The notes below the pieces were generated by a model. It was not told where the DNA came from. It did no database searches and worked only from the letters and a program-made list of their open reading frames with translations. A DNA stretch of 64,000 bases from Syntrophobacterales bacterium (GTDB lineage: Bacteria; Desulfobacterota; Syntrophobacteria; Syntrophobacterales; Thermodesulforhabdaceae), in the NCBI GenBank assembly GCA_026417655.1, contig JAOACS010000020.1:1-64000 (forward strand). The letters run 5' to 3'. Below are positions 1 through 64,000 of the stretch, piece by piece (within the stretch, counting starts at the first letter, position 1; each line of letters starts with the position of its first letter). A program made the translations under genes and the position numbers.

Positions 1-711
1 CTTTAGAGGAGGGATCCGGGCTTGAGAAAGTGTAAGTGCCCATTCAGCCTGAGCCACATCAAGTTCCGAAACAAGCCCTGCCTCAAAGCGAGCTTTTACA
101 ATCTCAAGTATCTCCCTCTGGGATTCCATATTTTTCTCAACTGCCCTTAATTGATCCTGGGTAGATCTTAGCAAAAAATAGTTTCTTGCCGTTTCAGCAC
201 AGGCACTAATGAGCACTCCTCTATAGTCCTCATTAGCAGCATCAAGGTTTGCTTTGGCCGCTTCAGTAGATCTTCTTATTCTTCCAAAAAGGTCAATCTC
301 CCATGAAGCTCCAATAGTAGTCCGGTAGTCGGTCTTAACTCTAGCCTGGGGATTTACAGATTCGCTCTGTTTACCCCTTGTGACCGATCCTGAGGCATCA
401 ATTGAAGGGTACAAGGTTCCCGTAACATACCCCAACTGCGCTCTTGCTTCCTCTATTCGAGCAACGGCCTTTCTGACATCTCGGTTATCGGCGATAACAT
501 TACCAATGAGTTTAGATAGAATAGGATCGTTAAAAAGGTTCCACCAATTATCCAACGGTTCTTTACCGGAATCAAAAAGCCCTTCGGATGAGCTACTCCA
601 TGCTTTAGGAATAGGGGGTTTTGGTGGAGAATATTCTGGTCCTACGGCACTACAGGCCATAAGGATATAGGTGGCAAGTATCAATAAAAGCTTGGCTCGG
701 AGAACCTTCAT
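1..711 (-). CDS. RND/ABC efflux outer-membrane lipoprotein, NodT/TolC family (3' end cut by window edge)
   Basis: Reading the minus strand from an ATG at 711 gives 237 codons open to the window edge. The start has a lipoprotein signal ending in a lipobox (LMAC, Cys20), then the typical N-terminus of NodT-type outer-membrane factors (VGPEY, proline-rich stretch, then WWNLFNDP). An EIDLFGR-type motif follows near residue 130, then a long helical repeat. These proteins form the trimeric channel through which a periplasmic adaptor passes substrate across the outer membrane. The start overlaps the stop of the upstream HlyD gene (ATGA), so the two are translationally coupled. It is the last visible gene of the exporter operon. 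The C-terminal half lies outside the window, so intactness cannot be judged. Confidence 0.88.
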   Translation of the reverse strand, partial: MKVLRAKLLLILATYILMACSAVGPEYSPPKPPIPKAWSSSSEGLFDSGKEPLDNWWNLFNDPILSKLIGNVIADNRDVRKAVARIEEARAQLGYVTGTLYPSIDASGSVTRGKQSESVNPQARVKTDYRTTIGASWEIDLFGRIRRSTEAAKANLDAANEDYRGVLISACAETARNYFLLRSTQDQLRAVEKNMESQREILEIVKARFEAGLVSELDVAQAEWALTLSQARIPPLK

Positions 712-1796
712 TGTTTTTCCCCGATGTAAACGTCCACAAGCTGCCCAGGAAAGATATTCACACCTTCAGGTTTTTGGAATCTAAATATAACCGGAAGCAC
801 TCGAACATCCACTCTTTCTCTGCGGCCATTTGAGAGTTGTATTTTGGGGATAATGTAGGGTTCAAGGCGAACATATTCTAGGGGAACCCTCCTATCCGAG
901 CCTCGAATATACATTGTTGCCGTGATCTGGTCTGGATGGGGAAGCTTAGGCACAAGAAGCTCATCCACATAACATCTTACCTGAAGTTGCTCTATGGAAC
1001 TATTCATCATAATAATGACAGGGCCATAGCTTCCAGTATAAAGATCGTAGGAACCTTGGGGAGAGACATAACTACCCAACGAGGCCTGAATTCGTGCAAC
1101 AATACCATCTGAGGGAGCTCTAACAACATACTTTTCAAGAAGCTTTGCTGCGGCCTCGTAGGCCTTGTTAGCAGCTAGATACTGGGCCTCAAGGGTTTTG
1201 ATATCGTATTCCCAGGTTCCAGCCTTGGTTAAACGGTATTGCCTGACGGCTATATCGTACGATCTTTGAGCAATTTCGTAGGCGTTCTTGGCCTTGTCAA
1301 AGTCATCCCGGCTTATTGATTTAGGATTTAGTTGATAGGCCCTTTGAATTTTTTCAAATTGGGCTCTCTTATCATCAAGGGCTACTTTGGCGTAATCCAT
1401 CTGAGCTTGAACAACCTCAAGCTCCTCTTTTCTCGGGGCAGCCCTTGCTCGCTGTAGAGCTCTCATGGCCGCATCAGACTGGGCTCTGAGCTGTTCAACC
1501 GTCTGACGCTGAATCGTATCATCAATCGCTATCAAGGGATCGCCCCTATTGACTCTTTGACCCTCCTCGACAAAGATCCGAACCACTATGCCAGAAACCT
1601 CAGGCACAATGGTTATGTTAGCCCCATGGGACTGGTGACTTTCCACAATACCCGTTGAATAAATGCCATTTTCGTAAGGATTTGTAGCAGCCTTCAGGGG
1701 TTCCTGAGGTATAACCCTTTTACTATAGACCTTGGCACTTATAACACTTCCTATGATACCAAGGATAGCAATTCCAACCATAAGCCTAGGACGCAT
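708..1796 (-). CDS. HlyD/DevB-type periplasmic adaptor subunit
   Basis: The 362-residue protein has one N-terminal membrane anchor (about residues 5-22), a first half-lipoyl segment with the motif GQRVNRGDPL near residue 80, a long Ala/Arg/Glu-rich coiled-coil hairpin (about 85-215), the returning lipoyl half (YVVRAPSDGIV, about 225) and a beta-barrel C-terminus ending PGQLVDVYIG. This is the membrane-fusion architecture that bridges an inner-membrane ABC transporter to an outer-membrane channel. It overlaps the ATPase gene upstream by 11 bp and the lipoprotein channel downstream by 4 bp. The substrate cannot be read from sequence. DevB-like adaptors in cyanobacteria export glycolipids, but that is only an analogy. 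Confidence 0.9.
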   Translation of the reverse strand: MRPRLMVGIAILGIIGSVISAKVYSKRVIPQEPLKAATNPYENGIYSTGIVESHQSHGANITIVPEVSGIVVRIFVEEGQRVNRGDPLIAIDDTIQRQTVEQLRAQSDAAMRALQRARAAPRKEELEVVQAQMDYAKVALDDKRAQFEKIQRAYQLNPKSISRDDFDKAKNAYEIAQRSYDIAVRQYRLTKAGTWEYDIKTLEAQYLAANKAYEAAAKLLEKYVVRAPSDGIVARIQASLGSYVSPQGSYDLYTGSYGPVIIMMNSSIEQLQVRCYVDELLVPKLPHPDQITATMYIRGSDRRVPLEYVRLEPYIIPKIQLSNGRRERVDVRVLPVIFRFQKPEGVNIFPGQLVDVYIGEKQ

Positions 1797-2481
1797 GATT
1801 TACCTCATTTTTTATAAGTCCATCCTCCATGTGAAGGATTCGATGGGCAAAATCAAATATTCTTGTATCGTGGGTAACCACAATAATAGCCCTTTTGTCA
1901 TTAAGAATATTGTGCCTTACAAAAGAAATAATATTTTTCCCAGTCTCACCATCTAAGGATGCTGTAGGTTCATCGAAGACGAGAAGATCTGGTTCAGAAA
2001 CTATAGCCCTTGCAATAGCTACCCTCTGTTGTTCACCACCACTCAATTTATAAGGTGGAAGAGTTGCTCTATTTTTTAACCCAACTATATCGAGATAATG
2101 AAGAGCCCTTTCTTGAGCTACTTCCCAGGGAATATTTTTAAGAACCAGCGGAATAATAACATTTTCTAGAGCGGTTAATTTGGGAAATAAATGGTAGTCC
2201 TGAAAAACGAACCCTATGTTATTAAGCCTAAACTTTGCAAGCTCACTAGAGTTAAGTTTCCATATTTCCACGTTTTTAATTCTAACCCATCCCTCATTTG
2301 GTCTCAAGATGCCCGAAATGACACTAAGAAGTGTCGTTTTACCCGATCCGGAGGGACCAACCACGTATAACATCTCTCCGTAAGATACCCAAAGGTCCAC
2401 ACCTCGAAGAGCAAAGGTCCTCGCCGCCTCCTCACCAAACCATTTAACCAATCCGCTCGCTTCCACAATCAAGTTCATCAC
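1786..2481 (-). CDS. ABC transporter ATP-binding protein (LolD/MacB/DevA type)
   Basis: This 231-residue nucleotide-binding subunit has all canonical motifs: Walker A GPSGSGKTT (42-50), Q-loop Gln94, signature LSGGEQQ (146-152), Walker B LLVFDE (166-171) and H-loop His204. The short length with no fused membrane part is typical of the LolD/DevA branch that powers FtsX-fold permeases. It begins immediately after the permease stop (no gap) and overlaps the adaptor start by 11 bp, so permease, ATPase, adaptor and channel are one transcription unit. The likely role is mechanical work on a periplasmic adaptor rather than classic transmembrane transport. Confidence 0.92.
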   Translation of the reverse strand: MMNLIVEASGLVKWFGEEAARTFALRGVDLWVSYGEMLYVVGPSGSGKTTLLSVISGILRPNEGWVRIKNVEIWKLNSSELAKFRLNNIGFVFQDYHLFPKLTALENVIIPLVLKNIPWEVAQERALHYLDIVGLKNRATLPPYKLSGGEQQRVAIARAIVSEPDLLVFDEPTASLDGETGKNIISFVRHNILNDKRAIIVVTHDTRIFDFAHRILHMEDGLIKNEVNHAS

Positions 2482-3621
2482 CTAACCGCGGAACACCTCA
2501 AAGGGTTCAATCCTAATTACTCGTCTTATACCAATATAACTAGAAAGAGTCGTTATCAGAACAACGACTAGAAGCGTTAAGAAAATGTTTTTGTAAGTGA
2601 TAATAGCGGCGTAATTTGGGATTCTCATCTTAGCAAAGGCTATGTAGGAGGAACATATAAGATTTCCAAAACCAAAACCGAGAAAGCTTACAAAGCTTGA
2701 CTGGAGAATTATAGTCTTTACAAGATCTCCATTGGTAGCCCCAATCGCCTTAAGGGCTCCGAATTTTTCCAAATTTTCAAGAACAAAGGCGTAGAATGTC
2801 TGACCAGCAATGGAAGTTCCGACAACAAAACTGACAAGGGTCATCATGAGAATATTCATTCCCATGCCAGTCTTAAACATATAATATTTTTTGATCATTT
2901 CAACGAACTCACTTTCCGACATAGCCCGGTAACCAATTTTTGATACTTCCCGTTTTACCTGTTCGAGGAAGGAAGGTTCCTTAAGGGTAACCAGGATGTA
3001 TGAAATAGTAAATCTAGTGGTTGGAAGGTATTGAATCGCCCTAGTGTAGGTTGTATAAAGCGTAGGGTTTCCAAAAAGTCCCGGAATAACGGATCTTGCT
3101 ATCCCCACAATAACACCCCGATGGTCGTTAATTTCAAATGTTGCCCCTATCTTGGGACTTCCAAGCTTTTTATATTCCGCATCCTTTACGACAATAAAGG
3201 CATCTTCACTGTAAATATCATAAATGTTTCCTTCAAGAATTATCGGCCTTCCAAAGAGGCTTGTATCATCTAATCCCACAATATTTACGCCCTGGTACGC
3301 CCCATTGGGAAGTTTAACTAAACCACTTCCCTGGTAAATCGGAAAGGCATAAAGCACTCCAGGAATACTCCTTACGGCATTCAATAGATAATCTGGAAGC
3401 GGAACAATTGTTCTATCAGATTCAACTGTAGGATCCATGATCCAAACTTGAGCTCCCACATTGAGCACATTGGAGGTGCTTCTTGTAAGGATACCTATAA
3501 AAAGAGAGGTCATTTGTAAAATGAGAAATACGGCGAAGGTAACACCTAAAACGAGAGTAAAAAACTTTGCCTTGTCGCTTATAAGGAGCTTTATCGCTAT
3601 TCGAGCGATACCAACATTCAT
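2482..3621 (-). CDS. FtsX/MacB-fold ABC permease (DevC-like)
   Basis: The 379-residue protein has one N-terminal membrane helix (about 18-44), a large periplasmic domain (about 45-250), then three helices (about 255-280, 308-331, 346-365). It ends in the PFEVFRG motif common to FtsX-domain permeases. This 1+3 topology and gene order (permease, ATPase, HlyD adaptor, outer-membrane channel) match DevBCA/MacAB-like tripartite exporters. The start is supported by a strong ribosome site, AGGAGG, about 6 nt upstream. It is the first gene of the exporter operon. The large external domain probably contacts the adaptor. The substrate is unknown. Confidence 0.88.
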   Translation of the reverse strand: MNVGIARIAIKLLISDKAKFFTLVLGVTFAVFLILQMTSLFIGILTRSTSNVLNVGAQVWIMDPTVESDRTIVPLPDYLLNAVRSIPGVLYAFPIYQGSGLVKLPNGAYQGVNIVGLDDTSLFGRPIILEGNIYDIYSEDAFIVVKDAEYKKLGSPKIGATFEINDHRGVIVGIARSVIPGLFGNPTLYTTYTRAIQYLPTTRFTISYILVTLKEPSFLEQVKREVSKIGYRAMSESEFVEMIKKYYMFKTGMGMNILMMTLVSFVVGTSIAGQTFYAFVLENLEKFGALKAIGATNGDLVKTIILQSSFVSFLGFGFGNLICSSYIAFAKMRIPNYAAIITYKNIFLTLLVVVLITTLSSYIGIRRVIRIEPFEVFRG

Positions 3622-3649
3622 CGAAAAACCTCCTAAGGGATCAAAGAAA

Positions 3650-3678
3650 TTGGTATCCTCACTAAATATCTAAGTCAA
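3650..3678 (-). promoter_or_regulatory. Candidate sigma-70 promoter of the exporter operon
   Basis: On the minus strand a TTGACT box (3678-3673) is followed after exactly 17 nt by TACCAA (3655-3650), about 28 nt before the permease start. The -35 matches 5 of 6 consensus bases. The -10 is weak (3 of 6), so this is only a candidate. Confidence 0.35.
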
Positions 3679-3723
3679 GCGTTTAACTGATAGGAGTCCA
3701 AAAAACTTTTAGGTACTAACCTA

Positions 3724-3737
3724 TTCAAAGCTTTGAA
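3724..3737. promoter_or_regulatory. Perfect 14-bp palindrome upstream of exporter operon
   Basis: TTCAAAGCTTTGAA is perfectly self-complementary. It lies about 100 bp upstream of the permease start and about 45 bp upstream of the candidate -35 box. The position would suit a binding site for a dimeric regulator. No regulator gene is adjacent, and the function is inferred only from symmetry and position. Confidence 0.3.
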
Positions 3738-4071
3738 CCGGCTATCCCACCTAGTATATAGGCCTTTTTCCGGTATATCCATCAGTAGCGGTTTTAATTA
3801 TAATCAACGCCAAAATCTCGCTTAAGGAGGGAAGGAAAGGTGTCCAGATTGCTTCATATTCTATCCCATGGTGTAAGTAATTCTTTCGAGATGTTTCCTT
3901 GTCTTTTTGGGCTCCTTAATGGAGGTCTCGAATCTTTTTCCTTCTGGAAGGTCTTTCTCCGGCCTTCATTTGAACCTGAGCAAATGTTGTTGTTACACTC
4001 AAAGTAAGTTCATGAACCGCCTCTTAAGTCCCTAAATTATCAAAAGAAGGACTTCCCTTGTCTCGGGATCA

Positions 4072-4106
4072 CCTCCATCTCAAGAGCTGTTCTCTCAAGA
4101 TGGAGG
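4072..4106. repeat. Inverted repeat able to form a hairpin, downstream of hcp
   Basis: Nine-base arms CCTCCATCT and AGATGGAGG enclose an inner 4-bp AGAG/CTCT pairing separated by a CA/CA mismatch, with a CTGTT loop. It lies about 70 nt beyond the hcp stop. No T-run follows on either strand, so it is not a standard intrinsic terminator. It may be an RNA-stabilising or processing hairpin. Confidence 0.5.
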
Positions 4107-4175
4107 CCTATATCCTAGCCGTAACTAAGCGAGGTAAGATTTTTCCCTCGCTCCGTTTTTACTATATCAAAGGCC

Positions 4176-5804
4176 CTATCCTAGAATCGCCTTCAGATCC
4201 TCTTCAGGTGTCGAGATAGGCTTGATATTATAGTTTTCCACCAAGAAATTTAAAACATTCGGAGTAAGAAAGGCTGGAAGAGACGGACCTAGTCTAATAT
4301 TTTTAATACCGAGGGACAACAAAGTGAGAAGAATAGCCACAGCTTTTTGTTCATACCAGGAGAGAATAAGCGAGAGAGGAAGCTTGTTGACATCAAGGCC
4401 AAAAATTCCCGAGAGAGCAAGAGCGATCTGGATAGCTGAATAAGCATCATTACATTGTCCCATGTCAAGGAGGCGAGGAATATCACCTATGGTCCCGAGA
4501 TCCTTATCGAAAAATCTAAATTTTCCACAGGCAAGAGTAAGAACTATACAGTCATTTGGCACAAGCTCTACAAAGCGGCTATAGTAGTTTCGCCCTGGTT
4601 TAGCCCCGTCACACCCTGCAACGAGGAAAAAGTGTCTAATCCTCCCAGTTTTTACTGCCTCAACTATCTTATCGACTACACTAGAGATAGCATTTCGCGC
4701 AAATCCAACCATCACATATTTACCTTCTTCATCGCCTTCATAGCCTGGTAGCTCTAATGCTCTTCTTATTAGGGGCTCGAAGTTCCTGTCAGAAATATGA
4801 GTAACCCCGGGCCATCCTACAAGTCCTGAAGTGAAAATATTTTTATCATACACATCCCGGGGCTTCTGAATGCAGTTTGTGGTCATAAGAATGGCGCCAG
4901 GAAACTCGGCAAATTCTTTCTGTTGGTTTTGCCAAGCGGTTCCGTAGTGACCGTAGAAATGGGGATATTTCTTTAGAGCAGGGTAACCATGAGCAGGAAG
5001 CATCTCACCGTGGGTATAAACGTAAATGCCTCTATTTTCTGTCTGTTCAAGAAGTTCCTCAAGATCTTTCAAATCATGGCCTGACACCAGTATGGCTTTA
5101 CCTTTCTTATGACCGAGAGGAACCTTTGTGGGGACAGGATGGCCATAAGTGCTCGTATGGGCGTCATCAAGAATTTCCATGGTTCGAAGATTAGTTTTTC
5201 CGCATTGCATAACCCAATTGATAGCTTCCTCTAGAGAAAGATCCCTTCTCAATGTTATAGCAAGGGCTTCATGAATGAATCGATAGATAGCATCATCTTT
5301 TTTCCCTAGGATTTGGGCGTGATCAGCGTAGGCGGCAATACCTCTACAACCAAATATAAGAGTGTGCTTTAAAGATCTTATATCGGGATCTTCATCGCCG
5401 TTAGTTAAAAAACCTACCCCTTCGCCCTGAGCCACCATCTCTTCCTTCGTAGCACCAGGAGTAAAGGTAGCCGGTCCTTCTATGAAATCCACTTTACCTC
5501 CCGAAGCTTTGACCCTCTCCTTCAGCCTCTCCCTAAGGTCAACAATCCTTCTTATAAGGGGTGGAAATCTATCGGCATCGAAATTCACATTGGTAAGAGT
5601 GGAAAAGAGGGCTTTGCAGGTAAACTCATTTACCTCATCGTCTTTTATACCGACTTTCCAACCCTCAGCAGCTACCTGACTAAGCCCCTTTACCACATAA
5701 AGCAAGAGATCCTGTAGGGATGCCACATCAGGTTGCTTTCCGCAAACCCCAACCTTTGTGCAACCTTCACCCTTTGCCGTTTGTTCACATTGATAGCAAA
5801 ACAT
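4176..5804 (-). CDS. hcp: Hybrid cluster protein, class I (hydroxylamine/NO-stress reductase)
   Basis: This 542-residue iron-sulfur protein reduces hydroxylamine in vitro and is linked in vivo to nitric oxide and nitrosative-stress defence in anaerobes. The N-terminal cysteines are spaced C3-x2-C6-x8-C15-x5-C21, the class I pattern that holds a [4Fe-4S] cluster (E. coli class II has wider spacing). The hybrid-cluster ligands can be followed in order: DDAHTSTYGHP, THGEMLPAH, TTNCIQKP, VAGCDGAKPG, TLACGKF, MGQCNDAY and SWYEQKAVAI, which supply the His, Glu, Cys and Glu/Lys residues known in the family. It stands alone, with no hcr reductase next to it. An FNR/CRP-type box lies 82 bp upstream. 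Confidence 0.97.
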   Translation of the reverse strand: MFCYQCEQTAKGEGCTKVGVCGKQPDVASLQDLLLYVVKGLSQVAAEGWKVGIKDDEVNEFTCKALFSTLTNVNFDADRFPPLIRRIVDLRERLKERVKASGGKVDFIEGPATFTPGATKEEMVAQGEGVGFLTNGDEDPDIRSLKHTLIFGCRGIAAYADHAQILGKKDDAIYRFIHEALAITLRRDLSLEEAINWVMQCGKTNLRTMEILDDAHTSTYGHPVPTKVPLGHKKGKAILVSGHDLKDLEELLEQTENRGIYVYTHGEMLPAHGYPALKKYPHFYGHYGTAWQNQQKEFAEFPGAILMTTNCIQKPRDVYDKNIFTSGLVGWPGVTHISDRNFEPLIRRALELPGYEGDEEGKYVMVGFARNAISSVVDKIVEAVKTGRIRHFFLVAGCDGAKPGRNYYSRFVELVPNDCIVLTLACGKFRFFDKDLGTIGDIPRLLDMGQCNDAYSAIQIALALSGIFGLDVNKLPLSLILSWYEQKAVAILLTLLSLGIKNIRLGPSLPAFLTPNVLNFLVENYNIKPISTPEEDLKAILG

Positions 5805-5885
5805 GCCTCCCTCCCTAACTTCGGTAAATACCTATCTTACCTTAACCCTCAGCTCTAACTTTAATGAGGATACAAATTAAAAACC

Positions 5886-5899
5886 TTGACCTAGATCAA
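5886..5899 (-). promoter_or_regulatory. FNR/CRP-family box upstream of hcp
   Basis: TTGACCTAGATCAA is a near-palindrome with TTGA-N6-TCAA geometry, the spacing of FNR/CRP-family operators. It starts about 82 bp before the hcp start and has A/T-rich sequence downstream that could hold a -10 element. The CRP-family regulator HcpR is known to control hcp in sulfate reducers. Assignment to HcpR rather than FNR is inference. Confidence 0.55.
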
Positions 5900-5941
5900 A
5901 TAATTCCAAAAAATTTGAAATATCTTAAAGGGGGATAGGGC

Positions 5942-8159
<2,218 letters not shown>

Positions 8160-8163
<4 letters not shown>

Positions 8164-9119
8164 GTTGCTTTCCCCTTAACTATCCTCCCGTCTCTTTTAG
8201 TAAGTTCCTCCTTTATACGACAAACCCCACAGATATTACGGTAAGAAATCGCGCCACAGATGGAACACCTCTCTCCTGGGGTCTCATCCGATGTGGGAGG
8301 TCTTTTGGTTTCTAGGTATCCAAAGAGAAAATCTCGTTTTGTTCCTGGCATCTTGGATTCAAGAAATTCCAATGACTCAAGAAAAATATGACTTGTGGCA
8401 CCCTTCGAGAAGGGGCACCTATCTTTAACATAGGAAATATTTTGTATTTGGCAGTAAATACGAATCTCTTCCGATTCCAAACGAAAAAGGGGCTTAATGC
8501 GGGAGGCTACCCCTGGCATGGCGGGAAGATAGGGGTAGGCCTTAGCAAGGTATGACTCTCTGTGTCTTAGAATATTTCCCATAAGGCGACTTGCTTCATC
8601 ATCTAGATTGTGTCCCGTAGCGACAATAGAAAATCCTTCTTGAATAGCCAACCGATTAAGAAATTGTCGTTTCAACATCCCGCATACAGAGCAGATCATA
8701 CGATGGGTGCGACTTCTGATATCAAGGAGGCTAAAGCCAAAAAGATCTTTCAGGCTATAGAAAGAGAGTTCAAGGTTTCGAGACCTTGCAAACTGCTTAC
8801 TGGCTTCCCGAGAAGCTTCCGAAAAACCAGGGATACCAAGGTCAATATGGAGTCCCTTAGTGTAATAGCCAAGTTCGGTAAGTACCGACCAAAGGGCGAG
8901 GGAATCCTTTCCACCCGATACAGCAACCATTATTGGATCACGAGGTCTTAGCGGAAATAGTTTCATGGCTCTCTTCACAGCATTACGAAAAAACACAAGA
9001 AAGCACTCATTGCAAAAATTGGCATGATGGCTTGGAAGGTGAACCAAGGCTTTTCCTTTACATCGGGTACATTTGGCATAAGTCGGGAGTCGTCCATAGG
9101 ATGTAACGTTAAGCTTCAT
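8160..9119 (-). CDS. ttuA: TtuA/Ncs6-type tRNA 2-thiolation enzyme (PP-loop, [4Fe-4S])
   Basis: This 319-residue PP-loop ATPase has SGGKDS at 68-73, an N-terminal zinc ribbon (C17-x2-C20, C36-x2-C39) and a C-terminal zinc site (C285, C288, C297, C300). The presumed [4Fe-4S] cysteines are C143, C146 and C235. Their spacing (3 and 89 residues) is what I recall for Thermus TtuA C130, C133 and C222, so this is TtuA-like rather than the shorter TtcA, which lacks the double zinc ribbons. TtuA makes 2-thio-ribothymidine at position 54, a heat-stabilising tRNA change. The TtuB sulfur carrier is not in this window. It leads the queA-tgt operon. A related anticodon-U34 thiolase cannot be excluded. Confidence 0.8.
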
Positions 9120-9169
9120 TTCTACCCCACCTCATTTTCAAACATTTCATATCACTTAAACGGTCTCAC

Positions 9170-9199
9170 CTTTTAGCAGACATCTAGGTTTTATGGCAA
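9170..9199 (-). promoter_or_regulatory. Candidate promoter of ttuA-queA-tgt
   Basis: Minus-strand TTGCCA (9199-9194), an 18-nt spacer, then TAAAAG (9175-9170), about 50 nt before the ttuA start. Both boxes are partial consensus matches. This is a weak call. Confidence 0.28.
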
Positions 9200-9243
9200 T
9201 AAAAGCCTTGTCTCATTCGAAACCCAATTGACCAGCTCAAGTA

Positions 9244-9271
9244 TTGCATGTAGAAAAGGCGAGTATAAAAT
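9244..9271 (+). promoter_or_regulatory. Candidate promoter of the MFS transporter gene
   Basis: TTGCAT (9244-9249), a 16-nt spacer, then TAAAAT (9266-9271), 45 nt before the start codon. The -10 matches 5 of 6 bases and the -35 matches 4 of 6. Confidence 0.35.
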
Positions 9272-9316
9272 AATGCCAATAGGCCCCTCATACACCCAAG
9301 GGGAGGATGAATCATA

Positions 9317-10498
9317 ATGAGAGACGTGAAAAAGGGTGCCCTTTCTTTCGTAATCCTTATGGGGATTGTAAGTCTTTTTTCAGACGCAACTTATGAAGGG
9401 GCCCGTAGCATCACAGGACCTTTTTTGGAAGGTCTAGGGGCCTCTGCCTTAGTGGTAGGAACAGTTGCAGGATTTGGTGAATTTGCAGGATATTCGCTAA
9501 GACTGATATTTGGATATGTCGCCGATAAGACCAGGAAATATTGGACCCTTGCAATTGTAGGATACTGCGTCAATTTGTTATCCATCCCAGCTCTTTCTCT
9601 AGTCAATCAGTGGGGAATGGCTTCCTCTTTGGTAATAGCAGAACGGTTAGGAAAGGCCATTCGAACACCATCAAGAGATGCTATGTTATCTTATGCCAGT
9701 TGCGAAGTAAGTCGAGGATTAACTTTTGGACTTCACGAGGCCCTCGATCAGATAGGAGCAGTGGCGGGTCCTCTTTTAGTAACCTGGATTCTTGCTAAGG
9801 GTGGAAACTATAACTCCTCCTTTGGCTTCCTTATTATACCGGCCATGATAGCTCTTGCAGTCCTATTTATAGCGCGACTTATATACCCAAACCCTCAACA
9901 CTTTGAGATGTCCCTTGCACCAGAGTTGAAATCAAAAGGCCTTCCCAGAGCCTATAAACTTTACCTTATAGCAACAGCTATGGTAGCCATGGGGTATGTT
10001 GACTTTCCCCTTATAGCCTACCATATTGAACACACTTCAATGGTAAAACCGACATGGATACCCATACTTTACGCCATCGCCATGGGGGTTGACGCAGTAG
10101 CAGCCCTTATTTTTGGAAGGTGGTTTGACAAGGGAGGTCTAAAGGTTCTCTTTTTGGCTATAGCAGTTTCAGCATTCTTTCCTATTTTTGCCTTTTTTGG
10201 TTCCTTCCATCTTGTAATCCTTTCGATGATACTATGGGGAATAGGTATGGGAGTTCAAGAATCAATAATGAAAGCGACAATAGCGAATATGGTTTCTTCT
10301 GAAAGGCGTGCCACCGCCTATGGAATATTTAATACAGCCTTTGGTATATGTTGGTTTTTAGGAAGTGCTCTTATGGGATTTCTTTACGAAATCTCGATCC
10401 AAGCCCTTGTAGCTTTTTCACTTCTCACTCAGATCAGTGCTCTCTTTGTGTTGTGGGTTATTAGGAAAAGCACTGTTTTCCCCTCTTTATCTACCTGA
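9317..10498 (+). CDS. Major facilitator superfamily transporter
   Basis: The 393-residue polytopic protein is consistent with 12 membrane helices. It has the MFS loop 2-3 signature in degenerate form (GYVADKTRKYW, near residues 66-76) and a related copy in the second half (GRWFDKGGLK). The central charged loop (about 190-210) separates two six-helix bundles. The start is supported by GGGGAGGATG just upstream. The substrate is not predictable from sequence. It stands alone and converges on motB, with its last 12 bp overlapping the motB 3' end. Confidence 0.88.
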   Translation: MRDVKKGALSFVILMGIVSLFSDATYEGARSITGPFLEGLGASALVVGTVAGFGEFAGYSLRLIFGYVADKTRKYWTLAIVGYCVNLLSIPALSLVNQWGMASSLVIAERLGKAIRTPSRDAMLSYASCEVSRGLTFGLHEALDQIGAVAGPLLVTWILAKGGNYNSSFGFLIIPAMIALAVLFIARLIYPNPQHFEMSLAPELKSKGLPRAYKLYLIATAMVAMGYVDFPLIAYHIEHTSMVKPTWIPILYAIAMGVDAVAALIFGRWFDKGGLKVLFLAIAVSAFFPIFAFFGSFHLVILSMILWGIGMGVQESIMKATIANMVSSERRATAYGIFNTAFGICWFLGSALMGFLYEISIQALVAFSLLTQISALFVLWVIRKSTVFPSLST

Positions 10499-11320
10499 TC
10501 TACCCGAACCTTCGGGAAACAAAATGGTTATACTGATTCTACGGTTTCTTGGATCATTCGGATTTTCCGGAAACAAAGGTTGAGTGGCGGCGTAACCCGA
10601 TACTCTAGAAATGCGGTCCGGATCTAAACCGTTACGTTCCATCTCTTGTCTTGCAGCGGAGGCTCGGGCTGTTGCTAACTCCCAATTTGTATATCTTCCA
10701 GCGGAATAACCTGTGGCATCCGTATGTCCATCTATGGTTATTTTATTATCGAGCCCATTAATAGCATCAGTTATTACCTTAAGGATCTTTTTAGCTTCAG
10801 GGCTTAACTGGGCACTACCCGGAGCAAACATTGATCTTCCTTCCTGATCCACTACCTGAATCCTTACCCCTTCGGGGACAGTGTCTATCATGACTTGATC
10901 CTTCACTTCCATGAGACTATACTGGACGAGAAATTTTAATTTCTCTACAAGCTCAGCCTTTCTTAATTTAGGGACTCCTCCTATCTCCGAACCGACGTCA
11001 AAGTGATCAGGGGGCTTTTCTTCCTTTTTGGATTCCGATTCCTTAATTTGTTCCATTAAAGGTGCTCCCGGATAGGGTGTAACACCGGTTTGTCCATCGA
11101 GTATTGAGGAACCACTCTTTTCAAAGATACTGAAATATTTAAAATAATGAGCTAAGCGGGCTCTCTTCTCAGGAGAAGTCATTGTAATAAGCCAAAGTAA
11201 CAAGAAGAAGGCCATCATGGCGGTTACAAAATCAGCATAGGCCACCTTCCAACTACCCCCGTGATGTCCTCCTCCCGAAACCTTTTTTACCTTCTTTATA
11301 ATCGGTTTCTGCTCTTTCAT
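10487..11320 (-). CDS. motB: Flagellar stator protein MotB (E. coli/proton type)
   Basis: The 277-residue protein has the MotB layout: a basic cytoplasmic tail rich in Gly/His, one membrane helix (about 26-47) with the ion-binding Asp30 in AYADFVTAMMAFF, a linker, and an OmpA peptidoglycan-binding domain (about 143-270) with DGHTDATG, NWELATARA and NRRISI motifs. The N-terminal SWKVAYADFVTAMMAFFLLLW is very close to E. coli MotB. It follows motA by 9 bp in a PilZ-motA-motB operon separate from the main flagellar cluster. Its 3' end overlaps the convergent MFS gene by 12 bp. It is clearly distinct from the two MotB-like proteins at 44001-45570. Confidence 0.94.
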   Translation of the reverse strand: MKEQKPIIKKVKKVSGGGHHGGSWKVAYADFVTAMMAFFLLLWLITMTSPEKRARLAHYFKYFSIFEKSGSSILDGQTGVTPYPGAPLMEQIKESESKKEEKPPDHFDVGSEIGGVPKLRKAELVEKLKFLVQYSLMEVKDQVMIDTVPEGVRIQVVDQEGRSMFAPGSAQLSPEAKKILKVITDAINGLDNKITIDGHTDATGYSAGRYTNWELATARASAARQEMERNGLDPDRISRVSGYAATQPLFPENPNDPRNRRISITILFPEGSGRSGR

Positions 11321-11329
11321 AATCTAATT

Positions 11330-12184
11330 CTACTTAGCAGCCTTTAGATATTCCTCAAGCTCGCTAAATGAAGGGCGAAAATCACCAGGAACCGTCCTTC
11401 GCCCTATTTCGATCGCTACCTGGGGGGCAGCACCATCAACATAGGCTACAAGTGCCGCCTTAATCACTTCTAAATACTCCTTCTCATCCCTTGCCATGTG
11501 CTCCATAGTAGCCGCCATAGGTCCCACAAAGCCGTAACAGGCTAAAACTCCCAAAAACGTTCCAACTAAGGCAACACCAATGCTATGACCTAATACAGTA
11601 GGAGGTTGATCAATCTTACCCATAGTAATAATAACACCCAAAACCGCTGCGACAATACCCAACCCAGGGAGGGAATCAGCGATACGGGCAATGCTATGGG
11701 CCGGAAGGAGCGCTTCGTGATGAAGGATTTCAATATCTCTTTCCAATATGGTTTCTAGCTCGTGTCCAGGCATGTTGCTTGTGATGACTATACGGATACT
11801 GTCGCAAATAAAATTCATAGCATGATGATTTTTCATCACCTGAGGATGGGCTGAGAAAATTTTGCTTTTTTGAGGGTTATCTATCTCCTCCTCTACCGAG
11901 ATGAGGCCTTCCTTTCTCATCTTCTGAAATAGCTTGAAAAGTAACACAAGAAGATCCATGTATTCTTCCTTAGAAGCTCCTTTGTAGGAAAAGATCTTTG
12001 GAAATGTTCTCACAATGGCCTTGAAGATCGGCCCAGGAGAGGAGATTAAAAGGGCTCCAGCCGCTGCTCCAAAGATTATCAAAACTTCAACAGGCTGAAA
12101 GAGAACGTGAATATTGCCGTGCTCCAATAAGTACCCACCAACGACAGCAACTACAACAACGACGCATCCAATTATAACGAACAA
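11330..12184 (-). CDS. motA: Flagellar stator protein MotA (E. coli/proton type)
   Basis: The 284-residue protein has four membrane helices (about 2-20, 31-48, 168-190, 198-222) and a large cytoplasmic loop between helices 2 and 3. Sequence blocks follow E. coli MotA closely: YMDLLVLLFKLFQKMRKEG, DSLPGLGIVAAVLGVI, VGTFLGVLACYGFVGP and the C-terminal RPSFSELEEYLKAAK. With MotB it forms the proton-driven torque unit of the flagellum. It lies directly after the PilZ gene (3-bp gap) and before motB. The other MotA in this window (61078-61842) belongs to the shorter PomA-like branch, so the cell probably carries two stator types. Confidence 0.94.
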   Translation of the reverse strand: MFVIIGCVVVVVAVVGGYLLEHGNIHVLFQPVEVLIIFGAAAGALLISSPGPIFKAIVRTFPKIFSYKGASKEEYMDLLVLLFKLFQKMRKEGLISVEEEIDNPQKSKIFSAHPQVMKNHHAMNFICDSIRIVITSNMPGHELETILERDIEILHHEALLPAHSIARIADSLPGLGIVAAVLGVIITMGKIDQPPTVLGHSIGVALVGTFLGVLACYGFVGPMAATMEHMARDEKEYLEVIKAALVAYVDGAAPQVAIEIGRRTVPGDFRPSFSELEEYLKAAK

Positions 12185-12187
12185 AAG

Positions 12188-12706
12188 TTACCTCCTAATA
12201 TCCTGACGCTGTCTTTGGAGAACATACCTTACTATAAGCGATCTTATATCCTCACCAATATTTACAAATTCAATGGCAATTTCTTTTCGGTTTGCACATT
12301 CCGAGCACCTCTTTACCTTACCATAACAGATGAGATATAGAGGGGGAGCCGTAGGAAGAATAAGCCTTATCTCCAGAGTATCACCCTCTTCAAAATCTTC
12401 CGATACCTTGACCCGCATTCCCCCAGCACTTATGTCAACCTCATGGTATTGGAGATTCGTAAACCCCGATTTGTCCAAGTAAAGATACTCCAAGATGGCA
12501 TCCAGTTTTTGATGTATGGTCTGTAATTGTCGAGCTATAAAGGGATCTACCGTTTCTGGAGCTGTACCCATATCGGGAGGGAAAGAGCTAAAATACCCAA
12601 CTACCCGAGCCATAGGCATAACCTCGAAGTTGGGAAGTCTCCTAAGACTTAGCTGTAAGACATCCTTGACTCTAAAATATTCTCTTCTTTCTATCCTCTC
12701 TTCCAC
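12188..12706 (-). CDS. PilZ-domain protein, probable c-di-GMP receptor acting on the motor
   Basis: The 172-residue protein carries the split PilZ c-di-GMP motif: RREYFR at residues 7-12 and DISAGGMRV with Asp91, Ser93 and Gly96. Between them is an extra helical stretch of about 60 residues (for example TIHQKLDAILEYL), longer than a minimal PilZ domain. Two Cys (CSEC, about 134-137) lie near the C-terminus. It starts with GTG and is the first gene of the motA-motB operon. PilZ proteins such as YcgR act as c-di-GMP brakes at the MotA/rotor interface in other bacteria. The same role here is inferred from operon context and not shown by the sequence itself. Confidence 0.85.
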   Translation of the reverse strand: MEERIERREYFRVKDVLQLSLRRLPNFEVMPMARVVGYFSSFPPDMGTAPETVDPFIARQLQTIHQKLDAILEYLYLDKSGFTNLQYHEVDISAGGMRVKVSEDFEEGDTLEIRLILPTAPPLYLICYGKVKRCSECANRKEIAIEFVNIGEDIRSLIVRYVLQRQRQDIRR

Positions 12707-12807
12707 AGATTATCTTTCCCTTTTTGCTAATTGCGATTAGGTCTTTGGTTTCACAAACTGGTAGTTATATTAGCTTTGTTGGTTCGTCAATTATAAACTC
12801 TCATGTC

Positions 12808-12836
12808 TTGATATTAGAAAAGCTACATGATATAGA
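12808..12836 (+). promoter_or_regulatory. Candidate sigma-70 promoter of ribBA-ribH-nusB
   Basis: TTGATA (12808-12813), a 17-nt spacer, then TATAGA (12831-12836), giving a leader of about 54 nt before the ribBA ATG. No FMN riboswitch consensus is visible in the leader. Confidence 0.5.
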
Positions 12837-12896
12837 GCCAAAGGGCGATTATAAAAGAGCTCTTTGAGAGCCGATATTAGTGGGAGGAGTAAACTA

Positions 12897-14123
12897 ATGC
12901 CACTTTCTACAATACCTGAGGTGATTGAAGATTTTCAGCAGGGTAAAATGATAATCCTTGTAGATGATGAGGATCGGGAAAACGAGGGGGATCTATGCAT
13001 CGCCGCGGAAAAGGTAACGCCGGAGTCTATAAATTTCATGGCTAAGTATGGGCGAGGTCTTATATGTCTCGCCCTTGCTCCGGAAATTGTTGATCAACTT
13101 CGTCTCCCAATGATGGTCCGAGACAATACATCCCGTTTTGGAACGGCCTTTACCGTTTCGATAGAAGCTCGCCATGGAGTAACAACGGGTATTAGTGCCT
13201 ATGATAGGGCCCACACTATCCTTACAGCAGTCCATCCAAATGCTAGGCCAGAAGATCTTGTAACACCAGGGCACGTATTCCCCCTGAAAGCCCGAGAGGG
13301 CGGGGTCCTCGTGCGAGCAGGACAGACAGAAGGCTCTGTAGATCTTGCTCGCCTTGCAGGGCTTAGACCTGCCGCCGTTATCTGTGAAATAATGAAAGAC
13401 GATGGAACTATGGCCCGAATGCCAGATCTAGAAATATTTGCCCAGGAACACGGCCTAAAAATCGCCGCTGTGGCCGACATAATAAAATACAGAATGAGAA
13501 CTGAGCGACTTGTAAAAAGGGAAGCCGAAGCAAAACTTCCTACCTCCTTTGCTGGAGAATTTAAACTTATTGCCTACTCAAACCTTGTTGATGATTACAC
13601 CCATATCGCCCTAGTAAAGGGAGAATTTACCCCCGATGATGAAGTTTTAGTCCGAGTCCACTCTGAATGCCTCACGGGTGACGTATTCAGCTCTCTTAGA
13701 TGCGACTGTGGAGAACAGCTAAGGACGGCTATGAAAAAAATAGATAGAGAGGGTAAAGGTGTTATCCTCTATATGAGAAACCACGAAGGTCGTGGTATTG
13801 GATTGATAAACAAAATCAAAGCCTACAAGCTTCAAGAAAATGGCTACGATACTGTGGAGGCTAATAGAGCCCTTGGATTTAAGGAGGACCTTAGAGACTA
13901 TGGCATAGGAGCCCAAATTCTTGTAGATCTTGGTGTAAGGAAAATGCGACTTATGACTAATAATCCAAAGAAGATCGTGGGACTTCAGGGATATGGTATA
14001 ACGATTACAGAGCGGGTTCCTTTAGAAATCCCTCCTAATGAGTGTAATCTCAATTATCTCAAAGCTAAATGTAGCAAGATGGGACATCTCATAGGAATAA
14101 GAGAAGTAGAAAGGAAAAGATAA
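12897..14123 (+). CDS. ribBA: Bifunctional 3,4-dihydroxy-2-butanone-4-phosphate synthase / GTP cyclohydrolase II
   Basis: The protein supplies both starting compounds of riboflavin synthesis. The N-terminal RibB domain (about 1-205) has the acidic metal loop [11 protein letters not shown], and the C-terminal RibA domain (about 210-405) has the zinc/GTP block [21 protein letters not shown] and [10 protein letters not shown] choose the ATG at 12897 (408 residues), preceded by GGGAGGAG, rather than an upstream in-frame ATG at 12864. The chosen start gives the usual family N-terminus. It is followed 2 bp later by ribH, then nusB, an order common in many bacteria. ribD and ribE are not in this window. 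Confidence 0.96.
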
Positions 14124-14125
14124 AG

Positions 14126-14599
14126 ATGAGAGTCTTCGAAGGTAAACTCATTGCAGAAGGATTGCGATTCGCTATCGTAGTTAGTCGATTCAATGACTTC
14201 ATTGGGGAAAGGCTCTTAGGAGGAGCTATTGATGCTCTGGTAAGAAGTGGAGCCGATGAACAGCATATAGAAATCTTCAAAGTGCCTGGAGCATTTGAAA
14301 TCCCCTTGGTAGCAAAAAAACTTGCAGCTTCAAAGCGCTACCATGCAGTAATTTGCCTTGGGGCGGTAATACGCGGAGCTACTCCACATTTTGACTACGT
14401 TGCAAATGAGGTTTCCAAAGGTATCGCTACCGTAAGCCTAGAAACAGGAGTTCCCGTTACCTTCGGTGTGCTAACAACCGATAATCTGGAACAGGCCATA
14501 GAGAGAGCGGGATCAAAGGCTGGTAACAAGGGATGGGATGCGGCAATAGCGGCAATTGAAATGGCAAATCTAATGAGACAAATTGAGGGATCTTCTTAA
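14126..14599 (+). CDS. ribH: 6,7-dimethyl-8-ribityllumazine synthase
   Basis: At 157 residues it is standard length. Lumazine synthase condenses the RibB product with the pyrimidine from RibD and assembles as pentamers or icosahedral shells. Diagnostic blocks are [16 protein letters not shown] near residue 19, [11 protein letters not shown] (about 51-61), [22 protein letters not shown] (about 79-100, with the catalytic His), and [24 protein letters not shown]. It is packed between ribBA (2-bp gap) and nusB. Confidence 0.97.
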
Positions 14600-14600
14600 G

Positions 14601-15095
14601 ATGCTCCAAAGGGGAAAATTTGTGTTGAAAGGGCGCCGCGGTGCCAGAGCCGTGGCTTTGAAAATACTTTATTCCATGGACATTAGAAACATTTCGCCCG
14701 ATGAGGCTATCCCTGCTTTCTGGGAAAATTTTATAGAAAGAGCGAAGATAATTTCCGATGAAGAATCGGAGCTCAGTTTGGACCCCACTAGTTGGGATAG
14801 GCCCTTTATGGAATTTTTAGTAAGGGGTGTATGGTCACATAGTAAAAAATTGGATAAAATTATAGAAACTGTTTCAGAAAATTGGAAAATTTACAGAATG
14901 TCGATCATTGACCGTAACATAATTAGAATGGCAGTCTTCGAAATGCTCTACTGCTCGGAAATTCCACCAAAAGTTTCCATTAACGAAGCGATTGAGCTTG
15001 GAAAAATCTTTGGAGACAAAGACTCGGCAGCCTTTATAAACGGCATCCTTGACAAAATCTACCAATCTAAAGAACCGGTAGGTAGTGTTCTCTAG
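14601..15095 (+). CDS. nusB: Transcription antitermination protein NusB
   Basis: The all-helical RNA-binding protein of about 164 residues acts with NusE (S10) on boxA in rRNA antitermination. N-terminal GRRGARAVALKILYSMDI and C-terminal RNIIRMAVFEMLYCSEIPPKVSINEAIELGKIFGDKDSAAFINGILDKI blocks are typical NusB. I prefer the ATG at 14601, directly after the ribH stop. An upstream in-frame TTG at 14583 would add six residues and overlap ribH. The ribH-nusB pairing is widely conserved. Confidence 0.94.
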   Translation: MLQRGKFVLKGRRGARAVALKILYSMDIRNISPDEAIPAFWENFIERAKIISDEESELSLDPTSWDRPFMEFLVRGVWSHSKKLDKIIETVSENWKIYRMSIIDRNIIRMAVFEMLYCSEIPPKVSINEAIELGKIFGDKDSAAFINGILDKIYQSKEPVGSVL

Positions 15096-15111
15096 TCTTT
15101 CCTCCCATAAT

Positions 15112-15858
15112 TTACTTGCTTTCTACTTCATCTATCCACCTTTTGACCCTTTCCCTCCCATAAACCCTTTCCCAGGCATCGATTATTTCATCTATAGGAA
15201 CATCGAACCTACTACCGTGAAAGGTTACATATTCCATAAAACGTCTAGGCTCTCCGCCTTTATTTCGATAGGCTGAGCCTTCTTCATCTAAGGGAAGAGC
15301 ATAAGCCTGGAATACGGCATCATGAATTCCATCAAATTCTAGTGGAGGCACACCGAATCTATAACATAACTCCCTGTTAAAGGTCGGCGAAGCTTTAACC
15401 CATCTTCCATCGAGATAAAGTTCTACATAGCCGTGATATACAAAAAGATCTGACCCAAGACGCTCCAAGAAACGTTTTGTAGCAAGATGATTTCTAACAT
15501 CGGCAAAGGCAAGTCGGCATGGAATGGCTTGAGCTCTGGCAAGAGCACACATGAGCGAAGCCTTGGGAATGCAAAAGCCTCTACCTCGCTTCAGCACTTC
15601 GCTTGCCTGGTAGTCTTTAGGTCTGTGGAAAGGGCTATAGGGGTCGTATATAATTTTGTCCCGAACCCAATAATAAATCCTCACAGCCTTTTCTTTAGGC
15701 GTAGAGAATCGGCCTGCTATGTTAGAGGCCAGTTCCATAATAGAGGGGCTGTCGCTATCAATTATAGCGGTTGGCTTTAGATATAATTCTATCGGTTCCT
15801 GCTCTATCGGCATCTCATCTCCCAGAGTTTTTGTTGTCCCCTTGACGTACTTATCCAT
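15112..15858 (-). CDS. Transglutaminase-like cysteine protease-fold protein
   Basis: The 248-residue protein has a transglutaminase core: Cys96 in GRGFCIPKASLMCALARA and His142 in VYHGYVELYLDGRWVKASPTFN. The usual third-residue position (W-x-x-x-D-P-T in many members) reads KASPTF. A later FDGIHDAVF segment may supply the acid, as in a related bacterial subgroup. There is no signal peptide, so it is probably cytosolic. It converges with nusB and diverges from comF with about 60 bp between starts. The function is unknown; cysteine peptidase or amidase activity is a reasonable guess. Confidence 0.8.
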   Translation of the reverse strand: MDKYVKGTTKTLGDEMPIEQEPIELYLKPTAIIDSDSPSIMELASNIAGRFSTPKEKAVRIYYWVRDKIIYDPYSPFHRPKDYQASEVLKRGRGFCIPKASLMCALARAQAIPCRLAFADVRNHLATKRFLERLGSDLFVYHGYVELYLDGRWVKASPTFNRELCYRFGVPPLEFDGIHDAVFQAYALPLDEEGSAYRNKGGEPRRFMEYVTFHGSRFDVPIDEIIDAWERVYGRERVKRWIDEVESK

Positions 15859-15920
15859 AGTCTCTAGTATAATGCCGTCTAAATTGCAACTATAAACCCT
15901 CTAAAATTATTTCAGAGATA

Positions 15921-16694
15921 ATGGCAAAAAAGAAGAATGTTATCCGGTGGGTTCTTGAAAAAACTTTGGACTACCTGATCCCCCGTCGATGTCCTTCGTG
16001 TGGAGACATAGTTTTATCTGAAAAACCACAGTTTTGGTGCCCATCATGCTGGAAAGAAGAACTTTCTTGGATTAAAGAACCCTTTTGTAAAGTATGCGGT
16101 GTGCCCTTTAAAACAATTCATGATGAATTCGCTCATAAAGAAGGCCTCTGTGGTGAATGCCTGTTGGAACCTCCAGACTATGATATGATTCGATCCGTCT
16201 GCACCTATGAGGGAGTCATAGAAGAAATGATCAGGACTCTGAAGTATGGAAAACATCTCTTCCACGTTCCACCTTTAGTAGAAATTTTGGAGGAGGGTTT
16301 TCTAAAATGGCTAAAAGACGAAGGGATTGAGCTTATACTCCCAGTTCCACTCCACATAGAAAGGCTTAAAGAGCGAGGATTCAATCAATCACTTCTTCTA
16401 GCAAAGGAATTGGGAAAAAGAACTAAAATACAATTTAGCCATTCGATACTTATAAAGGTGAAAAACACTACTCCACAGGTAAAGCTTCATAAAACTGAGA
16501 GAAAGAAAAACCTACGACGGGCCTTTGCTATTTCAGAATCTGCCAATGTCCATCTGGCTAACATCTCATCGGCTCTCATCGTGGACGATGTAGTTACAAC
16601 AGGGACAACAATTCTAGAATGCGCAAGGGTTTTGAAAAAGGCGGGTGTACTCAAGGTCATAGGGCTCTCAGTTGCAAGAACATTTTTAAAGTAA
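15921..16694 (+). CDS. comF: ComF-family phosphoribosyltransferase-like protein
   Basis: The 257-residue protein has an N-terminal zinc-binding part with paired Cys motifs (CPSCGD, CPSCW, CKVCG, CGECL, between about residues 22 and 75). A type I phosphoribosyltransferase domain follows with the PRPP loop ALIVDDVVTTGTT (about 215-227) and an ERGFNQS motif near 152. ComF proteins support DNA uptake or recombination, though their enzymatic activity is unclear. No other competence gene is near, so the symbol reflects family only. It is followed closely by the nitrilase gene (17-bp gap). Confidence 0.88.
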   Translation: MAKKKNVIRWVLEKTLDYLIPRRCPSCGDIVLSEKPQFWCPSCWKEELSWIKEPFCKVCGVPFKTIHDEFAHKEGLCGECLLEPPDYDMIRSVCTYEGVIEEMIRTLKYGKHLFHVPPLVEILEEGFLKWLKDEGIELILPVPLHIERLKERGFNQSLLLAKELGKRTKIQFSHSILIKVKNTTPQVKLHKTERKKNLRRAFAISESANVHLANISSALIVDDVVTTGTTILECARVLKKAGVLKVIGLSVARTFLK

Positions 16695-16711
16695 TAGGGA
16701 CTAAGCAAAAC

Positions 16712-17530
16712 ATGAATAGCCTTTCTATCATAGCTTTTCAGTATTCCATAGCAGAGGGTAACATAGAGACCAACATAGAGAAGGTGGATACCTTAGGAAA
16801 ATGCCTCAACCCTTCTGATCCCAAAGTTGTTATTCTTCCTGAAATGTGGGCCTCCGGTTTTGACTACAAAAGACTAAGGGAGCACGCTCTTAATGGATGG
16901 AAGATTCGGGATCAAATGGCAAGATGGGCCTCCGAATGGAACGCGATTATTATAGGATCCATTGCGGACTTAACAGAAACTAGTCATATTGTAAATAGAG
17001 CTTATGTCATTGATCCCTCCGGAAACATCCTGGGCTATTATGATAAGATTCACCTCTTCTCTCCTCACGGGGAGCATCTTCATTTCGCAAGAGGGTCCCG
17101 CCTGCTTATCGCTGAAACCCCCTTGGGTCGAGTAGGAGTGATTATCTGTTATGATCTTCGTTTCCCAGAGATTTGCCGAATTATGGCCATTGAGGGAGCT
17201 GAGCTACTGTGCGTTCCTGCCCTGTGGCCGTCGGTAAGAGTTGACCATTGGCGCTTACTTCTTAGAGCAAGAGCTGTTGAGAACCAAATGTTCGTGGTAG
17301 GATGTAACGGCTGTGGAGAAATAGGAAATATCTCGTACCCTGGAGCATCTTCAATAATAAGTCCTTGGGGAGAAATCCTAAAGGAGGGAAAAGAAACTGA
17401 GGAAATAATCGCCACTAGGATCAATATGGGAGATGTTGAAAGGGTTCGATCGACTATACCCTGTTTGGCCGATCGCATTGATCCATCCACGCTGAAAGTT
17501 GTTCGATGTATGTGTGAAAAGTTTTGCTAA
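16712..17530 (+). CDS. Carbon-nitrogen hydrolase (nitrilase superfamily, Nit2/omega-amidase-like)
   Basis: The 272-residue protein has the Glu-Lys-Cys catalytic triad of the superfamily: Glu in ILPEMW, Lys in YYDKIHLFSPHGE, and Cys in IICYDLRFPEICR. The length, compact domain and following WPSVRVDHWRLLLRARAVENQ segment suit the Nit2/YafV branch, which deaminates alpha-keto acid amides, although other amidases remain possible. An upstream in-frame ATG at 16619 lies inside comF. The start at 16712 gives the normal N-terminus and has TAGGGA upstream. It is probably co-transcribed with comF. Confidence 0.88.
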   Translation: MNSLSIIAFQYSIAEGNIETNIEKVDTLGKCLNPSDPKVVILPEMWASGFDYKRLREHALNGWKIRDQMARWASEWNAIIIGSIADLTETSHIVNRAYVIDPSGNILGYYDKIHLFSPHGEHLHFARGSRLLIAETPLGRVGVIICYDLRFPEICRIMAIEGAELLCVPALWPSVRVDHWRLLLRARAVENQMFVVGCNGCGEIGNISYPGASSIISPWGEILKEGKETEEIIATRINMGDVERVRSTIPCLADRIDPSTLKVVRCMCEKFC

Positions 17531-17699
17531 AATCCATCTACAGAGCTTTCCCTTTAAGAGGGAACCAAAAAATTTTACTTTAGCGTTAGAGATATAGAAT
17601 GCCTTCTATTCTTATTTGTGCTTGCATTATCAAGCTGCGCATGATAAAGGTCAATGGGTCTATTGTTAAGTATCACACGAGGATAGAGGAGGAACGAAG

Positions 17700-18011
17700 A
17701 TGAAGGTGTTTATTGGAGGGCTGGTATCAGCATTTCTGGGTATTATTGGTATTCTTATGTTCTTTAAGGATTTTCTTCATCTTTTAGCCGGTGCGTTACC
17801 CCTTGCCCTGCTTGTAGGTGGTGCAATGGCTGCGTACTTAGGATACGATGAAGTAAAGGATCAGATAAACATACCCTTTCTAAAGAAGAAAGGTTGCGGA
17901 GCACCGTCGGAATCATCAACAGGAAGTGACGACATAAGCAAATATAAAGAGGAGCTTCAGAAGTACAAAGAAGAGGTTGAAAAATTAAAGGCTCAATTAG
18001 AGCAAAAATAA
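17700..18011 (+). CDS. Small two-helix membrane protein with C-terminal coiled coil
   Basis: The 103-residue protein is not one I can name. It has two closely spaced Gly-rich hydrophobic helices (about 2-22 and 27-47), a short basic stretch with KKKGCG (about 63-68), a Ser-rich linker, and a charged heptad-like tail (about 78-103, repeated Lys-Glu-Glu-Leu). Gly/Pro placement in the helices (AGALPLALLVGGAMAAYLG) recalls small MamI-like two-helix proteins, but the match is only a pattern. A clear GAGGAGG ribosome site and a strong terminator directly after it show a genuine, separately terminated gene. It probably makes a membrane-bound scaffold or oligomer. Confidence 0.75.
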   Translation: MKVFIGGLVSAFLGIIGILMFFKDFLHLLAGALPLALLVGGAMAAYLGYDEVKDQINIPFLKKKGCGAPSESSTGSDDISKYKEELQKYKEEVEKLKAQLEQK

Positions 18012-18023
18012 GAAGAGCTGAAG

Positions 18024-18062
18024 GCCCCTTCTTTGTGATAACAGAAGAAGGGGCATTTTTTT
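18024..18062 (+). terminator. Intrinsic terminator after the small membrane protein gene
   Basis: Perfect 10-bp arms GCCCCTTCTT (18024-18033) and AAGAAGGGGC (18045-18054) with an 11-nt loop are followed by a run of seven T. The T-run reaches into the stop codon of the convergent gene at 18061. Confidence 0.92.
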
Positions 18063-19470
18063 AGAAGAAGAAAAACTCCCTCTTAACCTTTCTAGGCGAA
18101 ATCCGAAGGGTATTTTTCAGTTCCTCTAGGACAAACCTTTGCATGGGGGGAGGGCCACACAGAAAAAACTGGGTATTATTTAGGTCGGTAATGTATTTTT
18201 CTAATATACCACCTCTAACAAACCCTTCTTCCCAAAAAAAGCCGTCATTTTCTACATCCTTCCAAAATTCTTCTGTAATACGCTGGGCACTAAGGATATG
18301 AACCACCTTAAGCCACGAAGAGGTCTTAGCCAAATGTGAGAGCTCCTCATAGGCGATTATATCCTCTTTTGTCTTATTGCCCCATATAAGGGTAACTCTT
18401 ACTGGCACATTGTTTTTAGCCACATGGCGAATCATGCTTAAAAAAGGGGTTATCCCCACTCCTCCAGCTATAAAAATAAGATGTGCCCCCTCTTTAAATC
18501 TCGGAGTAAAAATGCCATAGGGACCTTCGCATAAAAAAGGCGTCCCAGGAGCTATAGTTTGAAGACGCCTTGTAAAGGATCCTACCGCCTTTACCGTACA
18601 CGAAATCTTTCCCTCTCCAGGAGCACAAGAAAGTGTAAAAGGATGAGGTTCGCTCCATCCAATAAAACCCGTATTATATCTAAAGATTGCGAATTGACCT
18701 GGATACCAACTACAAAACCTTCCTGGCCCTTCATGACGAACAAAGGTATAAGTGTGGGTATCATGGGTTTCCTGACGCACAGATTCTAAAAACCATCGAC
18801 ATTCATGGCTCCTTCCGGCGATGTATGAAAACCTGTATCCTGCCAATATAAGCCAGAGAACACCTAACCCCCCCCATCCGATAATCATAGGAAAGATCCT
18901 TATATCACTACCTATCAAAAACGAGTGTAGGATCGCAGCAGGTGTAACCAGATAGACTAAGCCATGGAAGGGCTTCCATAACTTGAAGGGAACAACATAC
19001 TGCCCTGCCTTTGCAAAAAAAACAGCTATTATTAAAATTAGGAGAGCCCATCTAGCGATTACCAGAGCATTGTCCGTGAGATTCCAGGTATAAGGTGAAA
19101 ATTGGGCAATGAAGTCCCAGACATCCTCTGTTCTACCTCCTACTACCTGAGAATATTTAAAAACCTTCGACGCAACATGGGCCATTACGAATAGGATAAC
19201 CACAATACCAAACTTTTTGTGAAACCTAATAAGACGATCTAACCCAAAGGGTTTTTCAAGAATAGGAAAGCGAATACCAACGGCTGTCATCAAAACCATC
19301 AAGTAAAGGGCGATGATTCCGCATAAATTTCCTAAATCAGCTATCTTATCTATCCAGCTTTCAGCAATAAAACGATCTTTTACCACACTTCCCCATAAAA
19401 AACAAAAAAATCCGAAAAGGCAGATCCAAACCAGGACCCATAACCACCGAAGCAGCCTATTACCTACCAT
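18061..19470 (-). CDS. Ferric-reductase-like flavocytochrome (FRD/NOX family oxidoreductase)
   Basis: The 469-residue protein has an N-terminal membrane domain of about six helices (about 8-215) with two His pairs placed to bind two hemes (His84/His98 and His169/His182). A cytosolic flavodoxin-reductase-like module follows: FAD site PGQFAIFR and EPHPFTLS (the HPFT motif), GPYGIF, then NAD(P) site FIAGGVGITPF and CGPPPM near the C-terminus. Such proteins pass electrons from NAD(P)H through FAD and heme across the membrane, to ferric iron or oxygen in known members. The acceptor here is unknown. It is the last gene of the hpt-serS-ihfB block. Confidence 0.85.
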   Translation of the reverse strand: MVGNRLLRWLWVLVWICLFGFFCFLWGSVVKDRFIAESWIDKIADLGNLCGIIALYLMVLMTAVGIRFPILEKPFGLDRLIRFHKKFGIVVILFVMAHVASKVFKYSQVVGGRTEDVWDFIAQFSPYTWNLTDNALVIARWALLILIIAVFFAKAGQYVVPFKLWKPFHGLVYLVTPAAILHSFLIGSDIRIFPMIIGWGGLGVLWLILAGYRFSYIAGRSHECRWFLESVRQETHDTHTYTFVRHEGPGRFCSWYPGQFAIFRYNTGFIGWSEPHPFTLSCAPGEGKISCTVKAVGSFTRRLQTIAPGTPFLCEGPYGIFTPRFKEGAHLIFIAGGVGITPFLSMIRHVAKNNVPVRVTLIWGNKTKEDIIAYEELSHLAKTSSWLKVVHILSAQRITEEFWKDVENDGFFWEEGFVRGGILEKYITDLNNTQFFLCGPPPMQRFVLEELKNTLRISPRKVKREFFFF

Positions 19471-19531
19471 TCACCTCTCCTCATCTATTCCCGTGGCCCT
19501 GTGGGGAACCCATTCTTCATACCTGGTGAAT

Positions 19532-19960
19532 CTAGGCCTGTTGGTACTTTTCTTCAAAAATCTCAACTGCTCTTCTAAAAGCCTCTGGGACTCTCACAGT
19601 CTTTTTAGAACGGGGGTCTATCATAACATTCACGATATGTCCATCGGCTATTAACACATCACCTCTAAATAGAGCGAGCTTAAAGGTAAAACTTGAATTA
19701 CCAATAGCAGAAATTTTGGCTCCAACCTGCAGCTCCTCATCAAAAAACGCTTCTCCACGATATCGACAAAGAGCTTCTACTGTAAAGAAGTCGTAACCTT
19801 CCTCCAAGAGTCTATCATAGCTATAACCAATAGCCTTCATATAATCGGTTGTTCCAATATCAAAATAGATCAAATAATTGGCAAAATAAACATGCCCTTG
19901 AGCGTCCGTATCCGCATACCGAACCCTTACTGAAGTTTTAAACTTAAATACCTCTTCCAT
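19532..19960 (-). CDS. Acyl-CoA thioesterase, YbgC/FadM (4HBT hotdog) family
   Basis: The 142-residue hotdog-fold protein has the 4-hydroxybenzoyl-CoA thioesterase signature YADTDAQGHVYFANYLIYFD near the N-terminus, including the catalytic Asp before QGHV. It hydrolyses acyl-CoA or acyl-ACP thioesters; exact chain preference cannot be read. It sits 13 bp after ihfB and before the flavocytochrome gene. The context does not specify a pathway. Confidence 0.88.
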   Translation of the reverse strand: MEEVFKFKTSVRVRYADTDAQGHVYFANYLIYFDIGTTDYMKAIGYSYDRLLEEGYDFFTVEALCRYRGEAFFDEELQVGAKISAIGNSSFTFKLALFRGDVLIADGHIVNVMIDPRSKKTVRVPEAFRRAVEIFEEKYQQA

Positions 19961-19973
19961 TTAGTTAATCCTT

Positions 19974-20267
19974 TTACTCCATAGGTTTATCCCCGCCATT
20001 TACAAGACGCTGAAGATCCTTTCCCACCTTGAAGAAGGGCAAGCGCTTAGGTTCAACCTCTATAAGAGCCCCTGTTCTGGGATTTCTACCCTTATACCCA
20101 TCGTAGGACTTTACCTTAAAACTTCCAAAACCTCTTATCTCTATTCGATCTCCCTTTATCATGGCTTCTTCCAAAACCTTGAAGGTTGTATCAACTATAA
20201 TTTCGGCAACTCTAACAGAGATTCCCTCTGTTTTGGCAAGCATAGTAATAAGTTGGCTCTTGGTCAT
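19974..20267 (-). CDS. ihfB: Integration host factor beta subunit (HU/IHF family)
   Basis: This 97-residue DNA-bending protein has the family hallmark RIEIRGFGSFKVKSYDGYKGRNPRTGALIEVEPKRLPFFKVGKDL, including the Arg-Asn-Pro DNA-intercalating arm tip. Sequence features (MTKSQLI start and RIEIRGFGSF) favour IHF-beta over HU. IHF would assist sigma-54 promoters and recombination. The gene follows serS by 11 bp. Confidence 0.85.
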   Translation of the reverse strand: MTKSQLITMLAKTEGISVRVAEIIVDTTFKVLEEAMIKGDRIEIRGFGSFKVKSYDGYKGRNPRTGALIEVEPKRLPFFKVGKDLQRLVNGGDKPME

Positions 20268-20278
20268 ACTTTCCTCCT

Positions 20279-21562
<1,284 letters not shown>

Positions 21563-21595
21563 TTAATCCCCTTTTGGAAAATCGGTTAAATATTC

Positions 21596-22477
21596 CTATT
21601 GTGATCGACCCTTTGTAACACCCTCTTGGGCAATTGGTGATTTTTCAACTTCCGCACTTACAAACTCGATAGTGTAGTCGGACATATCGTCAATGGGTGG
21701 TAGATTATAAAAAACGACCATAAAGGGCACCTTGTCGCCAGGCTTGACCCTTACATTGGAAAGATTGTTACCCTCCCTTCGCATCATGCGCTCTTGAATT
21801 TTATCGATTGTTAACTGAGCAAGCTCTTCCTTTGTCATAATGTTTCCAGCATAGAACCGTTGACTTAGAAGAGGCTTGCCATTGGTTCCTATGATTTTTC
21901 CCTCAAGAAGGATAAAGCTTATATTAGAATTTGAAGAATTATTAACCTCCCCCTGCACAACGAGAATCTGTCCTACCTGGACATTTTCAATGAAGAACGC
22001 CTGAGTCTGAGGATTAATTCTCGCCGTAGCTACCTCGACACGGGTTGTCTGTTCTGAAGGAGTAGTTTTAGGTTGCCTTGGAAAATATTTATATATCAAG
22101 AGGCCAACAACAATAAGGACTATTGTCCCAATAACTACCAACTTATTTATAGCAAAAGGGGAGGCCTTCTTAGTTGGTGGTTTATCTCTTTTAGACACTT
22201 CTTCAGTATGGGTTTCCAAACTATCGTCGACTTCTTGCTCTTCCATTTGATAGGATGACGTCGTTGGCTTTCCTGCAACCTTTTCGATCTCCTCCTCAAA
22301 GGAATCATCAAGAACTATGACTTTTTCACTCTTCTTTGCCTCCTCTTCCGGAGATGGCCCTAAACTTACATTAAAAACATGACGACATCTAGAACACCTG
22401 ACCTTAACCTTATCCTTTTTTACCTTCGAAGGATCGACTTTAAATTTAGTGCCACAGGATCCACACGTAACTATCAT
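21596..22477 (-). CDS. Zinc-ribbon (MJ0042 type) membrane protein with DUF3426-like domain
   Basis: The 293-residue protein starts with an MJ0042 zinc finger (C5-x2-C8 and C28-x2-C31, in the form TCGSCGTKFKV...RCSRCRHVF). An acidic linker follows, one membrane helix (about 108-127), and a periplasmic beta-rich domain (about 150-285) with GEVNNSSNSNISFILLEGKI typical of DUF3426. Such proteins are common in delta-proteobacteria; their role is unknown. The zinc finger would face the cytosol. It lies between hpt (13-bp gap) and serS. Confidence 0.82.
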   Translation of the reverse strand: MIVTCGSCGTKFKVDPSKVKKDKVKVRCSRCRHVFNVSLGPSPEEEAKKSEKVIVLDDSFEEEIEKVAGKPTTSSYQMEEQEVDDSLETHTEEVSKRDKPPTKKASPFAINKLVVIGTIVLIVVGLLIYKYFPRQPKTTPSEQTTRVEVATARINPQTQAFFIENVQVGQILVVQGEVNNSSNSNISFILLEGKIIGTNGKPLLSQRFYAGNIMTKEELAQLTIDKIQERMMRREGNNLSNVRVKPGDKVPFMVVFYNLPPIDDMSDYTIEFVSAEVEKSPIAQEGVTKGRSQ

Positions 22478-22490
22478 AAAAATCTCCCAT

Positions 22491-23030
22491 TCAATCGTCG
22501 CTAAAACACACTTCGTATATGCCTTCTAGATTACGGTAGCATTCTGAGTAGTCTAAACCATACCCCACAAGAAAGCCTTTCTCAACTTTAAAACCATAGT
22601 AATCTATTCTTACATCACATTCTCGCCGTTCGGCCTTATCTATCAGTACACATACTTTCAAAGATTTAGGGTTACGTCTCATCAGATATCTCACAACCCA
22701 ATCGAGGCTTAGCCCCGTATCCACAATATCTTCGATTACTAAAACATCTTTACTCTCAATAGGGAGCTCCACATCTTTTGTAATCTGGATATTTCCACTA
22801 GTTTCCGATTGGGAGCCGTAACTTGAGATTCTCATAAAGTCTATCTTCATTGGGATAGATATGAACCTAACAAGATCTGCCATGAAAATAAATGCTCCCT
22901 TCAGTATACCTATCACAATGAGCTCATCTTTACCCGAGTAGTCCCTGTTAATTTCTTGGGCAAGACTCTGAATCCTCGATTTAAGGACTTGACCATTAAA
23001 AATACACTTTAGAGTGTGAGGTTTCATCAT
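22491..23030 (-). CDS. hpt: Hypoxanthine phosphoribosyltransferase
   Basis: The 179-residue protein salvages hypoxanthine (and often guanine) to the nucleoside monophosphate. The PRPP-binding loop is VLVIEDIVDTGLSL (about 106-119); the early VIGILKGAFIFMADLVR and the C-terminal GFLVGYGLDYSECYRNL blocks are typical of Hpt. It leads the minus-strand block hpt-zinc ribbon-serS-ihfB-thioesterase-flavocytochrome. Confidence 0.95.
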   Translation of the reverse strand: MMKPHTLKCIFNGQVLKSRIQSLAQEINRDYSGKDELIVIGILKGAFIFMADLVRFISIPMKIDFMRISSYGSQSETSGNIQITKDVELPIESKDVLVIEDIVDTGLSLDWVVRYLMRRNPKSLKVCVLIDKAERRECDVRIDYYGFKVEKGFLVGYGLDYSECYRNLEGIYEVCFSDD

Positions 23031-23150
23031 ACTATCTCCGCCGCTTTCTATTAAACAACTCGCTTCTACGATGCCACATTGGAAGAAAATCGTTCAAAAG
23101 TCAATAATGCAAGGAGTTGAACTCAGGACGTTGGCCTTTCATTTCTTATC

Positions 23151-23179
23151 TTGCCTTATATCGAAGGGTTTTCTATAAA
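23151..23179 (+). promoter_or_regulatory. Candidate sigma-70 promoter of the SH3-domain protein gene
   Basis: TTGCCT (23151-23156), a 17-nt spacer and TATAAA (23174-23179) lie about 60 nt before the chosen start codon. The -10 is a 5 of 6 match. Confidence 0.45.
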
Positions 23180-23239
23180 TGTTTTGATGGAGGAAGGCCC
23201 ACCAAACAATGGATAAACCTTAAAAGAGGGAAAAGAGGA

Positions 23240-23917
23240 ATGCGAGTAAAACCTTGGTGGTTAGCGCTCTGGACTTGTTTATTGCTTGTTTTGGGGTTTA
23301 ACAGGATAGCAGAGGCTGCTACTGAAAGCTTTGTAACCGATCGTGTGGAGATACAGTTTCGTGCAGGTCCTGGTATAAATCATAAACTCATTGGGACGCT
23401 TACAGCCGGTATCCAAGTGGAAGTTAAAAAAGAACAGAGTGGATGGTGCCTGATAGTTCCCAAGGAAGGTCCCTTCCAGGGTAAAGAAGGCTGGGTTCAT
23501 AAAAGGCATATAACCGACACACCTCCAATCGCAAAGGACATGGTTACCTTATTGGAGGAAAATAAAAACCTCAAAACTACCCTAAGCCAATATGAGAGTG
23601 AAATAGCAACCCTTAAACAAACCATAACATCTCTAGAGAAAGCGCTAAATGAATCAAAGAATCAATATTCCAAGCTTCAGGAGGAAGCTTCAGAGTTTTT
23701 AACACTTAAGCAGACTCAGGAAACTCTTAAAAAAAACATAGCCGTATTGCGGGAAGAGAGGGATAAACTACAGGAAGAAAGCAAAAAGGCCATAACCTCT
23801 GAACGTATCCGGTGGTTTCTTGCGGGAGCTGGGGTACTCTTTTTTGGATGGATTCTCGGTATGATCATGGGAAGAAGGCAGCGAAAAAGGGACTATGTTA
23901 TTTCATATTGGAAGTAA
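23240..23917 (+). CDS. SH3b/coiled-coil membrane protein (YgiM/TIGR04211-like)
   Basis: The 225-residue protein has an N-terminal signal or anchor (about 5-27, ending AEA), a bacterial SH3 domain (about 28-95, with VEIQFRAGPG and GWVHKRHI), a long coiled coil (about 110-190) and a C-terminal membrane helix (about 197-215) followed by a basic tail RRQRKR. This order is that of E. coli YgiM and TIGR04211 proteins. I choose the ATG at 23240, which gives a proper signal peptide and has AAGAGGA before it. An upstream ATG at 23117 would add 41 residues without signal character. The function is unknown; SH3b suggests binding to cell-wall peptides. Confidence 0.82.
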   Translation: MRVKPWWLALWTCLLLVLGFNRIAEAATESFVTDRVEIQFRAGPGINHKLIGTLTAGIQVEVKKEQSGWCLIVPKEGPFQGKEGWVHKRHITDTPPIAKDMVTLLEENKNLKTTLSQYESEIATLKQTITSLEKALNESKNQYSKLQEEASEFLTLKQTQETLKKNIAVLREERDKLQEESKKAITSERIRWFLAGAGVLFFGWILGMIMGRRQRKRDYVISYWK

Positions 23918-23969
23918 ATTACTTGACTTGATGACGTCAAGAGGGTAATTAAAAAACTGGATTTTCAAG

Positions 23970-24045
23970 GCGGGCATAGCTCAGTTGGTAGAGCACAAGC
24001 TTCCCAAGCTTGGGGTCGCGGGTTCGAGACCCGTTGCCCGCTCCA
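23970..24045 (+). tRNA. tRNA-Gly, anticodon CCC
   Basis: A complete cloverleaf is readable: acceptor GCGGGCA/TGCCCGC, D-arm GCTC...GAGC, anticodon stem CAAGC/GCTTG with loop TTCCCAA (anticodon CCC), five-base variable loop, T-arm GCGGG-TTCGAGA-CCCGT, and an encoded CCA end. It precedes the rimP-nusA-infB operon, as the initiator tRNA gene metY does in E. coli, although here the tRNA is glycine. Confidence 0.97.
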
Positions 24046-24060
24046 AAGGTGTAAGTAATG

Positions 24061-24208
24061 TTGCTAGGAACTGCGAGGGTGTTTTAGGTTTCCGCTCGCT
24101 GTTTCCTAATGTCCCTTATTGAGGGGGTACTTCTAAAGGATTTAGGAGTGCCTACTTCGATTGGTGGACGGATCAATAATGGGGGAAACGGTGTGGTAAT
24201 TCCATAGC
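24061..24208 (+). ncRNA. Candidate structured RNA of unknown class between tRNA-Gly and rimP
   Basis: The sequence folds by hand into a rod. The outer stem is TTGCTA plus GGAA (24061-24070) with TTCC plus TAGC (about 24200-24208). A long middle stem pairs GTTTCC, CCC and TTATTGA (24101-24122) with TCAATAA and GGGGGAAAC (24173-24189), with a left-hand bulge. The apical hairpin has 10 continuous pairs including G-T pairs (24126-24135 with 24143-24152). A side hairpin GCGAG/CTCGC is also possible near 24073-24099. No reading frame fits. It lacks the signatures I know of tmRNA, RNase P RNA and SRP RNA. The rod with internal loops recalls 6S RNA topology, but that is only a guess. Alternatively it is the leader of rimP-nusA. 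Confidence 0.45.
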
Positions 24209-24244
24209 CTATCGGTTGAACCTGTAAATGATCTTGTTCTACTG

Positions 24245-24278
24245 AAAAGAAGTGGGCGCTTTGCCCACTTCTTTTTTT
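24245..24278 (+). terminator. Strong intrinsic terminator just upstream of rimP
   Basis: Perfect 9-bp arms GAAGTGGGC (24249-24257) and GCCCACTTC (24263-24271) with a 5-nt loop are followed by seven T (24272-24278), and A-rich sequence precedes. It ends 13 nt before the rimP start, so it either ends the tRNA/structured-RNA transcript or works as an attenuator for the operon. Confidence 0.93.
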
Positions 24279-24291
24279 GGGTGAGGTAAAG

Positions 24292-24807
24292 GTGGCCGAT
24301 AAAAGAGATTTCCTAAATGAGTTATGGTCAATGATAGAGCCGGTAGTAAATTCTGAAGGAGTGGAGCTCCTTGAGCTGGAATTTCGTAGAGAACGGCAGG
24401 GTTATGTCCTGAGAATTTTCATAGATCACGAAGAAGGTATAACAATAGAGGACTGTTCCCGAGTGAGTGCTACTGTAAGCGATTTTCTCGATGTTACCGA
24501 TCCTATTCACCACACTTACCACTTAGAAGTATCATCGCCGGGACTCGATAGACCTCTTCGCAAACCAGAGCATTTCACTCGACATCTGGGAAGCATAATC
24601 GTTGTAAAAACATCCTCTCCAATACTTAACAGAAAGAATTTTAAGGGTCTTCTAAAGGAAGCTTCAGAAGAGGAAATAGTTATAGAATGTGACGGAATGA
24701 ATTTCACTATACCTTTGAAGGATATTGATAGAGCAAATCTTTCATATTTCGACACAGAAAAAGCAAAAAGTAAAAACAAGGGAAGGAAAAGACATTCCTT
24801 TTCCTGA
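24292..24807 (+). CDS. rimP: Ribosome maturation factor RimP
   Basis: The 171-residue protein assists 30S subunit assembly. Family blocks are GVELLELEFRRERQGYVLRIFIDHEEGITIEDCSRVSATVSDFLD and the YHLEVSSPGLDRPLRKPEHF signature. I choose GTG at 24292 because GAGG lies just upstream and an earlier in-frame TTG (24277) sits inside the terminator T-run. It is the first gene of rimP-nusA-ylxR-infB. The terminator immediately upstream means expression may depend on readthrough or on a promoter I cannot place. Confidence 0.95.
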   Translation: MADKRDFLNELWSMIEPVVNSEGVELLELEFRRERQGYVLRIFIDHEEGITIEDCSRVSATVSDFLDVTDPIHHTYHLEVSSPGLDRPLRKPEHFTRHLGSIIVVKTSSPILNRKNFKGLLKEASEEEIVIECDGMNFTIPLKDIDRANLSYFDTEKAKSKNKGRKRHSFS

Positions 24808-24826
24808 CAGAGGAGATTAGAAGGGT

Positions 24827-26071
24827 ATGACAACCGAGCTAGCAAGGCTTATTGACCAAGTCAGCAGAGAAAAGGGCATAGAAAGGGGAGTTCTTATTGA
24901 AGCTCTTGAGGAGGCCATAACGACGACAATTAGAAAAAAGTTGGGATCAAAAGCCGACATAATGGTCAAGTGGGACGAGGAAAGAGGTGAAATAGAAGCG
25001 ATTAAGTTTTACAAAGTAGTTGAGGAGGTTAAAGATCCCGAATGGGAAATCTCTCTGGAGGAAGCTTCCCGTTATGATCCTGCTGCAGAAGTGGGGGACG
25101 AAGTTGGTGTCTTACTTGACCCGGAAAAACTTGGGCGCATTGCAGCTCAGACAGCTAAACAGATTATACTCCAGAGGCTTCGAGATGCTGAAAGGGATGC
25201 CGTATATGAAGAATTCAAGCACCGCCGGGGAGAAATAGTCCATGGGGTTGTCCAACGAGTTGACAAAACTGGAATAACTATAAACCTTGGGAAGGTTGAG
25301 GCCTTTTTGCCCATCAAAGAACAGATTCCCCAGGATAATTATAGACCCGGTGATAGGATTAGGGCCTACATTGTGGAGGTTAAAAAATCCGGAAAGGGTC
25401 CCCAAATTGTTGTGAGCCGAACCCACCCGTCCTTTCTTATTCAACTCTTCGCTCTTGAAGTGCCAGAGATTCAGGAAGGTATTGTGAGTATTATCGCGGC
25501 GGCGAGAGAACCGGGATCGAGAGCCAAGATTGCGGTAGTTTCCAAGGATCCATCCGTAGATCCCATAGGAGCTTGTGTTGGAGTCAAGGGAAATCGCGTT
25601 CAAAAGGTTGTTCAAGAACTTCGAGGAGAAAGAATTGACATAGTCCAATGGAATGCAGATCCTGCTAAGTTTGTTGTAAATGCCCTCGCCCCAGCAGTGA
25701 TAAGTAAGGTTGTTATAGATCAGACCAACCAAGCGGTTGAAGTTATCGTCCCAGATGACCAGCTCTCCCTAGCCATAGGAAAGCGAGGGCAAAACGTCCG
25801 GCTTGCCGCAAAACTTACCAACTGGAGAATAGATGTTACCAGTGAAACTCGGTATGAGCGACGAAAGGATAGTCGTTACAAGACCTTTTTAAGTCTTACG
25901 AGTATGACGGAAGATCTTGTAGATGCTCTATTCGACGAGGGTATTACAACCCTTGAGGAATTCATAAACACAGACACAAGCTATCTCGAATCAATAATGG
26001 GACTCTCTCGATCCACTATAGAAGGATTAAAGGCAGAGGCTAAAAAAACCCGAGGAAATCCAAGCAGGTAA
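24827..26071 (+). CDS. nusA: Transcription termination/antitermination protein NusA
   Basis: The 414-residue protein binds RNA polymerase and nascent RNA. Domains in order: N-terminal polymerase-binding domain (about 1-128), S1 (about 132-200, RGEIVHGVVQRVDKTGITINLG), two KH domains (about 205-345, with GACVGVKGNRVQKVVQEL and LAIGKRGQNVRLAAKLTNW), and a short helix-hairpin-helix end (about 360-405). It has one such C-terminal element rather than the two acidic repeats of E. coli NusA, which is usual outside gamma-proteobacteria. Confidence 0.97.
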   Translation: MTTELARLIDQVSREKGIERGVLIEALEEAITTTIRKKLGSKADIMVKWDEERGEIEAIKFYKVVEEVKDPEWEISLEEASRYDPAAEVGDEVGVLLDPEKLGRIAAQTAKQIILQRLRDAERDAVYEEFKHRRGEIVHGVVQRVDKTGITINLGKVEAFLPIKEQIPQDNYRPGDRIRAYIVEVKKSGKGPQIVVSRTHPSFLIQLFALEVPEIQEGIVSIIAAAREPGSRAKIAVVSKDPSVDPIGACVGVKGNRVQKVVQELRGERIDIVQWNADPAKFVVNALAPAVISKVVIDQTNQAVEVIVPDDQLSLAIGKRGQNVRLAAKLTNWRIDVTSETRYERRKDSRYKTFLSLTSMTEDLVDALFDEGITTLEEFINTDTSYLESIMGLSRSTIEGLKAEAKKTRGNPSR

Positions 26072-26073
26072 CT

Positions 26074-26334
26074 ATGTCGAAAGAGAAAAAAAGCCCCCAT
26101 ATCCCCATAAGAACCTGCATTGCCTGCGGAATCAAAAGACCCAAGAAGGAGCTTCTAAGGCTCGCCCTCAATGTCGATAAACTTATAGTAATTGACTATT
26201 CACAGAGGATGAGCGGGCGAGGGGCCTACGTATGCCACAGCTGTATACATAGACTTAAACCGAACAAAAGACTCGAAAGAGCCTTCCGAGGACAAGCCAA
26301 AGCACTTAGTATTTCAAATATTCAGTTTGTATAG
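26074..26334 (+). CDS. ylxR: YlxR-family RNA-binding protein
   Basis: The 86-residue basic protein has the YlxR signature: [20 protein letters not shown] at the N-terminus and [11 protein letters not shown] near the middle. It lies 2 bp after nusA and before infB, its conserved position. Work in other bacteria suggests RNA or RNase P binding; the role is not settled. Confidence 0.92.
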
Positions 26335-26351
26335 TTTCAAGGGAGCATAGT

Positions 26352-29225
26352 ATGGCACGGTTAAGAGTTCACGAACTTGCAAAGGAATTAAATGTATCAC
26401 CGAAAGAGCTTGTAGACAAAATGAACGAACTTGGCATCCCCTGTAAAAATCACATGAGTATACTGAGCACCGAGGATGCTAACTATCTCCGGCGCTTCTT
26501 CAAAAAATTCGCTAAACCGTCTGGCCGTCCCGTTGATGATATGTTAGCAAGCACCAAAAGGGTTATTGTAAGAAAGAGAACTAGGAAAGAAGATGTAGAA
26601 GTGGAGGAGGAAGAAGAACAACCGGAAGTGGAACAGGAATCCGTGCCTGTGGAAGTGCTTCAAGTAGCTCCCGAAGAAACAATAGAAGATGAGAAGGTTA
26701 CAGGGAAAACAGAGGAAGTAGTAACGTCCAAGGTATTAATAGAGGAAAGGGATATGGGGCCCTTGCAGGAAGCAACGGAAATCTTGACCAGTAAGTCTAC
26801 CGATAAGGAAAAAACCGAACCACAGCTAGAAGTTAGGTCTGAGATCAAAGATATCAAAGAAGAAGTGACTCATGGGCGAGAGAGGGAAGAACCCTCCCTT
26901 GAGGTATCTTCTATCGAAGAAGTCGTAGTAAGACCCTCTGAGACCCCTATATTAGAGGAGGAAGCCGAATTAGACGTAGCGGAAGATCAAGGCATACCGA
27001 CCATACCAACCTCTGAAGAAGCTTTAGAGGTTTCAGAAGATACAGAAGAGAAACGCCAAAGACCTAAAAGGCATAGACGCCGACGTCGAAGAAAGCCAAA
27101 AAAGGAAGAACCTGCAAAGATTATCCAGCTTCCAGAGTTTATCCCTTCTACCGAAGAGGATCATGAAGAAGCTTTAGAAGCAAAGGTAAGAGGTCGTATA
27201 ATCGTTGACGACGAAGCTCCGAAAAAACCTGTAAGGCCTCCTAAGAAATTCCGTACAAGAGAAGATGCTAAAATAGACAGAGAAGAAAGAGAAATAGAAG
27301 CTCCTCCGAAGTTTCTAAAACCTAAGCGTGAAGAAAAAGAGGCCCTCAAAGAAGTCAGTGAAACCTCAACCATCTCCATAGCCAAGGTTGAGTCTCCCGT
27401 TCCTGGCACTCTTCCTCCTAAAACAGCCAAGCGAAAAATTCGTATAGAAGAAGCCATAATCGTTTCTGAACTTGCCCATCAGATGGGAGTAAAGGCCACA
27501 GAGGTCATAAAGAAACTTCTTCTTCTAGGTCTTCCCGTTACAGTTAACCAGGCCATTGATTTTGAAACGGCCTCTCTTGTGGCATCGGAATTCGGTTATG
27601 AAGTTGAGAAAAAAGGTATTGAGGAGGAAGCGATTCTTGCATCACAGGAGGATCGTCCAGAAGACTTAAGGCCACGTCCTCCTGTTGTTACCGTAATGGG
27701 GCACGTGGACCACGGTAAAACATCGCTTCTTGACGCTATACGTCACACCAATGTAACATCTGCTGAAGCAGGGGGAATCACTCAACATATTGGTGCATAC
27801 CATGTGCATTTAGAAAAGGGCGATATCGTATTCCTTGACACTCCTGGTCATGAGGCCTTCACCGCCATGAGGGCAAGGGGTGCAAAGGTCACCGATATAG
27901 TGATCCTTGTTGTGGCCGCAGACGATGGCGTGATGCAGCAAACAGTTGAGGCGATAAATCATGCAAAGGCAGCCAATGTCCCCATAATTGTTGCTATTAA
28001 CAAGATAGACAAACCCAATGCAAATCCCGAACGGGTAAAGCGTGAACTCTCCGAGCTCGGCCTAATACCGGAAGAATGGGGTGGAAGCACCATAATGGTT
28101 GAGGTATCGGCAAAGAAAAAGATTGGTATCGAGGATCTCTTGGAGATGGTGCTTCTTCAGGCAGAGATTATGGAACTTAAAGCAAATCCTAACAAGGCAG
28201 CTCGAGGCCGTGTTATTGAAGCCAAGCTAGAAAAGGGAAGAGGTTCTGTCGCTACGGTGTTAATTCAGGAAGGCACCTTGAGGGTTGGAGATGCCTTTGT
28301 GTGCGGTGTCCATTACGGTAAAGTCCGAAATATCTTCGATGACAGAGGAGAGAGAATAGAGTCGGCTGGTCCTTCTATGCCGGTAGAAGTAATTGGTCTT
28401 TCAGGCGTGCCCCAAGCAGGCGATGATTTCGCGGTTGTTGCTGACGAAAAACAGGCTCGAACCATCGCAGAGCATCGCTTGAGAAAACAGCGAGAAAGAG
28501 AAATCTCTCTCTCCACAAAGGTTACCCTCGAAAAGCTTTATGAGCAGATACGGGAGGGTCAGCTTAAAGAACTCAATCTTATTCTTAAAACCGATGTCCA
28601 AGGCTCCTTAGAAGCTCTTACCGAGGCTATCAGGAAGCTCTCACATCCGGAGATAAAAATTAACATAATTCACTCTGCAACGGGAGCAATTAACGAAACC
28701 GATATAATGCTAGCCTCGGCATCTAATGCTATCGTTATTGGTTTCAATGTACGGCCCGATGCTAAGGTTGAAGAACTTGCCCAGAGGGAAAAGATTGATG
28801 TGAGGTTTTACAATGTTATCTACCAGCTAATCGACGATATTAAGGCGGCGATGGTCGGTCTGCTGGAGCCTGAATATCAGGAAAAGGTGCTTGGACGTGC
28901 AGAGGTTCGACAAACATTTCATATCTCCAAGGTAGGGACAGTAGCTGGTTGCTACGTTTTAAATGGTGTGGTCCAACGAAGTGCAAAGGTAAGGGTGCTA
29001 AGAGATCAAGTAGTGGTTTACGACGGAAGGATCGCATCTCTTAAACGATTTAAAGAAGATGCTCGAGAAGTTAAAGCTGGCTTTGAATGTGGTATACTTA
29101 TTGAAAACTTTAATGACATCAAGGTCGGCGACATTCTAGAAGTCTACGTTATGGAGGCAACCAAACCATCCATTGAAGGGATCTCAGCTCAGGAAACTAG
29201 GGAAGATTCACAGGATAAAAGGTAA
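26352..29225 (+). CDS. infB: Translation initiation factor IF-2
   Basis: This 957-residue GTPase delivers initiator tRNA. There is an IF2N module at 1-50, a long Glu/Lys-rich low-complexity linker (about 75-355) with a very basic [12 protein letters not shown] patch, and a second IF2N module (about 360-415). The G domain has G1 GHVDHGKT (about 449), G3 DTPGH (about 495) and G4 NKID (about 550), followed by the beta-barrel and C-terminal fMet-tRNA domains. The length is large mainly because of the linker, as in many delta-proteobacteria. Confidence 0.98.
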
Positions 29226-29227
29226 CA

Positions 29228-29521
29228 ATGGCCATGACGGTGGGTATCTCTCGCATCACATTAATTATCCCAGAGGGAATGTCCCTTAAGGCAAAAAGAA
29301 AGATTGTAAAAAGCCTTGTAGAAAAATGCCGCAATCGTTTCAACGCCTCAGTTGCAGAGGTTGACGATCATGAGCTCTATCAAAAGACAACCCTTGCCAT
29401 AGCTGTGGTCGGAAAGGATGGAAGGACAGTTAATGCTGTTCTTGATAAGATTACTGAATACATGGATTCCCTTAAGTTGGCGGAAATTATCGAGCAGGAT
29501 ATTGAACTGATCCGTTATTAA
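29228..29521 (+). CDS. ylxP: DUF503 / YlxP-family protein
   Basis: The 97-residue protein has the DUF503 pattern: PEGMSLKAKRKIVKSLVEKCRNRFNASVAEVDDHELYQKTTLAIAVVG. It sits 2 bp after infB and before rbfA, where YlxP is found in Firmicutes and many delta-proteobacteria. The function is unknown; position suggests a role in translation or ribosome assembly. Confidence 0.9.
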   Translation: MAMTVGISRITLIIPEGMSLKAKRKIVKSLVEKCRNRFNASVAEVDDHELYQKTTLAIAVVGKDGRTVNAVLDKITEYMDSLKLAEIIEQDIELIRY

Positions 29522-29545
29522 ACATTACGGGCCGAAAGGAATAAA

Positions 29546-29911
29546 ATGAGGAAGTATCCTCGAAAGCTTAGAGTAGCAGATCTCATCAAAGAGGAAATAG
29601 CCGATATTATTCATCGTAAGATTAAGGATCCCAGGATTCAGGGAGTAACAATAACGGCTGTTCGAATGACTGACGACCTTAAGGAAGCGACTATATTCTA
29701 TTGCGGAACATTTCATAAAAGCGACCGAACCGAATTGGCCGAAGCTATGACCAGTGCCGCAGGATTTATACGCCGAGAACTGTCGGAACGAGTTCGCCTT
29801 AAAGCAATCCCCAGGCTTTCCTTCGTTTATGACAACTCCTTCGATTACGGCGAACGGATAGAGCAGATTATTGAATTGATCAGATCAAAAGGTGATGAAC
29901 AGGACTTGTAG
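29546..29911 (+). CDS. rbfA: Ribosome-binding factor A
   Basis: The 121-residue KH-like protein helps mature 16S rRNA in the 30S subunit. It has the family features RKLRVADLIKEEIADIIHRKIKDPRI, VTITAVRMTDDLKEATIFY and PRLSFVYDNSFDYGERIEQI near the C-terminus. It follows ylxP by 24 bp and ends 2 bp before nrnA. Confidence 0.95.
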   Translation: MRKYPRKLRVADLIKEEIADIIHRKIKDPRIQGVTITAVRMTDDLKEATIFYCGTFHKSDRTELAEAMTSAAGFIRRELSERVRLKAIPRLSFVYDNSFDYGERIEQIIELIRSKGDEQDL

Positions 29912-29913
29912 AG

Positions 29914-30963
29914 ATGGAATCGAGCTTTAAACTCAAACTAGTTTCTGAACTTACACAGGATGAAGAGTTAACCTTAGGAAAGATTGCTAACGCCCTGATA
30001 GAGAATAGATCATACCTTCTTGTAACTCATATTAACCCTGATGGGGACGCTGTGGGATCCCTTTTGGCTTTGCAGGCGGTACTCAGAGGAATGGGAAAGG
30101 CGGTTACAAGTTTCTGTGAAAGCACTATCCCTTCGGTATTTCACTTCCTAGAGGGAGCAAAGGATATCTTAAACGACGTAAAATATGCTAAGGTCCCTGA
30201 TGTTGTTGTCTTCCTCGACTGTGGCTCCATTGAAAGGGGAGGAAGATCGATTCTGAGCGCCATCGATCCGTCAAGTTTCGTTATAAATATAGACCATCAT
30301 GTTCAGGAAAAACCTTTTGGCGAGATCTCCTGGGTAAAAACTTTAGCCAGTAGCACCTGTGAAATGCTCTTTGATTTGTTTCTTTTTATGGGTCTTCCCA
30401 TAACCCCTGCGGTCTCTACATGCCTATATACGGGTATCCTTACAGACACCGGATCATTTCAGTTCTCCAATACCTCCCAGAGGGTCTTGGAAATCGCAGC
30501 CCTATTGACATCCTACGGAGCTGATCCCCATAGGATCGCTCAGCGCATCTTTGAATCCTCTTCACCTCAAAAGTTACTCCTGCTTGGAAAGGTTCTTGAA
30601 ACCCTCCGATATTTTAGAAATTATACCATTGCAACCGCTAGACTCACAAAGAGGATGCTTAAGGAAACGGGAGCAAATGTCCATGACGGAGAAGGCTTTG
30701 TGAACATGCTCAGACAGGTCGAATCGGTCAAGGTGTCGGTGATGTTTCGTGAAGACGACAACGGCATTATTCACGTAGGCCTTAGATCGAAGGGAGCCTT
30801 CGATGTTGCCCGTTTTGCTCGCCAATTCGGTGGAGGGGGACACATTAACGCTTCAGCCTGTAGAATTGAAGGCTCCATCGAAGCCGTTGAAGATATAATC
30901 ATTTCTTCACTTATCACCTATTTAGATTCGCAAGAGATAGACAAAATCGGACGTGACCTATGA
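29914..30963 (+). CDS. nrnA: DHH/DHHA1 phosphoesterase (NrnA, oligoribonuclease/pAp phosphatase type)
   Basis: The 349-residue protein has the DHH motifs HINPDGDAVGS (about 41-51), FLDCGS (about 103), IDHHV (about 127-131) and TDTGSFQFSN (about 183), and the DHHA1 end with RSKGAFDVARFARQFGGGGHINASA. NrnA degrades short RNAs and dephosphorylates pAp. It lies between rbfA and truB (4-bp overlap with truB), as in many bacteria that lack orn. Confidence 0.93.
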   Translation: MESSFKLKLVSELTQDEELTLGKIANALIENRSYLLVTHINPDGDAVGSLLALQAVLRGMGKAVTSFCESTIPSVFHFLEGAKDILNDVKYAKVPDVVVFLDCGSIERGGRSILSAIDPSSFVINIDHHVQEKPFGEISWVKTLASSTCEMLFDLFLFMGLPITPAVSTCLYTGILTDTGSFQFSNTSQRVLEIAALLTSYGADPHRIAQRIFESSSPQKLLLLGKVLETLRYFRNYTIATARLTKRMLKETGANVHDGEGFVNMLRQVESVKVSVMFREDDNGIIHVGLRSKGAFDVARFARQFGGGGHINASACRIEGSIEAVEDIIISSLITYLDSQEIDKIGRDL

Positions 30964-31886
30964 CTCCTAGGAATCTTTTTCAATCAGATGGTATCATGGT
31001 TGTCTACAAGCCGGTCGATATGACGTCCTTTGATGTTGTCCGCCAGGTTAAACAATGGCTCAAACCAAAAAAAATTGGGCACGGTGGAACCTTAGACCCC
31101 TTTGCTGAGGGATTATTAATTCTTCTTATAAATCGTGGAACTAAAATCGCCGATCAATTTCTCGATGAAGATAAGACCTATGAGTTTACTGTAATATTTG
31201 GCTATGAAACGGATACTCTCGATCGAACAGGGAAAATTGTCCACCATTGTAGCGGATGCCATATCGAAAGAGCAACAATAGAGGAGATTCTCCCTAAGTT
31301 TATAGGTGAGATCTCCCAGCGTGTTCCCGCCTATGCAGCAGCCCGGTTTCAGGGAGAGCGAATGTATAAACTGGCCAGGAGGGGAATTCTCGTTGAACAA
31401 CTCCTAAAAAGGGTGATTGTGCACGAACTGGAAATAATAGACTACAGATGGCCAAGGGTTACTTTTAAAGCTAGATGTTCAAAAGGAACTTATGTGCGAC
31501 AGTTGGGAGCTGATATAGCAAGAGCGGTTGGCTGTTTTGGAACACTCGAACACCTTATTAGAATTCAAAGTGGTCCCTTCTCCATAAATGATGCCTGGAG
31601 CCTTGAAGAAATAAAAAAGGCTATAAATGCGGGTCAGGTGGAAAAGCTTATTATCCCCCTCGTTGATGCTCTAAGCCACCTACCAGCCATATCAGCAAAT
31701 GAAGAGGAAATAGGAAGGCTAAAGTATGGACACATCCAGAGTTCACTTAAACAAAAAGCGGAGGACCTTACAATAGCCGACTCTACGCCTGTGAGGATTT
31801 TAAATAGCTCGCAAGATACCCTGCTGGCCCTTTGGTGGCCAAGTCAGGGTGAAACCAAAAGACGTCAACTTAAGCTGTTAATTTGA
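30960..31886 (+). CDS. truB: tRNA pseudouridine(55) synthase
   Basis: The 308-residue protein makes pseudouridine at position 55 in the T-loop of tRNAs. The catalytic Asp46 lies in HGGTLDPFAEGLL. Other TruB blocks are GIMVVYKPVDMTSFDVV, YEFTVIFGYETDTLDRTG and SKGTYVRQLGADIARAVG. It overlaps nrnA by 4 bp and is followed by rpsO. Confidence 0.97.
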   Translation: MTPRNLFQSDGIMVVYKPVDMTSFDVVRQVKQWLKPKKIGHGGTLDPFAEGLLILLINRGTKIADQFLDEDKTYEFTVIFGYETDTLDRTGKIVHHCSGCHIERATIEEILPKFIGEISQRVPAYAAARFQGERMYKLARRGILVEQLLKRVIVHELEIIDYRWPRVTFKARCSKGTYVRQLGADIARAVGCFGTLEHLIRIQSGPFSINDAWSLEEIKKAINAGQVEKLIIPLVDALSHLPAISANEEEIGRLKYGHIQSSLKQKAEDLTIADSTPVRILNSSQDTLLALWWPSQGETKRRQLKLLI

Positions 31887-31918
31887 TGTAAAACCCGTGT
31901 GAAAGGAGGAAAAAAGCC

Positions 31919-32188
31919 GTGGCCCTTACTCCAGAAAGAAAACGAGAAATCATTGAAACCTTTAAGATTCATCCTAGTGATACAGGATCTCCAGAGGTTC
32001 AAATCGCTCTTCTTACCGAAAGAATTCGGTATCTTACGGAACATTTTAAGATTCACAAGAAAGATCATCATTCGAGAAGAGGACTTTTGAAGCTTGTAGG
32101 ACAAAGAAGAAAGCTTTTAAATTACTTAAAATCAAGAGATATGAATCGCTACATAAGCCTCATAGATCGTCTAGGATTGAGGGGCTAA
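31919..32188 (+). CDS. rpsO: 30S ribosomal protein S15
   Basis: The 89-residue protein is standard length with [17 protein letters not shown], the [18 protein letters not shown] helix and C-terminal YLKSRD. It begins with GTG at 31919, preceded by a strong GGAGGA. S15 binds 16S rRNA helix 22 and in E. coli represses its own mRNA. It lies between truB and pnp, the conserved order. Confidence 0.98.
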
Positions 32189-32226
32189 GAGAAATCTACC
32201 AAAGTTAAAAGGAGTTTACATAGGAT

Positions 32227-34359
32227 ATGAACACAGCATGCATTGCTGTATCTTCAAACATTGGAGATCGAACCATAACTATTGAGACTAACCATATTGC
32301 CCGACAGGCGAGCGGGGCGGTATGGGTTAGATATGGCGATACAGTAGTTTTGGTCGCCGTGGTGCAGGATGAGAAGACCAGAGAAAATGTAGACTTTGTG
32401 CCCCTAATGGTCGATTATCAGGAGATGAGCTACGCAGCTGGAAGAATTCCTGGAGGATTCTTTCGCCGAGAAATTGGCCGTCCTAGTGAAAAGGAAGTGC
32501 TCACTTCACGGTTGATCGATCGTCCCATACGTCCGCTTTTTCCAAAGGGCTATAATCACGAGGTTCAGATTATAGCCACAGTCCTTTCCGTTGATCAGGA
32601 AAATGAGCCCGATGTGCTGGCGATTACCGGCGCCTCGGCAGCCCTTCATATTTCCGAGATCCCCTTTGGGGGTCCCGTAGCGGCAGTAAGGATAGGTCGG
32701 GTTGATGGAAATTTTGTTATTAACCCCAGTTCAGAACAGCTTTCGAAAAGCGATATTAACCTAGTGGTTGCAGGGACAAAGGAAGCAATAGTGATGGTAG
32801 AAGGGGGAGCTATCTTCGTCCCAGAGGAAGATCTTCTGGAGGCTTTAGAGATCGCCCATAGGGCTATTCAACCTATAATAGAGATGCAGGAAGAGCTTCG
32901 GGAAAAGATTGGTCGTCCCAAAAAACATATTGTTTTACCAGAGAGGAGGCTGGAGCTTGTTGAAGCAGTGAAAAATATTGCGATGGAATCTCTTCGTGAT
33001 GTGATGACGACAGCCGAAAAAGTTCTGAGGAAGGAAAGGAAGAAGGCGCTCCATGAGCATGTTATCTCTACTTTGATTGAAGAGTATCCCGATTCTCAGA
33101 AGGAAATAGAGGAAATTCTTTATGAGTTGGAACGAGAGATAGTTCGTAAGATGATGATAGAAGAAGGAAGGCGAATAGATGGACGCGGGATGAGTGACAT
33201 TCGCCCAATCGAAATAGCCGTTGGTGTGCTTCCAAGAACTCATGGATCGGCTATCTTCCGCCGAGGAGAAACTCAGGTTCTCGCTGTAACAACCTTAGGT
33301 TCATCCTCAGACGAACAAAAGATTGAGGCTCTTACGGGGGAAACCTTCAAGTCTTTTATGTTGCATTACAACTTTCCCCCCTTCTGTGTCGGTGAAGTAA
33401 AACCTCTAAGGGGACCAAGCCGTCGAGAGATTGGACATGGGGCTCTTGCTGAAAGAGCTGTCCAACCTATTCTTCCCGATTCCGAATCCTTCCCCTATAC
33501 CGTTAGGGTAGTATCTGAAGTGCTTGAATCCAATGGCTCAAGCTCAATGGCGACCGTTTGTGGAGCAACTCTGGCTCTCATGGATGCTGGTGTTCCTGTA
33601 AAGGACATGGTAGCAGGTATAGCCATGGGGCTTGTCAAAGAGGGAGATCGCATCGCGATTCTTACTGACATAATTGGCGATGAAGATCATCTTGGCGATA
33701 TGGACTTTAAGGTAACCGGGAATGATAAGGGTGTAACAGCTCTACAGATGGACATTAAAATCTCCGGAATTACTAGAGAAATCATGCGAGAGGCTTTGGA
33801 GGAAGCTAAAAGGGCTCGTTTAAAAATCCTAGAAAAGATGCGCTCTGTTATTAGCGCTCCTCGTCCAGAACTTTCACCCTACGCTCCTAGGGTGATTACA
33901 ACCCAGATCTCCCCCGATAAGATAAGAGACGTAATAGGGCCGGGGGGAAAGGTGATTAAACAGATTCTCTCTGAAACAGGAACAAAAATAGATATTGAAG
34001 AAAATGGGCGAATTTTAATTATGGGACCCTATTTGGAAGCCTGCCAAAAGGCGCTGGAAAAAATAAAATTAATAACTACGGAACCAGAGGTTGGACAGAT
34101 TTACGTGGCAAAGATTACAAAAATTACCGATTTCGGAGCCTTTGCCGAAATTCGTCCTAACCTAGAGGGTCTTATCCATATCTCCCAGTTAGATACTAAA
34201 AGAGTCAAGAAGGTAACCGATGTGGTGAAGGAAGGTGATGAAGTGCTTGTAAAGGTTATAGAAATAGACAAGGATGGTAGATTCAAGTTGAGTCGAAAGG
34301 CGGTTATGGAAATGCAAGAAATCCATCATAAACGGGATCGTCACCCGAAAAAAAGCTAG
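32227..34359 (+). CDS. pnp: Polyribonucleotide nucleotidyltransferase (PNPase)
   Basis: The 710-residue protein degrades RNA 3' to 5' by phosphorolysis. Two RNase PH domains are visible (about 10-220, and 310-540 with [15 protein letters not shown] and the [11 protein letters not shown]-like [21 protein letters not shown] block). A KH domain (about 557-610, [20 protein letters not shown]) and an S1 domain (about 622-692, [23 protein letters not shown]) follow. It is full length and follows rpsO by 38 bp, where in E. coli the leader is autoregulated by PNPase. Confidence 0.98.
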
Positions 34360-34366
34360 GGCTCGT

Positions 34367-35629
34367 ATGGTTGAAAAAACAGTCCTCCCAAATGGTATTA
34401 GGATTATTACTGAAAAAATCCCCTTTTCCCACGTGGTGTCTGTAGGATTCTGGATCAACGCCGGCTCCAGGGACGAGGAAAAATCCCGTGCAGGGATTAC
34501 TCATCTTCTCGAACACATGTTGTTTAAAGGAACGAGCCGGCGATCAACAAAGGAAATAGCCAAAGAACTGGACGCCCTTGGAGGATACTCTAATGCTTTC
34601 ACAACCAAGGAGAATCTATGTCTTTACGGAAAAGTGTTAGATAAGCACCTTCCTAAGCTTATAGATATATTCATGGATATTTTGCTAGAGTCTAAATTTG
34701 ACCATGAAGAACTTTTAAAAGAACAACAGGTTATTCTCCAAGAAATAAGTATGGTGGAAGATTCTCCAGAAGAATATATCCATACCCTGTTTTCCGAAAA
34801 ATTCTGGTCAGAGCATCCCCTTGGTCATCCTATCTGCGGTTATCGATCTTCGGTTCTCTCTATAACAAGGGAAGAACTTTTGCGATTCAAAGATAAAGTA
34901 ATCCATCCTAAAAAACTTCTCATAACCGCTGCAGGTAATATAGAACATAAAGAATTTGTTGCATTGCTGGAATCCACTCTTAAAACGCTTCCCTGGAATG
35001 ATCAATGCTGGGATCAAAGAGTGCAGCCTGAGCGAAACATATTCCAACAAGCGATCGTCAAAGACCTTGAGCAGGTGCATATCTGCATAGGAACTCAGGG
35101 AGTTTCTCTGAGGGATCCCTCTAGGTTTTTTTGGCATATCTTCAACATGATTCTAGGAAACAGCATGAGTAGTAGACTATTCCAGGAAGTTAGAGAAAAG
35201 AGAGGTCTCGCCTATTCAATCTACTCCTTTCTGAACAGTTATGAAGATACGGGGCTTTTCGGTATCTACGCTGCCGTCGATCCATCCAACACCGAAGAGC
35301 TACTCCGAGTAGTAAAGGGTGAAATAGAAAAAATACTGGATGACGGTATAAGCGAAAGTGAACTTCTTCGAGCAAAGGACTGTCTTGTGGGGAGTCTTTA
35401 TCTTAATATGGATGGCACAGAAGCTTATATGAATAGACTTGCAAAGAACGAAATAATTCATGGAAGAGATGTTTCTCCCGAGGAGGTAGAGGCTAAGATT
35501 CTTTCGATAAGTTGCGAAGACATGAAAGGTTGGCTTAAATCATCTCCCCTTCTAAAGGATCTTTCTATCCTTTTCCTTGGTCCTTTGAAAGACAGAAATA
35601 TTGATAGGTTGATCGGTCTAATCATTTGA
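34367..35629 (+). CDS. M16-family zinc peptidase (processing protease type)
   Basis: The 420-residue protein has the inverted zinc motif HLLEH (His46, Glu49, His50) in GITHLLEHMLFKGT, with the distal Glu expected in the QEISMVEDSPEE helix. A second inactive half contains the GNSMSSRLFQEVREKRGLAYSIYS block. Such proteases follow pnp in many bacteria (B. subtilis YmxG/MlpA). The substrate is unknown. It has no signal peptide and lies 7 bp after pnp. Confidence 0.92.
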   Translation: MVEKTVLPNGIRIITEKIPFSHVVSVGFWINAGSRDEEKSRAGITHLLEHMLFKGTSRRSTKEIAKELDALGGYSNAFTTKENLCLYGKVLDKHLPKLIDIFMDILLESKFDHEELLKEQQVILQEISMVEDSPEEYIHTLFSEKFWSEHPLGHPICGYRSSVLSITREELLRFKDKVIHPKKLLITAAGNIEHKEFVALLESTLKTLPWNDQCWDQRVQPERNIFQQAIVKDLEQVHICIGTQGVSLRDPSRFFWHIFNMILGNSMSSRLFQEVREKRGLAYSIYSFLNSYEDTGLFGIYAAVDPSNTEELLRVVKGEIEKILDDGISESELLRAKDCLVGSLYLNMDGTEAYMNRLAKNEIIHGRDVSPEEVEAKILSISCEDMKGWLKSSPLLKDLSILFLGPLKDRNIDRLIGLII

Positions 35630-35644
35630 CGAGACGCAGGATAT

Positions 35645-36427
35645 ATGGGAAGGCTACGGTTTCAAATCCTTGCTAGTGGTTCGTCGGGGAATTCTTGCCT
35701 TGTATGGACCGATAATACCTGCATTCTCATCGACGCTGGTCTTCCCGTAAGAACCCTAAGAGAACGGATGAAGACCTCCTCAATTGACATTTCCATGGTC
35801 GATGCCGTGGTAGTCTCCCATGAACATTTAGATCATGTCAAAGGTATTGGTCCGTTAAATCGTATGTATGGAACCGAGGTTTATATTTCACCAGAAACCT
35901 TTGACGCACTTTCCGCTCGTACAGGAGACATTCCAAGGAAGAGATTTTTTTATCGAGGTAAGCCATTTAGTATTGGAGATCTAGACATTATCCCCTTTTC
36001 TTTACCTCACGACGCATCGAATCCTACCGGATTTGTTATCTCCTATGGCTCCACAAAGCTCGCCATGTGCACTGATCTAGGAACTCCTACAAATCTTGTC
36101 AAATCTTTCTTGAGCTCTTGCCAGGCTATAATTCTAGAATCCAACCACGACGTAGAGATGCTAATAAATGGCCCCTACCCTATCAAACTCAAACAGCGCA
36201 TCCGTAGCCGTTTAGGTCACCTCTCAAACGATCAGGCCCTAGCATTATGTCAAGAAATCCTCCACTCCGATCTTCATGTGCTGTGTTTTGCTCACCTTAG
36301 CAAAACCAACAATTCAAAGGAACTCGTTATGAAAAACATATCAACCCTTAGAAGGGATTCAAAATGGCACTACGTAAACTTTCTCATAGCGGATCAGGAT
36401 GAGCCTTCACTACCGGTGGAGCTATAA
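35645..36427 (+). CDS. Metallo-beta-lactamase-fold hydrolase (YycJ/WalJ-like)
   Basis: The 260-residue protein has the HxHxDH metal motif as HEHLDH (59-64), an N-terminal ASGSSGNSCLVWTDNTCILIDAG typical of the YycJ/WalJ group, and later LPHDASNPTGFVI and ESNHDVEML that supply further ligands. Members are nuclease-like enzymes proposed to act in DNA repair or cell-wall coordination. It lies 15 bp downstream of the M16 gene at the end of the operon. Confidence 0.88.
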   Translation: MGRLRFQILASGSSGNSCLVWTDNTCILIDAGLPVRTLRERMKTSSIDISMVDAVVVSHEHLDHVKGIGPLNRMYGTEVYISPETFDALSARTGDIPRKRFFYRGKPFSIGDLDIIPFSLPHDASNPTGFVISYGSTKLAMCTDLGTPTNLVKSFLSSCQAIILESNHDVEMLINGPYPIKLKQRIRSRLGHLSNDQALALCQEILHSDLHVLCFAHLSKTNNSKELVMKNISTLRRDSKWHYVNFLIADQDEPSLPVEL

Positions 36428-36530
36428 TAATTTTTTCAAGAGGTTCTTGACCAAGGTTGTTGTCAGGTGTTATTGAAACAAGGTCTTTACTAAAGCTCAA
36501 TCTCATAGCGAAGGAGACCTAAAGGCACCC

Positions 36531-38468
36531 GTGGAAAGAGTAAATTTTCCTTTCACGGCAATAGTGGGTCAGGAATTGATGAAGAGGGCTCTTCTACTTA
36601 ATGTTGTAGATTCTTCAGTAGGGGGAGTCCTTATAAGAGGAGAAAGAGGAACAGCAAAGTCAACAGGGGTAAGGGCCTTAGCCAATCTCCTCCCACCCAT
36701 AAGAGTGGTTGAGAGTTGTCCCTTTCAGTGCGATCCTGACGATCTAGCCCATCTTTGTCTATTTTGTAAAGAACGGGTAGAAAGAGGCGAATCCCTTCCT
36801 GTAACAGAAAGACCTATACGGTTGGTAAACCTTCCCATTGGTATCACAGAAGATAGACTTCTTGGAACCATAAACATCGAAGAGGCCCTAAAGAAAGGTA
36901 AAAGGGCCTTCGAACCAGGTCTTCTAGCGGAGGCCCATAGGGGCATCCTATATGTTGATGAAGTAAATCTTCTCAATGACCAAATTGTGGATCTTCTTCT
37001 CGATGTAGCCGCTTCAGGTGTTAATGTGGTCGAGAGAGAAGGGATAAGTTTTTCCCATTTCAGCCGTTTCGTTCTTGTAGGAACGATGAACCCAGAAGAG
37101 GGAGATTTACGTCCCCAGCTTCTTGACCGATTCGGTCTATGTGTAACGGTAAAGAGGCTATCCTCAGTCGAAGAAAGGATGGAGGTAGTAAGGAGAAGAC
37201 TTGCTTTCGAACGTGATCCAGAAACCTTTCGCAAGGCCTGGAATGATAAGGAAGCCAATCTAAGAGAAGTCGTATCGAAGGCAAGAGATTTGATCGATAA
37301 GGTAATACTTACTGATGAGGTGGTAAGCCTTGCCACGAAAATATCTGTAGCGATGGAGACAGACGGCCATCGAGCTGAAATAACTATGATAAAGGCTGCA
37401 AGGGCTAATGCTGCCTTCGAAGGAAGGATTTCAATCTTACCAGAAGATATTCAAATGGCAGCAAAATTGAGTTTAGCCCATAGAGTGAAGAAAAATCCCC
37501 TAGAGAAGAAGGAGCTTGATGAAAGCAAAATTCAGAAGATTCTAGAGGAGCACAGTGAAAAGATTGAAAAACAGGTCTCTGAAGAATGGAATCCAACCTA
37601 TGAAAATCCTCGTCCAAGGGAGGTTAAAGAAAAGAGCTCCTACAATTCTCCCCTTTCCTGTGTAACTCATATTTGTAAGGGACGCTTACCCACTCTAAAC
37701 CCGGTCTTTCCTTTTCACAGACTTGCAATCGGAACTCATCCAGGAAGAAGGTTTCCATTCCCCTCTCGGGGAAGTTACGGTTTTTCTCTGGGAACGAGAA
37801 TCCCCTCATCTCATGAACTACTCAAGGACATATCCATTATAGGCACATTAAGGGCGGCCGCTCCCTATCAGAAAACTAGATCCGACAATGGACAAATTGT
37901 GATAAAATTCGAAGATTTTCGGTTAAAGAAACGCTTTCGCAAAACCGGTCTTACGGTTATGCTAATTGTTGATTCGAGTGCTTCAATGCGAACTAATGAT
38001 CGTATGACCATAACTAAAGGAATTATCCAAGCTCTTCTAAGAGATCTTTATCTCAAGCGAGATAAGATCGGCATTATCACCTTTAGGCATATTAACGCAG
38101 AAGTCATACTTCCTATTACAAACAATATGCATGATGCCTGTTCAAGGATTGAGGAGATCCCTGTAGGAGGTCGCACACCCTTGGCTCTAGGTATGGATCT
38201 AGCGTTGAGACTACTGACACAGGAGAAATACAAAAATCCAGAAGCTACACCTGTAATTATCCTCTTTTCAGATGGCCGACCCAATGTAAGTAGCTTTGGA
38301 AAGGATCCAATCGATGAAGCACTTGAGTTTGCAAAGGAAATAAACAGACAAAATATTCAGGCTATTTTTGTAGACACAGAACAAAATCCTATGGCCATGG
38401 GTTACGGTTACCTTATTGCCGAAAGAATGGGGGCAATTTACCTTCCAATCGATAGACTTACTAAGTGA
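36531..38468 (+). CDS. Fused AAA+/VWA magnesium/cobalt chelatase-like protein (BchI-BchD type)
   Basis: The 645-residue protein joins an AAA+ ATPase half (1-340) to a VWA half (about 455-645). The ATPase has Walker A GERGTAKST (37-45), a cysteine-bearing CPFQCDPDDLAHLCLFC insert (about 63-80), Walker B ILYVDEVNLL (about 140) and sensor GTMNPEEGDLRPQLLDRFG. The VWA half has a MIDAS site IVDSSASM and GGRTPL. This is the ChlI/ChlD motor that works with a large chelatase subunit in tetrapyrrole metal insertion, but no CobN/BchH is beside it. It begins with GTG after AAGGAG. In an anaerobe, cobalamin-related cobalt insertion is plausible, not proven. Confidence 0.87.
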   Translation: MERVNFPFTAIVGQELMKRALLLNVVDSSVGGVLIRGERGTAKSTGVRALANLLPPIRVVESCPFQCDPDDLAHLCLFCKERVERGESLPVTERPIRLVNLPIGITEDRLLGTINIEEALKKGKRAFEPGLLAEAHRGILYVDEVNLLNDQIVDLLLDVAASGVNVVEREGISFSHFSRFVLVGTMNPEEGDLRPQLLDRFGLCVTVKRLSSVEERMEVVRRRLAFERDPETFRKAWNDKEANLREVVSKARDLIDKVILTDEVVSLATKISVAMETDGHRAEITMIKAARANAAFEGRISILPEDIQMAAKLSLAHRVKKNPLEKKELDESKIQKILEEHSEKIEKQVSEEWNPTYENPRPREVKEKSSYNSPLSCVTHICKGRLPTLNPVFPFHRLAIGTHPGRRFPFPSRGSYGFSLGTRIPSSHELLKDISIIGTLRAAAPYQKTRSDNGQIVIKFEDFRLKKRFRKTGLTVMLIVDSSASMRTNDRMTITKGIIQALLRDLYLKRDKIGIITFRHINAEVILPITNNMHDACSRIEEIPVGGRTPLALGMDLALRLLTQEKYKNPEATPVIILFSDGRPNVSSFGKDPIDEALEFAKEINRQNIQAIFVDTEQNPMAMGYGYLIAERMGAIYLPIDRLTK

Positions 38469-38805
38469 TCCTTTTCTATATCATCCTATTTTTAATATAA
38501 TAGAAATCTCAAATTTCTATTCTGAATTCCAACAATTATCTTGACAATATCAATGTCTGGATGAATATTATCAATCGAATCAATTATTTTCAAGTTTTTG
38601 ATCTCTCAAGAGGTAAAGAGTTTTATAATTTGAAATAAAGTTAATTCAATTCAAGTGTCTAATTTATTCAACCTTCAACCATTCTATGGCTTCAATCCAC
38701 TATAGTGAGCTTTCTTAGCTCAAAAAAGCCTATTTCCCTGCTCCAGAATATCCTCTTGAGAGAATCTAGTGACACTAGTTTTAACTAACTTTGTGGAGAG
38801 GAAAA
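38469..38805. other. AT-rich 337-bp intergenic region upstream of the sigma-54 activator
   Basis: No gene seen. Composition is visibly more AT-rich than the flanks. It contains a 7-bp AT hairpin with arms TAGAAAT/ATTTCTA (38501-38519), a possible TTGACA box at 38541-38546 with no clean -10 partner, a TGAGCT/AGCTCA inverted repeat near 38705-38722, and the perfect inverted repeat CTAGTGACACTAG at 38766-38778, about 28 nt before the activator start. The last could be an operator. Confidence 0.5.
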
Positions 38806-41016
38806 ATGGGGCAGGTCATTGCAGATACGGTAAGAACTTTTATTGAAGCCGTACCAGATCCAGTCATATGCTACGACACTTCTTGCCATATTATAGCAAC
38901 AAACAGTAAGGGAAGAGAAGAAATACTAAAAACCTTTAATGATGTAAGACATATTAAGGGATGTGAGATTTTTGGAGATTACTCATCCTCAAGATCTTGT
39001 TCCTCCTGTGTCTACGAAAAGGTGAAACATGGTTGCCATGACTATAATGTTGAAGGAGAGGTGGCTCTTCCCGATGGTCAGCGTAAGCTATTTAGCCGCC
39101 GTATTTCACTATGGCAATTAAATGATGGGAAGATCCTAGTTGAGATTTGGAAAGACTTATCCAGAGAACACATACTTTCTAGAGAAGTTGAGAACAAAAA
39201 TCTCATTATCGATGGTTTTCTAGAATTATTTGATATTCCGGTTTTTATCACAGACGCCCATTTTCGACTCGTAGGACTTAATAGATTTCTCGAAAAATTT
39301 GTAAAAATACCCTTTTCTCATCTCCTTGGTCGATCATTGTGGGATGTTATACAGCTAGGAGAACAGGATACTCATGGCCTTGCTAAAACAGGTCAAAGAG
39401 TTCTCCTCCGAGCAAGACTTAGTCGCCATCCAGAAGAGGAATGTAACGTAAGATTTTACTCTGTGGGTCATAATGGAAAAGTAATAGGTCATGTTGGATT
39501 CATCCTTAAAAAATGGCAATCGGGTATTCCAACCCGTTATCCTCATTATGAAATGGAATATTTCTTCGAAATATGTAGAGAAGCCTCCCACAAGGAAACT
39601 CTTCGTGAATACATTAGCTTCGTAGAAAAGCTTGCAAAAGAAAGATTTCCTGTCCCTTTTGATATTTCAATAACTCTATTTGATGAAGATCGTAAAAGTT
39701 TTATCTGGGTAGATTTCGAAGAAGGATCTAACCACCTCCAACAACAGCTAAAAACTTTCCTTGCCGGCTCTGAAAAGTTTACCCTCTTTCAAGCTTCACT
39801 CCATGGAGCCGAGTCTCAAATGCGTCTAGCCCATTCAGGAGATCCTTCCTTCCTTCCAAGTTTGATTATACCATTTGCTACCAATTATCCCGAATGGTTC
39901 GGATTTCCCATTGCCACCCATAGGAGGGTGTTAGGTTACTTCTTTATGGGATTTTCAGATATTGTTCCACAGCTTAGAGAAGGAATGTATTTTTTCTATG
40001 GCTTTATGACCCAAATGGCAGGACATATACGTCAGCTCGTTCTCAGAGAGCAGACAGAGCGAAAAATTGTTTCAGAACAGCCAGCACCCGATCGCTTTGG
40101 ACGCCTAATAGGAAGAAGTGAAAAGATGCAGGCAGTTTACGAACTCATCGAGCTCGTAGCCCCATCGGAGGCCACTGTTTTGATTACTGGAGAAAATGGG
40201 ACGGGTAAGGAGCTCGTTGCTCTCGAAATTCACCATAGAAGTCCAAGAGCAACTGGACCCTTTGTAGTGGCCCACTGCTCAGCCTACTCCCCTACTTTAC
40301 TCGAGAGCGAACTCTTTGGTCACGAACGAGGAGCCTTTACAGGAGCGATTAAACAAAAAAAGGGTCGAATAGAACGAGCCCAGGGAGGAACCCTTTTCTT
40401 GGACGAGATTGGAGACATCGCTCCAGCAACTCAAGTCCTGCTACTTCGCTTTCTGCAGGATAAACGCTTTGAACGGGTAGGAGGAGAAAAGACCCTAGAA
40501 GCTGACGTCAGAATAATTGCGGCAACCAACCGAGATCTCTATGAAGAGGTTCAGAATGGTCGTTTTAGAGATGATCTTTTCTATAGACTCAATGTAATCT
40601 CCATACATCTTCCACCCCTTAGAGAAAGGAAGGAAGACATTCCCCTTCTTGTCAGGCATTTTCTAGAAAAATACAGTGAAAGAGAAAAAAAACCAGTAAA
40701 TAGCATAGCGCCCGATGCCATGAAGCTACTCTTAGAATACGACTGGCCTGGAAATGTGAGGCAACTTGAAAATGCCATAAGTCACGCGGTGGTTCTAGTC
40801 CAACCAGAGGAGACCATCACAGCATCCCATCTCCCTGGCTTTCTGAAAAACCAGAAAATAAGTGATGACCAAATCTCTCTATATGAACACGAAAAGATGC
40901 TAATAAAAAAGACCCTTCAGGAATGTAAAGGTAACAAACATGAAGCTGCCAAAAAGCTCCGTATAAGCCGAAGCACATTATATAGCAAACTAAGGAAATA
41001 TGGCCTAGCGAGTTAG
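38806..41016 (+). CDS. Sigma-54-dependent transcriptional activator with PAS sensor region
   Basis: The 736-residue protein has a PAS-like N-terminal domain (about 8-125) with a Cys cluster RSCSSC...HGC and a second PAS-like domain (about 138-245). A further sensor stretch follows (about 250-420), then an AAA+ domain (about 427-665) with Walker A GENGTGKE (about 461) and the sigma-54 loop GAFTGA (about 508), and a Fis-type helix-turn-helix at the end (NKHEAAKKLRISRSTLYSKLRKYG). I choose ATG 38806 (GAGAGGAA upstream) over TTG 38791. There is no receiver domain. It converges on flgL with only 3 bp between stops. A link to flagellar control is possible from position, but no clear -24/-12 promoter is visible in the flagellar operon. 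Confidence 0.92.
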   Translation: MGQVIADTVRTFIEAVPDPVICYDTSCHIIATNSKGREEILKTFNDVRHIKGCEIFGDYSSSRSCSSCVYEKVKHGCHDYNVEGEVALPDGQRKLFSRRISLWQLNDGKILVEIWKDLSREHILSREVENKNLIIDGFLELFDIPVFITDAHFRLVGLNRFLEKFVKIPFSHLLGRSLWDVIQLGEQDTHGLAKTGQRVLLRARLSRHPEEECNVRFYSVGHNGKVIGHVGFILKKWQSGIPTRYPHYEMEYFFEICREASHKETLREYISFVEKLAKERFPVPFDISITLFDEDRKSFIWVDFEEGSNHLQQQLKTFLAGSEKFTLFQASLHGAESQMRLAHSGDPSFLPSLIIPFATNYPEWFGFPIATHRRVLGYFFMGFSDIVPQLREGMYFFYGFMTQMAGHIRQLVLREQTERKIVSEQPAPDRFGRLIGRSEKMQAVYELIELVAPSEATVLITGENGTGKELVALEIHHRSPRATGPFVVAHCSAYSPTLLESELFGHERGAFTGAIKQKKGRIERAQGGTLFLDEIGDIAPATQVLLLRFLQDKRFERVGGEKTLEADVRIIAATNRDLYEEVQNGRFRDDLFYRLNVISIHLPPLRERKEDIPLLVRHFLEKYSEREKKPVNSIAPDAMKLLLEYDWPGNVRQLENAISHAVVLVQPEETITASHLPGFLKNQKISDDQISLYEHEKMLIKKTLQECKGNKHEAAKKLRISRSTLYSKLRKYGLAS

Positions 41017-41019
41017 GCA

Positions 41020-41934
41020 CTATAAATACTGTAGTAGAGATAGACCCGTTATTCTGGCTGTCGATTGGTAGACCGCCTGAAGAGCTGTTGTTGTGAGTTG
41101 ATATTCCGTTATAAGCTTTGCCATATCGGTCTCTTCCAAATCTCCCAATCGATCCTGTTGAGTAATCGTTATAGCCTCTAGAGCATCATTTCTTGCTTCA
41201 AGGCGGTTAAGGGTTGTTCCCACCGTGGTAAGGGCCTCCAAGACTCGGGATTGGTCTCTTTCGATATGTTCCATCGCATCACCTATCTGATTTGTGTTTC
41301 CTGAACTGATAGCATTTCTGAGATTTAAAAGATTTTGAAGTATGCTATTGCCCTCTTCATCGAAGAAAAGTCTTTGCCCGTCTACGTTGATCTGAACGGG
41401 TGTAGTTTCCCCTACAGAGATGTAAAGGGGCTCTGCCATATCAAGGGGATCGGCTGGATTAATGATTGAGGCTACCTGACCATTTACTTCGGTGTAACCA
41501 AACAAGGGACTTCCCGTATCGGAATTAACCGAAAAGACATAGCGATTTTGGTACTTAGCATTGGCTATTGTTATGACCTCCCTCAAAATTTGATCGAGCT
41601 CCTTAGCTCGAGCTAAAACAGTCTCAGGAGAATTAATCTTGATGGCCCCAATGGCAATCTCTCTTGCTCTAGTCAAAAGGTCGTTTAGATGATTGAGATG
41701 GCCCTCGGTGATGTTATTCCAGTTAGCTCCAAAGTTTATGTTTTCCTTCCACTGCTCGGCCTTAGCCATAGCGGTCTTAAGATTCATGGCGTTAGACCAG
41801 CTCAAGGGATTGTCGGAGGGTTCCAAAAGTCCCTTGCCTTGCGATATAGCCTCCTGAAGACGGCTAATCTCCTTCTGTTTTGAGAAAATATGTCTCAGCG
41901 GGTTTTCGTAGGTCAGAGCAAAACTTACCTTCAT
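41020..41934 (-). CDS. flgL: Flagellar hook-associated protein 3 (FlgL)
   Basis: The 304-residue protein joins hook to filament with FlgK. It has flagellin-like N- and C-terminal helices: ISRLQEAISQGKGLLEPSDNPLSWSNAMNLKTAMAKAEQW near the start and DMAKLITEYQLTTTALQAVYQSTARITGLSLLQYL at the end. It follows flgK and is the last gene of the flagellar supra-operon, ending 3 bp from the convergent regulator. The csrA-fliW pair often found next is not present. Confidence 0.95.
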   Translation of the reverse strand: MKVSFALTYENPLRHIFSKQKEISRLQEAISQGKGLLEPSDNPLSWSNAMNLKTAMAKAEQWKENINFGANWNNITEGHLNHLNDLLTRAREIAIGAIKINSPETVLARAKELDQILREVITIANAKYQNRYVFSVNSDTGSPLFGYTEVNGQVASIINPADPLDMAEPLYISVGETTPVQINVDGQRLFFDEEGNSILQNLLNLRNAISSGNTNQIGDAMEHIERDQSRVLEALTTVGTTLNRLEARNDALEAITITQQDRLGDLEETDMAKLITEYQLTTTALQAVYQSTARITGLSLLQYL

Positions 41935-41952
41935 TTTAGCATCCCCCCTTCT

Positions 41953-43290
41953 TTACACCATTCTAACTACCGTATCTAGAAGTTCAGATGTGGTCTGAAT
42001 CACTTTAGCCGCGGCTTGAAATAGATGTTGAAGCTTCACTAGATCAACAAGTTCTTCATCGATAGATACACCAGAGACGTTTTGCTGTTTCTGTTCCATG
42101 GTGTTCTTAAGGGTCGAGTAAAAATCCTGTCGATCCTCTGCGGACTGCTTTGCTGTTCCAATGGAGTTTTGAATATCCGAAAGATACTCAGCAAAAGTTC
42201 TACCTCCAAGCCCAGGTATGGAGGTATTTTGAAGTTGAGAGATTTGATATGCCTGAGATGGGGTTGTGCTTGAATTTGAGCCTAAAGAAAGATCAGCGGT
42301 AGTAATATTGACATCAAAAAATTCCGCAAGCGGCGAGGAGAATACATTTATTCCATTGTATATAACGTTATTAAACAGCTCACTGGCAAAGGTATCTAAG
42401 TTATTCATAGCGTCTGCTACATGCCTTTTAGACTGAGCGAGACCAATTAGCCTACCTCCTTGAGTATTAGAAAAGCTGATTGTTCCTGAGACACTGCTTA
42501 TAGTAAGGGTACCTGCATTATCCGCACTTACAGTAATAGCGTTCCAGTTACTTCCATCCACAAGATCCATAGAAGTTCCCGAGATGGGATCTTCTACCCT
42601 TATATCTATAGTTTTCCAATCGTCATCGGAAGAGATGCTAAGAGGCATGTATTGGGATAGTTCCTGAATGAGGGCATATCGGCCATCCCGAAGATCATTA
42701 GCATGGGCTCCGCTCGCCTCCGCAAAGCCTATCCTAAAATTGTAATCGGCAATCTGTTGAAGAAGATTGTTTACGCGGCCCTCTACCTGAGAAAGGTCGT
42801 TATCAATATCTTCGGACAACTTAGAAAGTTCTCTATAGCTTTCTCGAACCATAGAAGCTAATGCCTTCGCTGTTTCGACAACGTTTTGTCTTTCCGGTGC
42901 ACCATCGGGATTAGCATCAAAGACGTCCCAACTGTTCCAGAAAGCTTTCAGGGCGCCAGAAATCCCCCCTTCTCCATCATCCCTCATGTAGCTAGAAACA
43001 AGGTCTAGATAATAGGCTCTAGCTTCGTAATCCTTCTCAAGGGATATGCTGCTTAGAAACTTTTTCTCCAAAAGTGGATCCCAGTTCTGAATTATATTGT
43101 GAATTCTAGCCCCAATTCCTACAAGGAACTTCCCATCCCTCAAAGGCGGATTGGTTACAAGTTTAACCATCTGACGATGATATGTTTTGTCATTAGCTTT
43201 GGAAATATTATGATTGACTGTCTGAATTTGAGTCTGAGTATTGAGAAGAGTTAATTTTCCTGTTTCCAAAGCCTGAATAAGCCCTGCCAT
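41953..43290 (-). CDS. flgK: Flagellar hook-associated protein 1 (FlgK)
   Basis: The 445-residue protein is short for FlgK (E. coli 547), lacking part of the central variable domain. The N-terminus IQALETGKLTLLNTQTQIQTVNHNISKANDKTYHRQ matches the rod/hook N-terminal pattern. The C-terminus GVSIDEELVDLVKLQHLFQAAAKVIQTTSELLDTVVRMV is the family signature. It is secreted without a signal peptide through the flagellar exporter. FlgN (next gene upstream, 4-bp gap) is its likely chaperone. Confidence 0.94.
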   Translation of the reverse strand: MAGLIQALETGKLTLLNTQTQIQTVNHNISKANDKTYHRQMVKLVTNPPLRDGKFLVGIGARIHNIIQNWDPLLEKKFLSSISLEKDYEARAYYLDLVSSYMRDDGEGGISGALKAFWNSWDVFDANPDGAPERQNVVETAKALASMVRESYRELSKLSEDIDNDLSQVEGRVNNLLQQIADYNFRIGFAEASGAHANDLRDGRYALIQELSQYMPLSISSDDDWKTIDIRVEDPISGTSMDLVDGSNWNAITVSADNAGTLTISSVSGTISFSNTQGGRLIGLAQSKRHVADAMNNLDTFASELFNNVIYNGINVFSSPLAEFFDVNITTADLSLGSNSSTTPSQAYQISQLQNTSIPGLGGRTFAEYLSDIQNSIGTAKQSAEDRQDFYSTLKNTMEQKQQNVSGVSIDEELVDLVKLQHLFQAAAKVIQTTSELLDTVVRMV

Positions 43291-43294
43291 GTCT

Positions 43295-43675
43295 TTATGC
43301 CTCCACCTTAAGTGTTACTCCTTTAAGGGGAACTGGGGCCGTCTCTGTTTTGCCATCGTTTCGATAATGCTTGGGAAGAATTGCCGATAGGAGATCATTC
43401 CATAGAGAAAGGGCCTCCTCAGTAAATATTCGGTTGGTATCGTTAAGAAATTTAATCTCGGATATGATTCTTTTTAGCTCTATGGCATGACTAGAAGACT
43501 TAAGATCCTTAAGATAGATACTCATCTTTTCAAGCTGTTCCACAAGAAAAAGTTTCCTTGGAAGAAGAGCGATAAGCCCACCGCGATCCATCCTTTTTAG
43601 CAACCGAGTTTCCTCTTCTAGCACTAACTTTAGTTCCCCTAGGAGGGAAAAAATTTCCTCCGATAAGTTCTTCAT
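43295..43675 (-). CDS. flgN: FlgN-like flagellar export chaperone
   Basis: This 126-residue helical protein resembles FlgN (SLLGELKLVLEEETRLLKRMDRGGLIALLPRKLFLVEQLEKM). FlgN chaperones FlgK and FlgL. The assignment rests on helical character, length and its place between flgJ and flgK, where FlgN is usual. It overlaps flgJ by 4 bp. The anti-sigma factor FlgM that often lies here is absent. Confidence 0.75.
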   Translation of the reverse strand: MKNLSEEIFSLLGELKLVLEEETRLLKRMDRGGLIALLPRKLFLVEQLEKMSIYLKDLKSSSHAIELKRIISEIKFLNDTNRIFTEEALSLWNDLLSAILPKHYRNDGKTETAPVPLKGVTLKVEA

Positions 43676-43998
43676 GATGTATCCCCCTTTGGCCGTTCAG
43701 CCCTAGACTCTGCCTCCAGGAGAGGCTCAAGTTGTTTATAGAGCATATCACCGAGCCCCAGAACTCCCGAAAGACTTATCTCCCTAGAAACCGCCTCGTC
43801 GAACATCGCCTCATATATTTCCCTCGCATGTTCAGGAGCTTCAGCTCGGTGTATTGTCGATCTCATGTTTTTCAAAATGTATGCCGTAAAAAGGCTCTCA
43901 AACTCTCTACAAGCCCTTTTTAGCTCCTCTTTCTTAGCACTCAATATTTTTTCCTGAGAAACGGCTCCTATAACGGAATTGTTTTTTACCGGTTCCAT
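43672..43998 (-). CDS. flgJ: FlgJ-type rod-binding protein (no muramidase domain)
   Basis: The 108-residue protein corresponds to the N-terminal rod-scaffold half of FlgJ, with KRACREFESLFTAYILKNMR and a later GLGDMLYKQLEPLL. The peptidoglycan-hydrolase domain of E. coli FlgJ is absent, which is normal in delta- and alpha-proteobacteria. It lies after the MotB-like genes and before flgN. Confidence 0.85.
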   Translation of the reverse strand: MEPVKNNSVIGAVSQEKILSAKKEELKRACREFESLFTAYILKNMRSTIHRAEAPEHAREIYEAMFDEAVSREISLSGVLGLGDMLYKQLEPLLEAESRAERPKGDTS

Positions 43999-44000
43999 GT

Positions 44001-44771
44001 TTAACTACTCCTCTCTTCTTGCCTAAAAGGTTTTAGGGTTATTTCCACTCTTCTATTAAGGGCTCTTCCAGATGGAGTAGAATTATCACCAAGGGGCATT
44101 CTATCCCCATAGGCTCCAATAGCTAACTTTTCTGGAGGAACCTTCTCTCGACTGACTAGATAATCGAGCACAGATTTGGCCCGTGCGAAAGAGAGATCAT
44201 CGTTTGATGGGTAAATCCCCTTAGCAGCCGGTGGGGTGTTATCGGTATGTCCGTCAATGAAGGCCATATATTTAGATTGCTTAAGAAAGGTTCCAATAGC
44301 ACTTAGGAGAGGAAAAAGGGAGGGGTTAATATGGGTGCTCCCACGTTCAAAGATAATGTCGTTATTAAGAATAAGGGTAAGCCCCTTCGATTTGTCGTCT
44401 ATCTTGTAAAGCATAAACTTCCCAGAGCCGATCAACTGTGAAAGCTCTTCTTCAGAGATATTCTGAAGCTCTTCAATCCTTTTAAGCTCAATAGATTGAT
44501 CCCCTTCAAGTCTCTTCATAATCTTTCTGAGGACCACCATAGGGGATTGAGAAATGTCCTCGAGTTTTTGAAAAAAAAGAAGTCCCCCCTTTTCTCCAAA
44601 ATTCTCAAGAGCCTTTTTAATTGTTTGACTATCAAGAGAGGACATGGATACGAGAAGCACAAAGAAGGTAAGAAGCAGGGTACAGAAGTCGGCGAAGGTG
44701 ATCGTCCAGGCTGTCCTATAAGAATAGGGCGTGGTTAATTTAGTGTTATCTTTCGGTCTTTCTCTTCTCAT
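44001..44771 (-). CDS. MotB-like stator protein, second tandem copy
   Basis: The 256-residue protein has one membrane helix (about 20-42) with the conserved Asp in ITFADFCTLLLTFFVLLVSM, a linker (about 50-130), and an OmpA domain with IDGHTDNTPP, DLSFARAKSVLDYL and ALNRRVEITL. I choose the ATG at 44771. An upstream in-frame start at 44882 would add 37 residues and overlap its neighbour deeply. As chosen it overlaps the first copy by 26 bp. The PomB-like TLLLTFF helix fits the PomA-like MotA at 61078. Why two different MotB-like proteins sit in tandem is unclear; they may form a heterodimer or alternate. Confidence 0.85.
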   Translation of the reverse strand: MRRERPKDNTKLTTPYSYRTAWTITFADFCTLLLTFFVLLVSMSSLDSQTIKKALENFGEKGGLLFFQKLEDISQSPMVVLRKIMKRLEGDQSIELKRIEELQNISEEELSQLIGSGKFMLYKIDDKSKGLTLILNNDIIFERGSTHINPSLFPLLSAIGTFLKQSKYMAFIDGHTDNTPPAAKGIYPSNDDLSFARAKSVLDYLVSREKVPPEKLAIGAYGDRMPLGDNSTPSGRALNRRVEITLKPFRQEERSS

Positions 44772-45570
44772 TTTCCGACTCTTTTTCAAACAGTGGGAAG
44801 AAAAAGTGTTTATATTGAAAAATTGCTCTTCTTTCAGATCGTAGGGAATATAGATTAGCTGGTATTGAAGGATTGTCACCAAGGAGTATCTCTACACGAC
44901 GGTTTTTATGTCTAAAGGAAGGATATTGGCTTCCATCTACTATTGGATGAAAGAAACTCATACCATGGGCACTCATCCTTTGAGGTTCTATTCCAAGGCT
45001 TATAAAGAGCCGGTAAACTGTAAGAGCTCTCTCTGTAGAAAGCTTCCATGAGAAAGCTTCTGAGTCGGGAGATGCCAACACTTCGAACCGATCCGTGTGG
45101 CCCCGTATTTCTATTTGTTGGGGATCGTTTTTCAAGTAAGAACCGAGAGTGGATAAAAATCTTTCACCTGAAGGAAGAAGTTTTGACGATCCCTCGTCAA
45201 AAAGACTATCAGTGACTCTAACCATAACTCTATCTTCCTTTCTAAGAATATCGACTTCAGATCCAAAGAGGCCACTGGCCGCTAGTTGTTTAAGATATCC
45301 CTCGGTAATAGAAAGCGGTTTATCCATAGGGATTGAGGGTTTTGGAATATTTTCCGGTTCCCGATCTCCAACCAGACTTCGACCTTCCGGAAGAAATTTA
45401 AATGCGCCTATCAAAGAGTTTAGAACCTCCTTTTCCCGTTCTACATCTATCACCGCCATGGAAAAGATGAGAACAAAGAAAGTGAGCAAAAGAGTAAAGA
45501 GATCAGCATAGGTTATGAGCCAAGGATTTTTTCCACTAGGGGATGTTACGTCGTGTCTCTTTCTATGCAT
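44746..45570 (-). CDS. MotB-like stator protein, first tandem copy
   Basis: The 274-residue protein has a helix with ITYADLFTLLLTFFVLIFSM (about 19-38, with conserved Asp), a linker, and an OmpA domain (about 110-235) with EIRGHTDRFEV, WKLSTERALTVYRLF and NRRVEILLG. A roughly 40-residue C-terminal extension rich in Arg/Lys/Phe and Glu follows, which is unusual. It lies 18 bp after flgI and overlaps the second MotB-like gene. It differs enough from its neighbour in linker and end to be a diverged paralogue, not a recent duplication. Confidence 0.85.
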   Translation of the reverse strand: MHRKRHDVTSPSGKNPWLITYADLFTLLLTFFVLIFSMAVIDVEREKEVLNSLIGAFKFLPEGRSLVGDREPENIPKPSIPMDKPLSITEGYLKQLAASGLFGSEVDILRKEDRVMVRVTDSLFDEGSSKLLPSGERFLSTLGSYLKNDPQQIEIRGHTDRFEVLASPDSEAFSWKLSTERALTVYRLFISLGIEPQRMSAHGMSFFHPIVDGSQYPSFRHKNRRVEILLGDNPSIPANLYSLRSERRAIFQYKHFFFPLFEKESENEKRKTER

Positions 45571-45588
45571 TCCTAATTCCTAGTCCTT

Positions 45589-46698
45589 CTACATAATTTC
45601 CAACTCTGCCTGTAGAGCTCCCGCTGCCTTTATCGCCTGTAATATATTTATAAGATCTCTGGGCGTTGCTCCTAAAGCATTAAGACCCTCTACCACTTGG
45701 CTTATGGTCACCCCTCCACCAACAATCGCAATAGGAACCTTCTGTTCCTTAACCTCTACCTGAGTCTGGGGAACTACAACTGTTTGGCCGGGACTAAAAG
45801 GAAGAGGTTGTGAGACGTAAGGCCGTTCTGTAATGGTAACGGTCAGATTACCGTGAGCCAACGCTACGGGAGAGATGCGAACATTTTCTCCCATTACAAT
45901 AGTTCCGGTTCTCTCGTTTATAACAATCTTGGCAACACTGTCAGGTATAATTTCAAGTCCTTCAACGGTGGCTATAAAATCTATAGGATTTTTACGTTGT
46001 CCTTCCGGAATTTGCAATTTTATAGTGGCTGAATCCTCAGGACTAGCAATACTAGTTCCGAAACTCCTGTTTATAGTATCAGCCACCTTTTTGGCAGAGG
46101 TGAAATCCGGCTGGTTTAACGTAAGATACAGATGATCAACACCATCGTAGGAAAATGGTATTTCCCGCTCTATAAGTGCCCCGTTAGGAATATAGCCAAC
46201 GGTTGGATGATTTTGTTGAACTGTTCCCCCTCCCCCTCCAAAGACGAATCCACCTACCGATATAGGTCCCTGGGCTACCCCATAAACCTGTCCATCTGGT
46301 CCCTGAAGGGGTGTCATAAGGAGAGTGCCACCAACGATACTTTTAGCATCCCCAATAGAGGATACTTGGACATCAACCCTCATTCCTTGCCTGGCAAAGG
46401 GCGGTAATTTCGCTGTGACCATGACGGCTGCAACATTTTTAATCTTTATCTGGGCAGGATCCACCTTGATCCCCATGTTATCGAGGAAATTAGCAAGAGT
46501 GCTTACGGTAAACTGAGTTTTCTCCTTGTCGCCAGTTCCATTTAGTCCCACTACAAGGCCATAACCAACAAGCATGTTGGAACGATCTCCTGAAAAACGG
46601 GCTATATCCTTTATACGAGCTGCGGAAGTAAGCCCTAGGAATATAAAAAGGTTAAGAAAAGTTAGCGTAAAGAAAACCTTAAAGACCTTCCTTTTCAT
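45589..46698 (-). CDS. flgI: Flagellar P-ring protein FlgI
   Basis: The secreted protein of about 369 residues has a signal peptide (to about TSAARIKD). It then has the FlgI hallmark ARIKDIARFSGDRSNMLVGYGLVVGLNGTGDK, FTVSTLANFLDNMGI and the C-terminal ATPRDLINILQAIKAAGALQAELEIM. It forms the periplasmic ring in peptidoglycan. I prefer the ATG at 46698, with GGGGGT about 8 nt upstream. An ATG at 46713 adds five residues. It follows flgH. Confidence 0.96.
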   Translation of the reverse strand: MKRKVFKVFFTLTFLNLFIFLGLTSAARIKDIARFSGDRSNMLVGYGLVVGLNGTGDKEKTQFTVSTLANFLDNMGIKVDPAQIKIKNVAAVMVTAKLPPFARQGMRVDVQVSSIGDAKSIVGGTLLMTPLQGPDGQVYGVAQGPISVGGFVFGGGGGTVQQNHPTVGYIPNGALIEREIPFSYDGVDHLYLTLNQPDFTSAKKVADTINRSFGTSIASPEDSATIKLQIPEGQRKNPIDFIATVEGLEIIPDSVAKIVINERTGTIVMGENVRISPVALAHGNLTVTITERPYVSQPLPFSPGQTVVVPQTQVEVKEQKVPIAIVGGGVTISQVVEGLNALGATPRDLINILQAIKAAGALQAELEIM

Positions 46699-46719
46699 TT
46701 TTAATACCCCCATTAGTCA

Positions 46720-47478
46720 CTAAAATGGAAACAGAAGGTCTATTATCTGCCCAAGCCATCCTGGGCGTTGCTGCCTTGATACAGGACCCTTTCCAACAAT
46801 AAAGATTTTGGCATCAGCAATATTTTGAGACATAACCGTATTGTTACGAGTAATATCAGTTGGACGAATGACACCTTCTAGTACGATTTGATGGAGCTCG
46901 TCATTTACCTTTACCCACCTAGAACCCCTTATAACCAAGTTTCCATTAGGAAGAACCTCCACAACCGTTGCTGTCATATAGGCTTTCACCGTATTAGTTC
47001 TAGTCGTCTTCCCAGAACCTTTAAGTCCCCTTCCAAATTCGGCTCCGTAGTCCATAGAGGTTGATCCACCTAAAAGGTTCTTACCCGCCACAGCCGGATT
47101 AGAAGCACTAAGCTTCCCTCCCCAGTTGTGGGATCTATTGACCTCAGTAGTCGCTTCCCCAGAGGCATCGGAAGATTCACTGACTGTTATGGTAACAATA
47201 TCCCCTACAGTTTTAGCCTTAATATCCCGATATAGGGACCCAACCTGACTATTCCACAGGGAGGCCGAAGGTAAAGTCAACGATTGAGAAGAAGCTGAAG
47301 TCCCAGGACTCTCCGAAGGAGTCGGAGGGGTGGGATAAGAAGAGACAGAAGGAGGATAGGGAGGCTCGAGCTTTGTATTATCCACTTTCCCTTCAAAGGT
47401 AGCGCAACCGTAAGATCCCATTACAATCAATACAATCAAAAATATCTTTATTAATCGATTATAGTCTAAAACCTTCAT
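46720..47478 (-). CDS. flgH: Flagellar L-ring lipoprotein FlgH
   Basis: The 252-residue protein begins with a lipoprotein signal (GSYGC, lipobox near Cys25). A Pro/Ser-rich linker is followed by SLWNSQVGSLYRDIKAKTVGDIVTITVSESSDASGEATTEVNR and the end INDELHQIVLEGVIRPTDITRNNTVMSQNIADAKI-type block (here VNDELHQIVL). It forms the outer-membrane ring and shows the organism has an outer membrane. It lies 5 bp after flgA and is followed by flgI. Confidence 0.96.
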   Translation of the reverse strand: MKVLDYNRLIKIFLIVLIVMGSYGCATFEGKVDNTKLEPPYPPSVSSYPTPPTPSESPGTSASSQSLTLPSASLWNSQVGSLYRDIKAKTVGDIVTITVSESSDASGEATTEVNRSHNWGGKLSASNPAVAGKNLLGGSTSMDYGAEFGRGLKGSGKTTRTNTVKAYMTATVVEVLPNGNLVIRGSRWVKVNDELHQIVLEGVIRPTDITRNNTVMSQNIADAKIFIVGKGPVSRQQRPGWLGQIIDLLFPF

Positions 47479-47483
47479 TGAAG

Positions 47484-48485
47484 CTACTCCGCTACAATAA
47501 CGGTTTCCTTATCTTTTACCCATCCTTGGATAATCCTCTTAGACGATATGTTCATTACTTTGACACGGTCACCTATCCTTCCGTCACTCTTTGCCTCTCC
47601 CTTAGCAGTAAGAACCAAGCCTGGTTTACTGACAACAAGCTTAACAATATCTCCCTTGTTTATAACTACAGGATTATCTAGATAAGAGAGGCGTAACGGC
47701 TCACCGGCTGAAAAGTCTTTAAGAACCTTTTTACCCAGGGCATCCAGTTCTCTTTTAGCATAGCCTTTAGGATCATCTGTAACTTTCGCTCGCTTTATTA
47801 CAATATCCTGGGGCTGAAGTATTGAGCCTCTCGTTATATCCTTCACCACATGAAAAACATTATCATAGAGATCCACTAGGCCAGTTACGTTAAAGGACTG
47901 AACAGGGCGACCATCTACAGTAATCTGAAAGTTCAAGGTAACATTTCCACCTGTTAGTTCCTGAGATTCGGAGGTTACCTTAATTACCCTTTCCCCAACC
48001 GGAACAACAGGAAGTCCCGATAGCTTAATGTTTTTTATCTCTATGTTTTCAGAATTCCAGGAGATATGTTTTATCACATAATCTCTGAAGGCCTGCTCAA
48101 TTTCCTCCTTCGGAATGTTAGTGGACTTTCTTGTAACCACAATCTCAGAGGGAATTATCACTTCGACCCGGTCAAAACTTTGCCCATTTCCTTCGACAAT
48201 TTTCTTAAGATAACTTCTAAGAAGCTCTACCTGAACATATTTGACTTCTCCTACCTGCGGGGCTTCGCCAATGTAAATAGAGGAAAAATGATCTACCCAG
48301 TCGGATGGAATGGATGCCGGATTAATAATGTCGCTTAAATAAACTCCACCCCTCGACACCTCAACGTAATCCTTAACATGGAGTGTAGTAAGAGACGAGA
48401 GGGCAAAGGCAAGAGGTGCTAAAAAGGTCCCTCCTATAATAGAAAGGACAAGACAGTAAAATTTTAGCGTTTTTCTTACCTTCAT
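47484..48485 (-). CDS. flgA: Flagellar basal-body P-ring formation chaperone FlgA
   Basis: The 333-residue protein has a signal peptide (about 1-30), an N-terminal domain, and a C-terminal SAF domain (about 205-330, with VKDITRGSILQPQDIVIKRAKV and the end GRIGDRVKVMNISSKRIIQGWV). FlgA helps assemble FlgI in the periplasm. It is longer than E. coli FlgA (about 219 residues) owing to an extended N-terminal half, common in delta-proteobacteria. Confidence 0.93.
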   Translation of the reverse strand: MKVRKTLKFYCLVLSIIGGTFLAPLAFALSSLTTLHVKDYVEVSRGGVYLSDIINPASIPSDWVDHFSSIYIGEAPQVGEVKYVQVELLRSYLKKIVEGNGQSFDRVEVIIPSEIVVTRKSTNIPKEEIEQAFRDYVIKHISWNSENIEIKNIKLSGLPVVPVGERVIKVTSESQELTGGNVTLNFQITVDGRPVQSFNVTGLVDLYDNVFHVVKDITRGSILQPQDIVIKRAKVTDDPKGYAKRELDALGKKVLKDFSAGEPLRLSYLDNPVVINKGDIVKLVVSKPGLVLTAKGEAKSDGRIGDRVKVMNISSKRIIQGWVKDKETVIVAE

Positions 48486-48500
48486 GTATATCCGCCCCCC

Positions 48501-49283
48501 TTAGGCCTTTACTGTATTTGCTATATGAAGCATTTCATCAACGGTTTTTATAACCTTAGAGTTAGCCTCATAGGCTCTCTGTCCTGCAATCATATTAACC
48601 ATCTCTTCTACAACGTTAACATTAGAATTTTCCAAAAAACCTTGCAAAATTGTGCCAAGACCGTCTGTACCAGGGGCTCCTTCAGTGGCTTCACCTGATG
48701 CATCGGAAGGCTTGAAGTAATTCTTCCCTACATTGATAAGCCCACCTGGATTGGGAAAATCATAAAGGGTTATGGTCTGGGTCACCAAGGCAGTGCCATT
48801 TTGATCTAGAGCGGTAAGTTTTCCGCCGGCGTCAATATTTATAGTAACCGCCTCTCGAGGAATACTTACCTCGGGCTGAAGCCTGTTTCCTTCAGCGTCA
48901 CATAGGTATCCATCGGCATCGAGTTTGAAGGACCCACTCCTTGTATAAACCTCCTCTGTCCCCCTAAGAACTTTGAAAAAGCCCTTACCCTCAATGGCAA
49001 GATCTAAAGGATTTTCGGTCTGAACAAAATTCCCCTGAGAAAAGAGCTTTTGGACGGAAACAGCCTTTACCCCTGTACCTATCTGAATACCGGAGGCTGT
49101 TTTTGTGTCCGTTGCCGTCTCAGCTCCAGGTGGAATTAAGCTCTGATAGATAAGATCCTCAAAATTGGCCCGGCTTTTTTTGAAGCCAGTTGTTTGAGCA
49201 TTAGCAAGATTGTGAGCTATTACATCCATATTTAGGGATTGAGCAGCCATTCCTGTTGCGGCTGTCCATAAACTTCTAACCAT
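48501..49283 (-). CDS. flgG: Flagellar distal rod protein FlgG
   Basis: At 260 residues it is standard length. It has the rod N-terminus MVRSLWTAATGMAAQSLNMDVIAHNLANAQTTGFKKSRANFEDLIYQ, the FFKVLRG repeat region, and the C-terminal NVNVVEEMVNMIAGQRAYEANSKVIKTVDEMLHIANTVKA. It is exported by the flagellar type III system and lies 31 bp after flgF. Confidence 0.97.
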   Translation of the reverse strand: MVRSLWTAATGMAAQSLNMDVIAHNLANAQTTGFKKSRANFEDLIYQSLIPPGAETATDTKTASGIQIGTGVKAVSVQKLFSQGNFVQTENPLDLAIEGKGFFKVLRGTEEVYTRSGSFKLDADGYLCDAEGNRLQPEVSIPREAVTINIDAGGKLTALDQNGTALVTQTITLYDFPNPGGLINVGKNYFKPSDASGEATEGAPGTDGLGTILQGFLENSNVNVVEEMVNMIAGQRAYEANSKVIKTVDEMLHIANTVKA

Positions 49284-49314
49284 GGCCTATACCCTCCTAC
49301 CTAGTAGTATTATA

Positions 49315-49995
49315 TCATCTACTTACAACCCTTCTAATTAACTGCCGATCCTCTTCATGGCCTACTTGATAGACCTTTGTGTAAGCCTCGAAAGCTCGCA
49401 TGGTATCAATCATTTTGGTCATTTCTTCCACCACGTTAAAATTAGCCTCTTCAAGACTTCCCTGTTTAACAACTACCTCCTTCGCATCCTGCTCCTTAGC
49501 GTCCTTATCGGACGGTTTGAAAAGATTATACCCAACCCTTTCCATCTTCACCGACTTATCAAAGCTCACAACGGCCAATTGATCGACAACTTTTCCGCCT
49601 TCAAAGATTCTTCCCCCCTCATCGATAATAACGTCGTAGCTTTTCAAGGTTATAGGACTTCCATTCTTCCCAAGAACCAAAGATCCATCGGGAAGAATCA
49701 ACTGCCCAGAGGCGTCCAACATAAAATTCCCAGCTCTTGTGTAAAAAATGCCCTCCTTCTTTTGGACCTTAAAAAAACCATTGCCCACCAAGGCAACATC
49801 GAGAGATTGTGAGGTGGTTTTGATATTACCTTGGGTCATGTCAGTGTGGGTTTCAGCATAGACAAAGTCTATAAACCTTACATCCTCCTTCTTGAACCCT
49901 GGTGTAGATGCATTGGCTAGATTATTTCCTATTACCTCTATTTTCTTCGTCTGATTGATCGAACCAACTGTTACGGCGTAGGATCCGATACGCAT
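49315..49995 (-). CDS. flgF: Flagellar rod protein FlgF
   Basis: The rod protein of about 226 residues has VGSINQTKKIEVIGNNLANASTPGFKKEDVRFIDF at the N-terminus and EEANFNVVEEMTKMIDTMRAFEAYTKV near the C-terminus. I choose the ATG at 49995 because GGAGGTGAT lies 4 nt upstream. An earlier in-frame ATG at 50037 would add a hydrophobic stretch foreign to rod proteins. It precedes flgG. Confidence 0.93.
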   Translation of the reverse strand: MRIGSYAVTVGSINQTKKIEVIGNNLANASTPGFKKEDVRFIDFVYAETHTDMTQGNIKTTSQSLDVALVGNGFFKVQKKEGIFYTRAGNFMLDASGQLILPDGSLVLGKNGSPITLKSYDVIIDEGGRIFEGGKVVDQLAVVSFDKSVKMERVGYNLFKPSDKDAKEQDAKEVVVKQGSLEEANFNVVEEMTKMIDTMRAFEAYTKVYQVGHEEDRQLIRRVVSR

Positions 49996-50051
49996 GGCTA
50001 TCACCTCCAATAAGGTGATAAGCAATAAGAGTGCCATAATAATTAGAGGGG

Positions 50052-50543
50052 TTATTTTCTTTTGTTGAGAGTGGCTTTATAAAGATTAATTATTAATTCC
50101 ACTTCCCCAACGGGTTTATTTACCTGATGGGCTATAGACTGGACAGTAAACCCCTTACGGGCTAGACTAAGAATTCTTTCATGTTCAGGGTTGGTCACGC
50201 TGGAGGATGTTTCAATCTCTTTGGCTTCTTCTATAATCCTTTCTAATCGAGAAATAACCTCAGCTGCCCTATTTATTAACTGATCCAGCTGAGCCGTTAA
50301 TTCAAGGATAAGGGATCTTTTAGTCTCAAGATTAGCCTCAAACTGTTTTGATATTACTTCGTGTTCCTTGGCTATTTTCACCAATGATTCAACTATTGTT
50401 TCAACCTTATCGTAGGTCTCTTTATGTAAAGAGTTTTTTTCCGCCCTTTGTCTGAGGATTAAAAATAATAAGAGAGTAACCAGTAACCCGTTAAGGGCTA
50501 GTTGGGCATACTCAAACCAGGACCCTAAAAAAGTTGTTGACAT
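50052..50543 (-). CDS. DUF2802-type membrane coiled-coil protein of flagellar clusters
   Basis: The 163-residue protein has an N-terminal membrane helix (about 12-32), a coiled coil (about 38-105) and a small helix-turn-helix-like end (ILSLARKGFTVQSIAHQVNKPVGEVELIINLYK) that matches the DUF2802 pattern. Such genes recur in flagellar/chemotaxis clusters of delta- and gamma-proteobacteria, without an established role. It lies 3 bp after the FliL-like gene and before flgF. Confidence 0.75.
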   Translation of the reverse strand: MSTTFLGSWFEYAQLALNGLLVTLLLFLILRQRAEKNSLHKETYDKVETIVESLVKIAKEHEVISKQFEANLETKRSLILELTAQLDQLINRAAEVISRLERIIEEAKEIETSSSVTNPEHERILSLARKGFTVQSIAHQVNKPVGEVELIINLYKATLNKRK

Positions 50544-50546
50544 CTA

Positions 50547-50984
50547 CTAGAACCTTTGAACCGATTCTACAACTATATCCGAAATCTTACACCGACCTAA
50601 TTTTGACGTAAGTTCTCCCATGACCTTTTCTTTTATAAGAGTATTCCATTCCTTCACAGTATTTTTTGAAGGACTTTGATTTCTTAGTAATCGATACATA
50701 ACATCTCTAAAAACCTTATCATTTCTTTCAAAACATTCTTGCTGATTTAATCCCGTGAATTTAAAGACCACGTCCAATCTCAAAAACTCCTCCTTCTTTT
50801 CGCTAGTGCTTACTAACAGGTAAAAAGATCTATTGGATGCATAGAGGGTCCTAGGAATGGAAGCTTTTACAATAGATCCCTCCTTGGCCTTGGAACTACT
50901 ATCCGAAAGGCCTAAAACAACAGTAGGCCCTATTGATACAAGGCATAGGATCACTAAAAATCCCCTATGGATAAACCTTTTCAT
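50547..50984 (-). CDS. Secreted FliL-like protein of unknown function
   Basis: The 145-residue protein has a probable signal peptide or anchor (about 5-25) and a single domain (about 60-145). Its pattern (LRLDVVFKFT, then helix with FRDVMYRLLRNQSPSKNT, VKEWNTLIKEKVMGELTSKLGRCKISDIVVESV) resembles the periplasmic FliL fold seen in the canonical FliL at 60567-61055. Identity is low and the assignment is tentative. It sits between fliA and the DUF2802 gene. FliL proteins surround stators, so a second one could pair with the second stator type. Confidence 0.55.
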   Translation of the reverse strand: MKRFIHRGFLVILCLVSIGPTVVLGLSDSSSKAKEGSIVKASIPRTLYASNRSFYLLVSTSEKKEEFLRLDVVFKFTGLNQQECFERNDKVFRDVMYRLLRNQSPSKNTVKEWNTLIKEKVMGELTSKLGRCKISDIVVESVQRF

Positions 50985-51008
50985 CCATAGCTTCTCCCAC
51001 AGCTGTTT

Positions 51009-51743
51009 TTAAGGAACATTGGCTTTATATAGCCTCCTTTTAAGTCTAGTTCTTAATTTTAGAAGGATCTGTGTATGGAGCTGAGATACCCTAGATTCGG
51101 TGTACCCTAGGATCTGCCCTATTTCCTTCATCGTTAGTTCTTCATAATAGTATAGCGATAGAATCAATTGTTCTCTCTCAGGCAACTGAGAAATAAGTTC
51201 CGAAAGAATTGCTGACAACTCCTCCTGCTGTAAACTTCTAAGAGGTTCTTCACCAGACTCTATAAGCTCATCAGGGTAAACACCCCCCTCAAGCATTTCA
51301 TCAAGGGACTGAGAAAACAGGGACACACTCCTTACTTCGTCAAGCATTTGACGAAACTCGTCATTACTCACACCAATCTCTTTAGCTATTTCTCCCTCTT
51401 CGGGCATTCTACCCAGTTTTTTTTCTAATCGGTCTATAGCGCGTTCTAATCTAGAGATCATAGCCCTAACGGTTCGAGGAACGGGATCATTCAATCTTAT
51501 CTCATCCAGCATAGCTCCCTTGATTCTTATGGATGCGTATTTCTCAAAGGGGATCCCAAGTTCAGGGTTAAACTTTTCAGCCGCATCAATAAGCCCCATC
51601 ACCCCAGCACTGTAGAGATCATTGAAGTCAATACTATCCTGAGGAACACGACTAAGTAGACGTAGAGCACAGTATTTAACAAGATAAAGATGGTCCATCA
51701 CTAACTGATTTCGCTCTATTTGTTTGGCCTTATTTTTGTCCAC
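51009..51743 (-). CDS. fliA: RNA polymerase sigma-28 factor FliA
   Basis: The 244-residue sigma factor has region 2 (YLVKYCALRLL, DLYSAGVMGLIDAAEKFNPELGIPFEKYASIRIKGAMLDEIR), region 3 (RMPEEGEIAKEIGVSNDEFRQML) and region 4 (LPEREQLILSLYYYEELTMKEIGQILGYTESRVSQLHTQILLKLR). The FliA-specific IRIKGAMLDEIR element separates it from general stress sigma factors. It lies 18 bp after flhG within the supra-operon. No flgM is adjacent in this window. Confidence 0.95.
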   Translation of the reverse strand: MDKNKAKQIERNQLVMDHLYLVKYCALRLLSRVPQDSIDFNDLYSAGVMGLIDAAEKFNPELGIPFEKYASIRIKGAMLDEIRLNDPVPRTVRAMISRLERAIDRLEKKLGRMPEEGEIAKEIGVSNDEFRQMLDEVRSVSLFSQSLDEMLEGGVYPDELIESGEEPLRSLQQEELSAILSELISQLPEREQLILSLYYYEELTMKEIGQILGYTESRVSQLHTQILLKLRTRLKRRLYKANVP

Positions 51744-51761
51744 CCAGGTGTCCTTTTCATA

Positions 51762-52601
51762 TCATACGGAAACACCCAAAAGTTTTTTCCAGAAAAGCTT
51801 TACACTTCCATGATCGAGCTGAGGAGAACTGCTTAAAAGGCGTTTAGCAATTTGCATAAAGGCCTGAGAGGAAGGGGCCTTTGGAAAAAGCTCTATAACA
51901 GCCTTCTGATGCATAATGGCCTTGGGTATATGGGGGTCCTTCGGGACAGAACCTATATAGTCAAGTGAAATGCCGTCCAGAAAATGATCGGCCACTTTAC
52001 TTATTTGTTTGTAGATTGACTTGGCCTGATTTTCACCTTCAGCATTATTTACAAGAATACGAAAATATCGCTCTCCGTGTCTTTGAAAGAGCACTTTAAT
52101 CAGCGCATATCCGTCTGTAAGAGATGTTGGCTCTGGAGTCAGAACAATTATTTTTTCCTGGGCCATTAGGTTGAAATAGAGCACCATATCGGATATACCT
52201 GCTCCCGTGTCTATTAGAAAAACATCGAAGCTTACCGGAAGAGATTCCAGGAGATCGAGAAACATAATCTTTTGCTCAACACTTAGATGCGTCAGCTCCT
52301 GAACTCCGGAGCTGGCTGGCATTATAGTTATGCCCGCCGGACCCTGAACGAGAATATCGGAAATCTTTTTCTGTCCCCTTAACACATGGCTTATATTGTA
52401 TTGGGGACTCAAACCAAGAAGAACATCAACATTGGCAAGTCCTAGATCAGCATCTAGTATGAGAACTCGCTTTCCCAATTTACTCATAGCGATAGCAAGG
52501 TTTATAACGACATTACTCTTACCAACGCCACCTTTTCCACTACTTACAGAAAAAACTCGCACCATATCTTCAGCCGTTGAATTACCTCCTGATTTCACCA
52601 T
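51762..52601 (-). CDS. flhG: FlhG/FleN-type MinD-like ATPase (flagellar number regulator)
   Basis: The 279-residue ParA/MinD ATPase has the deviant Walker A SSGKGGVGKSN (about 19-29), LDADLGLANVDVLLGL and LIDTGAGISDMVLYF. A C-terminal amphipathic helix (KLFWKKLLGVSV) could bind membranes. FlhG controls the number and site of flagella together with FlhF, whose gene lies 54 bp upstream. Confidence 0.94.
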   Translation of the reverse strand: MVKSGGNSTAEDMVRVFSVSSGKGGVGKSNVVINLAIAMSKLGKRVLILDADLGLANVDVLLGLSPQYNISHVLRGQKKISDILVQGPAGITIMPASSGVQELTHLSVEQKIMFLDLLESLPVSFDVFLIDTGAGISDMVLYFNLMAQEKIIVLTPEPTSLTDGYALIKVLFQRHGERYFRILVNNAEGENQAKSIYKQISKVADHFLDGISLDYIGSVPKDPHIPKAIMHQKAVIELFPKAPSSQAFMQIAKRLLSSSPQLDHGSVKLFWKKLLGVSV

Positions 52602-52655
52602 TTAGCCTTCTCCTCAACTTCTATTCAAAGATTTGTTTTAAAACCCAAGCTTATT

Positions 52656-53765
52656 TTACCCTAACTCCCTCTTCCCTGGAAATATGAGATTTATAAGCCT
52701 CTTCTTCGAGGCCTCTTCAATATCTTCTGGAACCCTTTGGCCGGTGCTTAAATAGGCCAAAGGATGGGGAAAACGCAAAAGTTGGTTAATAAGACTACCA
52801 CAAGAAAGGGTTTCATCTACTTTGGTAAAGATTAGAGCGTAGATGCCTATTGGATCTAGCTGTTGAATGGTCTTTGTGAGATCCTTATCTTTAGCCGTTG
52901 CGCTTAAAACCAGAAAATGGTAGACTTCGGATAAGGATGAAAATACCTCAGTCAGTTCAATAACATACTGAGAGAGCAAGAAGTTTCTTCCCGTCGTATC
53001 AACAAATACAGCAAAACAGTCTTTCATCTGTTTTCTTGCAAATTCTAGCTCCTCCCTACTCTGAACAGTAGCGAAGGGAGCGTCCAAAACTCGAGCGTAG
53101 GTGGCGATCTGTTCGCAAGCACCGATTCTATAACTATCGAAGCTAATAATACCTACCTTAAGGCCCTTTGTGATCTTAAGATTAGCTGCGATCTTAGCAA
53201 GAGTTGTGGTTTTACCAACCCCCGTTGGACCTATAAAGGTATAAATCGGCGGAAGGAGATACGACCTCTTAGCCTTCATCTGAGATATAATCTCATCACT
53301 GAAGGGTTTTATGGTAGATACAACTTTCATAAGTTCACGGCAAAAGGCGGAAACAATGCTAGTGTGGGATTTATTATCTTTTACTAGTTTCAAAGCCCTA
53401 GTCAGTAGGAGATAGACCTTCTTTTCATCTAGTTCTTGCATAAGAAGATAGTGATAGATTTTGGATAGAACTTCATCGCCGTAAATTCCAGTAAATTGAT
53501 CCTTCGTTGACACAAGTAGAGACAAGAAACTAGTGATTTCTTCAATTTTACCCTCCAATTGCTTGAGCTGATTCGAAGAATCTCGAAAAGATGGAAGAAT
53601 TACCTCCTGTTGGTTGTCCACGGCAACTTGAACTTCAAAGACTGGTTCTCCGGAAGGATCCACTACCTTCCCACTCTTAAGGATAACAGCATCGGGGCCT
53701 AGCTCTTTTTTTATCATATCCATGGCTTCCGCCATTGTAGGGGCTCTGAAGGTTCTAATCTTCAT
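52656..53765 (-). CDS. flhF: Flagellar biosynthesis GTPase FlhF
   Basis: This 369-residue SRP-type GTPase has an N-terminal basic/linker part beginning MKIRTFRAPTMAEAMDMIKKELGPDAVILKSG, the helical N domain, and the G domain with FIGPTGVGKTTTLAKIA, SFDSYRIGACEQI, VDTTGRN and FTKVDET. It sets the site of flagellar assembly. It overlaps flhA by 11 bp. Confidence 0.96.
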   Translation of the reverse strand: MKIRTFRAPTMAEAMDMIKKELGPDAVILKSGKVVDPSGEPVFEVQVAVDNQQEVILPSFRDSSNQLKQLEGKIEEITSFLSLLVSTKDQFTGIYGDEVLSKIYHYLLMQELDEKKVYLLLTRALKLVKDNKSHTSIVSAFCRELMKVVSTIKPFSDEIISQMKAKRSYLLPPIYTFIGPTGVGKTTTLAKIAANLKITKGLKVGIISFDSYRIGACEQIATYARVLDAPFATVQSREELEFARKQMKDCFAVFVDTTGRNFLLSQYVIELTEVFSSLSEVYHFLVLSATAKDKDLTKTIQQLDPIGIYALIFTKVDETLSCGSLINQLLRFPHPLAYLSTGQRVPEDIEEASKKRLINLIFPGKRELG

Positions 53766-55872
53766 CGCTGAACCGTATTATTCCTATAGACTTTACTTCT
53801 ACTGGTCCATAAAGTTCATTGTGGCTTATTACCACAATGTCAGGAATAAATCTTTCTAGAATTCTTCTAACATGTCTTCTAATTGTCGAAGAACATAGAA
53901 TCACCGGATGGAACCCCTGTTGAATCGCCTTCCTGGCTTCGTTATTTACCATTTGGATAAATTTATGTAAGAAGCCAGCTTCCAAGCTCAAGAAAGTTCC
54001 CTGTTCTGTTTTCTGTATCCCCTTCTTTAACCTGTCTTCAAGCAATGGATGTAAGGTAATGACATGTAATTTACCATCTTCAGTTTCGTAAGGTTGAGTT
54101 ATTGCTCGGCCAAGGGCCTGCCTGACATATTCCGTAAGGCTCTCAGGATCCTTGGTAACCGTGGCGTAATCCGCAAGAGTTTCACAAATAGTTTGAAGAT
54201 CTCTTATAGAGACCTGCTCTTTTACAAGGTTCTGTAATACCCTCTGGATCGCTCCAACACTGAGTAAATTAGGAACCAGCTCCTCAATTAGCCTGGGCTG
54301 ACTCTCTGCAAGGTTATCGAGTAGCTGCTGCACTATCTGCCGCGTAAGAAGTTGATCAGCGTACTTCTTAAAAAGCTCGGTAAGATGGGTGGCCATAATT
54401 GTAGAATGATCTATCAATGTATAACCAGCCTTTAGAGCCTCGTCTCGTTTACCCTCTGGAATCCACAAGGCAGATATACCGAAAGCAGGATCGACGGTGG
54501 GAATGCCCTTGATATCCTTCGTTTCTTCATCAGGGCTAAGAGCTAAGAGATGTCCTGCCACCAGTTCATAACGTCCAACCACAGCTCCCTTAAGAAGAAG
54601 CTGATATTCCATCGGTTTAAGTTGCAAATTGTCCTTAATATGGAGAGGTGGAACCACAACACCCCGTTCTAGAGCCAGCTGTTTTCTTATAGCTTTAATC
54701 CTCTGTAGCATATCTCCACCCTGAGATTCATCGATTAAAGGAATAAGGCCATAACCAACCTCAAGTTGAAGAAGTTCTACAGGGGGAGGAAGTTCCTGAA
54801 ATTCCCTTTGAGGTCCTACTGGTTGGGGCTCAGAGGGAGTTGGTTCCTCTGGTTTTTCTTTCAACCTCTCCATCCGCCTCATCAGACTCCAGCCAATCCC
54901 AATGAGAACAGAACCTACCATAAAGAGGGGAAAAGCAGGAAAACCGGGCACCAAAGCGAGTCCGTATAGCATCAAACCGGCAAGGGCAACGGGTCTTGGC
55001 TGAAAACGAAATTGCTTTACAAAGGACTTACCAAGTCCCATCTCAGTTTCCGCGCGACTTACCAAAATACCGGCCGATGTTGAAATCACCAAAGCAGGAA
55101 TTTGAGAGACTAAACCGTCTCCTACGGTGAGAATAGTGTAGGTTTGAAGGGCCTCACGAATGGGCATCCCCTTCATGATTACCCCAATCGCGATCCCGCC
55201 GAAGATGTTTATAAAAGTTATAATTATTCCCGCTATAGCGTCGCCCCGAACAAATTTGCTAGCTCCATCCATAGTCCCGTAGAAGTCGGCTTCTCTGGCA
55301 ATGAGTTCCCTACGCCTCCTTGCCTCAGCCTCATTTATAAGACCAGCGTTGAGATCAGCATCAATACTCATCTGCTTCCCAGGCATGGCATCTAGAGTAA
55401 AACGGGCTGCCACTTCAGAGATTCTTTCAGTTCCCTTTGTTATGACCACAAAGTTTACAATAACCAAAATACAAAATATCACCAATCCTACAACGTAATT
55501 TCCCCCTACCACAAACTGCCCAAAGGCTTGAATGATATGTCCCGCCGCCGCTGTTCCCTCATGACCATGCAGTAGAACTAGCCTTGTACTTGCCACATTA
55601 AGGGCTAAACGAAAGAGGGTTGTAACCAGAAGAAGGGATGGGTAAATAATGAAATCAAGGGGCTTTAAGGTGTAAATAGCCGTCAAAAGTATTACTATCG
55701 CGAAGGATATGTTAATACTTAGTAATATGTCAAGAAGTGAACCTGGTAACGGCAATAACATGACGGAGAGGATTGCCACGACGGCTGTCCCCATTACAGC
55801 GTCACTATCAGAAATATTCTTTAACCGTTGATTTAACATTCCCCATAAGGTCAATTGAGCAGCTTCGGCCAT
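53755..55872 (-). CDS. flhA: Flagellar export gate protein FlhA
   Basis: The 705-residue protein has an N-terminal membrane part with about eight helices (1-330, including the FHIPEP-type LPLPGSLLDILLSINISFAIVILL and RLALNVASTRLVLL blocks and AARFTLDAMPGKQMSIDADLNAGLI). The cytosolic C-terminal domain (about 360-705) binds chaperone-substrate complexes. It forms the nonameric export gate. It lies between flhB and flhF. Confidence 0.98.
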   Translation of the reverse strand: MAEAAQLTLWGMLNQRLKNISDSDAVMGTAVVAILSVMLLPLPGSLLDILLSINISFAIVILLTAIYTLKPLDFIIYPSLLLVTTLFRLALNVASTRLVLLHGHEGTAAAGHIIQAFGQFVVGGNYVVGLVIFCILVIVNFVVITKGTERISEVAARFTLDAMPGKQMSIDADLNAGLINEAEARRRRELIAREADFYGTMDGASKFVRGDAIAGIIITFINIFGGIAIGVIMKGMPIREALQTYTILTVGDGLVSQIPALVISTSAGILVSRAETEMGLGKSFVKQFRFQPRPVALAGLMLYGLALVPGFPAFPLFMVGSVLIGIGWSLMRRMERLKEKPEEPTPSEPQPVGPQREFQELPPPVELLQLEVGYGLIPLIDESQGGDMLQRIKAIRKQLALERGVVVPPLHIKDNLQLKPMEYQLLLKGAVVGRYELVAGHLLALSPDEETKDIKGIPTVDPAFGISALWIPEGKRDEALKAGYTLIDHSTIMATHLTELFKKYADQLLTRQIVQQLLDNLAESQPRLIEELVPNLLSVGAIQRVLQNLVKEQVSIRDLQTICETLADYATVTKDPESLTEYVRQALGRAITQPYETEDGKLHVITLHPLLEDRLKKGIQKTEQGTFLSLEAGFLHKFIQMVNNEARKAIQQGFHPVILCSSTIRRHVRRILERFIPDIVVISHNELYGPVEVKSIGIIRFSDED

Positions 55873-55912
55873 GGCTTTATACCTCTAAGGTAGTTCATTC
55901 CTTTATAAGACC

Positions 55913-56983
55913 CTACAGTCGTTTCTTCTTCTGTTGATAAACATAAGCAATTACCTTAGCTACAGCTTTATAAAGAGCTACCGGTATGAAGCTCTCCAAT
56001 GGGACGTATTTATACAAAGCGCGTGCCAAGGGAGGATTGTAAACTATAGGCACCCCATAATGCCTCGCTATCTTTATGATTTTCAAAGCCATGTGGTCAA
56101 TTCCCTTAGCTACCACCTTGGGAGCCTCCATCTTACCAGGCTTATATAGGAGCGCTACAGCGAAATGGGTAGGGTTAGTCACTACAACTGTGGACTTGGG
56201 AACTTGAGCCAGCATGCGACGTCGAGCAAGTTCCATTTGTTTAGATCTTATGCGAGCTTTAATTTTAGGATCTCCCTCCGCCTGACGATGTTCTTCTTTA
56301 ACCTCCTGTTTTGTCATCATAAGATCCTTCGTGTACTGCCATTTCTGATATCTCATATCGAAATAAGAGAGCACAAGCATAACAAGGATAACCCTTGTAA
56401 ACATAAGAACACTCGCGTCTCCCACAGTTCTTGCGATCTCTATAGGCTCCTCCATCACGGTGGGTAAAAAGAGATGGTATTCAGCACAAAAGACCGAATA
56501 GAGGGCATAGGAGACGGCACCAAACTTTATAAAGGATTTCAAAAGTTCAACAAAAGACCTTAAACTAAAAAGCCTTTTGAAACCGTTTATAAAATCTATT
56601 TGGCTAAGATCGAATTTGAAAAGGTTCTTCCAAACGAAGATAAGACCTTTATTCTGATAGTAGTTAGCGGCAAAGGCAAATACCAGGGAGAAAAACATCG
56701 ACGGAGCTACCATTAGGCCAAAGTGTTTCACCACTGTTATAAGAACAAAATGTGAAATGTCATCCTTTAAAGCCACGGAAAACCCGTTAGACCATAGAGT
56801 CTCCATCATCACCTTGGTAGAGTGATAGATAATAACAATTCCTATCCACAGACCTATGGCGCCCCCCACAAGGGAAGCGAGATTGACAATTTCGCGACTT
56901 TTATCGAGTCGCCCCTCGGCCCTAGCCTTTTGTATCCTCTTAGGGGTTGGCTTTTCGGTTCTTTCTTGAGATCCTGAAGCCAT
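55913..56983 (-). CDS. flhB: Flagellar export switch protein FlhB
   Basis: The 356-residue protein has the start EKTEKPTPKRIQKARAEG-like (here RTEKPTPKRIQKARAEGRLDKSREI), four membrane helices and a cytosolic C-terminal domain with the autocleavage site NPTH in VVVTNPTHFAVALLYKPG (about 263-280). It switches export from hook to filament substrates. It lies 58 bp downstream of fliR. Confidence 0.97.
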   Translation of the reverse strand: MASGSQERTEKPTPKRIQKARAEGRLDKSREIVNLASLVGGAIGLWIGIVIIYHSTKVMMETLWSNGFSVALKDDISHFVLITVVKHFGLMVAPSMFFSLVFAFAANYYQNKGLIFVWKNLFKFDLSQIDFINGFKRLFSLRSFVELLKSFIKFGAVSYALYSVFCAEYHLFLPTVMEEPIEIARTVGDASVLMFTRVILVMLVLSYFDMRYQKWQYTKDLMMTKQEVKEEHRQAEGDPKIKARIRSKQMELARRRMLAQVPKSTVVVTNPTHFAVALLYKPGKMEAPKVVAKGIDHMALKIIKIARHYGVPIVYNPPLARALYKYVPLESFIPVALYKAVAKVIAYVYQQKKKRL

Positions 56984-57041
56984 AAGAGCCTCACTTGACC
57001 TAGTTTATTTAGGGCACTACCTAGGGCATCGAGTGGTCAAA

Positions 57042-57824
57042 TTACTGACGGACATAAAGAATGTCCATTATGATCGAAAAGGCTTCTTTAAAAGCCTTTA
57101 AAACCACCGTTCCCCAGTTTCCAATTGAAAGTGAGGCAAAAAGTGTTCCAACTAAAATTGTCACGGCAAATCCCACTACCAGTATGTTAATTTGAGGAGC
57201 AAACTTAACAATAAGTCCCATACCTAGTTCGGTGAGAAATAATACAACTATGATTGGGGCACTAATCTTTATGGCCAAGGTGAAACATGAGGCCGATAGG
57301 GCTATAAACCTAGGGGCAATATTTTCGATTTTAACATTTACAAGAAAACCTACGGGGAAGGATTCGAAGCTTTTGTAAACGGCAGTAATAATCAAATGGT
57401 GACCATCTACAGCAAAAAAAAGAAGGGTTGCGAAAAATTGTAAAAAGCGGCTTATAAGGGTAATTTGAACACCTGTTAATGGATCGGCTACTTGGGTAAA
57501 ACCAAAACCCATCTGAAAACTTATTATCTCACCAGCGAGTTCAAAGGCTCCCAGTATGATGAGGAGAGCAAAAGAAAGAAGGATACCAAAGATCAGTTCC
57601 CCCAAAATAAGGCTTCCAAGAAGGATTGGGTCGGTAGGGATTGGGACAACTCTGCCCGAAAGGGGAAGGTAAAAAACAAGACTTACAAAAAAAGCCATCA
57701 GAGCCTTAAAAGTGGTTGGAATTTCGGTAGCCCTTAAAAAAGGAAAGGTAACAACTGCAATACCAATTCTAAGAAACACCGCAAGAAATATCAAAACATC
57801 CTGCAAGACAACAGTAAATTTCAT
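57042..57824 (-). CDS. fliR: Flagellar export apparatus protein FliR
   Basis: The 260-residue hydrophobic protein has several membrane helices and the FliR blocks FLRIGIAVVTFPFLRATEIPTTFKALMAFFVSLVFY and GFTQVADPLTGVQITLISRFLQFFATLLFFAVDGHHLII. It forms the export gate with FliP and FliQ, whose genes lie directly upstream. Confidence 0.95.
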   Translation of the reverse strand: MKFTVVLQDVLIFLAVFLRIGIAVVTFPFLRATEIPTTFKALMAFFVSLVFYLPLSGRVVPIPTDPILLGSLILGELIFGILLSFALLIILGAFELAGEIISFQMGFGFTQVADPLTGVQITLISRFLQFFATLLFFAVDGHHLIITAVYKSFESFPVGFLVNVKIENIAPRFIALSASCFTLAIKISAPIIVVLFLTELGMGLIVKFAPQINILVVGFAVTILVGTLFASLSIGNWGTVVLKAFKEAFSIIMDILYVRQ

Positions 57825-57830
57825 TGAGAG

Positions 57831-58100
57831 TTAGCGTATCCAAAAGGGAATGTTTTGAAATATCTCTCTAGCAAAGCCACTTATCCGTTCCATCATCCAA
57901 CTTCCAAAGAATAGAAGAGAAAGAAAGGTTACTATTATTTTAGGCACAAAGGTAATAGTCGCCTCCTGGATCTGGGTAACAGCCTGAAATATGCTTATAA
58001 GAACCCCCACCAGAAGGCTCACTGTCAACACGGGAAGACTCACCATTAACATTGTTTCCAAGGCCTGTCTTCCAAGACCAATTACAAACTCGGAAGTCAT
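57831..58100 (-). CDS. fliQ: Flagellar export apparatus protein FliQ
   Basis: The 89-residue protein has two membrane helices and the typical start MTSEFVIGLGRQALETMLMVSLPVL, then GVLISIFQAVTQIQEATITFVPKI. Length and sequence are standard. It lies between fliP and fliR with gaps of 17 and 6 bp. Confidence 0.96.
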   Translation of the reverse strand: MTSEFVIGLGRQALETMLMVSLPVLTVSLLVGVLISIFQAVTQIQEATITFVPKIIVTFLSLLFFGSWMMERISGFAREIFQNIPFWIR

Positions 58101-58117
58101 AAGATCTCCCTAAGAGT

Positions 58118-58882
58118 TTAAGAGAAGCTTTTTATAAGAGACTCAATTAAAAGTCCCCATCCATCCACCAAGATAAAAAGCATAATTTTAAAGGGGAGAG
58201 AGATCATTACAGGCGGAAGCATCATCATTCCCATAGAAAGAAGAATGCTTGCCACAACCATGTCGAGGATAAGAAAAGGAACATATATCAAAAAGCCTAT
58301 CTCAAAGGCCGTCTTCATTTCACTTATAGCAAAGGCAGGGATGATAGTCGTTAAGGGAAGCTCCTCAGGAGACCCAGGTTTCTGACCACCGGTGGCCAGA
58401 GAAGCGAAGAGAGCCAGATCCTTTTTGCGGGTATTTTTCAGCATAAAATCCTTAAAGGGCTTTACAAAATTATCAAGGAACTCCTCATCACTTATTTCTC
58501 CCTCTCTGTATGGAATATAGGCATTTTCATAGGCCTGATTCCACACTGGCTTCATTATGAAGAAGGTAAGAAACAGAGCAAGGGATACTAGAACCTGGTT
58601 CGGCGGAGCCTGTTGTGTTCCAAGGGCATGACGCAAGAAGGAAAACACTACCACTATTCGTGTAAAAGAGGTCATCAAAAGAAGTATTGCTGGAGCAACA
58701 GATATGACCGTTATTACAAGAGCGATTCTCATAACCGTTGAAAGTTGCTCAGGACCTTTGGAGGATTTAAGATCTATAATAAAGGGGGGAATTCTTAATT
58801 CTTCAGCTAATACCCCGCTGAAAATGGAGGAGAAGGAGAGGATCAAAATAGAAATCGCTGTAATGCAAATTAACCTTTTCAT
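58118..58882 (-). CDS. fliP: Flagellar export apparatus protein FliP
   Basis: The 254-residue protein has a cleavable-looking signal peptide and four membrane helices. It contains LLMTSFTRIVVVFSFLRHALGTQQAPPNQVLVSLALFLTFF and the C-terminal DMVVASILLSMGMMMLPPVMISLPFKIMLFILVDGW, both strongly diagnostic. It overlaps fliO by 4 bp. Confidence 0.97.
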   Translation of the reverse strand: MKRLICITAISILILSFSSIFSGVLAEELRIPPFIIDLKSSKGPEQLSTVMRIALVITVISVAPAILLLMTSFTRIVVVFSFLRHALGTQQAPPNQVLVSLALFLTFFIMKPVWNQAYENAYIPYREGEISDEEFLDNFVKPFKDFMLKNTRKKDLALFASLATGGQKPGSPEELPLTTIIPAFAISEMKTAFEIGFLIYVPFLILDMVVASILLSMGMMMLPPVMISLPFKIMLFILVDGWGLLIESLIKSFS

Positions 58883-59193
58883 GACCTAACTTCAGTATCT
58901 TCTTCATCTTGAAAGATATTTGAATCTAGCGAAGCCCTTTCTAAGAAAACTATATTCTGGGGGCTAAGTCCCACGATAAACCTTATTCCATCGACTTCAA
59001 CAAGAACTATAGAATGCTTAGGTGAGAGGATGCGTCTCTCAATCACCTTTATACGATTTCCTCCACCATGTGCCCTAACGATACCAGGAAGGTATTTTCT
59101 AAGAAAGAATACCACCCCTACCATCAAGCCAATCAGGACTATTAAAATTCCCGTGGTCTTAAGAATTAGATAACCAAGGGAAGGTTGTTCCAT
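58879..59193 (-). CDS. fliO: Flagellar export scaffold FliO
   Basis: The 104-residue protein has one membrane helix (about 8-30) and a small cytosolic domain with IKVIERRILSPKHSIVLVEVDGIRFIVGLSPQNI, the FliO pattern. It stabilises FliP during assembly. Its start codon shares one base with the fliN stop. Confidence 0.9.
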   Translation of the reverse strand: MEQPSLGYLILKTTGILIVLIGLMVGVVFFLRKYLPGIVRAHGGGNRIKVIERRILSPKHSIVLVEVDGIRFIVGLSPQNIVFLERASLDSNIFQDEEDTEVRS

Positions 59194-59531
59194 CAGTCAG
59201 ATCCCAGCTGTTTAACCCGTTCAATGGGGCTTATAATGTCCGTTATACGAACCCCGAATTTTTCATTGACTACTACAGGTTCACCCCTAGCTATGAGTTT
59301 TCCGTTAACAAGAATCTCAAGAGGCTCTCCTGCGAGCTTAGTAAGCTCTATAACGGATCCCTGGCCAAGCTGAAGAAGATCGTTTATGAGAATTGTTGCT
59401 CTTCCTAACTCAACAGACACCTCAAGGGGGATATCTAGAAGAAAGTCTAGATCCCGACGCTTCGTCTCAACAGAGGAATCCTGTAAGTCAGGAAACTTAA
59501 CACTTTTATTTTCTGTAGCGGCAGTAGTCAT
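59193..59531 (-). CDS. fliN: Flagellar motor switch protein FliN
   Basis: The 112-residue SpoA-domain protein has LLDIPLEVSVELGRATILINDLLQLGQGSVIELTKLAGEPLEILVNGKLIARGEPVVVNEKFGVRITDI, almost all of FliN. It forms the C-ring base with FliM and binds export cargo. A charged N-terminal extension of about 28 residues precedes the domain. Confidence 0.96.
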   Translation of the reverse strand: MTTAATENKSVKFPDLQDSSVETKRRDLDFLLDIPLEVSVELGRATILINDLLQLGQGSVIELTKLAGEPLEILVNGKLIARGEPVVVNEKFGVRITDIISPIERVKQLGSD

Positions 59532-59569
59532 AATAACCTATACCTCCTTTATTACATCAGACGAAATAT

Positions 59570-60559
59570 TCATTCTGCCTCTGGATAGATCAGGTCCGTG
59601 ATCTTTATAGCCTTACTTCCATGATAGGTTCCAGGAATTCCAAGAAATTTCTTAACCCCCTGAACCCTTATAACTATAGGTTTTCCAACATCTTGATTTA
59701 AAACAAGGATATCACCCTTTTCAAGATTTAGAAGATCCTTAGATCTAATCTGGGTCCTCCCAAGTTCCGCCACCACTTGAACACTAATTTCGCTTATGCG
59801 TTTTTTGAGGCGCCGAATCCACGTCTCATCAATCTCCAATTGATCACTTTGGTAACTTGCGTGAAGTCTTTGTCTTATAGGCTCTATGGTTGAATAGGGA
59901 AGACACAGAATCATTTTTCCTATAGATTGATCTAGCTCAAACTCAAAATGAATTACTATAACGAGATCACTTGGAGGGACAATGGCAGCAAACTGAGGAT
60001 TTACTTCCGATCTAACATACTGAAATTGGACAGGTACAACGGGCCTCCAGGCATTTTCAAGTTCCGTGATTACCGAGTAAACCAATCTAAGTATGACTCT
60101 ATTTTCTACTGATGTAAAATCTCGTCCCTCAATCTTGAATCGACTTCTACCCGTTCCACCAAAAAAACAATCTAGAAGATTGAAAATGAGCCTACTCTCT
60201 ATAACTAGAAGAATATGCCCCCTTAGAGGATCCATCTTTATAATGTGAAGACTGGTAGGAACAGGAAGGGTCTTTAGAAACTCTCCAAACTTTAACATTT
60301 CAGTTGTTGTCGCTGAAACATCGACCACACGCCTTAAGGCACTGGATATACTCACTCGATAAAGACGGGCAAAACGTTCGTTAATTATCTCTAAGGTTGG
60401 CATCCTACCTCGTATGATACGATCCTGGGCGGTGAGATCGTAAGGTCTTATCCCGCTATCATCGTAGGTGGTCTTAGCGGCATCCGACGTTTCAATTTCA
60501 CCGTCGCTAAGTCCCTTAAGAAGAGCATCTACTTCTTCCTGTGAAAGAATCTTATCCAT
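59570..60559 (-). CDS. fliM: Flagellar motor switch protein FliM
   Basis: The 329-residue protein begins with the CheY-P-binding peptide LSQEEVDALLKGL. A CheC-like middle domain follows, with RPYDLTAQDRIIRGRMPTLEIINERFARLYRVSISSALRR, and a C-terminal SpoA domain. The presence of the CheY-binding peptide implies a chemotaxis-controlled switch, although no che genes are in this window. It lies 8 bp after fliL. Confidence 0.97.
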   Translation of the reverse strand: MDKILSQEEVDALLKGLSDGEIETSDAAKTTYDDSGIRPYDLTAQDRIIRGRMPTLEIINERFARLYRVSISSALRRVVDVSATTTEMLKFGEFLKTLPVPTSLHIIKMDPLRGHILLVIESRLIFNLLDCFFGGTGRSRFKIEGRDFTSVENRVILRLVYSVITELENAWRPVVPVQFQYVRSEVNPQFAAIVPPSDLVIVIHFEFELDQSIGKMILCLPYSTIEPIRQRLHASYQSDQLEIDETWIRRLKKRISEISVQVVAELGRTQIRSKDLLNLEKGDILVLNQDVGKPIVIRVQGVKKFLGIPGTYHGSKAIKITDLIYPEAE

Positions 60560-60566
60560 ACAGATC

Positions 60567-61055
60567 CTACTGAACCAAAAATTCTGTAAAATAGATGTTA
60601 AGAACCCTACCGGTTCTTAATGAGGCATTAAGTTTTGTTACAAGCTCCCTTTTAAGGGCATTTTTACCAGGCAAGGTAGAAATATCATCAAATTCTTTAC
60701 TGGACAATATAGTCAAAATAATGTCACGAATTCTTGGAGTTTCCTTTGAGATTTCTTCCAATACCTTCTGATTATCCAATTCAAGCTGCATCGTTACCTT
60801 AAGATAACGTTTACCTCCCGGATCAGCAAGATTAACAATAAATGTTTCCATACTGTGGAGAATCACCTTATCGGCGGGTTTCTTTTCCGGCTCAGGCTTA
60901 GCTCCACTCTCCTCGGTTTGCTTCTTTTTGAAAAACTTCGTGTAAGCGAAAAAGCCTCCCCCTCCTAAAGCGATTAACCCAACCAAAAGTATAATTATTA
61001 GTTTTACCTTCGACGACTTTTTCGGCTGTTCCTTTTTCTCTTCAGGTTCTGCCAT
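60567..61055 (-). CDS. fliL: Flagellar basal-body-associated protein FliL
   Basis: The 162-residue protein has a Lys-rich cytosolic start, one membrane helix (about 18-38) and a periplasmic domain ending LRTGRVLNIYFTEFLVQ, with METFIVNLADPGGKRYLKVTMQLEL at its beginning, as in canonical FliL. FliL rings surround stator units. It lies 22 bp after motA and 8 bp before fliM. Confidence 0.93.
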   Translation of the reverse strand: MAEPEEKKEQPKKSSKVKLIIILLVGLIALGGGGFFAYTKFFKKKQTEESGAKPEPEKKPADKVILHSMETFIVNLADPGGKRYLKVTMQLELDNQKVLEEISKETPRIRDIILTILSSKEFDDISTLPGKNALKRELVTKLNASLRTGRVLNIYFTEFLVQ

Positions 61056-61077
61056 TAGTTCCTTCCTCCTTTGTCAC

Positions 61078-61842
61078 CTATTTAAAGCGACTAAACCTCT
61101 TACTAGTTGGAGCAAAAACATGGAGTTTTTGCTCAAGGATCCTAGGATTTTCACCCATTGCAATAGAAATTACTCCCACTATAATCATTTCCTTTATAAG
61201 TGTTTCCTCTTTACTTCTGGCCCTCAACTTTCCCGCTATAGGAAGACATATAAGGTTTGCACCAACCGCTCCATAGAAGGTTGTAATTAGCGCTACCGCC
61301 ATTGCTGGGCCTATTGTAGAGGGATCAGAAATAGTCCTTAACATCTGCACAAGTCCTATAAGGGTTCCAATCATTCCCATAGCTGGGAAGAAGGTGCCCA
61401 TGGTTTCAAGTATTTCAGCACCCGCCTGATGTCTTTCGTGAAGATAGTCTATTTCTTTTTCGAGAATTTCTTTAATCGAATCTGGTTCCATTCCGTCAAT
61501 AGCCATTTGAAGAGCCTTAGCTAAAAACTCGTCCTTTAGATCGTATAAATCCTCCTCTAAAGCTAGAATACCTTCCTTCCTAGCCTTATTGGAAAAATCT
61601 ATAAGGAGATTAAATACATGTTCGTAACTCCATGCCTTCACGAAAAAGGCATTCTTAACCACCTTAGCCATACCTATAAACTCACTCAGAGAATGACGAA
61701 TGAGAGTTATACCAAGAGTTCCTCCAAGCACTATCATTGCAGCAGGGATGTTAAAAAAGATGCCAATTCCTCCTCCAAAAGCAATCGCTGCAATAACAAG
61801 GGAAAACCCTACGATAATTCCAATAAAAGTTGCCACATCCAT
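61078..61842 (-). CDS. motA: MotA/PomA-like stator protein of the flagellar supra-operon
   Basis: The 254-residue protein has four membrane helices. The start VATFIGIIVGFSLVIAAIAFGGGIGIFFNIPAAMIVLGGTLGI resembles Vibrio PomA, and the third/fourth helix region reads FFPAMGMIGTLIGLVQMLR and GPAMAVALITTFYGAVGANLICLPIAGKL. It lacks the longer cytosolic loop of the E. coli-type MotA at 11330. Its partners are probably one or both MotB-like proteins at 44001-45570, 15 kb downstream in the same operon. Sodium use is suggested by kinship to PomA but not shown. Confidence 0.93.
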   Translation of the reverse strand: MDVATFIGIIVGFSLVIAAIAFGGGIGIFFNIPAAMIVLGGTLGITLIRHSLSEFIGMAKVVKNAFFVKAWSYEHVFNLLIDFSNKARKEGILALEEDLYDLKDEFLAKALQMAIDGMEPDSIKEILEKEIDYLHERHQAGAEILETMGTFFPAMGMIGTLIGLVQMLRTISDPSTIGPAMAVALITTFYGAVGANLICLPIAGKLRARSKEETLIKEMIIVGVISIAMGENPRILEQKLHVFAPTSKRFSRFK

Positions 61843-61894
61843 AAGAAATCCGCCCTAGAACTGAGAGGAAGAAAATCTATCGTTTCCAAAAAAA

Positions 61895-61923
61895 TTTTTA
61901 AATCTTTAGTAGGCTATATGCAA
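61895..61923 (-). promoter_or_regulatory. Weak candidate promoter of the flagellar supra-operon
   Basis: Minus-strand TTGCAT (61923-61918), a 17-nt spacer and TAAAAA (61900-61895) lie about 52 nt before the motA start. Both boxes are 4 of 6 matches. I could find no convincing sigma-54 or sigma-28 promoter in this gap. Confidence 0.22.
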
Positions 61924-61973
61924 GAGAAATAAAGGAATGCTTCGACACGATAATATAAGCACCAGACAATATG

Positions 61974-62008
61974 AAAAGGGGGTCCAATCTCTTAGACCCC
62001 CTTTTTTT
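61974..62008 (-). terminator. Bidirectional intrinsic terminator between porin gene and flagellar operon
   Basis: Arms AGGGGGTC (61977-61984) and GACCCCCT (61995-62002) with a 10-nt loop, flanked by AAAA on the left and seven T on the right, form a terminator readable on both strands. On the minus strand it ends the porin transcript just after the porin stop codon. Confidence 0.92.
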
Positions 62009-62030
62009 ACCCCGAATCTAGTTAGCTAAA

Positions 62031-63407
62031 TTAGAACTTCCAAAGAAGCTGGGCACCAATTTCGTAAATATTATCGTCCGTTGAAGATTTACTCAAGGCA
62101 TCATCAGCTATTAAATAGGCGCCAACAAGTCTGAGCTCGAAACCTTTCGCAATCTGCTGGTCAATGTAGAGGTTAAGTTCATGTCCAATAGAGTCATCCT
62201 TGGTACCCTTTTCGTCAGCTATAACCTTCTTATATGTGCCAAGGTAGTAGTAATTCAGCGTAACCTTTGTGGTATCAAGGGCCTGCCATGTCCCGCCTAC
62301 CCAGATAGTCCAAAGGTTCCTTGGAGCATCACCCATGTCATAGTCACCGCGGTTGGAAACACCGCCACCCATCGCATAGGAACTTCCTTCATTCCAATAA
62401 GGCTGTCTCGCACCACCTACGTTATCATCGAGAGTTCCTATGCCTGCAATTTCAGACCAATAATGGGATCGTCCCACTGGATAAGCGAACTTATCACTTG
62501 CCACAAAGCCACCAAGATTTAAGGTAAAGGGCTTCATAAAGTAGCTAATATTTCCTTCAATCAGCCATCCCTTGTAATCTTCATCACCTATCTTGTTATT
62601 CCTACTATCGGCTATATCGTAGCCTCCGAAGTTCTTAACGAAATTCAAGTAGGCAGCGAGCCAATCTAGTTTGTAATTGAGAGAAAATCCAAGATCCACA
62701 AGCTGATTGTCCTTTTTGTTAACTAAAGGCGTTCCGGAAATTGACTGATTGCCAGCATAGGTTATGTAGTTGGGATATCCAAAGTCTGTATCATGACCAT
62801 ATTGATAGAACAAAACGCCCGCCAGTTTAAGTGGTCCTTCAGCATAGGAAAGCTCTATAAAGAAATCATCCATGTCGTTGAAATCATTTATTACATCCTG
62901 ATTTAGAGCAGCAATGTAACCAAGACGGACTTTAACTGGATCAAGGGGGAAATTAAAAAGAGCCGCCGAAGCATCATCTTCAAAGATCCAGCCACTCAAA
63001 AGACTGAACCCCTGAACTCCTATCTGGGTTCTAACAGGGGTATTTGGGATTACGAAATCAATGTAAACGTTTTTCATCTCCAAATTAACAGCATCAGCGC
63101 CAACATCACCACTTCCATGACGACCAGCCATCCCAGAATAGGTCCTTTCAAAACCCCACATGGTATCAGCTTCCCACTTGGTTACGAGCTTGAGATTTTC
63201 ACTACCGATGAAGTCGAAGAACATACGGATTCTCTGATCTATCCAGTTTGCAGTATCATCCTTATCGCTATTAGCATCTAGCATATTTTCCTTCGCCTGA
63301 ATACGCCAACGATACATACCGCCGTATTTGAATTCTACGGCAAAACTTGGCGCTACCAAAGCCACCACTGCTAAGATAGCTATTAAGCTAACCAAATACC
63401 TACGCAT
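62031..63407 (-). CDS. Outer-membrane porin-like beta-barrel protein
   Basis: The 458-residue protein has a signal peptide ending PSFAVEFKYGG. A long series of amphipathic beta strands with aromatic girdles follows, and the C-terminus IYEIGAQLLWKF ends in Phe as outer-membrane proteins do. Asp-rich and Asn-rich loops (for example residues 44-52) could bind cations. Such porins are common as abundant surface proteins in sulfate reducers. Substrate specificity is unknown. It has its own leader and a terminator, so it is monocistronic. Confidence 0.85.
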   Translation of the reverse strand: MRRYLVSLIAILAVVALVAPSFAVEFKYGGMYRWRIQAKENMLDANSDKDDTANWIDQRIRMFFDFIGSENLKLVTKWEADTMWGFERTYSGMAGRHGSGDVGADAVNLEMKNVYIDFVIPNTPVRTQIGVQGFSLLSGWIFEDDASAALFNFPLDPVKVRLGYIAALNQDVINDFNDMDDFFIELSYAEGPLKLAGVLFYQYGHDTDFGYPNYITYAGNQSISGTPLVNKKDNQLVDLGFSLNYKLDWLAAYLNFVKNFGGYDIADSRNNKIGDEDYKGWLIEGNISYFMKPFTLNLGGFVASDKFAYPVGRSHYWSEIAGIGTLDDNVGGARQPYWNEGSSYAMGGGVSNRGDYDMGDAPRNLWTIWVGGTWQALDTTKVTLNYYYLGTYKKVIADEKGTKDDSIGHELNLYIDQQIAKGFELRLVGAYLIADDALSKSSTDDNIYEIGAQLLWKF

Positions 63408-63502
63408 CTCCCTTTCCTCCTCTTTTTACCGTTCAGCCCTTTCGCTTCTTGCGAAACCTCCCTATTTACTTTACAAAATTTAGAAAAAACCTCAGTACTT
63501 CG

Positions 63503-63521
63503 CCCCTTTCACCCCCTTTCA
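63503..63521 (-). repeat. Two tandem direct repeats upstream of the porin gene
   Basis: The nonamer CCCCTTTCA occurs at 63503-63511 and again at 63513-63521 (TGAAAGGGG on the minus strand), with a 10-nt period, about one helical turn, roughly 100 bp before the porin start. This spacing could suit a tandem-binding response regulator. Confidence 0.45.
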
Positions 63522-63644
63522 ACCCTATTAAAAAGACTTCTACTCTCTGAAAAACCAATCTTTTATATCTTGTAGCAACTTGGCCTGTCAATAAAATTTT
63601 TCCGGCTAGGAATTTTGAAAGATCTAGCATAATCTCAATAAATG

Positions 63645-63660
63645 TGGCACCCATAGGGCT
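63645..63660 (+). promoter_or_regulatory. Candidate sigma-54 promoter of the oppD/dppD-type gene
   Basis: TGGCAC-CCATA-GGGCT has the invariant GG and GC at the proper 10-nt separation of -24/-12 promoters, but GG replaces the usual TT before GC. It lies 33 bp before the start codon. Confidence 0.33.
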
Positions 63661-63692
63661 GAATTCTTTAACAAGATTGAGAGGCTAATTCT

Positions 63693-64000
63693 ATGGCAAG
63701 TAGCGAAGTTTTGCTAAGGGTGAAGCAATTGAAAACATTCTTTTTTTCTGAGTTTGGAACCCTTAAGGCAGTAGATAACGTAAGTTTTGTACTACCAAAA
63801 CAGAAAGTCTTAGCCCTAGTTGGGGAATCAGGCTGTGGAAAAAGTGTTACAGCCCTTTCCCTATTACGGCTTATTCCAAGTCCACCCGGTAAGATCGTTT
63901 CAGGAGAAGCTTGGTTTGAGGGCCTTGATATATTTGTTTTGTCAGAATCCCAGCTTAACAACCTTCGTGGAAACAAAATAAGCATGGTATTTCAAGACCC
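63693..64000 (+). CDS. Oligopeptide/dipeptide ABC transporter ATP-binding protein (OppD/DppD family), 3' part cut
   Basis: The reading frame opens at ATG 63693 (GAGAGG upstream) and runs off the window after about 102 codons. It begins VLLRVKQLKTFFFSEFGTLKAVDNVSF, has Walker A GESGCGKSV (about 45-53), and then LRLIPSPPGKIVSGEAWFEGLDIF and NLRGNKISMVFQDP with the Q-loop Gln. These are hallmarks of OppD/DppD subunits that import peptides or related solutes. Partner permease and binding-protein genes would lie beyond the window. Confidence 0.93.
   Translation, partial: MASSEVLLRVKQLKTFFFSEFGTLKAVDNVSFVLPKQKVLALVGESGCGKSVTALSLLRLIPSPPGKIVSGEAWFEGLDIFVLSESQLNNLRGNKISMVFQD

Follow-up and report, generated by a model that had tools for sequence, protein, structure and literature searches.

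The closest described system is the rimP-leader, an attenuator reported by Naville and Gautheret (2010): a terminator of the type GGGc..gCCC located directly before rimP, the top-ranking gene among those predicted to be under attenuation (PMC2965389). Only the bare terminator was described: for the general rimP-leader neither a larger conserved element nor a visible antiterminator was reported, and NusA was the regulator favoured by its authors (PMC2965389). In several Gammaproteobacteria a further terminator lies upstream of the first, together with a possible antiterminator (PMC2965389). In Escherichia coli the operon begins with the tRNA gene metY, terminators t1 and t2 lie between this gene and rimP, and RNase III sites are present (PMC6511841); cleavage by RNase III between metY and rimP releases the tRNA and starts mRNA decay, according to reference 20 as cited in PMC6511841. 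In Streptococcus agalactiae a terminator located before rimP halts transcription 31 nt from its start, and feedback by NusA was proposed (PMC4448216).

The window analysed here (64,000 nucleotides of contig JAOACS010000020.1 from a Syntrophobacterales bacterium) features a tRNA-Gly(CCC) gene followed by rimP, and the original prediction placed a structured non-coding RNA in the gap between the two. Fold stability and covariation among relatives bear this out: the gap holds a real, new RNA domain, termed here the core, that is widely distributed within one phylum, where dozens of related sulfate reducers carry it. Its most probable role, at a probability of roughly 0.6, is that of a cis-acting leader or attenuator setting read-through into rimP-nusA-infB in Desulfobacterota. 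In this arrangement rimP would be the first gene of the controlled operon rimP-nusA-(ylxR)-infB, whose other members are presumably nusA, a ylxR-like gene and infB, as recognized from their sequences (Table 1). The gene upstream of tRNA-Gly (23117-23917) resembles one for a membrane protein with an SH3 domain and a coiled coil. No consensus promoter was found in the 52 nt that separate it from tRNA-Gly.

Table 1. Features of the tRNA-Gly to infB region, in positions of the window
Feature	Positions	Strand	Basis
tRNA-Gly(CCC), CCA encoded	23970-24045	+	ARAGORN; Rfam RF00005, 68.8 bits
Lineage-specific 5' extension (tRNA to core)	24046-24110	+	comparison with relatives
Invariant UCCC at core start	24112-24115	+	CCC invariant in scored cells of 59 sequences
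Helix P2 (strands 1 and 2), UUGAGG 24119-24124 / CUUCGA 24155-24160	24119-24160	+	
Candidate antiterminator strand GCCUACUUC (strand 2 of P2)	24150-24158	+	complementary to 24249-24257
Helix P3, 24161-24168 (UUGGUGGA) / 24238-24245 (UCUACUGA), enclosing a variable domain	24161-24245	+	
Inner helix P3a, 24170-24175/24229-24234, and variable domain within	24170-24234	+	constrained fold
Intrinsic terminator (strands 3 and 4), GAAGUGGGC-loop-GCCCACUUC-T7, type GGGc..gCCC; stem 24249-24257/24263-24271	24249-24278	+	
rimP, GTG start at 24292	24292-24807	+	HMM match, E = 1.4e-62
Presumed nusA	24827-26071	+	ORF list; nusA synteny in relatives
Presumed ylxR-like ORF	26074-26334	+	ORF list
Presumed infB	26352-29225	+	ORF list

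Comparison of 59 relatives delimits the conserved core to positions 24111-24278. The gaps share a 5' part composed of UCCCUU.UUGAGG, a variable hairpin and GC.UACUUCGAUUAGUGGA, and a 3' part in which a variable domain is followed by UCUGCUAA and by the terminator GAAGUGGGC...GCCCACUUUUUU. A hand reading of these blocks gave helix P2 (UUGAGG/CUUCGA), helix P3 (UUAGUGGA../..UCUGCUAA) and the terminator. All their pairs form in the window, where the fold constrained to P2 and P3 lies at most 4.1 kcal/mol above the minimum. Inner helix P3a is common to the nearest relatives, and its GGATCA...TGATC is present also in locus L003. Families f11 and f55 (L079-L096) depart from this in the 3' half of the RNA, which has CCCCGAGAU...AGUCUUGGAUUUUCCCGG. 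An alternative helix, P1', can form between the invariant UCCC and GGA in the 5' strand of P3, so the core may have two states, of which P1' may be the alternative one. The RNAalifold consensus pairs UCCCU with AG.GGA in this manner in place of P3, and by eye P1' seems the better of the two in the f11/f55 group. P3 covaries, whereas no covariation of its own was found for P1', in which 17 cells fail at its two variable pairs.

In an alignment of 29 sequences made with MAFFT and not fitted to any structure, 94.6% of the cells are paired, a value that falls to about 55% or less when the structure is slid by one to three columns. A covariance model, R1, served to enlarge the set. In a collection of 81 aligned matches, which includes three spurious ones to the minus strand of the terminator, 142 cells with a double change keep the pair against 43 in shuffles (reached by 0 of 500), and a cleaner set of 59 sequences gives 101 against 32 (0 of 500); both alignments were fitted to a model of the structure and their counts lean towards it. 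Since the slid controls and the unfitted MAFFT alignment give the same pairing, the predicted fold of P2, P3 and terminator is well supported. P2 is paired in 96.8% of cells of a 7-pair helix, with changes from U-G to U-A and C-G and from U-A to C-G. The corresponding value for P3 is 88.5%, and both sides change in five of its ten pairs, for example from A-U to U-A and from U-A to G-C and A-U. The terminator is paired in 98% of cells, with changes from U-A to C-G and from C-G to U-A.

The gap sequence is also more stable than its shuffles, both over 24046-24276 with the terminator (z = -6.0) and over 24061-24208 alone (z = -4.3), with none of 200 shuffles equally stable. The latter interval, given originally as the extent of the RNA, covers P2 and misses the 3' half, namely the 3' strand of P3 and the terminator. 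Three nested stems had been drawn in it. The apical hairpin 24126-24135/24143-24152 is present with all its 10 pairs in the minimum free energy (MFE) fold of the whole gap, and corresponds to the variable top of P2 (24126-24152), whose length and sequence vary among relatives. The middle stem 24101-24122/24173-24189 retains 7 pairs in that fold (24101-24107/24183-24189) and is not conserved, while the outer stem 24061-24070/24200-24208 neither forms there nor is conserved. The lack of conservation of both follows from the position of their 5' strand (most of it for the middle stem) in the 5' extension, which is 65 nt long here, 24 nt in a genome of the same genus and 7-14 nt in other genomes of the family, and whose sequence is unrelated in all of these. 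The proposed check for compensatory changes among relatives gave a positive result, for a fold of P2, P3 and terminator that differs from the one drawn; the consensus fold of these elements is no rod. The terminator expected downstream is found at its place in Table 1, and the proposed absence of a coding frame holds, no frame having a conserved start, length or peptide. In the window (24148-24207) and in relatives a start codon before ACT-TCR-ATT-AGT-GGA would give a mini-ORF M(P/L)TSISG. Such a start lies at most four codons before ACT-TCR-ATT in 22 of 59 sequences; a leader peptide was rejected because there is no common length or ending and the start codon is absent in the other sequences.

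Within the core, strand 2 of P2, GCCUACUUC, can form nine of nine pairs with the terminator arm GAAGUGGGC in the window, G-U pairs counted. Over 59 sequences 92.2% of the cells of this candidate antiterminator are paired and no convincing covariation was detected; where the terminator arm is GAAGCGGG, column 115 mostly remains A and yields A-C mismatches with the antiterminator strand. The pyrimidines at alignment columns 110 and 113 suit the antiterminator, and P2 leaves them bulged or poorly paired. The antiterminated state has a median stability 4.3 kcal/mol lower than the terminated one, and is the more stable of the two in more than 10 sequences. Complementarity of the upstream sequence to the terminator arm exceeds that of 95% of its own shuffles in 29 of the 59 sequences, a count that is not independent of P2. 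The pairing of 24150-24158 with 24249-24257 as an antiterminator in most members is suggestive, short of proof. In families f11 and f55 (L079-L096) it is instead a conserved ACCCGCUUCC just before the core that is complementary to the terminator arm, GGAAGUGGG; this strand is similar, too, to the 3' acceptor strand of tRNA-Gly.

A search with covariance model R2 (E <= 2.6e-9), covering 394 Desulfobacterota genomes, found the core in at least 74 of them, which fall in 21 families as counted from the match list. Weaker R2 matches are mixed, many consisting only of the terminator before rimP with a promoter-like stretch just upstream (for example L094, L097, L103, L109). A strict two-block pattern searched across 84,980 species matched 50 contigs, 48 of which are labelled as Desulfobacterota, Thermodesulfobacteriota or Deltaproteobacteria groups and two as 'Proteobacteria' only; the carriers include Desulfacinum infernum, Desulfoferrobacter suflitae and Desulfocarbo indianensis. 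Some of the weaker R2 matches, such as two Desulfarculus-type loci, keep the core and lack the terminator, so that the core may act there by another route. Their near-identical conserved blocks (L099:1234-1323, L105:1249-1392) come without a rimP-leader terminator. Minimal rimP leaders are found in family f12 (L094, L097, L098, L102), where the core is absent, a promoter-like stretch lies directly upstream and GGGUCUGCUGA (or GGUCUGCUGA) is retained before the terminator. In family f70 (L107, L118, L121) tRNA-Gly(CCC) likewise adjoins rimP, with a promoter-like stretch and only a minimal leader between them, after a T-run in two of the three loci.

The surroundings of the core were compared in loci retrieved by a DNA search of 60 relatives. 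The order tRNA-Gly(CCC), gap, rimP, nusA is kept in all sufficiently long loci fetched at the order and class levels. Upstream DNA is present for 74 core-bearing loci, and tRNA-Gly(CCC) stands directly before the core in all of them. The script returned four exceptions: L060 and L081 are contig ends, the second showing a truncated tRNA-Gly, and L103 and L106 are false matches to the core. The core begins immediately after the encoded CCA, with a spacer of 0 nt, in 17 loci. Downstream, all loci examined have rimP on the same strand, mostly 15-70 nt from the terminator end. Family f11 has genes inserted between terminator and rimP, for example presumed genes for a SafE-like membrane protein or for toxin-antitoxin-like products; core and terminator both remain behind tRNA-Gly, and a same-strand rimP comes no more than about 1.7 kb further on. 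These inserts suggest that some operons may use other promoters. The varied same-strand inserts before rimP in seven f11 loci (L079, L080, L083, L085, L087, L090, L096) give the region the appearance of an insertion hot spot.

In the leader reading favoured here, transcription would start upstream of tRNA-Gly and the tRNA would be cut off from the transcript. The nascent leader is predicted, from covariation, to fold into P2 and P3 beside the terminator directly before rimP. Expression of the operon would then require read-through of this terminator, because in most genomes it lies only about 15-70 nt from rimP and the core is close to the tRNA. The four strands may form a 1-2/2-3/3-4 attenuator: 1-2 plus 3-4 would lead to termination, while pairing of the terminator arm with the 3' strand of P2 (2-3), possible in most members, would extend P3 as an antiterminator. 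The input would be a product of the operon sensed through the core, with NusA as the first candidate by analogy with the proposals for E. coli and S. agalactiae. The leader reading draws on the covariation of P2, P3 and terminator far above shuffles and slid controls, on the position of the core between tRNA-Gly and rimP in all complete loci at the order and class levels and across 21 families, on the rimP-leader signature of the terminator and on the presence of rimP downstream despite inserts. It is also consistent with the antiterminator pairing, the pyrimidines at columns 110 and 113 and the near energies of the two states, and with the E. coli operon, which likewise begins with a tRNA and two terminators and is proposed to be under NusA feedback. 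Against it stand the lack of antiterminator covariation, the two Desulfarculus-type loci without terminator, the f11 inserts and the missing consensus promoter.

Several of these observations would also suit a stand-alone RNA that is made on one transcript with tRNA-Gly, released when the 3' end of the tRNA is processed, ended by its own terminator and active in trans, with rimP as merely the next gene. The unbroken link to tRNA-Gly(CCC), the 17 loci without spacer, the genes interposed before rimP in one family, and the two loci where the core without a conserved terminator suggests a role of its own all favour such an RNA. It is nevertheless unlikely, since all loci examined, those with inserts too, have a same-strand rimP downstream, and since the terminator before rimP occurs without the core in other families, which assigns the terminator to rimP. 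Matches in the window's own genome, moreover, are limited to the locus itself and the minus strand of its terminator.

A processing or stability element is a doubtful proposition. The core would serve as a cleavage platform, of the RNase III type or for tRNA 3' maturation, releasing tRNA-Gly and determining what becomes of the downstream mRNA; it does abut the tRNA 3' end, and RNase III cuts between metY and rimP in E. coli in the work cited within PMC6511841. The short length of P2 and P3 and the conserved terminator right behind the core argue against this role, as does the sequence conservation of internal loops and of UCCC, which goes beyond the need of a double-strand-specific nuclease.

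It is improbable that the leader acts as a tRNA-coupled riboswitch, sensing the state of the tRNA-Gly of its own transcript and setting the expression of NusA and IF2, in which case the UCCA 3' end of the tRNA and the UCCC of the core would compete for pairing with UGGA in P3. Such a device would recall a T-box in having tRNA-Gly beside a leader with a terminator and a UGGA complementary to the tRNA 3' end, but here the tRNA is encoded in cis and UGGA drifts to UGGG, CGGA or AGGA in some members; neither an Rfam match to the T-box (RF00230) nor a recognizable stem I or T-box sequence was found in the leader. The suggestion of a diverged 6S RNA, prompted by length and a long structured hairpin only, is refuted by the clear 6S RNA of this genome on another contig (G000:C25:81955-82129, L001; 95.4 bits to RF00013), by the absence of a 6S match at the locus even at E <= 10 and by a consensus fold that is no rod with a central bubble.

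The search for known families gave no Rfam 15 match in the window or its relatives, even at relaxed E-values, beyond chance matches driven by terminator or tRNA; the check that had been proposed thus supports an RNA missing from Rfam. No earlier description of a rimP leader in Deltaproteobacteria was found in the literature searched. The Gammaproteobacteria rimP leader RF01770 (102 positions), found in the metY-rimP spacer of E. coli, likewise lies behind a tRNA gene and has one or more terminators. At its gathering score it has no match in the window or the whole genome. Conversely, the E. coli spacer, to which RF01770 gives 102 bits, yields no R2 match at E <= 10. Given this lack of cross-matches and a terminator of the known rimP-leader kind, the core is a new domain placed before a known terminator. 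The original suggestion of something new holds in the form of a new RNA domain; the link of its terminator to the rimP-leader attenuator had been overlooked. A structured 5' leader with a terminator is shared also with ribosomal-protein and NusA-type autoregulatory leaders, as is the kind of operon, coding for ribosome assembly, elongation and initiation factors; NusA is here a candidate for the signal by analogy with E. coli and S. agalactiae. The core could become a new Rfam family, unusual in being tied so strictly to a single tRNA gene, and a conserved, covarying domain linked to the rimP terminator provides, in a phylum with many genomes, a concrete object for the study of its binding factor and of a possible feedback on NusA and IF2. 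Like the general rimP-leader, the locus has a GGGc..gCCC terminator with a U-tract directly before rimP-nusA-infB; in contrast to it, that terminator is preceded by some 130 nt in which structure is conserved and covaries, and an alternative pairing is possible, so that the core represents a new and larger domain of the known rimP-leader attenuator.
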